Assembly: GCF_021134715.1 (NCBI RefSeq)
Contig: NC_060025.1
Location: forward strand, 2,480,001 to 2,544,000
Length of the DNA stretch: 64,000 bases
Direction of reading: 5' to 3'
Origin: Daphnia pulex
Lineage: Eukaryota; Arthropoda; Branchiopoda; Diplostraca; Daphniidae
Positions 1 to 64,000 of this stretch are shown piece after piece. Under the pieces are notes generated by a model. That model did not search any database. It was not told the DNA's origin and saw only the letters and a list, made by a program, of their open reading frames with translations. The translations under genes were made by a program, and so were the position numbers. Each line of letters begins with the position of its first letter. Position 1 is the stretch's first letter.

Positions 1-956
1 TATCCTGGTTTTAAAAACTTCACGGGAATTCCCCCTCTTGTTGATTGGGCGATTGTTTTTTCTTAACCGTCTTAAACTATGCTACGGCAAAATGATTTAA
101 TCCATTCATGTAGATCTCGCGCCGTTAAATTAAATTACTGTCAGTCAAAGTAAAAGAATTTGATAAAATTTGAATTATACCGAGTGTCTCTTAACGGTAG
201 GCTTATGTAAGAATCTCAGAAATGAACTTCGGAACGTGGGGCCAACTATTAACCGCTTCGTCTTCGTCACCGAAGATATAGGTCTACAACTCTCCATGAC
301 GTCCATGCCCATCTCCACATCCAACTCTTTCATGTCGTCCATGTGTTGCTTTCATTGCCCGTTTTACTCACTACCTGGTGCAAAACAAAATAATGGGTCC
401 TCGGGTCACCTCAGCACATGGTATATGTTAAAGAAATTTTCTACATTTCTTGGTTAACTGAAGCTGAACGAAACTTTAGTTTGCAGCCGTGAACGTGATT
501 TGCTTTAACGGTGTCATTATTTCTTTTCTTGCTCTTATAGCACTTTCATAGGCACTTCCATGCCGAATCGATGACCACGAAGCGCTTCACGCTAAAGGCC
601 AGCACATTTTTCTGAATTGTGTATCCATATTCTGAATGCAGTTTTTTTCCATTGTCGTCGTTTTTCCGTGAACCAAGTAATCGATTTTTTTTTAACTTTT
701 TGGGTATCTATGTAGTTATCGATTTCTATCTGCGTATTGAACTTATGGTGATCCAATCCATCCCAATCGGTTCCGGCCATCCAATTTTCGCAAGGAAGAA
801 GAATTCCTTTTTATTTTAAAACAGAACCGAGAATCCAGGAATATTTTAGCGCTTCCATAATTAAAATATTTATGGTAGTACTTTGATCGAATTGAATTTT
901 TGTATTAAATAATAAGTTTAGATACACACATTTCAGCGGTTTCAATTACTTGCAAT
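1..956. other. Spacer downstream of cuticle gene A1
   Basis: Non-coding spacer of the type-1 monomer, nearly identical at 7570-8518 and 15320-16044 (plus the part before the element in unit C). Short open frames occur, but they lack start context, splice sites and recognisable domains, and parts recur in diverged form around 2160-2900. No gene seen. Confidence 0.7.
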
Positions 957-1606
957 TTAATACTGGGGCTGGACTGCGGGGGCTTTGTAGACCGGAGTGG
1001 CGGTGTAAGCCGGGGCCGGGGCAGAGTATGTGGGAGCGGTGGGCTTGTAAGCAGGAGCGGAGTAGGTTGGAGCGGTGGGCTTGTAAGCTGGGGCGGAGTA
1101 GGTGGTAGCTTTGTAGTTGTTTGCGACGTATTCGGGATACTTGGCTTCACCGGTGTACTTGACGTCGGCGACATATCCGTAGCTGTCGGCTCTGTAGGTG
1201 ACAATTTGGGTGCGGCCGTCGGGAAGGACGACGCGGTATGATCCGGTTACGACATTGCCGTCGCTCTTCTCAGAGTGATCGTAGTCGTTGTAGTAATCAT
1301 TGACGGCCCAGCTGAAGTCGTAAGGTTGGGGAGTCTTCATAAAATATTCATTCGTGAAAGTAAACTTTATGTTTCGCTAATTTAATTATTATAGAATCAA
1401 ACTCACCTCGTATTTTGCTTCATATGTAGATTTGTATGCCGGAGCTTCGTACTTGGGAGCGTATTCGGCTGACCTGTAAGAATCGGCGGCAGCGACAGCG
1501 AAAAGGGCGGCGAGGATGAAGAACTAATAAAATATGGAACATTTGACGCCATGTAAAAGGTAATGCGTTTATGAAACAACGTTTTTTAAATATTTCCTAC
1601 TTTCAT
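957..1606 (-). CDS. RR-2 cuticular protein, type 1, copy A1
   Basis: Structural cuticle protein that binds chitin through an RR-2 Chitin_bind_4 domain and is secreted into the exoskeleton. Three coding exons on the minus strand: 1601-1606 (MK), 1407-1523 and 957-1334, with GT/AG introns of 77 and 72 nt, both phase 0, giving 166 aa. An ATG just upstream of exon 3 lies in intron 2, because the only AG acceptor falls between that MK and TPQPYDF. Residues 1-16 are the signal peptide (FFILAALFAVAAADS). A Tyr/Ala/Lys-rich segment follows, then the RR core ([36 protein letters not shown]), then a YSAPAYKPTAPT repeat tail ending PQY. The TATA box and initiator are at 1643-1681. The encoded exon 3 is identical in copies B1 and C1. 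Confidence 0.93.
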
Positions 1607-1642
1607 TTTGGAGTAGGAGTAAACTTGCTGAAAACAGTTGGT

Positions 1643-1681
1643 GAACTGATAATTTCAGTCTGATATGTTCACGTTTTTATA
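1643..1681 (-). promoter_or_regulatory. TATA box and initiator of A1
   Basis: On the minus strand TATAAAA (1675-1681) precedes TCAGTTC (1643-1649) by 34 nt, measured from the first T to the initiator A. The start codon lies 37-43 nt further on. Confidence 0.8.
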
Positions 1682-4048
1682 CGAAATTCGAGAGTAGCCT
1701 ACATTCCCACTGATACGTTTAAATATGGCAGTTTGCCAAAGTCATGCATTCAGCAAAAGTGATCGGTAAAGGTTTTGCAAATATTTAGTGGTCAAGGTAA
1801 ACGAAAATCAAAATAGTCCCCACCTGTCGACTCGTGTGAAAAGAAAACTTTGATGAACATTGGACAACCGATAACAGGTTGAAACCCAATTTGGGGTCAG
1901 AACTTGAAATGAAAAAGATACCGTTGCTCGACTTATAGGGAAATTGGATTTGATGAATGTCCTTTTAAACTGTAAGAACATTTTTGACGTTCTCTTTTAT
2001 CCTGGTTTCAAAAACTTCACGGGAATTCCCCCTCTTGTTGATTGGGCGATTGTTTTTTCTTAGTGCTAAGACGAAATGATTTAATCGATTCATGTAGATT
2101 TCGTGCATTTCAATCAAATCACTGCCAGTCAAAGTAAAAGAATTTGATAAAATTTTGATTATACCGAGTGTCTCTTAACGCTAGGCTTATGTACGAATCT
2201 CATAAATTAACTTCGGAACATGGGACTAATTATTAACCGAGTCACCGAAATGATAGGTCTCCAACTCGCTCCAGCTCTCCATGACGTCCATGTGTTTTCA
2301 TTGCCTGTTTTACTCACTAACTGGTGCAAAATCAAATAATAGATCCTCGGTCACCTCAGCGCATGGTATATGTGAATAAAATTTTCCACATTTCTCGGTT
2401 AACCGAAGCTGAACGAAACTTCTGTTTGCAGCCGTACATGCCGTGAACGTGATTTGCTTTAACGGTGTCATTATTTCTTTTCTTGCTCTTATAGCACTTT
2501 CAAAGCCACGCTGAAGTCGATGACCACTGAAACGCTTCATGCTAAAGGTCATCTATTCTTTCTTCATTTACAACTCAAGAAGGCTCAGTTGGATGAATAA
2601 ATTTCATGATGGCAGTTTTTACATTTGAAGCCTTTTCTCTATTCTTGTACGTTTCATAATTTTGTAGGGCGTTTCCACTTAACTGACATTTTTCTCATTT
2701 TTGTTTCCGTATTCTGAATGCAGTTATTGTTCGTCGTGTTTCTGTGGATTAAGAAATCGCATTTTTTTATTTTTGGGTGATTTAGTTATTGAATTGTATC
2801 TGCGTTTTGAACTTGTGGTAATCCTATCCATTCCGAGTGGTTCTGGCCCTTCAGTTTCCGCAGGACAAAAGAATTCCTTGCTGTTCAAAAACATCCACGT
2901 TCGGTGGTTTAAATTCAGGTTAGATATGGTTGTTTTTGTCATTGAATATTGAAATGTTTTAATCTTTCCTATGTTGACTATAGTATCGTTTCCTGTGTAT
3001 GTTTCTATTGTACCTGATTTTGGAGCTAACTTGGTGAGCCCGTTCTGCATCATCAAAGATTTGGGATCATCATCGCGGGTAAACGATTTAGGAACTGCAG
3101 AGTCTGCGGTAAGAATTAAAATATTTAAAGATAAGTCTGAATAGAAATTTTGAGTCGTTTGATTGTATCTTTGTGGCTATAGAACAGGCACCTAAAAGAA
3201 ATGGAAGATACCTTCTGTGTGGTATAGTGTTCAACTGAGTCCAAAAAATTGTAATATGCTTTTTTGATTTTGAAAGCAAACAAACCTAAATCTGGCCAAT
3301 AGGTAAACGACACATTCGAAATTTAAATTGTGAGTCTCCCACGAACGTTTTGCAAAGGGAAGAGTAGTGATCGGCAGATCGGCTGTTTTCGCGGTTACCA
3401 ATCACTAATAATTCGTATGGGTTTAGATGGGATGGGACGTTATTCCAATGGAAAATATGTATTGGGTGGAGAAAAGAGCTGTTTTGAGTTACCCTTTCGA
3501 TTGAACTAATCAACGGATTGATATTTTTGTTCTTTAGAAATGAGGGTTGGAAGAAAGTGAGATTTTTCGTAAACAAACACAACTAACGTAAATTTGACAG
3601 ATAGCTGAAATTCAAGCGCACTGATGGTCGAATGTTTGTTTGTTTTTTTTTTTCACTGAAAATGTTCCGTCTTACTATTGTTTTGGACCTAAGATTTTCC
3701 TTTCTTTGAATTCCTTTACGGTTCATCTTTTTTGTTTTTCTTACATTTTCTCACATTATTTCGCAAGCCGCACCCCAGTCACATCTTGGTTGCTTTTCCC
3801 ATTCATGATCATTTTCTTTTTTTATCGGCTAATCAAAATTATCCGTACTCACGTGACATTTCGATGTAAATTTCTAAACATTTGAATGTAAGTTTCGGCA
3901 AAAAATTCTGGAACCCAGAAATAATTATGTGATTTCGTGAGAATTTGATTATAGACGTACTAGGCTACTTTCATTGATCGAATTTAATTTTTGTATTAAA
4001 TAATAAGTTTAGATACAGACATTTCGGTGGTTTGAATTAACTTGCAAA
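1682..4048. other. Spacer between A1 and A2
   Basis: Upstream region of A1 plus the long 3' spacer of the type-2 monomer (from 1998). It repeats almost identically at 9244-11610 and 16771-19138, and in diverged form at about 59.8-61.3 kb. AT-rich with short frames only. I see no domain, spliced gene or RNA gene. Confidence 0.65.
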
Positions 4049-4761
4049 TTAGTACTGGGGTTGGACTGCGGGGGCTTTGTAGACCGGAGTGGCGGTGTAG
4101 GCCGGGGCCTGGGCAGAGTATGTGGGAGCGGTGACGGTGTAGGTGGGACCATTTTTGACCGGGGCAGTGTATGTGGGAGCGGTGTAAGTGGGTGCAGTGG
4201 GCTTGTAAGCAGGAGCGGAGTAGGTGGGAGCGGTAGGCTTGTAAGCTGGGGCGGAGTAGGTGGTAGCTTTGTAGTTGTTTGCGACGTATTCGGGATACTT
4301 GGCTTCACCGGTGTACTTGACGTCGGCGACATATCCGTAGCTGTCAGCCTTGTAGGTGACAATTTGGGTGCGGCCGTCGGGAAGGACGACACGGTATGAT
4401 CCGGTGGTCACTTTGCCATCGCTGCTCTCGGAATGGGAATAGTCGTTGTAGTAATCATTGACGGCCCAGCTGAAGTCGTAAGGTTGGGGAGTCTTCATAA
4501 AATATAAATTTGCAAAAGTTAATTTCCATGTTTCTTTAATTAATTTTTTAAATGTGACTCACCTCGTATTTTGCTTCATATGTAGATTTGTATGCCGGAG
4601 CTTCGTACTTGGGAGCGTATTCGGCTGACCTGTAAGAATCGGCGGCAGCGACAGCGAAAAGGGCGGCGAGGATGATGAACTAATAAAATAGGAACATTTG
4701 ACGCCATGTAAAAGGTAATGCGTTTTAGGAGAAATGTTTTTAAAATATTTCCTACTTTCAT
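4049..4761 (-). CDS. RR-2 cuticular protein, type 2, copy A2
   Basis: Chitin-binding cuticle protein like A1, with exons 4756-4761 (MK), 4563-4679 and 4049-4492, 188 aa. The signal peptide reads FIILAALFAVAAADS. The RR-2 core is [40 protein letters not shown]. The tail has two YSAPAYKPTAPT repeats, then YTAPTYTAPVKNG and TVTAPTYSAQAPAY, ending PQY. It is 12 residues longer than B2 and C2 because it keeps one more 36-bp repeat. Introns are phase 0. The promoter is at 4798-4836. Confidence 0.93.
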
Positions 4762-4797
4762 TTTGGAGTAGTGGTTAACTTGCTGAAAACAGTTGGT

Positions 4798-4836
4798 GAA
4801 CTGATAATTTCAGTCCAGTCTGTTCACGTTTTTATA
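4798..4836 (-). promoter_or_regulatory. TATA box and initiator of A2
   Basis: TATAAAA (4830-4836) and TCAGTTC (4798-4804) on the minus strand, spaced as in A1. Confidence 0.8.
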
Positions 4837-5380
4837 CGAAATTCGAGAGTACATTCCCACTGATACGTTTAAATATGGCAATTTGCCAAAGTTATGCATT
4901 CAGCAAAAGTGATTGGTAGAGGTTATGCAAATAATTGGCGGTCAAGGTAGACCAAAATCAAAATAGACCCCACCTGTCTGCTCGCGTGAAAAGAAAACTT
5001 AGATGAACATTGGACAACCGATAACAGGTTGAAACACAATTTGGGGAGTCGGAATTTGAAATAAAAAAGATACCGTTGCTCGACTTTTAGGGAAATTAGA
5101 CTTGGTTAATGACCTATTTAACTGTAAGGACATTATTGACGTTCTCTTTTATCCTGCCCTTACGGAAAAATCTCATCAAACTATATGAGAAATCATATGT
5201 TTATTAATGACATCAATGATTTTTTAATAATTTTTGATGATCTCATATATTTCTCATTAAATTGATGAGAATTTTCACCCTCATATTTATCATTAAAAGT
5301 GTTTAAAATATTTTTGTCTCATTTTATATGAGATATAACCCAATCCGTAGTAAGAAATCAGAAAGAAATCATATAAATTT

Positions 5381-6150
5381 CATGATTTTACCACAGACTT
5401 TTCGCATGAGAAATATGCAAGAAACTGGTGATAATTAACCATAAATATCATGATATTTTCTTAAAATAAATCAGTAATATATCATGTATTCTCAGTTTTT
5501 AATCATTAATTTCTATTGGTATTTTGTAATGAGATACTTGTATAAAATCATGTGGAAATCAATAAAATGTCATGATTTTCCCGCAGTTTTTTTCGCATGA
5601 AAAATCTGCAAAAAATCAGTGATTATTAAGCGGGAATATCATGATATATTCTTATAATCAATAAGTAATTTGTCATAAATTCTGAGTTATTAATCATTAA
5701 TTTCTATTGATGTTTTGTCAAGAGATTCTTGTATAAATTCATGTGAAAATCAATAAAATCTCATGATTTTTCCGCAGTTTTTTCGCATGAAAAATCTGCA
5801 AAAAATCAGTGATTATTAAGCAGGAATATCATGATATTTTCTTATAATCAATAAGTAATTTGTCATAAATTCTGAGTTATTAATCATTAATTTCTATTGA
5901 TGTTTTGTCAAGAGATTCTTGTATAAATTCATGTGAAAATCAATAAAATCTCATGATTTTTCCGCAATTTTTTCGCATGAAAAATCTGCAAAAAAACAGT
6001 GATTATTAAGCGGGAATATCATGATATATTCTTATAACAAATAAATATTTTATCATATATTCTGAGTTATCAATCATTAATTTCTATTGATGTTTTGTAT
6101 TGAGATACTTGTATAAAATCATGTGAAAATCAATTTTACCTATGACATTA
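5381..6150. repeat. ~190-bp internal tandem repeats, element copy 1
   Basis: Units begin with CATGATTTT at 5381, 5571, 5762 and 5952 (spacing 190, 191, 190). Each contains TTTTCGCATGA, an ATCATGATAT motif and TTAATCATTAATTTCTATTG. At least two more diverged units follow to about 6560. Confidence 0.85.
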
Positions 6151-7110
6151 TACGATTTTTTTGGTTTTCTTTTATACAGTTTTTTGGCTTAAAAATCATG
6201 AAATTTATTATTAAATGTCTATCAGAAATCAGGTAGATTTAGGTGTGAGATCATGATATTTAATTATAATTATTTTGTATATTATCATTTATTAAGAGCT
6301 TTTTATCAATAATTTCTCTAATGCTTTATAGTGAGATTTTTCATTAAAATCATGTGAAAATCAGTTCCCACTAAGGAATCAAAAGATTTTTTGGTATTAT
6401 TTTCACCCAATTTTGGGCTTTAAAATCTTCAAATTCATAACAAAAAGTCAGTAATAATCAGCTACAATTCAACAGATCAGATGTGAAATTATAACTATTT
6501 AATCGTCAATATTTTCTTATGTTTTGTAATGATGTGTGAAAAATCAAGGGAAAATTTCTACATATATGACATCAAAATATTTTCTTGTATTCTTTTAATA
6601 CAATCCTAAAAATATCCGTTAAAATCAGCAAATAAGTATATAGGCCTACCTGGAATGAAATATTCTGACTTTAAATTCTTTTTGGACTTTTACATTTTTT
6701 ATTTTTTACCTTTCGTAAATATATGGTAGCTATCTAATTCTCACAAAAATTACACGATGTTTTTATAATCACAAGATAGGCTGGGATAACTATTTTTTTT
6801 AACGCGCTAAGTAAATTTGAGTGAAAGTTCTATTTTACTCTGGTGTGTTTTTTTGTGTGTGAATTATTCTAAGTCCCGAAATCTGGCTTTTATCTAACTA
6901 AACTAACCAATTGATTATATGGTATGTCAAAACGCATCATAGAAATTTTTACTAAGTTTTTTCACGCGCTAAGTAAATTTGAGTGCAATTTCTATTTGAC
7001 TCTGGTATGTGTTTTTTGTGTAAATTATTCTAAGTCCCATAACCCTGTTGTTATATCACTAAACTAACCAATTTATTAATTTCCACGTTAAAAAGCTTCA
7101 ATTATAACAT

Positions 7111-7181
7111 CAATTGGTGGTGTAGTGGTTAGCAGATTGGCAAGCCACCCTGGAAGACGAGGTTCGATTCCTGGCCAGGGC
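7111..7181 (+). pseudogene. tRNA-Gly(GCC)-like sequence in element copy 1
   Basis: An A-box-like TGGTGTAGTGGTTAG and B-box GGTTCGATTCC are at tRNA spacing. The anticodon-loop position reads AAGCCAC, matching the GCC loop of tRNA-Gly. The acceptor arms (CAATTGG and CCAGGGC) pair in only about four of seven positions and the anticodon stem is poor, so this is a pseudo-tRNA or SINE-head-like piece. A T6 run (7187-7192) just after it could terminate RNA polymerase III. Confidence 0.6.
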
Positions 7182-7569
7182 AATTCTTTTTTCAATTTAT
7201 ATAATTAAAATCTCATTTAAAAGCGCTCAAATTCTCATTCAAATTTTAGTGAGAAAATCATTAACATTTTTGTGGAAAAAGAGAAATTAAGCGAGATTAC
7301 AGTAAACCCTCAGTCAGAAATCATTATATTTACGCGACTAATCATTTATATTTAGATGAGAAATAACAGAATTCTCACTTTGTTCACATGAAATTAATGA
7401 TTAACGGCTGATTTTAAACTTGAAAATGTCCCAAATTCTCATCAAAAGTCATCAAATAAATGATATTTTGCTGTTAATCTCACCAAAATATCACGACAAA
7501 ATGAATGAGAATTAAGGTTATTCTCATGTATTTCTTTATGAGTTTTAATGAGATTTTTCCGTAAGGGTG

Positions 7570-8518
7570 GTTTTAAAAACTTCACGGGAATTCCCCCTCT
7601 TGTTGATTGGGCGATTGTTTTTTCTTAACCGTCTTAAACTATGCTACGGCAAAATGATTTAATCCATTCATGTAGATCTCGCGCCGTTAAATTAAATTAC
7701 TGTCAGTCAAAGTAAAAGAATTTGATAAAATTTGAATTATACCGAGTGTCTCTTAACGGTAGGCTTATGTAAGAATCTCAGAAATGAACTTCGGAACGTG
7801 GGGCCAACTATTAACCGCTTCGTCTTCGTCACCGAAGATATAGGTCTACAACTCTCCATGACGTCCATGCCCATCTCCACATCCAACTCTTTCATGTCGT
7901 CCATGTGTTGCTTTCATTGCCCGTTTTACTCACTACCTGGTGCAAAACAAAATAATGGGTCCTCGGGTCACCTCAGCACATGGTATATGTTAAAGAAATT
8001 TTCTACATTTCTTGGTTAACTGAAGCTGAACGAAACTTTAGTTTGCAGCCGTGAACGTGATTTGCTTTAACGGTGTCATTATTTCTTTTCTTGCTCTTAT
8101 AGCACTTTCATAGGCACTTCCATGCCGAATCGATGACCACGAAGCGCTTCACGCTAAAGGCCAGCACATTTTTCTGAATTGTGTATCCATATTCTGAATG
8201 CAGTTTTTTTCCATTGTCGTCGTTTTTCCGTGAACCAAGTAATCGATTTTTTTTTAACTTTTTGGGTATCTATGTAGTTATCGATTTCTATCTGCGTATT
8301 GAACTTATGGTGATCCAATCCATCCCAATCGGTTCCGGCCATCCAATTTTCGCAAGGAAGAAGAATTCCTTTTTATTTTAAAACAGAACCGAGAATCCAG
8401 GAATATTTTAGCGCTTCCATAATTAAAATATTTATGGTAGTACTTTGATCGAATTGAATTTTTGTATTAAATAATAAGTTTAGATACACACATTTCAGCG
8501 GTTTCAATTACTTGCAAT
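7570..8518. other. Spacer downstream of B1
   Basis: Same sequence as the spacer at 8-956 in unit A, after the transposon. No gene seen. Confidence 0.7.
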
Positions 8519-9168
8519 TTAATACTGGGGCTGGACTGCGGGGGCTTTGTAGACCGGAGTGGCGGTGTAAGCCGGGGCCGGGGCAGAGTATGTGGGAGCG
8601 GTGGGCTTGTAAGCAGGAGCGGAGTAGGTTGGAGCGGTGGGCTTGTAAGCTGGGGCGGAGTAGGTGGTAGCTTTGTAGTTGTTTGCGACGTATTCGGGAT
8701 ACTTGGCTTCACCGGTGTACTTGACGTCGGCGACATATCCGTAGCTGTCGGCTCTGTAGGTGACAATTTGGGTGCGGCCGTCGGGAAGGACGACGCGGTA
8801 TGATCCGGTTACGACATTGCCGTCGCTCTTCTCAGAGTGATCGTAGTCGTTGTAGTAATCATTGACGGCCCAGCTGAAGTCGTAAGGTTGGGGAGTCTTC
8901 ATAAAATATTCATTCGTGAAAGTAAACTTTATGTTTCGCTAATTTAATTATTATAGAATCAAACTCACCTCGTATTTTGCTTCATATGTAGATTTGTATG
9001 CCGGAGCTTCGTACTTGGGAGCGTATTCGGCTGACCTGTAAGAATCGGCGGCAGCGACAGCGAAAAGGGCGGCGAGGATGAAGAACTAATAAAATATGGA
9101 ACATTTGACGCCATGTAAAAGGTAATGCGTTTATGAAACAACGTTTTTTAAATATTTCCTACTTTCAT
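8519..9168 (-). CDS. RR-2 cuticular protein, type 1, copy B1
   Basis: Exons 9163-9168, 8969-9085 and 8519-8896, 166 aa. Exon lengths and the translated exon 3 are the same as in A1, at a constant 7,562-bp offset. No break in frame, splice sites or promoter, so it is presumably functional. The near-identity of introns and flanks as well as exons points to recent duplication or ongoing homogenisation rather than selection on the protein alone. Confidence 0.93.
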
Positions 9169-9204
9169 TTTGGAGTAGGAGTAAACTTGCTGAAAACAGT
9201 TGGT

Positions 9205-9243
9205 GAACTGATAATTTCAGTCTGATATGTTCACGTTTTTATA
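9205..9243 (-). promoter_or_regulatory. TATA box and initiator of B1
   Basis: TATAAAA at 9237-9243 and TCAGTTC at 9205-9211 on the minus strand. Confidence 0.8.
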
Positions 9244-11610
9244 CGAAATTCGAGAGTAGCCTACATTCCCACTGATACGTTTAAATATGGCAGTTTGCCA
9301 AAGTCATGCATTCAGCAAAAGTGATCGGTAAAGGTTTTGCAAATATTTAGTGGTCAAGGTAAACGAAAATCAAAATAGTCCCCACCTGTCGACTCGTGTG
9401 AAAAGAAAACTTTGATGAACATTGGACAACCGATAACAGGTTGAAACCCAATTTGGGGTCAGAACTTGAAATGAAAAAGATACCGTTGCTCGACTTATAG
9501 GGAAATTGGATTTGATGAATGTCCTTTTAAACTGTAAGAACATTTTTGACGTTCTCTTTTATCCTGGTTTCAAAAACTTCACGGGAATTCCCCCTCTTGT
9601 TGATTGGGCGATTGTTTTTTCTTAGTGCTAAGACGAAATGATTTAATCGATTCATGTAGATTTCGTGCATTTCAATCAAATCACTGCCAGTCAAAGTAAA
9701 AGAATTTGATAAAATTTTGATTATACCGAGTGTCTCTTAACGCTAGGCTTATGTACGAATCTCATAAATTAACTTCGGAACATGGGACTAATTATTAACC
9801 GAGTCACCGAAATGATAGGTCTCCAACTCGCTCCAGCTCTCCATGACGTCCATGTGTTTTCATTGCCTGTTTTACTCACTAACTGGTGCAAAATCAAATA
9901 ATAGATCCTCGGTCACCTCAGCGCATGGTATATGTGAATAAAATTTTCCACATTTCTCGGTTAACCGAAGCTGAACGAAACTTCTGTTTGCAGCCGTACA
10001 TGCCGTGAACGTGATTTGCTTTAACGGTGTCATTATTTCTTTTCTTGCTCTTATAGCACTTTCAAAGCCACGCTGAAGTCGATGACCACTGAAACGCTTC
10101 ATGCTAAAGGTCATCTATTCTTTCTTCATTTACAACTCAAGAAGGCTCAGTTGGATGAATAAATTTCATGATGGCAGTTTTTACATTTGAAGCCTTTTCT
10201 CTATTCTTGTACGTTTCATAATTTTGTAGGGCGTTTCCACTTAACTGACATTTTTCTCATTTTTGTTTCCGTATTCTGAATGCAGTTATTGTTCGTCGTG
10301 TTTCTGTGGATTAAGAAATCGCATTTTTTTATTTTTGGGTGATTTAGTTATTGAATTGTATCTGCGTTTTGAACTTGTGGTAATCCTATCCATTCCGAGT
10401 GGTTCTGGCCCTTCAGTTTCCGCAGGACAAAAGAATTCCTTGCTGTTCAAAAACATCCACGTTCGGTGGTTTAAATTCAGGTTAGATATGGTTGTTTTTG
10501 TCATTGAATATTGAAATGTTTTAATCTTTCCTATGTTGACTATAGTATCGTTTCCTGTGTATGTTTCTATTGTACCTGATTTTGGAGCTAACTTGGTGAG
10601 CCCGTTCTGCATCATCAAAGATTTGGGATCATCATCGCGGGTAAACGATTTAGGAACTGCAGAGTCTGCGGTAAGAATTAAAATATTTAAAGATAAGTCT
10701 GAATAGAAATTTTGAGTCGTTTGATTGTATCTTTGTGGCTATAGAACAGGCACCTAAAAGAAATGGAAGATACCTTCTGTGTGGTATAGTGTTCAACTGA
10801 GTCCAAAAAATTGTAATATGCTTTTTTGATTTTGAAAGCAAACAAACCTAAATCTGGCCAATAGGTAAACGACACATTCGAAATTTAAATTGTGAGTCTC
10901 CCACGAACGTTTTGCAAAGGGAAGAGTAGTGATCGGCAGATCGGCTGTTTTCGCGGTTACCAATCACTAATAATTCGTATGGGTTTAGATGGGATGGGAC
11001 GTTATTCCAATGGAAAATATGTATTGGGTGGAGAAAAGAGCTGTTTTGAGTTACCCTTTCGATTGAACTAATCAACGGATTGATATTTTTGTTCTTTAGA
11101 AATGAGGGTTGGAAGAAAGTGAGATTTTTCGTAAACAAACACAACTAACGTAAATTTGACAGATAGCTGAAATTCAAGCGCACTGATGGTCGAATGTTTG
11201 TTTGTTTTTTTTTTTCACTGAAAATGTTCCGTCTTACTATTGTTTTGGACCTAAGATTTTCCTTTCTTTGAATTCCTTTACGGTTCATCTTTTTTGTTTT
11301 TCTTACATTTTCTCACATTATTTCGCAAGCCGCACCCCAGTCACATCTTGGTTGCTTTTCCCATTCATGATCATTTTCTTTTTTTATCGGCTAATCAAAA
11401 TTATCCGTACTCACGTGACATTTCGATGTAAATTTCTAAACATTTGAATGTAAGTTTCGGCAAAAAATTCTGGAACCCAGAAATAATTATGTGATTTCGT
11501 GAGAATTTGATTATAGACGTACTAGGCTACTTTCATTGATCGAATTTAATTTTTGTATTAAATAATAAGTTTAGATACAGACATTTCGGTGGTTTGAATT
11601 AACTTGCAAA
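9244..11610. other. Spacer between B1 and B2
   Basis: Copy of the 1682-4048 spacer. No gene, RNA or inserted element seen. Confidence 0.65.
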
Positions 11611-12287
11611 TTAGTACTGGGGTTGGACTGCGGGGGCTTTGTAGACCGGAGTGGCGGTGTAGGCCGGGGCCTGGGCAGAGTATGTGGGAGCGGTGACGGT
11701 GTAGGTGGGACCATTTTTGACCGGGGCAGTGTATGTGGGAGCGGTGTAAGTGGGTGCAGTGGGCTTGTAAGCTGGGGCGGAGTAGGTGGTAGCTTTGTAG
11801 TTGTTTGCGACGTATTCGGGATACTTGGCTTCACCGGTGTACTTGACGTCGGCGACATATCCGTAGCTGTCAGCCTTGTAGGTGACAATTTGGGTGCGGC
11901 CGTCGGGAAGGACGACACGGTATGATCCGGTGGTCACTTTGCCATCGCTGCTCTCGGAATGGGAATAGTCGTTGTAGTAATCATTGACGGCCCAGCTGAA
12001 GTCGTAAGGTTGGGGAGTCTTCATAAAATATAAATTTGCAAAAGTTAATTTCCATGTTTCTTTAATTAATTTTTTAAATGTGACTCACCTCGTATTTTGC
12101 TTCATATGTAGATTTGTATGCCGGAGCTTCGTACTTGGGAGCGTATTCGGCTGACCTGTAAGAATCGGCGGCAGCGACAGCGAAAAGGGCGGCGAGGATG
12201 ATGAACTAATAAAATAGGAACATTTGACGCCATGTAAAAGGTAATGCGTTTTAGGAGAAATGTTTTTAAAATATTTCCTACTTTCAT
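11611..12287 (-). CDS. RR-2 cuticular protein, type 2, copy B2
   Basis: Exons 12282-12287, 12089-12205 and 11611-12018, 176 aa. It differs from A2 by an in-frame loss of one 36-bp unit, so the tail has one YSAPAYKPTAPT repeat before YTAPTYTAPVKNG. The signal peptide is FIILAALFAVAAADS, as in A2, and the upstream region is almost identical to A2's. The RR-2 core and phase-0 introns are intact. Confidence 0.93.
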
Positions 12288-12323
12288 TTTGGAGTAGTGG
12301 TTAACTTGCTGAAAACAGTTGGT

Positions 12324-12362
12324 GAACTGATAATTTCAGTCCAGTCTGTTCACGTTTTTATA
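12324..12362 (-). promoter_or_regulatory. TATA box and initiator of B2
   Basis: TATAAAA at 12356-12362 and TCAGTTC at 12324-12330 on the minus strand. Confidence 0.8.
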
Positions 12363-13292
12363 CGAAATTCGAGAGTACATTCCCACTGATACGTTTAAAT
12401 ATGGCAATTTGCCAAAGTTATGCATTCAGCAAAAGTGATTGGTAGAGGTTATGCAAATAATTGGCGGTCAAGGTAGACCAAAATCAAAATAGACCCCACC
12501 TGTCTGCTCGCGTGAAAAGAAAACTTAGATGAACATTGGACAACCGATAACAGGTTGAAACACAATTTGGGGAGTCGGAATTTGAAATAAAAAAGATACC
12601 GTTGCTCGACTTTTAGGGAAATTAGACTTGGTTAATGACCTTTTTAACTGTAAGGACATTATTGACGTTCTCTTTTATCCTGGTTTTAAAAACTTCACGG
12701 GAATTCCCCCTCTTGTTGATTGGGCGATTGTTTTTTCTTAACCGTCTTAAACTATGCTACGGCAAAATGATTTAATCCATTCATGTAGATCTCGCGCCGT
12801 TAAATTAAATTACTGTCAGTCAAAGTAAAAGAATTTGATAAAATTTGAATTATACCGAGTGTCTCTTAACGGTAGGCTTATGTAAGAATCTCAGAAATGA
12901 ACTTCGCCCTTACGGAAAAATCTCATTAAAACTCATAAAGAAATACATGAGAATAACCTTAATTCTCATTCATTTTGTCGTGATATTTTGGTGAGATTAA
13001 CAGCAAAATATCATTTATTTGATGACTTTTGATGAGAATTTGGGACATTTTCAAGTTTAAAATCAGCCGTTAATCATTAATTTCATGTGAACAAAGTGAG
13101 AATTATGTTATTTCTCATCTAAATATAAATGATTAGTCGCGTAAATATAATGATTTCTGACTGAGGGTTTACTGTAATCTCGCTTAATTTCTCTTTTTCC
13201 ACAAAAATGTTAATGATTTTCTCACTAAAATTTGAATGAGAATTTGAGCGCTTTTAAATGAGATTTTAATTATATAAATTGAAAAAAGAATT

Positions 13293-13363
13293 GCCCTGAC
13301 CAGGAATCGAACCTCGACTTCCAGGGTGGCTTGCTAATCTGCTAACCACTACACCACCAATTG
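13293..13363 (-). pseudogene. tRNA-Gly-like sequence in element copy 2
   Basis: Counterpart of 7111-7181, differing by a few transitions, including one in the anticodon stem and one in the acceptor/T region. The A and B boxes are kept. Confidence 0.55.
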
Positions 13364-14323
13364 ATATTATAACTGAAGCTTTTTAACGTGGATATTAATA
13401 AATTGGTTAGTTTAGTGATATAACAACAGGGTTATGGGACTTAGAATAATTTACACAAAAAACACATACCAGAGTCAAATAGAAATTGCACTCAAATTTA
13501 CTTAGCGCGTGAAAAAACTTAGTAAAAATTTCTATGATGCGTTTTGACATACCATATAATCAATTGGTTAGTTTAGTTAGATAAAAGCCAGATTTCGGGA
13601 CTTAGAATAATTCACACAAAAAAAAACACACCAGAGTAAAATAGAACTTTCACTCAAATTTACTTAGCGCGTTAAAAAAAATAGTTATCCCAGCCTATCT
13701 TGTGATTATAAAAACATCGTGTAATTTTTGTGAGAATTAGATAGCTACCATATATTTACGAAAGGTAAAAAATAAAAAATGTAAAAGTCCAAAAAGAATT
13801 TAAAGTCAGAATATTTCATTCCAGGTAGGCCTATATACTTATTTGCTGATTTTAACGGATATTTTTAGGATTGTATTAAAAGAATACAAGAAAATATTTT
13901 GATGTCATATATGTAGAAATTTTCCCTTGATTTTTCACACATCATTACAAAACATAAGAAAATATTGACGATTAAATAGTTATAATTTCACATCTGATCT
14001 GTTGAATTGTAGCTGATTATTACTGACTTTTTGTTATGAATTTGAAGATTTTAAAGCCCAAAATTGGGTGAAAATAATACCAAAAAATCTTTTGATTCCT
14101 TAGTGGGAACTGATTTTCACATGATTTTAATGAAAAATCTCACTATAAAGCATTAGAGAAATTATTGATAAAAAGCTCTTAATAAATGATAATATACAAA
14201 ATAATTATAATTAAATATCATGATCTCACACCTAAATCTACCTGATTTCTGATAGACATTTAATAATAAATTTCATGATTTTTAAGCCAAAAAACTGTAT
14301 AAAAGAAAACCAAAAAAATCGTA

Positions 14324-15093
14324 TAATGTCATAGGTAAAATTGATTTTCACATGATTTTATACAAGTATCTCAATACAAAACATCAATAGAAATTAATGA
14401 TTGATAACTCAGAATATATGATAAAATATTTATTTGTTATAAGAATATATCATGATATTCCCGCTTAATAATCACTGTTTTTTTGCAGATTTTTCATGCG
14501 AAAAAACTGCGGAAAAATCATGAGATTTTATTGATTTTCACATGAATTTATACAAGAATCTCTTGACAAAACATCAATAGAAATTAATGATTAATAACTC
14601 AGAATTTATGTCAAATTACTTATTGATTATAAGAAAATATCATGATATTCCTGCTTAATAATCACTGATTTTTTGCAGATTTTTCATGCGAAAAAACTGC
14701 GGAAAAATCATGAGATTTTATTGATTTTCACATAAATTTATACAAGAATCTCTTGACAAAACATCAATAGAAATTAATGATTAATAACTCAGAATTTATG
14801 ACAAATTACTTATTGATTATAAGAATATATCATGATATTCCCGCTTAATAATCACTGATTTTTTGCAGATTTTTCATGCGAAAAAAACTGCGGGAAAATC
14901 ATGACATTTTATTGATTTCCACATGATTTTATACAAGTATCTCATTACAAAATACCAATAGAAATTAATGATTAAAAACTGAGAATACATGATATATTAC
15001 TGATTCATTTTAAGAAAATATCATGATATTTATGGTTAATTATCACCAGTTTCTTGCATATTTCTCATGCGAAAAGTCTGTGGTAAAATCATG
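14324..15093. repeat. ~190-bp internal tandem repeats, element copy 2
   Basis: Inverted counterpart of 5381-6150: four close units rich in ATCATGATAT and TTCATGCGAAAAA motifs. Confidence 0.8.
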
Positions 15094-15319
15094 AAATTTA
15101 TATGATTTCTTTCTGATTTCTTACTACGGATTGGGTTATATCTCATATAAAATGAGACAAAAATATTTTAAACACTTTTAATGATAAATATGAGGGTGAA
15201 AATTCTCATCAATTTAATGAGAAATATATGAGATCATCAAAAATTATTAAAAAATCATTGATGTCATTAATAAACATATGATTTCTCATATAGTTTGATG
15301 AGATTTTTCCGTAAGGGCG

Positions 15320-16044
15320 GAACGTGGGGCCAACTATTAACCGCTTCGTCTTCGTCACCGAAGATATAGGTCTACAACTCTCCATGACGTCCATGCCCAT
15401 CTCCACATCCAACTCTTTCATGTCGTCCATGTGTTGCTTTCATTGCCCGTTTTACTCACTACCTGGTGCAAAACAAAATAATGGGTCCTCGGGTCACCTC
15501 AGCACATGGTATATGTTAAAGAAATTTTCTACATTTCTTGGTTAACTGAAGCTGAACGAAACTTTAGTTTGCAGCCGTGAACGTGATTTGCTTTAACGGT
15601 GTCATTATTTCTTTTCTTGCTCTTATAGCACTTTCATAGGCACTTCCATGCCGAATCGATGACCACGAAGCGCTTCACGCTAAAGGCCAGCACATTTTTC
15701 TGAATTGTGTATCCATATTCTGAATGCAGTTTTTTTCCATTGTCGTCGTTTTTCCGTGAACCAAGTAATCGATTTTTTTTTAACTTTTTGGGTATCTATG
15801 TAGTTATCGATTTCTATCTGCGTATTGAACTTATGGTGATCCAATCCATCCCAATCGGTTCCGGCCATCCAATTTTCGCAAGGAAGAAGAATTCCTTTTT
15901 ATTTTAAAACAGAACCGAGAATCCAGGAATATTTTAGCGCTTCCATAATTAAAATATTTATGGTAGTACTTTGATCGAATTGAATTTTTGTATTAAATAA
16001 TAAGTTTAGATACACACATTTCAGCGGTTTCAATTACTTGCAAT
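15320..16044. other. Spacer downstream of C1
   Basis: Continuation of the unit spacer after the transposon (matches ~234-956). Frames across the element-spacer join are chance. No gene seen. Confidence 0.7.
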
Positions 16045-16695
16045 TTAATACTGGGGCTGGACTGCGGGGGCTTTGTAGACCGGAGTGGCGGTGTAAGCCG
16101 GGGCCGGGGCAGAGTATGTGGGAGCGGTGGGCTTGTAAGCAGGAGCGGAGTAGGTTGGAGCGGTGGGCTTGTAAGCTGGGGCGGAGTAGGTGGTAGCTTT
16201 GTAGTTGTTTGCGACGTATTCGGGATACTTGGCTTCACCGGTGTACTTGACGTCGGCGACATATCCGTAGCTGTCGGCTCTGTAGGTGACAATTTGGGTG
16301 CGGCCGTCGGGAAGGACGACGCGGTATGATCCGGTTACGACATTGCCGTCGCTCTTCTCAGAGTGATCGTAGTCGTTGTAGTAATCATTGACGGCCCAGC
16401 TGAAGTCGTAAGGTTGGGGAGTCTTCATAAAATATTCATTCGTGAAAGTAAACTTTTATGTTTCGCTAATTTAATTATTATAGAATCAAACTCACCTCGT
16501 ATTTTGCTTCATATGTAGATTTGTATGCCGGAGCTTCGTACTTGGGAGCGTATTCGGCTGACCTGTAAGAATCGGCGGCAGCGACAGCGAAAAGGGCGGC
16601 GAGGATGAAGAACTAATAAAATATGGAACATTTGACGCCATGTAAAAGGTAATGCGTTTATGAAACAACGTTTTTTAAATATTTCCTACTTTCAT
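16045..16695 (-). CDS. RR-2 cuticular protein, type 1, copy C1
   Basis: Exons 16690-16695, 16496-16612 and 16045-16422, 166 aa. The exon 3 translation is identical to A1 and B1. The only visible change is one extra T in intron 2. Full signal peptide, RR-2 core and repeat tail are present. Confidence 0.93.
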
Positions 16696-16731
16696 TTTGG
16701 AGTAGGAGTAAACTTGCTGAAAACAGTTGGT

Positions 16732-16770
16732 GAACTGATAATTTCAGTCTGATATGTTCACGTTTTTATA
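16732..16770 (-). promoter_or_regulatory. TATA box and initiator of C1
   Basis: TATAAAA at 16764-16770 and TCAGTTC at 16732-16738 on the minus strand. Confidence 0.8.
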
Positions 16771-19138
16771 CGAAATTCGAGAGTAGCCTACATTCCCACT
16801 GATACGTTTAAATATGGCAGTTTGCCAAAGTCATGCATTCAGCAAAAGTGATCGGTAAAGGTTTTGCAAATATTTAGTGGTCAAGGTAAACGAAAATCAA
16901 AATAGTCCCCACCTGTCGACTCGTGTGAAAAGAAAACTTTGATGAACATTGGACAACCGATAACAGGTTGAAACCCAATTTGGGGTCAGAACTTGAAATG
17001 AAAAAGATACCGTTGCTCGACTTATAGGGAAATTGGATTTGATGAATGTCCTTTTAAACTGTAAGAACATTTTTGACGTTCTCTTTTATCCTGGTTTCAA
17101 AAACTTCACGGGAATTCCCCCTCTTGTTGATTGGGCGATTGTTTTTTCTTAGTGCTAAGACGAAATGATTTAATCGATTCATGTAGATTTCGTGCATTTC
17201 AATCAAATCACTGCCAGTCAAAGTAAAAGAATTTGATAAAATTTTGATTATACCGAGTGTCTCTTAACGCTAGGCTTATGTACGAATCTCATAAATTAAC
17301 TTCGGAACATGGGACTAATTATTAACCGAGTCACCGAAATGATAGGTCTCCAACTCGCTCCAGCTCTCCATGACGTCCATGTGTTTTCATTGCCTGTTTT
17401 ACTCACTAACTGGTGCAAAATCAAATAATAGATCCTCGGTCACCTCAGCGCATGGTATATGTGAATAAAATTTTCCACATTTCTCGGTTAACCGAAGCTG
17501 AACGAAACTTCTGTTTGCAGCCGTACATGCCGTGAACGTGATTTGCTTTAACGGTGTCATTATTTCTTTTCTTGCTCTTATAGCACTTTCAAAGCCACGC
17601 TGAAGTCGATGACCACTGAAACGCTTCATGCTAAAGGTCATCTATTCTTTCTTCATTTACAACTCAAGAAGGCTCAGTTGGATGAATAAATTTCATGATG
17701 GCAGTTTTTACATTTGAAGCCTTTTCTCTATTCTTGTACGTTTCATAATTTTGTAGGGCGTTTCCACTTAACTGACATTTTTCTCATTTTTGTTTCCGTA
17801 TTCTGAATGCAGTTATTGTTCGTCGTGTTTCTGTGGATTAAGAAATCGCATTTTTTTATTTTTGGGTGATTTAGTTATTGAATTGTATCTGCGTTTTGAA
17901 CTTGTGGTAATCCTATCCATTCCGAGTGGTTCTGGCCCTTCAGTTTCCGCAGGACAAAAGAATTCCTTGCTGTTCAAAAACATCCACGTTCGGTGGTTTA
18001 AATTCAGGTTAGATATGGTTGTTTTTGTCATTGAATATTGAAATGTTTTAATCTTTCCTATGTTGACTATAGTATCGTTTCCTGTGTATGTTTCTATTGT
18101 ACCTGATTTTGGAGCTAACTTGGTGAGCCCGTTCTGCATCATCAAAGATTTGGGATCATCATCGCGGGTAAACGATTTAGGAACTGCAGAGTCTGCGGTA
18201 AGAATTAAAATATTTAAAGATAAGTCTGAATAGAAATTTTGAGTCGTTTGATTGTATCTTTGTGGCTATAGAACAGGCACCTAAAAGAAATGGAAGATAC
18301 CTTCTGTGTGGTATAGTGTTCAACTGAGTCCAAAAAATTGTAATATGCTTTTTTGATTTTGAAAGCAAACAAACCTAAATCTGGCCAATAGGTAAACGAC
18401 ACATTCGAAATTTAAATTGTGAGTCTCCCACGAACGTTTTGCAAAGGGAAGAGTAGTGATCGGCAGATCGGCTGTTTTCGCGGTTACCAATCACTAATAA
18501 TTCGTATGGGTTTAGATGGGATGGGACGTTATTCCAATGGAAAATATGTATTGGGTGGAGAAAAGAGCTGTTTTGAGTTACCCTTTCGATTGAACTAATC
18601 AACGGATTGATATTTTTGTTCTTTAGAAATGAGGGTTGGAAGAAAGTGAGATTTTTCGTAAACAAACACAACTAACGTAAATTTGACAGATAGCTGAAAT
18701 TCAAGCGCACTGATGGTCGAATGTTTGTTTGTTTGTTTTTTTTCACTGAAAATGTTCCGTCTTACTATTGTTTTGGACCTAAGATTTTCCTTTCTTTGAA
18801 TTCCTTTACGGTTCATCTTTTTTGTTTTTCTTACATTTTCTCACATTATTTCGCAAGCCGCACCCCAGTCACATCTTGGTTGCTTTTCCCATTCATGATC
18901 ATTTTCTTTTTTTATCGGCTAATCAAAATTATCCGTACTCACGTGACATTTCGATGTAAATTTCTAAACATTTGAATGTAAGTTTCGGCAAAAAATTCTG
19001 GAACCCAGAAATAATTATGTGATTTCGTGAGAATTTGATTATAGACGTACTAGGCTACTTTCATTGATCGAATTTAATTTTTGTATTAAATAATAAGTTT
19101 AGATACAGACATTTCGGTGGTTTGAATTAACTTGCAAA
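16771..19138. other. Spacer between C1 and C2
   Basis: Third copy of the A1-A2 spacer, differing mainly in a T/G run near 18721-18740. No gene seen. Confidence 0.65.
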
Positions 19139-19819
19139 TTAGTACTGGGGTTGGACTGCGGGGGCTTTGTAGACCGGAGTGGCGGTGTAGGCCGGGGCCT
19201 GGGCAGAGTATGTGGGAGCGGTGACGGTGTAGGTGGGACCATTTTTGACCGGGGCAGTGTATGTGGGAGCGGTGTAAGTGGGTGCAGTGGGCTTGTAAGC
19301 TGGGGCGGAGTAGGTGGTAGCTTTGTAGTTGTTTGCGACGTATTCGGGATACTTGGCTTCACCGGTGTACTTGACGTCGGCGACATATCCGTAGCTGTCA
19401 GCCTTGTAGGTGACAATTTGGGTGCGGCCGTCGGGAAGGACGACACGGTATGATCCGGTGGTCACTTTGCCATCGCTGCTCTCGGAATGGGAATAGTCGT
19501 TGTAGTAATCATTGACGGCCCAGCTGAAGTCGTAAGGTTGGGGAGTCTTCATAAATTATTCATTTGCAAAAGTTAATTTCCATGTTTCTTTCAATTCATT
19601 TATGAAATGAGACTCACCTCGTATTTTGCTTCATATGTAGATTTGTATGCCGGAGCTTCGTACTTGGGAGCGTATTCGGCTGACCTGTAAGAATCGGCGG
19701 CAGCGACAGCGAAAAGGGCGGCGAGGATCAAGAACTAATAAAATATGGAACATTTGACACCATTTAATAAGGTAATGCGTTTTATGAAACAACGTTTTTA
19801 AAATATTTCCTACTTTCAT
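19139..19819 (-). CDS. RR-2 cuticular protein, type 2, copy C2 (chimeric)
   Basis: Exons 19814-19819, 19618-19734 and 19139-19546, 176 aa. Exon 3 is identical in translation to B2 (one repeat shorter than A2). Intron 2, intron 1 and the upstream region differ at many sites from A2 and B2, and the signal peptide reads FLILAALF, as in unit D. This suggests a crossover or conversion boundary at the exon 3/intron 2 junction. All splice sites and the frame are intact, so it is probably functional. Confidence 0.92.
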
Positions 19820-19855
19820 TTTGGAGTATTGGTTAACTTGCTGAAAACAGTTGGT

Positions 19856-19894
19856 GAACTGATAATTTCAGTCCAGTCTGTTCACGTTTTTATA
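19856..19894 (-). promoter_or_regulatory. TATA box and initiator of C2
   Basis: TATAAAA at 19888-19894 and TCAGTTC at 19856-19862 on the minus strand, in the diverged flank. Confidence 0.78.
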
Positions 19895-22474
19895 CGAAAT
19901 TGGGGAGTACATTCCGACTGATTACGTTTGACTATGGCAATTTGCCAAAGTTATGCATTCAGCGAAAGTGATTGGTAGAGGTTATGCAAAGAATTAGTGG
20001 TCAAGGTAAACGAAAATCAAAATAGACCCCACCCGTCAACTCGTGTGAAAAGAAAACTTAGATGAACATTGGACAACCGGTAAACAGTTGAGTACCCAAT
20101 TTGGAATCATAGCTTGAATTTGGAAAGAACCCGTCGCTCGGCTGGTAGAGGAATTTGGATTTAGTTAATGACCTAAAACTGTCACAACTTCATTGATACG
20201 TTCTCTTTTATTCTCGTTTAGACCATTTTTTTTTTTTTTCATACCTTTTGATTAATTAGACCAACTGGGCGATTGTCTTCTTTTGATCGAAAACTATGGT
20301 ACACCGAACCGGTTTAATTTGTTATGTAGATTTCGTACCCCATAACAGTTAGTTGTGCGTTGTCGATCACAGCCAGGAAAGCCCAAGAATAAAAACCTAA
20401 TTTAATTAGTTAAACAAGAGAATTTACCGATCAATCTGGGTACACGCTCTTTTCGAATTTTTTCGCTCTTTATCGGGTGTACGTTATAACGCGGTATAAT
20501 AGTAGGCGAGATGAACTGTCGATTGGTTCATGGTTCATCTTATTTCTTGTTGATTGGGCAATTGTCGTCTCTTAACCAAATTGTAACCTATGTGCTACGC
20601 CGAAATGTTTTTATCGATGCATGTAGATCGCGCAACGTTCAATTATATCACTTCCAGTCAAAGTAAAAGAATTAGATTACATTTGAGTTATACCGAGTGT
20701 CCCTTTACGGTAGTCGATCCGCATTAGCTATATTTGTACAAATCTCAGAAATGAACTTGGGAACGTGGGGCCAAGTATCCGAGTCACTGGAATTATAGGT
20801 ATTCAACTCACTATGACGTCCTTTATCACTAGCTCTCCTTATAGAATAAGTGAATTCGAAACGAGTCGAGTTGTTGTTGTTGTACGATTGTAGTGTATGC
20901 ATATATTGAGACTTTTAATTAACTGTATACTTAGTTTAGGCCTATACTTCATAATTTCATACGTATGTCTGCGTTCTGTTTGTATCGAGTTCCCTTAAAC
21001 CTCCTCCGATCCTCCCTTAATCAGGAAACTGTAAATTTTAAAATTATTTGTAAAAAATTTGTTTTAAAACATTAAAAGGGGATAGGTCCTAAAGGAAAAG
21101 TTATTCTCAAATACTTTGAATTGTTGCCAATTTTGTTGGCTAGATTTCCATATTCCAAGTTCCAAACTTCCAATTCACTGACTCAGTATAAATAAGAGTT
21201 TTCAACGTTGTAATCGTGAGTGTAATAGCATTTGACAAAAAGTCTGTGTTCTTGTTTTTTCTCGTTTGCCTTAGTCAATGTTTCATCTGCTGGTGCTGCC
21301 TGTCTTGAAACAAAGCAGTCAAGTGAAGGAAATGTTTTAACCTTTACAGGATTACCAAATTACATTTGTGCAAGAAGCAGTCCAGGAACTATAGGTGCAC
21401 TAGGTCCTCCAAAATTCCAGTACAAGGAGCAGTTGTGCTGGATTTCTATTTTCTCCATGCTGACTATGAGTGCTATGAGAAATGCTGACTCAAATACAAA
21501 AACAAGGTAACGTCTGGATCTCAAAAGTTACAATGTGATTGTTGAAGTTGACTTTGTTCTTGTAGCACCCCTGAGAGTGAAATCGAACATTCATTGTCAT
21601 CTACGCCAACACTAACAGCTGAAGCTGGACTGCTGTACATATTGTTTCACCCAAATAGTTATTAAGAGTAAATTTCCAATCTCATATAGACCAACACTGA
21701 CTGTAGTCCTTCATCTGGCAACAAAGTGTCACTGCTCTATAAGAAAACCGGGAACCAGTGAGAAGATGTCAATTGTCGACGTTAGTGACGATGACTGTGG
21801 GACTGTTGGCAAGTAACACAGTTTTTGACCATATGTTCCAGCATTCGAGAAAATTGGAGATTAATGACTTGTGCTTAAGTTTTCAATGCCTGCTTTTCTC
21901 ACTACCTGGTGCAAAACAAAATAATAGATCCTCGGTCATCTCAGCACTTGGTTTATGTTAAAGAAATTTTCAAAATTTTTTGGTTGACCGAAGCAGAACG
22001 AAACTTTTGTTTGCTGCGTGTACGTAATTTGCTTTAACGGTGTCATAATTTTGTTTTCTTCCTCTTATAGGACTTCCATAGACACTTTCATGCCGAAGTC
22101 GCTGACCACGAAGCGCTTCACTCAAGGCCACCACATTTTTCTAATTCGTGTTTCCGTATTCTGAATTCAGTTCTTGTGCGTCGTGTTTCTGAAGATCAAG
22201 TAATCGCATTTTTTTTACTTCTTGGGTAGACGTAGTTATCGATTTCTATCTGGGTATTAAACTTATGGTGATCCAATCCATCCCAAACGGTTCCGGCCAT
22301 TCAATTTCCGCAAGGAAGAAGAATTCCTTGCTCTTGTAAAACAGAACCGAGAATCCAGGAATATTTTAGCGCTTCCATAATTAAAATATTTATGGTAGTA
22401 CTTTGATCGAATTGAATTTTTGTATTAAATAATAAGTTTAGATACACACATTTCAGCGGTTTCAATCAATCAAT
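19895..22474. other. Spacer between C2 and D
   Basis: Diverged unit spacer. 20230-20480 resembles 23.6-23.8 kb and 62.37-62.64 kb, and 21.9-22.4 kb resembles the type-1 spacer. 21.0-21.7 kb is unlike the other units and holds a doubtful spliced frame. Otherwise nothing seen. Confidence 0.55.
21232..21651 (+). pseudogene. Possible two-exon coding fragment, unknown
   Basis: A frame open over about 90 codons (including NVLTFTGLPNYICARSS and PPKFQYKEQLCW) ends at AAG|GTAACG (21509). After a TTGTAG acceptor (21567) a frame in phase continues STPESEIEHSLSSTPTL to a stop near 21664. It has no ATG in good context and no recognised domain. A TATAAATA lies at 21187. It could be a piece of a gene or transposon inserted in unit D's spacer, or chance. 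Confidence 0.2.
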
Positions 22475-23197
22475 TTAGTACTGGGGCTGGACTGCGGGGG
22501 CTTTGTAGACCGGAGTGGCGGTGTAAGCCGGGGCCGGGGCAGAGTATGTGGGAGCGGTGACGGTGTAGGTGGGACCCTTTTTGGCCGGGGCAGTGTATGT
22601 GGGAGCGGTGTAAGTGGGAGCAGTGGGCTTGTAAGCAGGAGCGGAGTAGGTGGGAGCGGTGGGCTTGTAAGCTGGGGCGGAGTAGGTGGTAGCTTTGTAG
22701 TTGTTTTCGACGTATTCGGGATACTTGGCTTCACCGGTGTACTTGACGTCGGCGACATATCCGTAGCTGTCGGCCTTGTAGGTGACAATTTGGGTGCGGC
22801 CGTCGGGAAGGACGACGCGGTATGATCCGGTTACGACATTGCCGTCGACACTCTTCTCAGAGTGTTCGTAGTCGTTGTAGTAATCATTGACGGCCCAGCT
22901 GAAGTCGTAAGGTTGGGGAGTCTTCAAAAAATATTCATTCGTGAAAGTAAACTTTTATGTTTCGCTAATTTAATTATTATAGAATCAAACTCACCTCGTA
23001 TTTGGCTTCATATGTAGATTTGTATGCCGGAGCTTCGTACTTGGGAGCGTATTCGGCTGACCTGTAAGAATCGGCGGCAGCGACAGCGAAAAGGGCGGCG
23101 AGGATCAAAAACTAATAAAATATGGAAAGTTAGACGCCATGTATAAGGTAATGCGTTTTACGAAACAACGTTTTTAAAAAAGATTTCCTACTTTCAT
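22475..23197 (-). CDS. RR-2 cuticular protein, unit D
   Basis: Exons 23192-23197 (MK), 22995-23111 and 22475-22921, 189 aa. The signal peptide is FLILAALFAVAAADS. The RR-2 core is as in the array, but SEKSVDGNVV carries one extra Val relative to the type-1 copies. The tail has two YSAPAYKPTAPT repeats plus YTAPTYTAPAKKG and TVTAPTYSAPAPAY. It combines a type-1-like core with a type-2-like tail, and noncoding divergence marks it as older than A-C. Intron 2 ends TTTTTTGAAG, confirming the acceptor used in the other copies, since no ATG is present there. Confidence 0.93.
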
Positions 23198-23233
23198 TTT
23201 GGAGTAGTAGTAAACTTGCTGAAAACAGTTGGG

Positions 23234-23272
23234 AAACTGATAATTTCAGTCTGATGTGTTCCCGTTTTTATA
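23234..23272 (-). promoter_or_regulatory. TATA box and initiator of D
   Basis: TATAAAA at 23266-23272 and TCAGTTT at 23234-23240 on the minus strand. Confidence 0.75.
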
Positions 23273-24896
23273 CAAAATTGGGGAGTATATCCCGACTGAT
23301 ACGTTTAAATACGTATGGCAATTTGACCAAGTCAAGTATTCAGCGAAAGTAATTGGTAGAGGTTATGCAAATAATAAGTAGTCAAGGTAAAAGAAAATTT
23401 AAATACACCCCGCCCATCAATGAAGGGAAAAGTTAGATGAACATTGGGAACAGATTAGTACCCAATTTGGATCATAACTTGAATTTTGAAAGCACCCGTT
23501 GCTCGACTTGTTGATGAATTTGTATTTGGTTAATGACCTACAAAACTGTCATAACTTTATTGACGTTCTCTTTTATCCTCGTTTAGAAAGCCTCGCGGGA
23601 ATTCCCCCCGTCTTTTTCTCCATAGGCTTCCTTTTGATTGTTCAGACCAATTGACCAAATTCTTCGTCTTATAATCGAAAACGTTGGTTCACCGAACTGG
23701 TTTAATTGATTGATGTAGATTTCGCAACGAATAATTGTTAGTTGTGTGGATTGATCACAGCTAGTTGATCACAGCCAGCACAGCGCAAGAATTATTGAAT
23801 TTGTTAAACAGGAGAATTTATTGTAGTAAGCAAGAAGGAAGGTATTGTGGAGTTGTATCCGACCTGGGTACACTCTTCCGCACCGCACTGACTACGCACT
23901 GGGCCTCAACTTGATCTCTATTAATTATTATCGTGTTAATCATTATCGAGTGAACTGTATAATAATAGACGATCTGCGTACGAATCTCAGAAGTCAATTT
24001 CAGAAGGTGATACCAACTAGTTGAGATTCGAGACACCGGATTAAAAGATACGCTCTGTTTATGGACGCTCTTTATCAACAGAGCTGAGGATTCCTAGTAA
24101 GCCTGAATTCGAAACTAGGTTTACACTTTATTCTGGAATCGATACTACATAATCGTATATAATTATCTTGAGAGACCATCAACAACTAATCCATCCCAGT
24201 GACCAGTGAAAAAAAACCGTACAGAAACCTTTCGGGTAATTTATTTAAATAACTAAAGTATTGTTATTTATTTTTTTATAATTCATAGAAATAACTGCCT
24301 GAAATACGGACTCAACATTTTTTGAATTTCAAAAACTTTCTTGGCAGCGGTCAATATAGGAATAGAACTAAGAATGGTCGGAAGTCAACAGTTCCGCAAT
24401 CCGCATCCACTTGATTTTCAAATAGCAAACTAGTTAGCGCGGTGGTGTAAGCAATACGGAACTGAAGTTGTTTTTATACATTCCAGTGTTACAAATTTTG
24501 ATGATCACAATTAGTGCTGAAAATACGTCATTTGAATCATGGATAAGAAATCGAACAGCTGTTTAATAGGATTTGTGGCATGTATTTTGAATTTAAGGTG
24601 TTTTTGAGGTTTGATAATTTTCATGTACCATTTTCATTCCATGTGTTTCAAGATTTAAAAAAAGAAATTAGGTGGAATGCTTTTCCACTCTGCAGATGAT
24701 GTTGAATGACTTGCCCAGGTAGCACCAAATACGCAAAAACTACTTGCCGTCGGTCAGAGCGCTGAGTCCACGGCATGCATTTAAAAAGTTGGGATACGAA
24801 TATCAAATTGAACAGCTGTAAGACATCTGCTAGTTTCGTTTTGCAGGAGACTTTCATCATTCGGTATTATTTTAATGTAATTTGGATTTACATATC
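23273..24896. other. Right edge of the array and unique DNA
   Basis: Homology to the other units continues to about 23.9 kb (shared sequences also at 62.4-62.64 kb). Beyond that the DNA is AT-rich and no gene was found. Confidence 0.55.
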
Positions 24897-24968
24897 GGCT
24901 CGATGGTCTAGGGGTATGATTCTCGCTTAGGGTGCGAGAGGTCCCGGGTTCAAATCCCGGTCGAGCCC
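24897..24968 (+). tRNA. tRNA-Pro(AGG)
   Basis: A 72-nt cloverleaf. Acceptor stem GGCTCGA pairs with TCGAGCC, discriminator C. Anticodon stem CTCGC/GCGAG, loop TTAGGGT with anticodon AGG at 24929-24931. B box GGTTCAAATCC is intact. No intron. It closely matches canonical eukaryotic tRNA-Pro. Confidence 0.97.
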
Positions 24969-25339
24969 TGACGTTCATTTTGATTTTGTCGATAAGGAAT
25001 ACATGTAATCCATATTCTTGAACCGTTGTTTATGTAAGATTTGACAGCTAATTTTAACCCAAAACTCAACACTATGATGCTCTCGTCATAGATGTATCAC
25101 TCATACGATGGTCGTATATAATAAGCACCTGGCATTCAGCAAGTTTTCATTGATTAAGAAATGAAAGGTAATTATTTTACAGAGTTTTCACTTATTTATT
25201 AGCATTAAAGTTTTCACTTATTTATTAGCACATGAAAGATAATTATTTGAAGATAGAAGAATCTTTGATTTTAGCTTACAGATTTTCCTATTCACAATTA
25301 CTATGATTTTTATTACTTATAGATTATTTGAAAATTATC
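24969..25339. other. Spacer between the two tRNA-Pro genes
   Basis: AT-rich. A short stretch (TTTTCACTTATTTATTAGCA) is directly duplicated near 25190-25230. No gene seen. Confidence 0.7.
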
Positions 25340-25411
25340 GGCTCAATGGTCTAGGGGTATGATTCTCGCTTTGGGTGCGAGAGGTCCCGGGTTCAAATCC
25401 CGGTTGAGCCC
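25340..25411 (+). tRNA. tRNA-Pro(TGG)
   Basis: A 72-nt cloverleaf, acceptor GGCTCAA with TTGAGCC, anticodon loop TTTGGGT (TGG at 25372-25374). It differs from the AGG gene by compensating changes in the acceptor stem (G6:C to A6:T) and the anticodon, so the stem is preserved. A T6 run follows at about 25423. Confidence 0.97.
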
Positions 25412-26719
25412 TGTTGGTTAAATTTTTTATTGTGTTCCTATTACAGATTTGCTCGAGATTTGACTTGTTGATCAGTGACGACTGACGTGTCTGTTGGCTC
25501 ACTTGGCTGTCGTTCAGCAATGCATCCTTTCGTATCCTTGAGGAATGGGGGGGAGGGGGGGTTGAGCCTGCTCCAGCTACACAACCAGCATCATTCGACT
25601 ACATAGCCGACTTGTACTACCCCAGCTGGTTAAAGTTTCAACCCAGATTTAAGCAAATAAAAATTCACCGTTCTAATTTTGTAAGTATATCTAAAATACT
25701 TATCTGCACCAACGACAATGTTTCCAACTTCACGGACGGACATTTAAAATATTTAAAATTCAATGGAGTTCTACTGTCGGGCATGAAAATAATTTTAAAA
25801 TCGTTGGAGTTCTTTTGTCGGACATGAAAATAATTAAAACAATTATTGGAGTTCTAAAGTCGCGTAGAAGAGTTCTATTGTCGGGTATTTTCAATAATAT
25901 TTTAAAAAGGAGTTCTTATGTCTTTTGAGTTCTACTGTCAGCAAACCGTGCCTCCTACTACCCCTGCTCTCGAACACAGCACAAAATTTTGATCTTCAAA
26001 TTGTTTGGCTGGATGATCCCATGGTGGTTTCTTGTTGAAAAAGAAGATTATAATGATTTTCGTAAGGAAAATATTGCGTGAGTATCGGCTTTTTTAGGTC
26101 TTCGCTTGTTATTGCTGTTCGTTCCCACCTCATCTTTCTCGAATGAAGGGCACACTATTTGAGACTCTAGGATCTGGAGGTAAACATCTGGAGTAAAACT
26201 GTAAAAATCAGATTGAAGTATTGAGAAATCTGGTTAATCGGCTCATCAATCAAAATAGAACCGGTCTATGGCACGCCAAAAGGGTTTTCAAAAAAAGGTC
26301 GCCACAATGCCATCTAGCGGTCAAATATAGAACTACATGCAAAATTCCCTTTTCTTTCCCTTTTCATCATTTCATCTGAGTCAACAGTCAACGTTAAGCA
26401 GCTAGCTTCGAAAATTACCAATGAATTCATAAACTCGAGTGATTTCGTCTGTAACTTGTCGGTGATGTGTTCTATTCCGTGCACATGTTGGATAACCTTA
26501 ATGTTTTCATCAACTTACAGTCAGAGGAAACGTGAAAGTCGTGTACCGTCAACTATTTTGTAGAAACTCATTGTATTCTACTGAATTTGTCATCGTAATG
26601 ATACAGGTAAAAACCAACACTAGCTTTATTTCATGCTAAAACATGTATTCTTCTCATGTTTCATTAGGATTAATCTTAATTATTGGTTGTTTCTATTGAA
26701 CTTGATAGATCACCGACCC
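25412..26719. other. Left flank of the 8.4-kb TIR element
   Basis: No intact gene. Several stretches (ATCATTCGACTACATAGCC near 25590 and AAAATATTGCGTGAGTAT near 26070) recur in related form right of the element near 35757 and 35887. A cluster of degenerate ATAATTTTAAAA / GTTCTACTGTCGG repeats lies at 25740-25940. Confidence 0.5.
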
Positions 26720-26726
26720 CAACATG

Positions 26727-27115
26727 TATGGCATGCCGTGGGGACAATCTGTTTCCTTAAAATTGGAAGCTTGAATTTTAAAAAATACTTATTTAAATAT
26801 TAAAGTAAATGCTTAATTACATTCAATTCTCTTATCTTTCTATTAACTTTTAATGTGTTTAAGTCTTAAATTTAAAAATAAAATTTTCAATGTTGAACGC
26901 TTAACGGCTAAAGTAGAAGTCTATCGCTGAAATTTGAAGTCTCAAGTATGTGAATTCTGTGTCTACTAGCGCCACCTATCAGTTAAAATACATACTCAAA
27001 AGGGCAATAGCTGTATTTAGGTATTGTTCACTATTCTGCGGAATGTCGCGGGAGCACAAATCGAACAAGTCACTTCAAACTTTGATTTCGTTTACCGTCG
27101 TAAAATTACGAGTTC
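26727..27115. repeat. Left TIR of the 8.4-kb element
   Basis: Inverted copy of 34718-35105. It differs by a handful of substitutions and a one-base indel (AAGTCACTTC versus AAGTCCTTC). The tip contains the palindrome GGCATGCC. Confidence 0.92.
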
Positions 27116-27398
27116 TTTGACGATTTTTACGAGAATTTGAATTGAAATTTGATGCAGGCGTTGTAAGTAACGTTGTTAGTCAAAACAATGTTACTCGTGT
27201 CTCGTTTTAAAAAGAACATTTTATAAGACAATATCGCCAGAGGATATCCCTTGTCTTTTTTGTTTTAATGTTGAATTTGCTTCCTCTTCCAAGAGATAAT
27301 GATGCTTCTACTACAGTCTATAGCGAACCCTTTGGAAAAATTCTTTAGTAGTTTTATGGATGCATTCCACCGTGGGTGAAAGTAAAATTTCCCAAATC

Positions 27399-29037
27399 AT
27401 GAAAATCCTAGTCGTTAGTCTTCTTCTCTTCCTTCAGGTAAAAATCGATTGATTATTATTATATTTTGTCTCTCGTCAAAAATGTGAATTGAAATCCTTG
27501 AAATCCAACAAGGGTATTCAATCAGCGCCATGGTCTTCGTCTTGTCCTCACGAATGCTGGTGTCACGAATCCTACTTGGCCAGCATAGTCGACGAATGGC
27601 ATCTACTCAATAAAATGCAGCCGGATTCATCCACCAGCCCCAATAGCAGCGCCCTTAATGACCTATTATTCCGTGCCGTAATTTGTGTCCAACAACACGA
27701 CATGGAAATTGAAACCCTATTGGCCCGCTTGCCGTCTCAAACCGAGGTTCGTTGGAATACCTATAAATATCCTTCAATAACCGTGTCTAATGAATTTCAA
27801 ATGAATTTTTAATAGGCCATGAAGATTATCCAAGCATCCGACGCACCGGAAATCCGCTTGACGGCCACTCATTTGTCGAAATTTGTCAACTTGAGAGCTC
27901 TGGGTCTCGAAGGATCTCAACAACAGGAGTCTAGTAGTGCGCCATCAATCATTTTACATTCGGATAGCCTCAAATCTTTGATTCAACTTCAATATTTGAG
28001 TCTTGTCAACATGGAATTGCTGGATCAGCCTTCGCCGGAACCGGTCACGGTGGTCGAAATAGCCGACGACGAACAATCAGCCCCTTCACAACGGTTGACG
28101 TATGACGTTCCCGAAGAAATCCTGCCTTACGAAGAGTTCAAAAAGTTGCACCAACAAACGGAACTAAGCGTTCCGTGGAATGGCTTTTCAATGTTGACCC
28201 AACTCGAGTATTTGCTGATCGTCGGTTGCCAGTTGCCGGAAGCTTTTAGCACGGGTCACTCTGGTGCGTTCACGAGTCTGAGTCATCTGAAAGAGTTGAC
28301 CATCCGCACGAGTCAACTGCGAGTGCGGCTGGAAATGGAACCGGGCGATTTAATGGAATTGGAATCCCTTTCGCTAGCGGACAACGAGTTGCTGGAGATC
28401 AAGCCGGGCGAGCTGCAAGGAATGGGCGCACTCCAGCAGCTCGATCTGTCCGGTAATCAGTTGACTCACCTCACCGAAAACTCTTTCCCTTTCCTGCCCG
28501 ATTTGGAATCGCTGGATTTGAGCGACAATCCGCTTTCGACTCTCTACCCAAACACTTTCGCCAACGTCTCGTCCATCCGCCGCCTTTTACTCGGATCTTA
28601 TCGCTGGAAGGAAGGCGAAATCGTCGTCAACCGAGAGCCCTTGGAAGGCATGCAGGTCGTTTCCATGGAGTTTGAACCTGACAGTTTCAACGGATTGGTG
28701 AAATTGCAGGAGCTCTGGATCAGTCAGGGCCCCCCTTGAAGGAAATAAAAGCCTCGATTCAAACTACTTTAAAGATTTGCTTTCCATTTCCGAGTTGCAT
28801 CTACGCGGGCGGATCGTATCGATCGACGCCGACACGTTCAAGGCCAACCGACGACTTCAACATCTCGACTTGAAAAACTGTCAACTCCGCCGCTTGAGCG
28901 TCGACGCTTTCCAATCGTTACGCAAATTGCGCCTTTTAGACCTGTCGTCCAACCAACTGGTCCAGCTTCCGCCGGGCCTGTTCGACCCTGTCGTCTCGTT
29001 AAAAGAATTGTGGCTCAACGGCAACAAGTTGACGACT
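27399..29037 (+). pseudogene. Secreted leucine-rich-repeat protein, truncated and frameshifted
   Basis: Exon 1 (27399-27437) encodes a signal peptide, MKILVVSLLLFLQ. Exon 2 (27513-27746) begins with an LRRNT-like Cys cluster (CPHECWC). Exon 3 starts at 27816. Introns have GT/AG ends and are phase 0. Exon 3 holds about ten LRRs of the LxxLxLxxNxL type (for example LQQLDLSGNQLTHL, LESLDLSDNPL). A run of six C at 28730-28735 shifts the frame to a stop at 28739. With one C fewer the LRRs resume (LRLLDLSSNQLVQLPPGLF) to 29037, where the nested TIR element starts and the protein is cut. The family is extracellular or cell-surface recognition LRR proteins, but the exact orthologue is not identified. 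Coding quality is high, so the shift may be recent or an assembly error. Confidence 0.75.
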
Positions 29038-31750
29038 GACGTAATATTTTGGGGGGAGCAACTCTTTAGGCGTGAAAATGTGTTCACAGCTCAAAGCAGA
29101 GCAATTTTTCCCTTCTGTTTCTTGGCCAGCAATATCGGATGGGGGTCTATTGTTGGTGTTGGTCTCCTGTAACGGAATACGCTGCTTTATTTGAAAATTC
29201 TGAGTTTTTTAAACGATTGTAAATCAAATGAAATCATACTGAAGAAAAGTAAAGACAATGCGCTGCTGATATATATATTTCTTCCTTTTTTTATGTGTGT
29301 AGGGCCAGATCCAATGCTGCTAATTACAACTGATCGAGATATTCGCTTCTTCTCAAAGAGTATGGACTCGTTGTATCAGGCATTTCACAAACGCACGGCG
29401 TCGCAGCTGATTATGAAGATGGGGTCGTCTACTGGAATGAAAAGAGCGAGGGCAAGGCTGGTATTTCCAAATCCATGTTGGATGGATCAGCTTTCCAGTA
29501 CGTTGTTTCGGTTGGTGTGGAGATTGTTGAAGACTTGGTGATCGACTGGGTTGGCAGACACATTTATTTCGCGGACTCCGGCCGGAAGCACATCGTCGTT
29601 TGCGATTTTTATGCTGCCATTTGCAGTGTTGTCATTAGTGGACAACTAGACAAATCTCGTGCCGTGGCCGTCTATCCTGAAGAGGGTTTGCTTTTCTGGT
29701 CTGACTGGAGTTCTAGTTCACACATTGGTTCTGCTGGCATGGATGGATCGCAGCGGACAAACGTAATCACGGCAGACATTATTTGGCCTAATGGATTGGC
29801 TGTGGACGAAACCATTCAACGTATTTATTGGGTAGACGCCAAACTCAATCGCATTGAAAGTTCGCGGATTGATGGATCCGATCGTAAAATCCTTCCCGTT
29901 AAAGTGACCCATCCGTACGCTCTCGATATATTTGAAAACACAATCTTTTGGTGCGATCCTCTGGAGCACGAAGTTCTTTCCGTCAACAAGTTTACCGGCA
30001 AGGATTATAAGGTATTATTTATCTTCAGATTTGCGAGTCAATGATGGCAAGTAAATTCTGAAAATCCAACTTTTCCAGATTTTGATCAAGGAAGCTTCGA
30101 TAACTCCAACTGGCATCCACGTTCATCATCCTTACAAGCAAAGCCATCTCACCAACCCCTGTCGAAACGTGATTTGCAGCCATCTCTGTCTTCTTTCACC
30201 AACCCCTACAAGGTTATAAGTGCGCTTGCCCTGTCGGAATGACTTTGAACAAAGACGGTCGTACCTGCGAGTCTATTTCCGCTCATGAATCTTCCATCGT
30301 CATCGCAACTTACACCGACATCTATCGCATGACTCATCACCAGATTGGCAAGGATTCCGTCTTTCGTCTGCCTACGCGTAACGTGGAATACATCGGTGCA
30401 TTGGCGTACAGCCCCTTAGGCCACTCAATCGTCTACAGCGACATGATTCAGAGGACGATCTACTCGATCCACCTGGATACTTATCGACAGACGGTTCTCT
30501 TCGAAAACGTCGACATGGTCGAGGGATTGGACGTGGATCCCTTCACGGAGAACATTTACTGGACGGAAGTTACTCGGGAAACTGTTGTAGTTGGCCAAAA
30601 GAAACACGATGGTAGTTACGACCGTCTAGTATTGGCCCGAAATCTTAACAGCCCCCAAGGTGTTACCATTGGATCCCAATCCGGCAGGATGTTCATCGTC
30701 GAGGGCCGCATCAGTCACGTCATCAGCGTTTGGCATATGGATGGAACTAACCGACAGGAGTTGGTCAAAGTTCGTAGAATTGTATCGGCGATGGCTTACG
30801 ACGGCAAACATCTACTTCAGCGCCTCCCTGCGAGGTACAATTGAACGGATCGAAGTCAACGGTGAAAATCGAACCATCCTTCGCTCTCATCTGGGCACTC
30901 CGGTTGCCATGGACGTCAGTGCAGATTCCGTCTTTTGGCTGACTCAATCCTCCACTCGCATCAGCTGGTTGAACAAGCAATAAGAGACGAAAACTATGCG
31001 CGGCTTCGTTATCGACGCTTCCGACGACATAAACGTTCAGTATCGTTTGATGTCCGATCGATTTCAACAGTCACGATCATCATTGCTTGGGGGATACTGG
31101 AGGTTGTAGCGACATTTGCGCACCAACACCTGATGGAGTCACTTGCCTATGTCCATTGGGTAAAGTATTGGGAGAAGATAAACACGCATGTACTAAAGCC
31201 GACTGCGTTGGTGTTGAATGGTTTAAATGTCGAACCAGTTGTATTCCCGCCAAGTACCGATGCGATGGGGTCAACGATTGTGCCCTAGGTGAAGATGAGC
31301 TCCAGCGCCGCAACACGACGACAGAAGTAAAGTATTCTTTAAAGGTAGGTAATATAAATTACTTTTTTCTGAAAAAGACCGAGTGATTGTAAGGTGTGAA
31401 AGTGAATGCTTAGATGGATTAGGGCAATAATAGGCGTGGTTAACCGTTCTACAATAAGATGGGTAGGGAGAAGAAATGTCAACACGCACTGACGAGCTCT
31501 CCTTTACCGAAGATTACATCAGCAGCGCATTGTCTTTTCTTCAGTATAATTTCATTTGGTTTACAATCGTTTACAAACTCAGAATTTTCAAATAAAGCAG
31601 CGTATTCCGTTACAGGAGACCAACACCAACAATAGACCCCCCTGCCGATATTGCTGGCCAAGAAACAGAAGGGAAAAATTACTTAGTGCTTCGAGCTGTG
31701 AACACATTATCACGCCTAAAGAAAGAGTTGCTCCCCCAAAATATTACGTC
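29038..31750. mobile_element. Nested 2.7-kb TIR element with LRP fragment
   Basis: Inverted repeats of about 233 bp (29038-29270 and 31518-31750) begin GACGTAATATTTTGGGGG. They differ by small indels (a CTTT and a G-run change) and scattered bases. The flanks ACT (29035-29037) and ACT (31751-31753) suggest a 3-bp target duplication. It is inserted in the LRR coding exon of the larger element. The cargo is LRP exons with frameshifts. No transposase is visible. Confidence 0.75.
29303..31344 (+). pseudogene. LDL-receptor-related protein (LRP) fragment
   Basis: The fragment starts at a splice acceptor (GTGTGTAG, 29302) and ends at a donor (AAAG|GTAGGT, 31344), with one internal intron (30012-30078). 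In order it encodes a YWTD beta-propeller (YEDGVVYWNEK, GLLFWSDWSSS, QRIYWVDAKLNRI), an EGF-like domain (NPCRNVICSHLC, YKCACPVGMTL, CE), a second propeller (NIYWTEVTRE, VEGLDVDPFT), another EGF-like domain (GGCSDICAPTPDGVTCLCP) and an LDL-receptor class A repeat (FKCRTSCIPAKYRCDG). Frameshifts near 29390-29410, 30210 and 30815 and at further points toward 31050 break it. LRPs are endocytic membrane receptors. This piece lacks a start, membrane segment and tail, and is cargo of the nested element. Confidence 0.85.
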
Positions 31751-31753
31751 ACT

Positions 31754-32399
31754 GGTTCTTAATTATTTTTTAAAAATACGTTTTTCTTTGTTCTGAAAAA
31801 TATGTGTAAGATTAAAAACTGAAAGATGACTTTAATGTTATATAATACGAGTGTATTATGAAGAAGCTTTGTTACTTTTGCCACGCAGCGTATAGAATAT
31901 AGAATATCGAAATTTCTCAACACATACACATGTTATGTAAACATTCACTGAAGCGTGGATGCTGCCCGTCTATTGTATAAAATGTTTATGGTTCTGAACG
32001 ATCATCGACAGGTGCGTTGGGTTTGACGACTAATGCGCTTTTCATCTCACCCAAAACATGTTACTTTTAACCAAGAACAAAACTCAAAAAAAGGGATCAA
32101 AACCTTAATTCTAATTTCATTTTGAGAAATTTTGAATTTTTTTTCTAATTTATGAAGTTTCTCTTATTGCGGTGCAGACAAGAGGATAGTGTCATCTCTG
32201 GATCCCAGACGGCGTTGTAAATTCACTTCCAAAAGCAGCACTAGATAGAGCTTTTTGACGATTGTAGTCGTCTGCTTTTCGTGGTTTGTCATTTATCCAC
32301 ATGTCTTTTTCTTCTTCGTGTTTTCAGTAAAACTTTTTTACTTGAAGTCAAAGTTATTACAGATTTTTAAAGTATTTTCAAGTGAAAAAGGAAGGAAGA
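31754..32399. other. Non-coding stretch before the BMS1 copy
   Basis: AT-rich, no domain seen. It may include the captured 5' flank of the BMS1 gene. Confidence 0.5.
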
Positions 32400-34540
32400 A
32401 TGGAGGACCATGTTGATGAAGACAAGAAAAAGGCTCACCGGGAACGCCGTGCTGGTAAACTATTTTGCAGCACACAGTATTTGAAGACTATAGCATTTAA
32501 CGATGGTTGAAAAATTATTAGGGCGCAAAGCGGACAAGAAAAATTCAAGGATCCACACATCCAAGAAATGGATGAGAAAAGCTTTTGCTATCCAGTCATT
32601 AGCCAAGGCTCGGAAACATTTTCACAGGTAAATCGGTTTGGTTCAGCCCAGATCAATCAAATCTTGCATGACATGTCTTTCATAGCTGACCAAAATTTAT
32701 TTCCCACGTTGGTTAGCAATTTCTTATTCTTTTCTTTTTTTTTCAGGGCCCGTAAATGAAAAAGCAGCATATTCCATTACTAGACAGGACTCCCCTAGAA
32801 CCCACACCAATCATGGTAGCCATTGTTGGCCAACCTCAAGTTGGAAAAAATACTCTTCTCCAAGCTCTAATAAAAAACTCTACACGAAAGAATATCACAT
32901 CCATACAGGGGCTCGTTACCATCGTCACGGGTAATGCGTTATCCGTTCATTATTACTAAAATGAATATCAAATAAATTTATTTCTCTGAAAAAATGTAGG
33001 GAAAGAAACGAAGGATGACTTATATGGAATGCAATAACGACATCAACTCGATAGACATCGCTAAAGTGGCTGACCTTGTTCTTGCTTGCTTTTGAGTTTT
33101 GACTGATGCTTCGTTTGGCTTCGAAATGGCAATTTTGAATTTCTCAACATCTGTCAGGTAAGGTCTACTGAAGCATACTCCTCATGTTCAAAATTAATGA
33201 TCTCGAACGACTAACAGGTGCATGGATTTCACCGAGTAATGGGCGTTCTGACTCATTGGACATGTTCAAGAATAACAAGTAGCTGAAAAAACGAAACAAG
33301 TTCTGAAGCACAGATTTTTTAAAGAAGTGTACCAGGGAGCAAAATTGTTTTACCTAACTCCACGGAACCTACCCTAAAAACGAGATCAAGAACCTCGGTC
33401 GCTTCATCTCGGTCATGAAATTCCGACCTCTGCTGTGGAGATTGACTCTTCCTTACGTTTTGGTGGATCGGTTGGAAAACATGACACCTCCCAGTCGATT
33501 GCACGAGAATCTGAAATGCAATCGGGACATTTTCCTTTACGGTTTTGTCCGTGGTGTCCACTTGAGAAATCAATGTCCCGTCCACATCCCAGGCTGTGGT
33601 GATTTCCGCCTTAAATACGTTTCATTTCTTCCTGATCCTTCCCTTTACCGGATAAATTGAAGAAACGTTCGCTGGTCGAAAAGGAGAAGCTTATCTATGC
33701 CCCCATGTCTGGAGTGGGCGGTATCATCTACGACAAGGATTCCATCTACATTGAGCTTGGCAGCAGTCACTCGCACTCCAAGCAGGAAGACCCTACGAAT
33801 CCTAAATCAGAGATGATTTCGTCGCTGATGAAGTTGCAAAGGACGCTGGATGCGCAGATGTGTGAATCGAGAGGAGAAGGACCTACTCTGACGCAGGCGC
33901 ATGACGAGGACGAGGAACTACTAGACGATGACGGCGACGTATCCTATAAACGAGAGATCCGCTGATCCTGTCATTGGGCTGGCGCCGATTTCAAAAAATT
34001 CCGCTCTACTCGATCCACGATCACAACGGACGTCACAGACAGCTCAAATACACGCCAGAGCATATGCACTGTACATCTTTGTTTTGGAATCCATTGACAC
34101 CTCGAGACAAAGGTCTGCTGGCCATTCAGTCCATCTCTCAAGTTCAGGTACAATTCCCTAAATGTGTGATTGAAATTTGTCTTCAAAGTAATTTTCATTG
34201 TGATTTGTTTCTTGCTTTGGCATAGTCTGGATTTAGGCTGGATTTCGATTTGGACAAGTCGACTCAGATTGTCAAGAAACTCAAATTAGTCGACACGCCG
34301 TTACAGATTTAACGCAAAACGGCCTTCATCTAGGGCATGTTCTCGTCGACCCTGGAAATGGACAAATTCGATGTAGCATTCATCCGCAGAGTTTCCGGCA
34401 TTCGCGGTCAGATTTTAAAAAGCCATCGGCAGTCCGGAAGGATCGTTCCGTGCCACTTTTGAAGAGAAAATCAAACTTAGCGGCAAATGCCGAAATGTTG
34501 TATATATTTTGAAGTTGATGGCGTTCCGCCTGATGCCGAT
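32400..34540 (+). pseudogene. BMS1: BMS1 ribosome-biogenesis GTPase, broken copy
   Basis: BMS1 is a nucleolar GTPase needed for 40S subunit maturation. Recognisable blocks: exon 1 32400-32454 (basic N-terminus), exon 2 32522-32627 (KAFAIQSLAKARKHF), the G domain from 32756 (HIPLLDRTPLEPTPIMVAIV, then a P-loop GQPQVGKNT), DASFGFEM near 33110, MKFRPLLWRLTLPY, LKCNRDIFLYGFVRG, KEKLIYAPMSGVGGIIYDKD and an acidic stretch to ~33945. It then jumps directly to the C-terminal [19 protein letters not shown] and [10 protein letters not shown], and on to KKLKLVDTPLQI and RRVSGIRGQILK. Several hundred middle residues are missing. Stops and frameshifts (32756, ~33090, 34310 and others) are frequent. The P-loop has GKNT where the family has GKST. 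Introns with GT/AG ends remain, so the copy came from genomic DNA, not mRNA. Confidence 0.9.
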
Positions 34541-34717
34541 TGTGTGTGACTACTTGTATCTTCAATGGAGACGTGACAAACGGAATACACTTTCAATTCC
34601 CGACTATTTTTCGTCGTATCTTTATCTTCAATCTGATGTGCAATTTACCATTTGAAATACGTTCCCATGTTAATAGGTCACACGTTGGGTGCTCGTTTCG
34701 AACTGGCTGGCGAATTA

Positions 34718-35105
34718 GAACTCGTAATTTTACGACGGTAAACGAAATCAAAGTTTGAAGGACTTGTTCGATTTGTGCTCCCGCGACATTCCGCAGAATA
34801 GTGAACAATACCTAAATACAGCTATTGCCCTTTTGAGTATGTATTTTCACTGATAGGTGGCGCTTGTAGACACCGAATTCACATACTTGAGACTTCAAAT
34901 TTCAGCGATAGACTTCTACTTTAGCCGTTTAGCGTTCAACATTGAAAATTTTATTTTTAAATTTAAGACTTAAACACATTAAAAGTTAATAGAAAGATAA
35001 GAGAATTGAATGTAATTAAGCATTTACTTTAATATTTAAATAAGTATTTTTTAAAATTTAAGCTTCCAATTTTAAGGAAACAGATTGTCCCCACGGCATG
35101 CCATA
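34718..35105. repeat. Right TIR of the 8.4-kb element
   Basis: Inverted partner of 26727-27115, ending CCACGGCATGCCATA, followed by the 7-bp duplication CAACATG. Confidence 0.92.
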
Positions 35106-35112
35106 CAACATG

Positions 35113-36583
35113 GACTCTCATTCCATCTTCTAGAGAATCTTTGATAACTGATTGATGGTTTCATGTGTAAGTTCACTTGTGATGTTACTGAACTTTATTA
35201 ATTGCAGTCTAATATGAATGTTTGTTTTATTTACAGGTTTCTAAATTGGCATGACTGACTTTATGAGAAGTTATTTCCTTTCAAGAAAAAGGACTTACAG
35301 TCAACAAAATTCCTTGTTTGCTAACCCGTTATTGGCTGCTACCCTTGAATCTCCCTATTTGTCAACAACAAAAAAAGAGGTTAAATATTGTGATCATGCT
35401 TTCATCATTGTAAGTTGTGTTTACATTGAATTTAGAGAAGTTGTCATACTAATAGCAATTTTAACGATTGTTTGGTTTCTTAATTAAATGTTGCCTATAA
35501 CACCAGATATGGGGCATCTGGTTATCCCTCCAAAATATGGCAATGGCCACACGTTGAACGCGGATCATTCGTTCTGTCATCGAACTTGACTCATTCCATC
35601 TTCTGGATTGCTTAGGAAAGCTGATTGGTGTTACCTGTGTAACTTCATTGTCATTTCACTGAATTAAAAATTTTTTTACATTTTGTTTCTTGATTTAAGC
35701 ATTTAGGTAATGACCGAGAAGATGCGGCCTACATGAACATCATTTAGGCGGCCAACATCATTTGACTACCCAACCGGCTTCTACTACCCTGCTCTCAACA
35801 TATCACGGAGTTTTACCCTTTAGATTTTTGGCTGTTCGCGATGTGTGATGGCGTTTCCTTGGACGATATGATGATTTTGGCGAGAAAAATATTGCGTGAG
35901 TATATACTTAAAACTGTTTAATTATTCCTTTACTTATTTTTAAAATATTTTTTACAATTTACTTTACAGGTTCTAACCTTCAGGTTCCTAAATTTGCATG
36001 ACAGACTTTATGAAAAGTAATGTTCTTTCAAGAAAGTGAACAAGGTCCCTAGTTTGCTAACCCAATGGCTGCTATTCTTGAATCTCCCTATTAAGCTCCT
36101 TACACAGTCCCTCTTGATTTGAGGTATTGCTTTTTGTCACTACATGACTTCAATCTTATTGAAAATTATTGTCATCCAAATAAATGTTCATTCTGCTTAC
36201 AGGGTAATCCTTCGCTACTGATCATGGACTCCATTGGTGAAACTGAAAACTGACGAGAGAATGCTGTAATCCAAGACTGAAAAATTGTGTAGTTAGATTA
36301 AATTACATGTGCATTTCTGGGCTCCCTTCTTTTCTGTGGCCCCGTTTCCCTATCTAACCACTAACCAACGCCCGCCGGTGGTCACTGGTCACTCACCCGC
36401 TGTGAACCCAGGAGGAGGGGAGGGCTCTGGTCGAACGGGAACTTGGAAGGCGCATGATCTGAGCGTCATGAGTCTAACCAGGAAGCCTAGTAGTGACTAA
36501 TCGCTCCCCAGTAAAACTTGCCTCGCACTCTTCTCTCCTCTTCCATTTCCAGGTAATCTCCCTGGATCTACGCCGACACTGCA
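35113..36583. repeat. Degenerate duplicated segments
   Basis: ACTCATTCCATCTTCT recurs at ~35120 and ~35590, and AGGTTTCTAAATTGGCATGACTG / AGGTTCCTAAATTTGCATGACAG at ~35236 and ~35981. This indicates an old tandem duplication of roughly 0.5-0.75 kb. Frames such as SYFLSRKRTYSQQNS are open in one copy and broken in the other. No function recognised. Confidence 0.5.
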
Positions 36584-37100
36584 TGTGCGAGTTTTAGCAA
36601 GCAATCCGCCACCCAATTTGACAAAAAGTGATAGTTTGTTTTCACGGAAATTGCGTCAGACGGTTGAAAAATTTCTAGTTCAACAATCTCATGTAGAAAT
36701 TAGCATCTAGTCTACTGGTGCAAATTGCGATTCTTTAAGCTTGATTAATTTAGGTGATGTGTTAAAAGCTATTGTGGGTAGCTAAAAAATTGAACTAATT
36801 CGCTTTTCATTTTGAAGAGAGATCACAAGAAAATCCAAAAACAACAAAGTGATCTAAAACCAAAATATTCAGAAAAAGTGGATTAGTTCAATATTTTAGC
36901 TACCCACAATAGCTTTCAACATATCACCTAAATTAATCAAGCTTAAAGAATCGGAATTTGCACCAGTAGACTAGATGCTAATTTTTACATGAGATTTTTG
37001 AACTAGAAATTTTTTTACCGTCTGACGCAATTTCCGTGAAAACAAACTATCACTTTTTGTCAAATTGGGTGACTGATTGCTTTCTAAAAAGCCTCGCACA
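36584..37100. mobile_element. 517-bp foldback (MITE-like) element
   Basis: Nearly its whole length is an inverted repeat. TGTGCGAG (36584) pairs with CTCGCACA (37100), then CACCCAATTTGACAAAAAG, TTTCACGGAAATTGCGTCAGA and TTAAGCTTGATTAATTTAGG arms pair around a ~100-nt centre near 36840. It has no coding frame. No clear target duplication was found. Confidence 0.8.
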
Positions 37101-38340
37101 AAAAAAATTGTCTTGAACCGGACGCTCTGTTTAATGAATTGTTTATTTTGCATGTGTTCCAGAATAAATATAGTTTATACATTTTATTTACAATGGCCTT
37201 TTATTTATTTAAATATAAATATGATTATTGATATACAACAATTGTGTGAATTTGATGTTGGAGATTGTGGGGTTTTAGGAATGGATGTGAGTGGGTGTGG
37301 GATTTGATGTTGGTGCTTATGGGGTTTGAGGAATGGATGTATAAGTGGGGAAGGTATAGGTTGACAGGAAGATATAGGTTAACAACGGATTCTATCACCA
37401 AGTACTGCATATTCATTAAAAATATACCTCACTTCTTTTAGTAAATCATAACCAAATACCCAACCCCAACTTCCTCCTCATTCCCCCATCCTGGACATGT
37501 TTATTATTTGTTTGACATAAACCTCCCCGTATTATTATTTTTTTTTGTTCCTTCTCAATATATAAAGGTAAACTGCAAAGACACAAATAGCAATTAAACA
37601 CAATATTGGATGTCACTTCTGTAGCACAAAACCAGCACCTTGGATGCACAAGGAACAGCAACTTGATGCAGATATCTTTCACCACCATAGGCTGCAACAA
37701 CACACCACATTGGACAGCAACACCACTGCTACGTAAACATGAACCTATAACTGAAGTATAATTAATCTTCAGCTTCATTGGAAATGCTATATGAAATTTT
37801 AAAAAATATTATGCTACATATAACTTCAAATATTCAACCCAAATATTATATGGCAACATTATCTTATACCTATCGTGGAAACTTAAATTAATAAATTTAC
37901 ATGAAACTAGATGACTCATTTAAGATTTAAATACAAATTCATTTAAACTTTAAAGGATACTCTACAGTGGAACAAATAAACAAAACTTCTTTCAGAATCT
38001 GCCTTTCTTGCATACAACAAAACCCTGAAGGAAATAGCTGTTGACTTGACGAAATCCCAAAATGTTAAAACTAACCAATGAATGCAAAGCTTAATCACAT
38101 TTTAATTGTAAAATCTATAACTGGATAAGATTGTCACCTTCAAATAGTGTATGTCTTCATGGTGTTCACGGCAACGGTAAATGCGACTTCCATGCAGCCT
38201 GCATGATTTGATGGAAGCCCTAGATTGTGATGGCTTGAGTTCCTTTTATTAAAACGGTGCCTGCAATCAAACATTATAAATGTTATGATCCACATATATT
38301 TCAATCAGTTTAATTGTTTATTGTAAAAGCAGAATGTTAC
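37101..38340. other. Intergenic, with short degenerate repeats
   Basis: 37250-37345 contains repeats of GATGTTGG..GGGGTTT..GGAATGGATGT. The rest is AT-rich. A minus-strand acceptor-like TTTGATTGCAG near 38265 and an AATAAA on the minus strand at ~38320 may belong to the 3' end of the small gene to the right. Confidence 0.5.
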
Positions 38341-39591
38341 TCAGCTTCTCGACGTGGTCGACAGCATGGTTTCCAAGTCTTTCAGCATCAAAATTCGTCT
38401 ACAAATAAAAAATTGAAATTAAACACTTTCAGGCCACTTTCACTGCACATGCAATAGAATTTAATCGAAACCAAGAATAATAGCAAGCTCACGAACCGCC
38501 AGCCCCCCAAACCAGCTTAAACCCATCACATTCTAAGAAATGCCTCACAAGTGACAATCCAGCTAATTAAGCCAACATCAAAATTCAAAACCTCAAAAAA
38601 TTCGAAGGTCTAAAAATGGCGACTCTTTCTCTCAGAAGTCAGAAACTCATGATTCAACTAACAATGAACCAAGAAGGTAGGGGGCCTTAAAAGGGTAGCC
38701 TACGCCCAACAACTGAAGACAAACCTGGCCACAAGATGTCATCTTCAGTGTCTCAGCCAACAACATGGTGCCAACAACAATAACAATTTTCTATGCTACT
38801 CTTGTCCACCATCTTCGCTCAATTTTAGATTACAAGTAATTCGTATCCTCCGTGTCAGGGCACACGAAATAGCGTTAACGGGATGAATTCTTCCTGCACT
38901 GTTTTTGGCATAACAAAATTTACGTCGACGAAGAATTCTTCGATGATTTTTTTAGTATTGCAAACAAAAAGAAAAGTGTATAGTTAAAGTAACTGTAACA
39001 GTGAAATTAATGTTTTTACCGCTGAAAACAATCTAAAAGCCATCGTAGCGTTGTAAACAACAATAGTCTTAAATTAGAAACAGTAAAATGAATTGAAAAG
39101 GATCCCTGCTCTAGCTTATCGAGACTTACTAAAATTAGAAACAAAAAAAACCAGCAGAAAAAAAACTAAAAAAAACTTGACACTCACGCAAGATTGTTAC
39201 GCAAGATTGTTGAAGATTGCAACCGCAGTTCTTTCTTTTGAGGCGTCATTCCTCTAGAATATTTTCCATAGATCTGATCATGACCTATTAAAAGGAAAAA
39301 TAACAGGAATTAGTATAAACTTTACAATAAACGTACACTACAAATAGAAAGAAAAAGAAGTCACGGATCTAAGAAGATCGCGGAAGCTTAAAGAAGTTCG
39401 ACCTAATTGAATTATTCCGCTGTTCTATTTTCCCAGTAGTTCAATATCAGCAAAAAAATTCAAAAAGAAAAAAACACCTAACGGCAAACAACAAAACGGG
39501 CTCAATACCTCGTCCACTTGCGCAATTTTTAGCCGTTACCTTCAGTTGACGGCAAATTCCCCGTAGACAGTCTTGGTACGGATGTATCCAT
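38341..39591 (-). CDS. Small three-exon gene, 68-aa protein, unknown
   Basis: Predicted exons 39540-39591, 39188-39284 and 38341-38398. The joints AAG|GTAACG..TTTTAATAG|G and TTGC|GTGAGT..TTTGTAG|A keep the frame (phases 1 and 2). The protein starts MDTSVPRLSTGNLPSTE, continues GHDQIYGKYSRGMTPQKKEL and RLQSSTILRNNL, and ends KDLETMLSTTSRS. It has no signal peptide, membrane segment or Cys. It is basic in the middle with a possible short helix near RILMLKDLETM. The frame-preserving strong splice sites are the main evidence. The family is not recognised. A tandem CTTGCGT pair offers a second donor 13 nt upstream that would truncate the protein. Confidence 0.45.
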
Positions 39592-41294
39592 TAAAGCATC
39601 ACAGGAAGGAGTATACGAGGAAGCGATATCGCCGTGAATTTACAATCACACGAATGTGTATACGAGGACGGAGGAATTAAGCTTAAAAGGGAAGAATGGA
39701 TGGGATCGGAGGAGAAAAGGTTGCACGGCCCCAATTCCGCTACACATCTCTGGGTGTGTCCTGTGTCGAAAGCTTATTCTGTGAAATACAAAAAAGTTTG
39801 TTAACAAAGAAAGCAATTTACATGTAAATCAGTGGGACCAAAGGGAAACTCTTACACTGATTACACATCATTTACATTATTAATCACCCACTCAAATGAG
39901 CCTGTAGGTACAAACAAATTAAAACAGATGCTGAAAAGGGAAATATAAGATTACGTTAAGAAGTACAGAAAATGCTATTTGTACTTCAAACATGCACCCA
40001 ATCATTATGTCTTACCTGATGGGGAACTGTGTTTAGCTTGGTCCATGTGTAGGATAGAGATTAGAATTTCTGCTCAGGCAAAACAGCTTCAGCCTACACT
40101 AGTTCAGCTTAAGGGTGTGGTTGACACCAAATCACCGATGTTTGAATTCACTGTCAGGTGCTTCTCCATCAGTAGCAGAGGCAACTTCGACAGTCAAACT
40201 GTACCTGTAGGGCATGTAAAGATATTGTTGTTACTTTACTTCAGTTAAACGATGATGCAACAGTGGCCCATCAAAGATACTACATGGAAAATGTTAGCAC
40301 CCACCGCTATCAGCGAAAGAGAAGCTCAAGTTAGGCGAAACAATCCATATTGCTTAAACCAGTTTTATCTGGGAATCCAGGGGTGTTTATTTTTTTCATT
40401 TCCTCGACTTGTTTTTGTTTCAGCCACGTGTAAGAGGGAATAACACACCGGTTTTTAACACATTGACGATTTTTGAGAAACAAAAGAAATCTTTACGTGG
40501 AAAGAGACTTTGATGACAAATGCTGGTTTCAAATAGCGATTTATATTTACACTTTTGTAAAACACTACATGCTGAGTTTTGAATTGGACATGGCAGACCG
40601 ACGTGAGTTCCATCATAATATCTCAGCGACTCTGCCAGCTAAATATAAGTGCTGTACGCACAGGAACCTCCATCTGGTGTTCACATTTTCAATGTCACCA
40701 TGCGAACGATAGGCTGATTTGAATTTCGATTATCAATCCTGAAACTTTCTAATCGAATTGCCGACCTTATAATAATATAAAGAATAATAATGTAAAGATT
40801 TATTACCGGTTAATTTATTGATCATACTTCAAACAATAATAAAACGAAATAGAAAGGAGAGCAAGTAGGCTAACGGTGGCATGTCTCTACATTGCATCGT
40901 TTGTTAGAAAAGAATCTCATAACTTTTACCTTCCAAATTTATCGAGCTGACGCCCGAAAAAAAAAATGCTGCTGCTGGTTCGTGTGTGGCGGTTGTTTTT
41001 TTAAGTACCTGGCCATACTCCATAAATGACATAACACCAAACAATGTACATACTACACGCACAGGATCTCGTCATTCCCGACACTGCCTTGCACTTTCAC
41101 TATATAGCTCTCTTTCTCTTCAAGAGCATCAGCACTTCAGCAGCCCAGCAGAGAGTTTAAACGGAGAGATTGAAACTCGAAAGGCGTGACCTTAGAAAAC
41201 GCCCCACATTGGTCAAGCGTTTCAAACTTTTTCTTATCTTCCACATCGTGGATTTATTGGGAATATCCCAATGCAGTAGGACACACCCGACTGG
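39592..41294. other. Intergenic between small gene and RR-2 gene
   Basis: Frames of 60-90 codons occur near 39979-40710, but without splice support, domain or promoter. No RNA gene seen. Confidence 0.5.
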
Positions 41295-41334
41295 TATAAA
41301 AAGACTAGCTGGCCACTGACAAAATCATCAGTTC
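41295..41334 (+). promoter_or_regulatory. TATA box and initiator of RR-2 gene at 41378
   Basis: TATAAAA at 41295-41301 and TCAGTTC at 41328-41334, 35 nt apart from first T to initiator A, the same core as in the minus-strand array. Confidence 0.85.
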
Positions 41335-41377
41335 TTCCACAACTGTCTCAACCGTCCCAAACAACCCTACTACAACC

Positions 41378-41896
41378 ATGCAGGTAACTTGATCAAATTT
41401 AATCCAATAATTATTAAATATTTAGAAATAACTTATATTCCTCCGCATATTAGGTCATCATTCTCGCCGCTTTGATCGCCGTGGCTGCTGCCTCCAATGC
41501 CTACCCACCCAAGGCTTACCCAGCTTACCCAGCTCCGGCTTACGGCAAGAGCTACGATTACGTAAGTATTTAAAAATTTCTTGGCTTATGATTTAAAAAA
41601 AATAAAAGCTAAAAATACTTGATTGTAATAAACAGGCTCCTCAGCCGTACAGTTTCGACTGGGAAGTCAACGATGCCCCATCTTATAACAACTACGGCCA
41701 CTCTGAGAAGAGCGATGGCAAAGTGACCACCGGATCTTACCGCGTCGCCCTACCCGACGGCCGCACCCAAATTGTCACCTACAAGGCCGACAGCTACGGA
41801 TACGTCGCCGATGTCAAGTACGAGGGCGTGGCCAAGTACCCCGAATACAAACCTGCCGCTTACTACTCGGCCCCAGCTTACAAGGCCCCTTATTAA
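41378..41896 (+). CDS. RR-2 cuticular protein, 124 aa
   Basis: Exons 41378-41383 (MQ), 41454-41561 and 41636-41896, introns of 70 and 74 nt, both phase 0. Secreted chitin-binding cuticle protein. The signal peptide is VIILAALIAVAAASNA, followed by a short PAYPAPAYGKSYDY linker, then the RR-2 core ([59 protein letters not shown]) and a short tail YYSAPAYKAPY. It has the same exon plan as the array genes but no long repeat tail, so it is the compact form of the family. Its opposite strand and distance suggest an older dispersal. Confidence 0.94.
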
Positions 41897-42982
41897 ATTA
41901 AAATTGCACATTGTTTTTTTGTTTGTTTTTGAAATGAAAATGGATTTTAATTGGCAACAGAGTTAAATTATAATACAAAGATACTGAAATTTCAAAACTA
42001 AATTTTTGAATCCCCTTTTTTATTAACTGATCGAAAACACTTGAGTGGAAAGCGATTATCTTTAAAATACTTTTCTTTTTCAACTGAAAAGTAATTTTAT
42101 TCATTAATAATAAAACAGCACAACGCAAAGCAAACAACAAAATAGTGCAAACAAAAATTCGCGAATGATAACCAAGTGGTAAGAATATCCTGTGTCCATA
42201 AAGTAATCAAATTCTATCAGCATTTTTATCTATATGGTCTAGACAGCCGGGAGGAGTTTTTCGCATTCTCCTGTTGGCTCCCGACATGCAACAATAAAAG
42301 TCCACGTCACATTTTCTTTGGCCGTATATATACGTGCAGAAAATCGTGAAACAATTAAGACTTTCTCTTTCGATCGGCTGCTGCTGCTGCTGTACGGTAA
42401 ACGGATTTTTAATAATTCCGTCAAAGATACACGCCCCAATTTTATGGCTATCGTGGAAAAATAATCTCGGACCTTCACGAAAGCCAATGAAAGTCTAACG
42501 GGTCTCGGCCTGAAAAAAAAAAATACTGGCCACACTGAATGGAAAGCAATTAACGACAATTGATGATTCAAAATAATAATAGATCGGATTTCTCTGTAAA
42601 GAAATGAATTGGCCAATTTCTGGACTGCCAAAAAGCTATAAAACTGTACGAAATTTTCACACAGAAACTTTTTGGAAAGAATGCAAGGGTTCCCTGACGG
42701 GACACGACGCTGGAGGCTAGGGCGTGATCCCTGAGATCCTTGTAGTAATCGTCTGGGCCTATTCTTGGTCGATTTTTATTGATGAAACGTGATCCGAATG
42801 CGGCCGGGGTCAGTTCGACTGAAATCTTCTATACTAATTGTTTGTATTTAGAAAGGGTTTGTGAGGTAAAGCGGTGGGAAATTAACGATTGCGGTGGGAA
42901 AACCGAAAAAAGAACTTCCTTCAATTCACCTTAATAGTTACCTTTCGATTGCAAGGATTTGGACCCAAAGAATTGCTGACCG
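41897..42982. other. Intergenic between two RR-2 genes
   Basis: Includes a (CTG)n run at ~42380 and an isolated TATAAAA at 42637 without initiator or gene. Nothing else supported. Confidence 0.6.
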
Positions 42983-43021
42983 TATAAATAGCGAGGGACT
43001 TTACAAGAATCGACATCAGTC
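42983..43021 (+). promoter_or_regulatory. TATA box and initiator of RR-2 gene at 43073
   Basis: TATAAATA at 42983-42990 and TCAGTC at 43016-43021, 35 nt apart. Confidence 0.85.
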
Positions 43022-43072
43022 ACTTGTTCTCCATTGAACCAGCAACAGAAACTCATTCCTACTATAGCAATC

Positions 43073-43765
43073 ATGAAGGTGATTTGAGTAGTATAGCCTG
43101 GAAAATTGAGAAACTTAATTCTAAAAGGTTTATTTATGTGTTTTATAGTTGTTCGTTTTCGCCGCTTTGATCGCCGTGGCTGTCGCCGAGTCCGCCTACC
43201 CTGCGCCCTACCCAGCAGCTACTTATCCGGCTTATCCAGCTTACGAAACACCAGCCTACGAAACACCAGCTTACGAACAACCTGCCTACGAACAACCAGC
43301 CTACGAGAAATCATCATACGATTACGTCAGTCTAAATTGTTTAAACTAATAACTCGATTGTCTCTTTTAAAATATTAAAAAAATTGTAATCGACAGGCCC
43401 CTCAACCCTACAGCTATGGCTATGCTGTCAAGGACGAAGCTTCCTACAACGACTATTCGCACACGGAGACCAGAGACGATGGTAATGTGGTCACCGGATC
43501 TTACAGCGTCGCCTTACCCGACGGCCGCACTCAAGTCGTCACCTACAGGGCCGACGCTTACGGTTACGTCGCCGATGTGAAATACATCGGTGAAGCCAAG
43601 TACCCCGACTACCAACCCCAGGCCTACTCGACTCCCAGTTATTCCGCTACGGAATCCTACGCCGAGGAAGCGGCCGCTTACCCAGCTCCGGCCTACACCG
43701 AGCCAGCTTACACTAAAGAACGTCGCCGCCGTAATAAGAGTCAGAAGTTGTTCAATCTATTTTAA
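43073..43765 (+). CDS. RR-2 cuticular protein, 183 aa, basic C-terminus
   Basis: Exons 43073-43078 (MK), 43149-43325 and 43397-43765, phase-0 introns of 70 and 71 nt. The signal peptide is [16 protein letters not shown]. The linker contains direct repeats of PAYETPAYE and PAYEQPAYE. The RR-2 core follows ([59 protein letters not shown]). The tail is rich in Tyr, Ser and Glu and ends unusually in [16 protein letters not shown], a basic segment absent from the others. It could be a processing or cross-linking region (inference). AATAAA lies at 43805-43810. Confidence 0.94.
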
Positions 43766-44215
43766 ATGGACTGCACGTCTGTAAATTATTTAAAACTGGA
43801 ATTCAATAAAAATATACTTATTTGCTACATAAATTTCCTATGAATAATAATTTTTTAAAAATATTCTTGGCCTTACACATGGGAATTAAAATATTCGTTT
43901 TAAGTTTGGCGTGATAAGTTGAAGTTTTTTAGAGAAATTGAATTCTAGTTTTCTTACCTTTTTCTTGCGAGACCTTGAAGTTGGTTGGATATTACCGACC
44001 ACACAATCCTGCGACGATCCTAATATCTTGATCAATCAAAGGAAACCACCGGTGCTCCCGTGAGTCAGCTGTCGGCCACATCCGCTTTCAAATTTCAACA
44101 TATTTTCCGGTCGTGAATGAAAATTCAATCTCCTAAAATAAATAATAAAATCTGTTTAGACGTTGATCGACACTGGTGAAGAACAAACACAATTTTTGGT
44201 ACACGTATAACCAAA
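43766..44215. other. Intergenic before the GH18-like gene
   Basis: Contains the polyadenylation signal of the upstream gene. No TATA box found for the downstream gene. Nothing else seen. Confidence 0.6.
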
Positions 44216-45631
44216 ATGAAAATTATTTTTCTGGCCCTGTTATTGGCGGTTGCTGATTGCATAACTGAAACAGGAGGGACATCTCAACGGCTTGTCTGTT
44301 ACCTCAATGTCCAAGCAACTAATCGCACAGGTATACAGGTGGAACAGGATTTCTATCTCATTGATTTTTGATTGCCAAATATTTGAATTCAGGTGAGGGC
44401 GCGTTTAGTTTAGACAATATCGATCCTTATCTGTGCACTCATCTCATCTACGCATTTACTTCCGACATCGCGTTAAACAGCACCTCCTTCGGCCCCACCC
44501 AAATACCTTACGACAAATTGCTGGCACCCAGAGTCAAGAATCCCAAACTCAAAATCATGGCCAGCATTAAGTGTAAGGATAATATAAAATACTTATTCCT
44601 CATTAATGTTATCAACTATTTTCTTATGCAAACAAAAACAGCTGAAGATTTAAAATGGGACAGTTCAACGGGAATCGAAAACAAGGTGAACAAGACAGTC
44701 GACTATCTGAAAAAGTATCGTTTCGATGGGCTGGATATCTACTGGAACATGAGTTCCGGCAATTATCCAATCGTCAATTTCTTCACGGCAATGAGAAACG
44801 CATTTGACAGACACAATTTGATCTTCAGCCTGGCAGTTTTCACCGAGACGAATAATGATGGTAATAAAATAATATTCAATGATTTTTCAGAATTGAAAAT
44901 TCATATTTCTTATTTTATTTTTTAAAATATGTACAGTCATGTATTTTATGGATTTCGTCAACACGGTGGATTTCATCAGTGTTCTGGCCTACGATCTCTG
45001 GAGATCCACCCAAGCTTTCTGGGAGGCTAATCATCCAGCTCCGTTGTACAGCAACAGTAGTGACGGAAGAACTATCGACTCGTTGATCCTTTACTGGCTG
45101 GAGCACGACACTCCGGCTGCTAAATTGAATCTGGGCATTCCTTTGTACGGCAGCAGCTGGACCATTCCAGCTGATGGCAAAACGGAACCACCTGCATCGG
45201 CGACATGGGGTCCGCTCAACAAACACGTCAATCTAATCGGCCAAACGCCCTACTACGATATTTGCTCCAGCGTCAAATCAAGTGGCTGGAAAGTCTTCGA
45301 AGAAAAGAGCAATTCCACCGGGCCGTACGCTATTTCGCCCGCTGATCCTTCGGGATCTCGAGTTTGGGTGGGTTACGACGATGTCCACATGGTCACGGTA
45401 AAGAGCCAATACATCCGCTACGTCAGAGGTCTGGGCGGGGCGACAGTGTGGGACCTGAGTCAGGACGATTTCCGTAACGTTTGCGGCGAGGGATCTTATC
45501 AGCTCACGGCGGCCATCTCCCGAACGCTAGGGATACCTCGTGCAAAGTCGTCAGCCTCTGAAAGCAAACAGTTGAGCCTATCAAACGTGATATTCTTGAT
45601 TTTCATTTCTGGACTTTTAAGTTGCCGTTAA
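44216..45631 (+). CDS. GH18 chitinase-like protein, catalytically inactive, GPI-like tail
   Basis: Exons 44216-44330, 44393-44572, 44642-44860 and 44937-45631 give 402 aa, all introns phase 1 with GT/AG ends. Signal peptide MKIIFLALLLAVADC. The GH18 barrel is recognisable from RLVCYLN, IDPYLCTHLIYAF, KIMASIK, YRFDGLDIYWN, VLAYDLW, GIPLYGSSW and GGATVWDLSQDDF. The catalytic signature DGLDxDWE is DGLDIYWN here, so both the Asp and the proton-donor Glu are lost. The GGW motif after KIMASI is also missing. The C-terminus is SLSNVIFLIFISGLLSCR, a hydrophobic end like a GPI-anchor signal. Likely a membrane-tethered chitin-binding lectin or growth-factor-like GH18 (IDGF/chi-lectin analogy, inference). 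AATAAA at 45704-45709. Confidence 0.85.
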
Positions 45632-46751
45632 TGAGAGATTCGCTATTATTCTGGACCGGGAAGTTGATGAGCTCTTTACAAGTGCTGATTGACTCTTTTC
45701 TCAAATAAAAATGAGTTTCTGTTTAATTCGACAAGCCTGCAGAAGTGTTTCTTGCTTATCTCATACATTTATGTCATGAAATAAATATCTTTTAAAGTAT
45801 AAACCTTCGTTTTCATGATGTACGCTTCACCTGTCAGGTTGGCAATTCTGTAACCACATCAAGATTTAACTGTTTACCAGTTTTCTTCTGCTGAGTATGA
45901 AAACAAAAGAATGAAAACTTAATAAGAAGGTATTAGCAAGTCCTGGTGGTCTGATTGAGTGCTGATCACTTAAGTAATCAATTTTGGATTATTTAACAAC
46001 GAAACAACAATAAGCAACTCTGAGTAATTGGTTTAAAAAAAAACTCTTAATGAATTAAAATAAATAATTTGTAGAACCATAACTTCCCTTTTTCAGCATT
46101 CAATGTAAAGGGAGAATTAATTAATTAAATACCCAACCTTATCAAGAGCAAAGATTATTATCCTTCCATCACTCCAAAACTGATGGCTGGCAGCTGTCAA
46201 TTAATGTCTCGTAAGATTTCTGCCAAACACAACAAAGTCGTCTGCAAACAAAGAAAAAACAATCAAACAAAAAGTCAAACAAAAAGAAGGAAAAACCAAA
46301 ATTAGAAGCCTGATCGACCTTCATTGTGAAACCAGAAGTGCCAGAAGCAACGGCCGTTGATATTTTTCTAATCTCGCCAAAGAATGTCAGCCAATTGACG
46401 CAGTTATACTTTTTACGAGTCTTAAACTATTACAACACAGATTCAAAGTTTATGCAGAGTCTAATACAGTCTACAGACAAAACAATCAAGAAACATACGA
46501 TGATAAGGCTTTTCCGCTTTGTACTGGATCGAACTGAAAGAATGACAACCGAGTATAATCTGTAATTACACTTTTACGGGATTAATCACAATTATCGTTC
46601 ATCTGAACTACGTGATGTTTTTCATACTTTGGATGTTGGAATGTGGAATACAGCAATCAGTAAAACAACAGAGGTTCTAGAGCAAACATTACAACTGATT
46701 CCATAATTGTTTCGTCATTGCCCATAGAAGTCAAGCAACTCAGCAGACGAA
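45632..46751. other. Intergenic between the GH18 genes
   Basis: AT-rich. Frames in 46326-46565 have no domain or splice support. Confidence 0.6.
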
Positions 46752-46789
46752 TATAAAATGCCCTGCGGTAATTAGTTACAAATCAGTTC
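46752..46789 (+). promoter_or_regulatory. TATA box and initiator of chitinase at 46867
   Basis: TATAAAA at 46752-46758 and TCAGTTC at 46783-46789, 33 nt apart. Confidence 0.85.
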
Positions 46790-46866
46790 GGTATAGGAAA
46801 TCATCAGCAATTGTTGAGCGGTTTGAAATATACACTATCCAAGTAAATCTAAATTTCCATTTTAGA

Positions 46867-48145
46867 ATGAGACTGCTTTTACTAGCGACTCTGTTCGTTT
46901 GCGGAGTAGTGCCGTACGCAGCGGCAGGCCGTTTTGTTTGTTACTTCCCAAACTGGGCCATTCAACGTCAAGGTATAATCAATTTAACTGTTATGTTTCT
47001 GCATAATTTATAAACCCGAATATATTATTGATGCAACAGATCCTTGGCAGTTTGGAGTGGAAAATATCGACACTAAATTGTGCACTCATCTCGTTTACTC
47101 TTTCGCCGATCTCGACGATTCCACACTGCAGATCAAATCCAGTAAACCGGTGGTAGATATCGTCCAAAAAGGATATCGCAAATTCACCGGATTGAAAAGC
47201 CAAATCCAAGTCTCAAGACCATGTTGGCCTTCGGCGGGTGGGGCGATTCCAACATCAACGACAAATATTCGCGGATGGTGTCCACCAGCGAAAACATCCA
47301 GACATTCGTCGACTCCGCTCTCCGGATGCTAGGCGACTACGGATTTGACGGGCTCGATGTAGACTGGGAGTTCCCTAGGACTGAGGCCGACAAAATCGGG
47401 TTCAGCAACCTTCTGGCTGCATTGAAAGAAGCTTTCGCTCCTTACAATTATATCCTTAGCGCTGCCGTTCCGGCTCTTCCGGCTGATCTCGGTAAAACGT
47501 CAGAGATAATAGTTTCATAAAATTTGGGTATACTTATTGGATTAGTTTACAGGTTACGACATTCCAGCCATCGAAGCCTCAGTCGATTTTATCAATTTGA
47601 TGACTTACGACTTGCACGGACCGTGGGAACCGGAGACGGCGGATCACCACGCTCCGCTGCGGAAGCGATCCTGGGAAACGGCCGACAACAACGTCGAGTA
47701 CAGCGTCGATTACTGGATCGCCAACGGACTCTCCGCCAATAAAATCAACCTCGGCCTGCCACTTTACGGGCACAGCTGGAAGCTCTCGTCCGATGTCGCC
47801 GTTCCACCTGCTCCGGCGGCCGGCGCCGGAACTCCTGGACCCTTTACCAACGTCGAGGGTTACATGGGCTATTTCGAAATCTGTCTTGCCGTCCAGAACG
47901 AAGGTTGGCAGGTTGTCCAAGACCCCGACCAGCTCACCGGACCCTACGCTCTGTCCAACACCAACGTCGTCAACTGGATTGGCTTTGACGACGTTGCCAT
48001 GGTAACCACCAAAAGCAATTTCATCCTCTCCAGGGGACTGGGCGGGGCCATGGTGTGGGAAATCAGTTTGGACGATTTCCGCGGCTCCTGCGGCGCCGGA
48101 GTCAATCCATTGCTGACGACCATTTCACGCATTGTGGTGGCGTAA
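46867..48145 (+). CDS. GH18 chitinase, single domain, 1-nt frameshift in exon 2
   Basis: Hydrolyses beta-1,4 bonds in chitin. Secreted: signal peptide MRLLLLATLFVCGVVPYAAA. Exons 46867-46972, 47040-47491 and 47553-48145. Motifs: GRFVCYFPNWA, LCTHLVYSFADLD, LKTMLAFGGWGD, catalytic FDGLDVDWEFP (complete), FINLMTYDLHGPWE, PLYGHSW and GGAMVWEISLDDF. No chitin-binding CBM14 domain, linker or anchor follows. In exon 2 the sequence AGCCAAATCCAAG (about 47200-47212) is one A short of the frame that both sides demand. Compensated, the product would be 383 aa. As written it stops early. It is either a recent null allele or a base-calling error in an A run. It lies next to the inactive paralogue, with which it shares introns at similar places. 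Confidence 0.88.
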
Positions 48146-49063
48146 CAGAAATTTTAATTCTTACATCCATTGAAAATTGAACGGAAAATTGATTAAATCA
48201 ATCATTTGCATACCTGCCCAGAGACATATGAATATACATAGATGACACAAATAGATTAAACATTTACAACTGCAAAATATTTGGTTTGATTGATATTGAT
48301 TTATTTGATTCCCGAATGACTAGCATTTCCAGTTTTAAAGAAAAAGAAGATGGAAAAATCAAGGTCAATATAATTGCTGTAGACGAGACAAGAGAAACGG
48401 TTTATTTTTTAAAAAATTGATCATGTTAATGTGGTCAGGTCAGGTCTCAAATTCACGAAGGGCATGGATTATTTGATTCGCAACGAATGGAACTTTTTAT
48501 TATTTATTTTTTGTTTTCAATTTCGGGGTTGATTTTATATATTGAAAGGGATTTCATACGGAGATCTATACATAATTTCATCCTCGTTTTACATAATTAA
48601 TTGCCAGCCGGTATAATATAATAGACTCCTAAAATATCCGATTCTCAAATTCGCACGAGAATCTAATATTATTATTATACTCACGGAAATGTACAAACAT
48701 TATAGTTTTTCAAAACAACTTTATCCGCAAAATCTCCTTTTTTTCTTTTTTCTTTTTTGAATTTTTAATAGGACGCCATAAAACGGCGCGTAGACGTTCA
48801 CGCGGGGATGTTCCGGGTGTTTTATTTTGGTAGATGAGGTATCCGAATACTTTGAATGCGGGATTAGAGCATATCCCGCCATGCGTGTGTAGTATAATTA
48901 GCATATCGTAGTCCGATACGATTAGACGCAATCCGGTTGCTGTGTAGAATTTTCGGGCCAGGCGTCAGATGTGCAACAACTTCTGGCCGGCCGGCCGGCC
49001 GCTTCTGGTGATAGAAAATGTCCAAATTTGTTTTTTGAAATGAAATGAATCCAGCACATTCAC
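48146..49063. other. Convergent 3' regions of chitinase and chordin-like gene
   Basis: A minus-strand AATAAA (48821-48826) lies about 240 nt after the chordin-like stop and may be its polyadenylation signal. More occur near 48490-48510. No other gene seen. Confidence 0.6.
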
Positions 49064-52000
49064 TCAATGAGTGTTGGCTTCCACTTCTATGGCTAAACAG
49101 CCCCTGCGGCTGGTGACTTCTTTCAAGGCCAAATTGCGCTCCAGCCGGCGGATCTTCTTCGGACATCCGGAATCGGGCAGACATTTCGCCTTTAATTTCT
49201 TTTCACGTTTGGAGAACCGCTTGACGTATTCTATTCAAATTTAATAATTTTTTAAAATTTACATTCATTACTAAATCAATTAAATTCAATTCAATTTTAC
49301 TGGTGGCGGTGGCGCCGAGAAGGACGAAGCGAAAGCGTTGACGTAACGCCTCCGACTGGTCCCTGGTCAGATCCTGGACTTTGTAGGTTGTCACGGTCGG
49401 TTGCAGCATCCACATGTGGTGTTCGATGGCCTGTCCGTCCACTACTTGCTGGAAAATGTACTGTTAAGAAAAGATAAAAAGAAAAATATACATGCCAATC
49501 AATCTCAACAAACAGTCCATCCATTAGCATCCGCCATTTTCTTTTTAGCGTTGCGCAATTTCGGTTTAATCGCACTGTCGACACTCTCTCCCGAGAAGAG
49601 AAGTAATAGGATATAACTATATCTAGAAAGTGCCGGCCAAAAGGCCCTTTGGCGTTGATCTGGCCCGGCGATTTTTTCTTAGAAATGAGTGAAATCATCA
49701 TAATTATCATGCGACACACGCGTTACTACACCAAAAGCTTTTACCAAACGTGCCGGGAATATTTGACAAAAAAATTTAGGCTCCCCCCCCCCCACCGAAA
49801 AAATAAATGTTGTGTGTGTCTTTCGATTTATTTTATTACCTGGATGAATTCGGAGGTGCTGCCACCGCCCTGGGCGCGGTGGACGATGACGTCATAATCC
49901 CTGGGCAAACACAAACTGAAGTTGCCGTGATGAGTCGACGATTTGATGAGCGCAGAAGAAGATGGCGGCGATAGACTGGGCCGCCCTGACGGCGATTTAT
50001 TCGTCCGGCCGCCACTGCCGGCCATTGCCGACGTCCTCTGAATGTTGGACCGCGTCCCGGCGGCAGAGACGGGCGAAGTTGACAACAGCGGAGTCATGGG
50101 ACCTTCTGTTCATCAGCGTAGGAGAAATAATTAAAAAAAATTAAAAACGAGACGGCCATCAGAGATCACATAAGACGGCCAGATTTTTATGTACCTTGAA
50201 TGCCACCCTCGAGCGGACAGACTGGGCAGCAGCGGCCGGTGACTTTGACGGGCCTGTCGCAGTTGAGCGCCGGCCGACTGGGACATTCCAGCCGTTGGCA
50301 TTCGATCTTGCCAGATTTGCATTTGCAATTGACGCAGTCCATCGGCCCGAACGGGCCCATCACCGGGTGCCAAGTCGTCCCGTGCAGGTAATATCTAAAG
50401 ATAACGTCATCAAGTTTTAAAATGTCACATCTCTTCATAATTGACAGCCAAATCAGCGTGCCGGAATGTTTTAGAACCCAAATTATATTGAAATAGTATT
50501 AAATACCGTCCGCCGGAGATGCAATCCTCCAATTTGCTGTTGCCGGTCCCTTCCGGCTGCTGTTGGATAATGACGGGCGAATTATCCATTTCGTCCACCC
50601 TTCCAGCTGGATCTAATTTGACATTGACACAATTTCAGTTGAACAAATCATTCAATTTTATTCGTATACTATACCTGGACAGACTGGGCAGCAATCGTCT
50701 TTGGTGCGGATGGGATTGTCGCAGTCCACTTTTGGGCAATCTTTCAGTTGGCACATGACCATTCCTCCCTGTGTGCAACAACAAGTTGTGGGTATTTCCC
50801 AACCGAAAACAGTCCAATCAGCGCGGATCCGGGATTGGGTAGATGCGCAGTGGGTTTGATGATGGGCGCAGAATAAGACGCAAAACAAAAACGGCCAACA
50901 CGCAGAATGATGACGTGAGAGCCGGGCCGGAGCGGTGGAATTTCCGATGCATAAATAATATAGAAGGCCAAAAAGGGCAAAAGATAAAAGAATTCGGTTT
51001 GGTCGTTAGTTAACAGTTTGCGTCAGTCGATGATTATATTCAACGGGCGCCAGAGTTCCAAGAAAAGAAAAGAAAAACCCGTCCGTCGTTCGCTATAAAT
51101 ATGTTTGGCGTTCATCGACGCCAAACAGATATAGTATGTAACATGTTATATACCCTCCCCTCCACCCCCTTTTTATTTTATTTTCTGTCGTCCGTTTGCT
51201 GTGCGGAGAGAGAGAGAGTTCTTTGTTTCGTTTCGTGTGTGATTTATCCAAACGCGCCAGTCTATTGGGAGGGGGTTCTCCCAGCACTCAATATTAGAAT
51301 GGAAGCCGTTTGTTTGTTTATTTTTATTTGATCTTTTGTTGCTTTTCTTTGGCTTCATGATTATTCATGATGTCATATACGTAAAGACAGAGCCGCCGCC
51401 TCTACATTGGCCGGCCACACGTCAAATTAGTCGAAAAGACTTGCGCAGCTGGTTTCTTTTTGCACACACATCCGCTGGATGATGTCGATTTCAACCAAAA
51501 AGCTCAGTCGGTAGTACATGTACATTTCGATTTTTCAATATTGGCAATAGGTTGGTTCATCAATTGGCGCTGGAACGATTTCAGTATAAATAATCCCAAA
51601 ATAAACACGACGAGGGACTTTTGAGAGCATCGCCATTCGCTGCTTCGATCGTAACAATCAAAAACAATCTGAAAAATATTCAAGCGAGTCGCGGGCGAGA
51701 AGCTATAGACAGCACAAGGCCAACAACAACAACAAACAACAACAGGGCGTGATGTTTTTACCCAAGTATTATAATACGTATAGAGATGAACACACAGCAC
51801 AGCAGCACGTCTTATAGGTTGGCTGACCCATAGGGATATTATATTAGACGCCGAGTGTGTGTGTGTGTGTCTGTTGGTTTGGAATTGAAAATTATGGAGA
51901 TGTCATGCAAGTGTTTGTTTTCTCCGAATAATATCAAAACAAAAACGGTTCCAAACATTTTTTTTTCCCGATTTCTCTTTTCGTGTTTAGCGCGCGCGCG

Positions 52001-54417
52001 TGAGCCTCGTTTTATATTTTATTTCTTTTCTTCTTCTTCTTCTTTTATAGACGTGAGCCTCTGTTATACTTTTGTTTTTCCTACGCACACATGGGTTGGC
52101 AGTTTAATGTCTGCTATATACTACGACTATACTATACGACTGGGACGTCATAGCAACTGACTATAAGGCCGGCCCCTACATAGTATATAGTACATTTCCC
52201 GCTGGAAAGAAATCTAATAAGGCTCGATGTGTGTGTCTTTCGTTTCGTTTCGTTTCGTTCCAGACACTTGCATGCCCAGCTATCCTTTCTTTCTATTTAT
52301 GGAAAAGGGAGAAGAAGAATATTATAAAAGCGCTTGGGCTATTGTGAAAGCATCGGCAACGTCGGGCGGTCAACTGGCGGTCATAATAATATCGCGAGAC
52401 GCGCGTGTAAAAAAAGAGAATTTCCCTTTTTTTTTCTTATTTTCTTATTTTTACAAAAGAAAATAAACGAGCAAGAGGCTGATGTCTTGTCGACCCCCGG
52501 AGAAATTTCAGACAAAAAACAATTCCGAGAGCTATACTCTATAGCATCTCATTTAGACAAGAAGAAAGGCAAAGGCAAAGGCGAAAGAAAAAGAAGAGAA
52601 ACAAATCATTAGGAATTCGATTCACGTTTGTCCCGCCAAGTTGAACGCTGCGGCGGCTGCTGCTGCTGCTATACAGATCGGCGCAGCAGCATCCAATAAT
52701 AATATGCTAATATTATTAGAGATCTAAAGGGTCCGAGAGAGAAGAAAAGAGTGTGACGGAATAAGACGGACACACACACACACGCCGATAGACGACATTC
52801 CAGCAACCGGACAAAACCCAAAAGGGGAAACAAAACCGAAAAATTCCAAATCAATTTGTTTTGCCCTAGCTCCCAGTCAACGCGTCTATAATACTCTGTT
52901 TGATGTGATATAACATTCCTCGGACAATTGATCGTTTTAGAGATTTCAATTAAACCCAAAAAAATTTACAAAAATTTCAACTGACCTCGCAAGAGCACTG
53001 GACGCACTGGTCGGCGTGCTCCGGTTTGAGACCGACGTTGGCCGAAGTGAATCGCTCCTTGTGGCGGTAGACGTTGCCGTTGTGCAAGCAGGTGACGCCC
53101 GACGACGTCGAACTGCCACCGCCGCCGCTCAGATCCGACAGGGAGAACGACGACACCGGAATCACGCTCTCCGGATGGAAGGCCCGAGTGGAAAATGTCG
53201 TCTCTTCTATACACACATTTCCAGAGAATCAAATATGTATAAGGTTGAAATATAAACAACTTGTGAAACATTGTCCGCCATTTTGTTCGACAAGGTGTTA
53301 TATAGTCGGAGAGAAAGAGTTGAAGTCAATATTGTTAACACATGCCAGATCCTCGATATTCTGTTATGTTTTTTGGGGTTTCATCACGTCAGGGGCCGCC
53401 TCACGTCGTTGACAGCGTGAAATAGCCGCGGGGTGATGATACAAGTTTCGTTCCAATTGAGATCTGAATTTTGAACTTACTGGAACAGTGGGCGCAGCAT
53501 TTGTTGTTGGCCGCCAATTCGGGAGAACTGCACTCCTGTCCGCCGCACTCGTGGATCGTGCAATTGATTTTCCCGCCCTGCAATTTAAAAAATAATAATG
53601 ATTATTATTTTTAAATGATTAATTATATCTTTTTATAATATTAATTATCTAATATCTATTCATTATATCTTTAATTTAAAAATAATAATTTTAATAATTT
53701 AAATAATGAACCAAAAATGGAATTGAAATTTAAAAATTAATTTCAATAATTTCAATAATCAACCGATTATCGAATTGATCATTTTTGTCATACCTCTTGG
53801 CAGATGCAGGCGACGCAGTGGAGAGCTTCACGCTGTCCGAGCCGCGGGTACCAGACGTCACCGACCGCGTAATTCCTCGACGTGAAAGTGCAGGTCCCGG
53901 CTGCCGTCTCGCTGGGGCTGGTGGCCATTGCCATCAGTCCCGGACCTATAACCAAACAAGAAATATTAAGCTTCTCTATTTCTCTATTATTTCTACTATA
54001 TTTTGACGACAACTTTTTTCAGACTCGTCTGTCAACGCCGAGAGAGATTATAGCTCTTATACACACACACACACACACACACACTAGAATTGTTTTACCA
54101 ACACACACACACAAAACAATACAAAAAGTCTCCCGTTGAAAAAATCTATTTGCAGAAGCCTATCTCCCCCCCATAGAGAAAAAAAGACCCTTCAGAAAAA
54201 GCCTTCAAGGCCTGTCCAAACAATGGGCTCTTGTAACGGAAGGAAATGATGGATGTCTATACCATTACACGTAATACACACACACACACACATGTGCCGG
54301 TGGCCTAGTTTTTTGTTCCCCCCTCACCCTGTCAGCTGTTTGGTTCAATTATGTACCTGTCAAGAATGACGACAGGGAAATGAGTAGCAGCGTTGTCGAA
54401 ACGATTCGATTCTTCAT
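49064..54417 (-). CDS. Secreted chordin-like protein, three VWC domains
   Basis: Extracellular BMP/Dpp-binding modulator of the chordin-like (CHRDL) type by architecture. Ten exons: 54357-54417, 53794-53945, 53481-53577, 52986-53206, 50675-50768, 50507-50612, 50195-50394, 49840-50105, 49301-49460 and 49064-49230. All have GT/AG ends with compatible phases, giving 507 aa. Signal peptide MKNRIVSTTLLLISLSSFLT. Each VWC is split over two exons and has all ten Cys: VWC1 (CTFTSRNYAVGDVWYP to CCAHC), VWC2 (CLHNGNVYRHKERF to CCPVC) and VWC3 (CISGGRYYLHG to CCPVC). The C-terminal third is Ser/Pro-rich, then a basic segment (KYVKRFSKREKKLKAKC) with the last Cys pair. The first Met was chosen because it opens the signal peptide. 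The 2.2-kb intron 4 is far longer than the rest and could hold regulatory DNA. Confidence 0.9.
50769..52985 (-). other. Large intron 4 of the chordin-like gene
   Basis: Runs between the exons coding the two halves of VWC2. It contains simple repeats, (GT)n at ~51857 and CTT/TTC runs near 52025, and short frames that lack support. No nested gene recognised. Confidence 0.7.
54061..54084. repeat. (AC)12 microsatellite
   Basis: Perfect dinucleotide run in intron 1 of the chordin-like gene. Shorter AC runs follow at ~54100 and ~54275. Confidence 0.95.
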
Positions 54418-56543
54418 GGCGATCCAACACTTTTCCGATTCAAACTGATGGAATTTTAATAATCAGAAAATGAATCAGACACAATTTCCGTTTGTGACTA
54501 ATAATCTGTGGCAATGATGACGTAAGTCACTTAAAAAATTGTGGTGGAAGAAATCTAAAAGACAAGTGAACGCAACGGCGGTCGGCAGAAGACTGACTTT
54601 GGGGGGCTTGCGGGGAGCACGTGTTATGTTTCCCCATTTTCTTTCGCTTCTAACAGCCCTCCGGCTCAATTGTTCTCTTCTCTACTACATCCTCGCGGTG
54701 TAAAACTGCGTGGAACATCCGCAGAGGGGCGTGTGTATAGGGGGTGCTGGCAGCAGCACGTCAATACACAAAACACACACACCCACTTTCCTAAAGATAT
54801 ATACACAAACAACGTGGACTTATTTAACTCGCAAGTGCAATGAGAGAATAATGTCATTCAATTTTCCATTTAACTTTTTTTATTTCAAAATTTTTATGTT
54901 GCCGAGTCAATCGAGAGTGATCAATCGAGCCGAGATGGAAATAGAAAATAAAAAGTATGGACGACATTTTATGTTTGGACTTTGGAGGTTGATGGATTTG
55001 TCGCGTTCGCCACAAACGGACCCGGTGAACCCGCTGTAGTCGACATTATATCTCACTTTTGTTTCTTTTGTTTCTTTTCCCTCCGAGCGCGGGGAATTTT
55101 CTATCTATAAACCTATACGTAACAACCAAATAACACACCAGAGCAGACGAGCAACTTTAGATGATATAGTATAATAAGCAGCACGGAACGCACAGATATA
55201 GTCCCCGCTGTGCGGGTGGAAACAAACCAATGTTCTATATTTATAACATATATCGGTCGTCCGCATAGTCCAGTTGGACACAACAATATGGCGCAATGTT
55301 ACGTAAAAGTAAGAATTGCACTTGTGTGTGTCTATTCCTCATGCGATCGCCTTATATGTGACATTGATGGAATAACCTTTCACTGATGGGGGCTTTTTAT
55401 TAGGCTACACATCGCATACACAACTCACGTTATATTTAAACATTGTGCATGTGAACATACACAAAGAAAAAAACTCTTTGGATTAAACCGGACACTAAGT
55501 CCGCAATACAAAAGGTATATATAATACAGCATGAACCATTATGTATATGAATGAAGGCTGTTTTTAAACCTGTTTAAAACAGCAGTGTAATACATTGTAA
55601 AAAAGTTGCTGCGGTTAAATATAGCTGTGCGGTGTAGTGTATATAGGCGCTAGCTGCTGGCAGGCCGCCGACTGCAGCTCTTCCGGGCGTGTGTGCATGT
55701 GTATAACTGTGTATAGACTCGCTTCATTAGCATCTTTTTCCCTCGCACACGGTGGTGGACCTGTGTATATACTGTTAGCCTATAACCAAATACACGTGCT
55801 TGCTGCTGCCTTCCATAATGCCCCTTTGAGCTGCTGTGGTCGCCGTGTGTCTAATACCATTCATCCGCGCGGTGATGAATGTGCTGCGTACCCAACAACC
55901 TCCAGCCCAGCACAGTCCCGGCTAACAATCAGTTGGAAATATACTATAGTATATGGACTGCCTGACATAACAATCTATTTTGAAAAATAAAACTGCTGAT
56001 GTCTATATAGGATATAACTCTAGTCTAAGAAATATACGAGCTGTTCTGCTGATGTCGTTGACCTATTATTATCACAAACATGCACAATGGGCTTTGATTT
56101 CTTTTTCTCTTATTTTGCTTGGAGATGTTTAGAGCAGTTGGCGGTTGTTTGAAGACATTCAGCACAGAGTAATAAATATAGAAATGCAACTGAATGTCAG
56201 CTCGCATTGGGTGCGCTGGGAGATTTTCAACGATTTCAAAATAGAATAATATAGTAGACGTGCACAATCAAGTTGTTTTGACTGGTTCGCTATATACTAT
56301 GCACACATTCTGTAATGATTTCAAGTATATCGTGTTGAAGAGGGCGTGACGTAATGCGCCATTGGCGTCTGCCAAAAAAGAAAATGTTTCGGGAAAAGAA
56401 AAATAAACGTGACTGGGACTTCATCCGGGAAACGCCCACCAGCAGACTCATCCCCACCCAGCAGCAGCATCACCGAGTCTATAAATCTTGCGATGATAAT
56501 AATAATTGAGATGCTGCTGGACTATGACAATGGATCAATCACG

Positions 56544-56571
56544 CGTTCGTTCGTTCGTTCGTTCGTTCGTT
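56544..56571. repeat. (CGTT)7 microsatellite
   Basis: Seven perfect tetranucleotide repeats. Confidence 0.95.
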
Positions 56572-57876
56572 ATAATATTATCTATCGCCTTTGAATTGCA
56601 TCGACACGCTTCGTGAAAAACTTTTGCCAGAGCGGCACACCCATTTTCACGATGTTCACGACTTGTAAATGTATGCACAACATGACGCAATTGACGCTTG
56701 GTTAAATAAAATCGTCTGGAATTCCAACTTTTCTTGGAATTCCACCGTCGATATTATATAAACATCGATTGAATTATTTTTTGGTTAATAACGAATTCCT
56801 CAGAAATTATTGGTTGGCGCTGATAACTGAAATAAGATGCTGGCAAACAAAATAATGAATAGTACACCGAAGAAACAAATGAATGATTCGATCAAAACAG
56901 AATAAAAATAAAAGAATGTTAATTTTGTTGAGTTACATAACGTCAATATGAAATTTTTGGGCTGGAAGAGAAAGCCGAGACGAATTCAATCGCAATCAAT
57001 CAAATAAGCTTGGCCGTGTGTGGTCCTATAACCACACGTCGTAGGCTACTACACATATACAAATTATATTCACCCGCACAATCAAAATTTAAAATATCGT
57101 ATAGCCATTATTATGAATGAAAGAAGAATCAAAAATGATTTTAAAATAACCATACTATAACCAATAAAATGTATACGTTGCAGTAATAGGAAGAGCGGAC
57201 GTGAGAAACCCAACCACTCCGTCCGGATATACATGTCATCGAAATCTTGAGTGCGTATAGTAAAAAGTAAACGACGGTGGCGGACGCAATTAGAAACTAC
57301 TGGGCGGAAATGTATAGCATGTCACAGCCGTTTTGTTTGTCGCGACCTATACACTAATTTTCTTTAAGTTCTTGTAGTGAAGCGACCCTTATAGAGTTTC
57401 TCGGAAAATGTCTACGACCTAGGCCAAGACGGTATTTCATGTAAATACTTCTTAAACGCCATGCCAGAACACAAACCAACACACGGCCCTTTCTTCATTG
57501 CGATCCATTACCATTCATCTTCTTCTTTCTCATGGACCTGTCAGGAAATTCTCGGAAATTTCTATTTGTTGACTATAAGCTGCACCCCTCAAAGCCTCTG
57601 AGCTCCAATTATAGGCCTAAACGATATCCCCATTTATTAGCTAATACAAACTTACCGCAGACATCATCCGAGAGTGAATATAACAGGATTATTACATAAA
57701 CATTATTTTTAAAAGAAAATAATAATTCATCCATCCAAAAAACAAAAAGTGAATTGTATTACTCTGAAAAATGTTGTCCGTGCACTTATTACCCGGCTGG
57801 GTCAACAGCCTCCCGTCAACTAGAACGCGTTCACATTTCTCCTGCATTTCTCGTTTCTTTTTCTTGGGGCTACGGA

Positions 57877-57890
57877 GGGGGGGGGGGGGG
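57877..57890. repeat. G14 homopolymer
   Basis: Fourteen consecutive G. Potentially polymorphic and prone to sequencing error. Confidence 0.9.
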
Positions 57891-59780
57891 TTGATGTATG
57901 CGGCGGATGGTTTCAAAAAACCTCGAGATTCCATCACATGAAGACGACACATCTTGACGTTTATTGACTTGATGGATTATACATCCATCCCGTCCGTTCT
58001 TTTTATTTTTTGTTTGTCGCATCTCATCAAAGTTTCTCGGAACCCAATTACCTCATTCGTCGAATTTCGACTTTTCCCAGAACTCTATAAAAACCACCGA
58101 CAATATTCCTGTTCGTTATCCAATCCTCTTTTTCTTTTATAAGACACACACACATTTAACAAGATCAAAAAGCTCTCTTTTATTGCATGTGTGTGGTTGG
58201 GTTATAATATGGACCCGCCTAAAGGCTCGACGTAATCTGTGAGCGGGACGGCCGAATCAACGAGTTGATGGGGGCCGTTGAATAACTATATTATATTAAT
58301 ATCCAGTTCTAAATACATGTATACAACGGGCTATCAACCGTCAAGAGATACTATTACATGCTTTGATTTTTTTACGAGGAACGTGACCGTTTCCTATATT
58401 ACCTGTGGCTTCCAGCAGCAGCACTCGAAAAGGGGCCGGGACGAACCCGCTGACCCGCTCGTGTCGTGATGCCGAAAACACATCTACGATATCGACAACA
58501 ACTAGTTTGAGGCGAGTTTTATATTCAAAGAGCTCTGATGATGGGCGAGTCTATTACAATAAATAATACCGAGCGGCTACTTTAATAGTCGCATATTACT
58601 CACATCTCAAAAAACACAAAACAATGCAACTATAGAAGACAAAGAACGAATTATAAATCATTAATGGACTTAATGGTATAGCTAATGTTTGAGTTGTCAC
58701 GAAATCTTCCAAAAGTTTCCTGAGTTGCCCAGCTGTGCATTGTCTACGAACGCATAATTTTTAACTTGACATTTCGGTCGATTCAACACTTTTTTAAAAA
58801 GATAATTAGCTTTTTCACGTTGATTTTTTAATTAGCTGGATTTACGCAAGATGAAACTTGAAAGTGACTAAGTGAGAGGCCGAATGCTGTTTAGTATCTT
58901 TCTCATCTCAAAACTTCGTTGTTGTTATTATCTGTCATCACATTAACCATGCATTAACTCGCCGATTTTCTTTTCACTCCAGAAATGAAATTCTCAGCCA
59001 AATAATCAGCAGTTGACTTGTACAGTTTACACTTTACTCAGCAATTGTTGGGAGCTCGTAGGTCGTCGGTGAAAGATTTATCGTTTCCTTTGTCGACTCG
59101 GGCAATCCTTGGCCTGGTCAGTTATAGGGTTATGGGAGATTATTTTTTAGTGTCTACAGAAGATTTTATTTTTTGTTGTTGACTAATTCGGTTGTAAAAG
59201 ATTCTAGTTTGGCAGCCCTTGATTGCTTTTTCCTGTCATGGGGGTCTCTAAAATGCTGGCGGCAATCAACAAAAATGTTTTTATTGATTTCTTTTATAAC
59301 CTATTGGTTAACCTATTGGCTGAACTGTGCTAAACATTTGTTTGATTGAAATGAAAAACATTGGATGACATCTGTGGTGTGCAGCATAACACAGTGTACT
59401 TAGGTACTAAATTTGTTTAACGTAATTGATCAAAGTTGAGTGTTTGTGATTTTTCTTAACATACAGCATAGAATCATTCTTATTTCTATTGAACCTTTGA
59501 AACATTCTGTATTCTAATCAATCTTGTAATTTCTAGTGGTGAAGTCGGCGGTCGTAGACGTGAATTGGCTATTAATAATCAAAATCGACAGTTTTTCCCT
59601 TCTGATGCCTCGTTAGCTTCAATCTAGATCCACTCTTCCGGATACATTTCAATCTTACCTTCACATGAAGACGTGCAAAAATTTTCGACTAGCAAATCCG
59701 GCCTTGGTAACGACTCTTTTATTTTAATTTTTACAAGATCAGTTTTAATATTTTTTAAAAATTTAAGCGAGCCTCGATTA

Positions 59781-61300
59781 GTTTTGAAATTCTTTTTTTT
59801 CCCCGCTATGTTTCCCATTCTTATCTGTAATAATTTAACATTTTATTTTTATTGGTTAACTGTAGCTGAACGAAGCTGTTATTTTTTTGCAACCGTGTAC
59901 GTGATTCGCTTTCACAACTACTTTATTGCTTTTCTTCTTTTCTAGCACTTTCACAAACACGCTGACCACCGAAGAGCATTAAAGTAAAGGCCATCCCTTT
60001 ATTTACAAGCTCTAAGATGCTGGGGTCATAGGGGTTGAACGAAATTTCTTGATGGCCGCTTTTCCTTTTTGAAGCCTTAATTCCCCCTTTTGTTTTAAAA
60101 GCCTGTTAAATTTTTGTATGGCCTTTTTTCCACTGCTGATGTTTTATTATTTCGTGTTCTTCCAAATTCTTAGGTGAGTTCTAGTGGACCAAGAATGTTG
60201 AACTTGTAATAGCATCCCTTGTGGTTCCAGATATTCAGCTTCCATAGTACGGAAGAAATCTAAACATACGAGTTAAGAGGTTTAATTTCAGGTTAGTTTA
60301 ATTTTTTTTTGTCATTGAATATTGTAATATTTTAATCTTTTACCTTTGTCGACTAGTACCGTTCCCTGTGGATGTTCCGGTTGCTACTATAATATTGTGG
60401 CTAACGGGGTGGGTCCGCTCTACATCATCGAAGATTTGGGATCATCCCCGCGGTTTAACTATTAACAAGAACTCCATCATAGTCTGCGGTAAGAATTAAG
60501 ATAATGCATTTTGTTTTTCTTTGAGTCAGGATCAAAAGATAAGTCTGGAAAACCTTTTTGAGTTGTTTGATTGTATCTGCATGGCCCATAGAACAGGGAC
60601 CTTAAAAGAAATGGACGATAGCGTTTGCGATAGGGTCCAACCGAGTCCAAAAAGTGTTTTGAATTTGAAAGGAAACAAACCTAAATCTATGCAATAGGTA
60701 ACGACAAATTCGACATTTAAATTGTGAGTCTCCCACGAACGTTTTGCAAAGGGAAGAGTAGTGATCGGCAGATCGGCAGATCGGCCACTATATTGACCTA
60801 ATATTCATAATATGTTCTTTAGCAATGAGGGTTTGAAGAAAGTGAGATTTTTCGTAAACAAACACAACTAACATAAATTTGACAGATAACTGAAATCGCG
60901 CGATCAAGCGCGCTGATGGTCGAATGCTTTTTTTTTTTTTTTTTCACTGAAAATGTTTCGTCTTACTGTTATTGTTTTGGCCCTAAGGTTTTCCCTTCTT
61001 TGGATTGCCTTATTCTTTGTTTTTCCAACAGTTTCTCAATTATTGCGCTTAGTCACACCACAGTCACAACTAGGTTTCTTTTCCCATTTATGATTATCTC
61101 CTTTTTTGTTAGTGGCTAATTTAAAATTATCCAAACTGACGGTAGCACGCAAAAATTCTGGAACCCAGAAATATTTTTATTTTGGTGTTTTCGAGAGAAT
61201 TTAATTATAGACGTACTACTTTCTTTCATCTAACTGAATTTTTTTTATTAAATAATAAGTTTAGATACAGACATTTCAGTGGTTTGAATCAACTTTCAAT
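59781..61300. repeat. Spacer of RR-2 unit E (diverged copy)
   Basis: Matches the type-2 spacer of units A-C in patches (GGTTAACTG.AGCTGAACGAA near 59850, GTGAGTCTCCCACGAACG near 60725, TCACTGAAAATGTTTCG near 60945). Much more diverged and shorter than in the array. No gene seen. Confidence 0.7.
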
Positions 61301-61968
61301 TTAGTACTGGGGCTGGACTGCGGGGGCTTTGTAGACCGGAGTGGCGGTGTAAGCCGGGGCCGGGGCAGAGTATGTGGGAGCGGTGTAAGTGGGAGCAGTG
61401 GGCTTGTAAGTTGGGGCGGAGTAGGTGGGAGCGGTGGGTTTGTAAGCTGGGGCGGAGTAGGTGGTAGCTTTGTAGTTGGATGCGACGTATTCGGGATACT
61501 TGGCTTCACCGGTGTACTTGACGTCGGCGACATATCCGTAGCTGTCGGCCTTGTAGGTGACAATTTGGGTGCGGCCGTCGGGAAGGACGACGCGGTATGA
61601 TCCGGTTACGACATTGCCGTCGACACTCTTCTCAGAGTGTTCGTAGTCGTTGTAGTAATCATTGACGGCCCAGCTGAAGTCGTAAGGTTGGGGAGTCTTC
61701 AAAAAATATTCATTCACGAAAGTTAATTTCCATGTTTCTTTAATTAATTTATGAAATGTGACTCACCTCGTATTTGGCTTCATATGTAGATTTGTATGCC
61801 GGAGCTTCGTACTTGGGAGCGTATTCGGCTGACCTGTAAGAATCGGCGGCAGCGACAGCGAAAAGGGCGGCGAGGATGATGAACTGTATGAAATATGAAA
61901 CATTTGAGGCCATGTACAAGGTAATGCGTTTTATAAAATAGAGTTTTTAAAATATTTCCTACTTTCAT
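61301..61968 (-). CDS. RR-2 cuticular protein, unit E
   Basis: Exons 61963-61968 (MK), 61767-61883 and 61301-61696, 172 aa. The signal peptide is FIILAALFAVAAADS. The core carries the SVDGNVV form shared with unit D. The tail has one YSAPAYKPTAPT and one YSAPTYKPTAPT repeat, then YTAPTYSAPAPAYTATPVY, and lacks the AKKG/VKNG segment. It is separated from the main array by about 38 kb of unrelated genes. The intron 1 acceptor is CATACAG rather than TTATTAG. Coding sequence and splice sites are intact. Confidence 0.93.
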
Positions 61969-62004
61969 GTTGGAGTAGTGGTTAACTTGCTGAAAACAGT
62001 TGGT

Positions 62005-62043
62005 AAACTGATAATTTCAGTCTGATGTGTTCCCGTTTTTATA
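62005..62043 (-). promoter_or_regulatory. TATA box and initiator of E
   Basis: TATAAAA at 62037-62043 and TCAGTTT at 62005-62011 on the minus strand. Confidence 0.75.
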
Positions 62044-64000
62044 CAAAATTGGGGAGTATATTCCGACTGATACGTTTAAATATGGCAATTTGCCAAAGTC
62101 ATGCATTCAGCAAAAGTGATTGGTAGAGGTTGTGCAAATAATAAGTAGTCAAGGCAAAAGAAAATTTAAATGCACACCCCACCCATCTACTCATATCAAG
62201 GGAAAAGTTAGATGAACATTTGACAACCGGTAACAGTTGAGTACCCAATTTGGATCATAACTTGATTTGAAAAGAAACCGTTGCTCAACTTGTAGAGGAA
62301 TTTGGATTTGGTTAATGACCTACAAAACAGTCACACCTTTATTGACGTTCTTTTTTATCCTGGTTTAGAAATCCCTGCGGGAATTTCCCCTTTCTTTTTT
62401 TTTTTTCATACCTTTTCATTATTCAGATCAATTGGGCGATTGTCGGTCGAAAACTGTACACCAAACTGGTTTAATCGATTGATGTAGATTTCGTACCCTA
62501 CAACAGTTAGTTGTTCGTTGTTGATCACAGCCATCAGCACAGTCCAAGAATAATTGAATTTGTTGAACAAGAGAACTTATTGAAATAAGCAAGAAGAAAG
62601 GTATTGTGTAGTCGTATCCGACTTTGGGTACACGCTCGTACCTCATGGAGTAAGCCTGGATATGAGTTTAGAAAGGGATTTGAGACGAGTAGATTGTGTT
62701 ATTGTAGCGTTTATTGATAAAATCATATGAACTAAGGTGGAAATAATGCGTGGATATAGATGTCATTCCATCGATATGCTAGGAATCGATCCTGAAAACT
62801 TCTTGGTGGGTTATAGACTTATGGCGGGCTTTAAAACTATTAGGTTTAAATAGGGAACTTTTTGACTTTTTGGTGGGCTTTAATGCATTGACAGAAATTT
62901 AGCCTAGTTTCATAATACATATTTTATGAATTAAATGTATGTACTATCAAATATAAATTCTTATCCAATACTAACCTTATTATTTTATTAACATGCTCCA
63001 ACACAGTAACAATAGCTACGTATACAATGGCTATTCCTCCATCCTCATTCACATTCACAAGGACTTATTCCTCGTTTACTTCATATTCTCTGTGATTCTT
63101 TAATGGATGCATCCATACCAATACTGTTACTGATTCTTCGATAATTTGGCGGTCAGCTAAAGGAAGAAGCTCAAACTTGAGCAAATTAATTAAGTGGACG
63201 AATTATTGAACGAATTTCTTTTCTGGTTTGTTTTGGGTTTTTGCGTTGTGTTTTCCGCTTTTTCATTCATCTTTCGTATTTTTTTTCTTTCAAATTTGTT
63301 TCGCAAGGTGTCATAATGTTGCTTTTATTCTACTCTTCAGTTTTGCAAAAACGATTTCTAGAATCCAGAAATTTTATAGCGCGTCCGAAGGTTTATAGCA
63401 GCTGAAGTTGATAGAATGTTAGACGGAAATAAAACCAAAAGTGAAATGGAATGGAGTGCATTGAACAGATGATAGATTGTATTGCTTGACACAGCTAGGC
63501 CTTTTTTTTATTGTTTCAACACTGCTACTTATATGATTTGCTATTTAAATTTTAACACTTTTATGTTTTCCTTCTTCCTAACAATGAAAGATGTTATGAG
63601 TTTCAATTTTACGAATCGATTATTCGTCGGATTGACACTTAACTTTTGTTTTTGTCCATTTTTAGGAGGATACTCTACCGTACTCTACTGTCGATAGGTA
63701 ATTCATCTACTATGTGTGATGAGTTATTCCTGCTTTCTGGCGTTCCCGTTTATACCACGTCTAAGTGAGCTGCCATCTTTAAAACAAAAAAGGTAGGGCA
63801 TTTTCCAAAATTAAATTTTTATTACATCGTTTGGTACTTACTACTCCATCGAAGCAAAGACGCTGCCTTAAATGAAAAGATCTTTTTAAAAAGCACTTTT
63901 GAGTTGTTTTATTGAAACTAGGTAACAATAAGAGACAAGTAAGAGAAACTGTTCTTAATAATAAAACATGTAACGAATCTGAATTGAGCTACTAACACCT
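62044..64000. other. Upstream of unit E and window end
   Basis: Unit homology continues to about 62640 (same edge sequences as 20.2-20.5 kb and 23.6-23.9 kb). The remainder is AT-rich and no gene was recognised. A further unit may lie beyond the window. Confidence 0.55.

Follow-up and report, generated by a model that had tools for sequence, protein, structure and literature searches.

A DNA element of 8.4 kb, at positions 26727-35105 of the 64,000-nucleotide stretch of Daphnia pulex DNA analysed here (the window), is bounded by long terminal inverted repeats (TIRs) and flanked on both sides by the sequence CAACATG. The evidence supports its reading as a gene-capturing, non-autonomous TIR transposon (Pack-TIR): its TIRs are paired, its copies have differing target duplications, its load consists of pieces of host genes whose parents lie elsewhere and have no TIR match in the stretches fetched, and no transposase domain is seen in the window copy. 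Taking all observations jointly, the best explanation, to which we assign a probability of about 0.88, is a multicopy Pack-TIR moved by a DDE transposase from elsewhere, with a load that was assembled stepwise, was altered by exchange in the copy on contig C10 and is carried passively.

An inverted-repeat search of the window identified two pairs of arms, 26725-27071/34761-35107 (347 nucleotides, 99% identical) and 27073-27116/34717-34760 (44 nucleotides, 100% identical), which together define TIRs at 26727-27116 and 34717-35105. The left TIR, on the forward strand, is 390 bp long and starts with TATGGCATGCCGTGGGGACAAT; the right TIR, on the reverse strand, is 389 bp long. An alignment of their first 388 bp shows 5 differences in 387 compared positions and one additional gap column, and the termini of the element are TATGGCATGCC. 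A preliminary description of this DNA had reported long TIRs (about 98% identical by eye), a matching 7-bp flank, LRR and BMS1 gene pieces between them and no recognisable transposase. All four points hold: CAACATG is present at 26720-26726 and 35106-35112, domains of both genes are found inside the element, and comparison of the six frames with Pfam, done for the window copy alone of the four, revealed no transposase domain.

In the assembly of 13 contigs, a search with the TIR located at least four full-length copies, each on a different chromosome, namely C9 (the window copy), C3, C10 and C8, with sizes of 8.4-9.8 kb; the load of the C10 copy is partly different. The other copies for which the preliminary description had proposed to search thus exist, one of them with partly different cargo. 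Allowing at most three mismatches, the genome has 14 occurrences of the 22-bp TIR end and none of its reversed control; eight of the 14 belong to the four copies, as their ends, and six are relics. Two older TIR relics contain BMS1 3' DNA (L014, 85%; L015, 91%). For the three pairs of copies computed, the LRR plus LDL-receptor load differs at 15/4330, 16/4345 and 39/4332 positions, or 0.35-0.9%. Sequence is shared among the copies in mosaic fashion, and in the C10 copy also with a BMS1-like locus. The element had been called fairly young, which fits the spread of the copies (the closest pair is 0.35% apart) but not the BMS1 piece, which is 85% identical to the gene.

The target duplications of the four copies all differ (CAACATG, CACAAT, TAGGGA and CACAAG), being 7 bp long in the window copy and 6 bp in the other three. 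That of the C3 copy is exactly 6 bp; for the C10 and C8 copies one junction requires three or four extra bases. Two of the four insertion sites sit in dispersed repeats. Joined flanks of the window copy have unbroken matches spanning the junction at 23 places, and those of the C8 copy at 17; in scoring empty sites, 40 of 406 candidates were taken and all 40 matched, all of them belonging to these two copies. Twelve were read, with a single target in 11. Among the six relatives of the window flanks that were read, L040 and L041 have GACCCCAACATGGACTCTC with one CAACATG, L042 has one CAGCATG, L043 and L045 have a small insertion after their one CAGCATG, and in L044 AGTATG is present twice. CAACATG therefore behaves as a true target duplication; the single CAACATG predicted for an empty allele is seen in L040 and L041, which are flank-repeat relatives and not an allele. 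Measured from the empty sites, the duplication is 7 bp for the window copy and 6 bp for the C8 copy.

The four different target duplications and the two sets of empty sites indicate that the finished unit transposed. The portions of Tan et al. (PMC8277862) used here infer a transposition-independent origin, by gap filling or segmental duplication, for most animal Pack-TIRs, and by eye one or two bases are common to the element and the source at some load junctions. Such junctions bear on the origin of the load, not on the spread of the unit. For the spread, this kind of origin is contradicted; it could still account for how the load was first put together, and we give it a very slim chance as an explanation of the element.

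The load begins with the 5' part of an LRR gene (27147-29038, forward strand), 96% identical over 1892 alignment columns to C9:1547461-1549331. Intron DNA is kept: the frames of the parent lie in separate exons, and a single alignment of the captured DNA, interrupted by small gaps, runs across them. The frame is broken by a +1 insertion with respect to the parent that all four copies have in common; differences between copies in this part are spread evenly across codon positions, although there are only 2-8 per pair. With the LRR frame broken in all four copies, this load looks passive, and the load as a whole probably is.

Next to it is a piece of an LDL-receptor/LRP-type gene (29276-31488, forward strand) with YWTD, EGF-like and LDL-A domains (Pfam). 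It is in two parts, one up to 31329 and one from 31346, and is 91% and 94% identical to a locus on C9 (L024), 90% to one on C11 (L025) and 83% to another on C9 (L030). This piece, between the LRR and BMS1 pieces, was absent from the preliminary description, and so was a second, inner inverted repeat. The latter, at about 29038-29273/31515-31751, has arms of about 235 bp and a loop of 2.2 kb and occurs in all four copies. Its left arm (29038-29275, reverse strand) is inverted DNA resembling a BMS1 pseudogene; its right arm (about 31515-31751) lies in a degenerate, similarly BMS1-pseudogene-like stretch (31488-32168, forward strand). This stretch is 73% identical to C5:1484461-1485042 and 79% to C5:1485097-1485182, and from about 31782 to 32093 it is about 60% identical to the BMS1 copies (E-values of 8e-5 and 3e-5).

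Because the inner arms closely bracket the LDL-receptor piece, they might be the ends of an inner TIR element that carried this piece and jumped into the outer one. However, outside the four copies the matches listed place the arm at C5:1484461-1484667 alone, where the likeness continues beyond the outer end of the arm, and the C5 place and the element stretch are both weakly like BMS1. Moreover, no target duplication is seen on either side of the inner arms, and the LRR piece is not resumed on its right side. Nesting is thus very improbable, and the inner inverted repeat is better read as BMS1-pseudogene DNA that was inverted and now surrounds the LDL-receptor piece.

The captured BMS1 pieces (32187-34623, forward strand) contain the AARP2CN and RIBIOP_C domains (Pfam) and an internal deletion near 33930. 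Compared with C5:1488134-1493180, they are 85% (32187-33931), 86% (33929-34516) and 84% (34539-34623) identical. The BMS1 reading frame is broken in the window copy; around AARP2CN it is open for 203 amino acids in the C10 copy and 221 in the C8 copy, so these two are less broken at this domain. The cargo had been described as already broken, which is borne out for the LRR frame in all four copies and for the BMS1 frame in the window copy. Likely parents, which the preliminary description placed elsewhere in the genome, were found for LRR on C9 and for BMS1 on C5, together with the LDL-receptor-type loci on C9 and C11. In the stretches fetched for the LRR, LDL-receptor-type and BMS1 loci (L023-L030), no TIR match was present among the matches listed.

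In the C10 copy the 3' BMS1 part is missing; its place is taken by DNA that matches a BMS1/Kunitz-thyroglobulin-WAP chimera on C5 at 98% identity. The join of this exchange falls within BMS1 homology: the C10 copy is 75-88% identical to BMS1 up to about 32820, after which identity rises to 96-100%, and it shares its BMS1-Kunitz junction with L027. The load may have been assembled in steps, with BMS1 acquired before LRR, through template switching or gap repair; the captured BMS1 would later have provided the homology for a strand exchange through which the C10 copy gained the BMS1/Kunitz chimera. The order of capture is based on the identities (85, 90-91 and 96%), which also vary with constraint and with whether the locus found is the true parent. 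A further proposal, which we put forward tentatively and at less than even odds, is that the element is a self-reinforcing collector of the P-superfamily type, in which captured BMS1 acts as a homology arm: a copy that was broken or excised would be repaired from chromosomal BMS1-like loci and its load thereby replaced or extended, with BMS1 and then, in the C10 copy, with the BMS1/Kunitz chimera.

A functional load, either an RNA regulating the parent genes (for example a hairpin from the inner inverted repeat) or a chimeric protein, would agree with the presence of the inner repeat (about 235 bp, 2.2-kb loop) in all four copies and with the BMS1 frame, which in C10 and C8 is open over 203-221 amino acids surrounding one domain. 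The LRR frame broken in every copy, the differences spread evenly, though few, over codon positions, and the inner arms, which resemble the nearest other sequence identified at only 73-74%, make this function improbable.

As for mobility, a DDE transposase encoded elsewhere would act on the TIRs and move the element by cut-and-paste. The genome contains at least 55 MULE transposase matches (five loci read) and at least 77 P-type matches (THAP / TNP-like RNase H; two loci read). Among the matches listed, no MULE or P-type match lies within about 32 kb of the 22-bp ends, the nearest being about 33 kb from a relic; the TIR search suggested in the preliminary description thus produced further copies but no autonomous relative beside the 14 end places. 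Three candidate autonomous copies were rejected. At C9:8767607 (L019), where the 22-bp end is accompanied by long open reading frames, three of these frames and three plus-strand frames gave a cytochrome b5 domain and no transposase. The six frames at C10:5669505 (L020) gave a lone, sub-threshold Tf2-1-like SH3 domain (E = 0.007), and those of the first 4.9 kb at C7:5814751 (L031) gave ABC-transporter domains and no transposase. The scan of the relics for a transposase covered these three places in the frames given and, for L014 and L022, selected open reading frames.

MULEs typically have long TIRs and capture genes, and Mutator target duplications are about 8-11 bp long. Movement by a Mutator-type transposase of this genome, which would make the element a Pack-MULE, is in keeping with the number of MULE matches and with the C10 junction, where GTTTAGGGA/ATATAGGGA could form a 9-bp duplication if two mismatches are allowed. 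Ssk-FB4, a Pack element of the fly, is also assigned to MULE in the portions of PMC8277862 used. Against this, the empty sites give 7 bp (window) and 6 bp (C8), and the C3 duplication is exactly 6 bp, all below the Mutator length; L039, the one MULE with definable ends, has a 9-bp duplication and GGG ends. In the five MULE loci read, no sequence comes closer to the 22-bp end than seven mismatches. With duplications of 6-7 bp against 9 bp in L039, the element is probably not a MULE, and we regard a Pack-MULE as unlikely; of the Pack-MULE/Pack-TIR class proposed in the preliminary description, the Pack-TIR part stands and the MULE part probably does not. The same lengths argue mildly for the P superfamily, two elements of which in this genome have duplications of 7 bp (L052) and 8 bp (L053). 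As first guess for the partner, a Galileo-like transposase of the P superfamily is mildly suggested by the lengths of the target duplications and of the TIRs and by a faint resemblance between the ends of the element (TATGG) and those of L052 (CATGG); Mutator is the second guess. Three of the four duplications are 6 bp, below the 7-8 bp of this superfamily.

Helitrons have neither TIRs nor target duplications and are excluded by the presence of both. Dada elements, considered for their 6-7 bp target duplications and known from a water flea, were rejected: as the sections of PMC3706591 used describe them, Dada-U6 and Dada-U1 lack TIRs, which are long here, and insert in snRNA or tRNA genes. Galileo of Drosophila (P superfamily) is described, in the parts of PMC4168063 and PMC2775673 used, with long TIRs, duplications of 7 bp (some of 8 bp) and chimeric copies arising by ectopic exchange, all of which resemble our element. 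Unlike it, Galileo has the target consensus GTANTAC, and no transposase was seen in the window copy; gene capture was not found in those parts of the Galileo accounts. Plant Pack-MULEs share long TIRs, a gene-fragment load and multiple copies with distinct duplications (in part PMC8277862), but the element described here has 6-7 bp duplications, TATGGC ends and an animal host.

Animal Pack-TIRs are another close comparison. According to the portions of Tan et al. 2021 (PMC8277862) used, 100 animal genomes contained four that are multicopy, three in western clawed frog and one in American alligator, in addition to one fly family, Ssk-FB4 in fly populations. These also have TIRs around host DNA, copies with distinct duplications and a parent elsewhere; a frog example holds 291 bp of one gene, whereas the 8.4-9.8 kb of the Daphnia element hold pieces of three host genes and, in one copy, of a fourth as well. 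Neither "Daphnia" nor "crustacea" appears in the main text of that paper, and no account of this element was found in the listed titles and abstract openings on Daphnia DNA transposons, gene capture and Pack-TIRs.

How TIR transposons acquire host DNA is an open question, and multi-site animal examples are few. A single 13-contig assembly here brings together likely parents, load junctions, empty sites for two of the copies, an exchange with a chromosomal locus and four copies that differ in age, making the sequence of events and the route of repair directly testable. Multicopy cases being rare, the element is an unusually clear animal instance of a cut-and-paste transposon capturing genes, and it represents transposon shuffling of pieces of housekeeping and extracellular-protein genes in a crustacean.

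The terminal inverted repeats and the flanking CAACATG claimed in the preliminary description were both borne out. The arms span window positions 26727-27116 and 34717-35105, differing over the first 388 bp at 5 of 387 positions, plus one gap column, and reading of both junctions placed CAACATG on either side of the element (26727-35105). A terminal-repeat search of the genome (133,188,837 bases in 13 contigs) revealed, among the matches listed, at least four full-length elements, named here after their chromosomes: the window copy (C9:2506727-2515105; 8379 bp; target duplication CAACATG, 7 bp), the C3 copy (C3:7141493-7149860; 8368 bp; CACAAT, 6 bp), the C8 copy (C8:5342002-5350475; 8474 bp; CACAAG, 6 bp, with four additional bases, TATG, ahead of the left end) and the C10 copy (C10:7145611-7155368; 9758 bp; TAGGGA, 6 bp, with three additional bases past the right end). 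Further copies had thus been expected correctly, different cargo only in part: the right third of the C10 copy differs, while the rest of the load is of the same kind in all four. Partial relatives include loci on C6 (L013), C3:3563903 (L014), C5:2940781 (L015), C12 (L016, L021), C3 at 7.06 Mb (L017, two ends spaced 1.4 kb), C7 (L018) and C10 at 5.67 Mb (L020), and an end alone at C9:8767607 (L019). With up to three mismatches, the outermost 22 bp occur at 14 places in the genome, eight being ends of the full-length copies; the reversed control gave 0.

Likely parent loci for the LRR and BMS1 pieces were located on C9 and C5, respectively. The LRR piece (27147-29038) is 96% identical to a single LRR locus, C9:1547461-1549331. 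The LDL-receptor-type piece (29276-31488) matches, in two parts, a C9 locus at 91% and 94%, a C11 locus at 90% and a third locus at 83%, and the BMS1 piece (32187-34623) is 84-86% identical to C5:1488134-1493180. Pfam supports the gene identity of each captured piece and detects no transposase domain in six frames of the window copy, in agreement with what had been said of it. The captured LRR stretch runs in one piece, with small gaps, through a parent whose frames sit in separate exons; intron DNA is therefore part of the load. By eye, three of the load junctions displayed seem to share one or two bases with the source, as template switching or microhomology joining might leave. Other BMS1-like DNA lies at C8:6.72-6.81 Mb (L028, L029; 69-83% to the element, with no TIR match in the fetched stretches) and in L022:1426-1974 (C5:2929925-2930473), where BMS1 pieces corresponding to window 32507-32755 (94% to the element) and 34031-34338 (98%) are fused and directly adjoin a 593-residue open frame; farther on, the same strand gives a weak match to PDZ (E 0.008).

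A second, inner pair of inverted copies (~29038-29273 and ~31515-31751) flanks the LDL-receptor-type piece and resembles a nested transposon. Outside the copies, its arm matches only C5:1484461-1484667 among the matches listed, ~3.5 kb from the BMS1 match and also like other BMS1 stretches (63% and 66%). This likeness runs on past the outer end of the arm to window 32168 (73% and 79%), and window ~31782-32093 shows a weak similarity to BMS1 copies (60%, E 8e-5 and 3e-5); the resemblance to a transposon was therefore set aside. We read the inner repeat as probable old BMS1-pseudogene DNA, one part of which would have been copied, inverted, to the opposite flank of the LDL-receptor piece.

For empty sites, flanks joined without the element and without the second target copy were run against the genome, and 40 of 406 candidates were scored. 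All belong to the window copy (23 places) or the C8 copy (17), none to the C3 or C10 copies, and in each the joined flanks align as one piece across the junction. The window and C8 copies therefore lie in dispersed repeats, other members of which have no element there; for the window copy, the repeat flanks are 26567-26726 and 35113-35272. Twelve sites were read, six per copy. Window-copy relatives L040 and L041 carry CCCCAACATGGACTCTC, and L042 carries CCCCAGCATGGACTCTC. In L043 and L045, CCCCAGCATGG stands before a small insertion, and L044 contains two occurrences of AGTATG. Each of the six C8-copy sites carries AGTACACAAGGAATG. The duplications are therefore 7 bp (window copy) and 6 bp (C8 copy), and the anticipated empty site with a single target exists in repeat relatives of the flanks (L040 and L041, for example). 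One member of the repeat hit by the C8 element, L047 (C5:1493585-1493902), lies ~0.4 kb from the BMS1 match. The window holds other repeats: a tandem array at 1-23400 (~7.5-kb units, spacings 7562 and 7526, 300-nt stretches 100% identical), within that region a 2412-nt, 100% complementary inverted pair (5156-7567/12907-15318), and at 36592-37089 a hairpin- or MITE-like 216-nt inverted pair, 94% complementary and 66 nt apart.

An autonomous relative encoding the transposase was not found near the element ends among at least 55 MULE and at least 77 P-type transposase matches in the genome; the nearest listed, a broken P-type, is ~33 kb from the C5 relic. Duplication length (6-7 bp) fits P better than Mutator, though three of the four copies have 6 bp. 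A complete-looking P-type element on C2 (L052:1365-5911) has 34-bp perfect TIRs, CATGG ends, a 7-bp target duplication and an 829-residue frame encoding THAP and RNase H domains; another, L053, has 164-nt TIRs at 97% and an 8-bp duplication. Galileo, of the P superfamily in Drosophila, combines long TIRs with 7-bp, sometimes 8-bp, duplications (PMC4168063, PMC2775673). Mutator, catalogued for D. pulex alongside P-element and other families (Schaack et al., PMC2884549), is a less likely source, in view of the 9-bp duplication of the MULE L039, whose ends are GGG. No clear ends were seen at the other four MULE loci read. Another superfamily is less likely still. We tentatively favour the P superfamily, with a probability of about 0.45.

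The divergent third of the C10 copy begins within BMS1. Up to ~window 32720 the BMS1 part of this copy resembles the element (99-100% to C8, against 75-88% to chromosomal BMS1), and the next ~100 bp are mixed (95% and 78%). Beyond ~32820, identity is 96-100% with BMS1 and 97-100% with L027 (C5:3077049-3084199), a chimera with Kunitz, thyroglobulin and WAP domains. The C10 copy then passes through a BMS1/Kunitz junction identical to that of L027 and stays 98% identical to it, in two pieces, as far as the right TIR. Because L027 has 3.3 kb missing from C10 and its BMS1 part is 97% identical to BMS1, transfer of the chimera from an L027-like locus into C10 is more likely than transfer in the opposite direction. 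The non-BMS1 part of L027 is 91-95% identical to four stretches in C5:1504028-1531537, 11-38 kb from BMS1. L027 joins BMS1 5' DNA to a Kunitz/thyroglobulin/WAP gene; this chimera shares its chromosome with the source cluster, lies ~1.5 Mb from it and has no TIR match. The C8 copy is also mosaic (~33403-33800: 90-94% to the window copy, 98-100% to C10). Exchange within captured homology seems to have altered the load.

All four copies share a +1 insertion in the LRR frame relative to the parent; two further insertions are common to C10 and C8, and C8 has one more. Shared insertions therefore pair window with C3 and C10 with C8. Differences in the LRR and LDL-receptor load number 15/4330 (window/C3), 16/4345 (C10/C8) and 39/4332 (window/C10). 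At 2.30e-9 to 4.53e-9 mutations per site per generation (cited for D. pulex in PMC12926508), each close pair would date back roughly 0.4-0.8 million generations and the deeper split 1-2 million, provided that D. pulex rates apply and with exchange between copies ignored. Between copies, differences in the LRR frame are spread evenly across codon positions, though each pair has only 2-8 of them; between copy and parent, third positions are over-represented (14-15 of 27-31), which is what constraint on the parent would predict. Around AARP2CN, the BMS1 frame is open for 203 residues in C10 and 221 in C8, versus 100 in window and C3. Relics L014 (85%) and L015 (91%) combine the TIR with BMS1 3' DNA, which suggests earlier mobility of a BMS1-bearing ancestor; the LRR piece, 96% identical to its parent, looks younger. 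We only infer this order of capture, since identities depend on constraint too.

The words 'captur' and 'gene fragment' are absent from the main text of Schaack et al. (PMC2884549). Tan et al. (PMC8277862) report 370 Pack-TIRs across 100 animal genomes. Four of these are present in multiple copies, three in frog and one in alligator, and the fly family Ssk-FB4 is given as an additional case. The Daphnia element is of the same kind as the Pack-TIRs described there but larger, carrying pieces of three genes and, in one copy, of a fourth.
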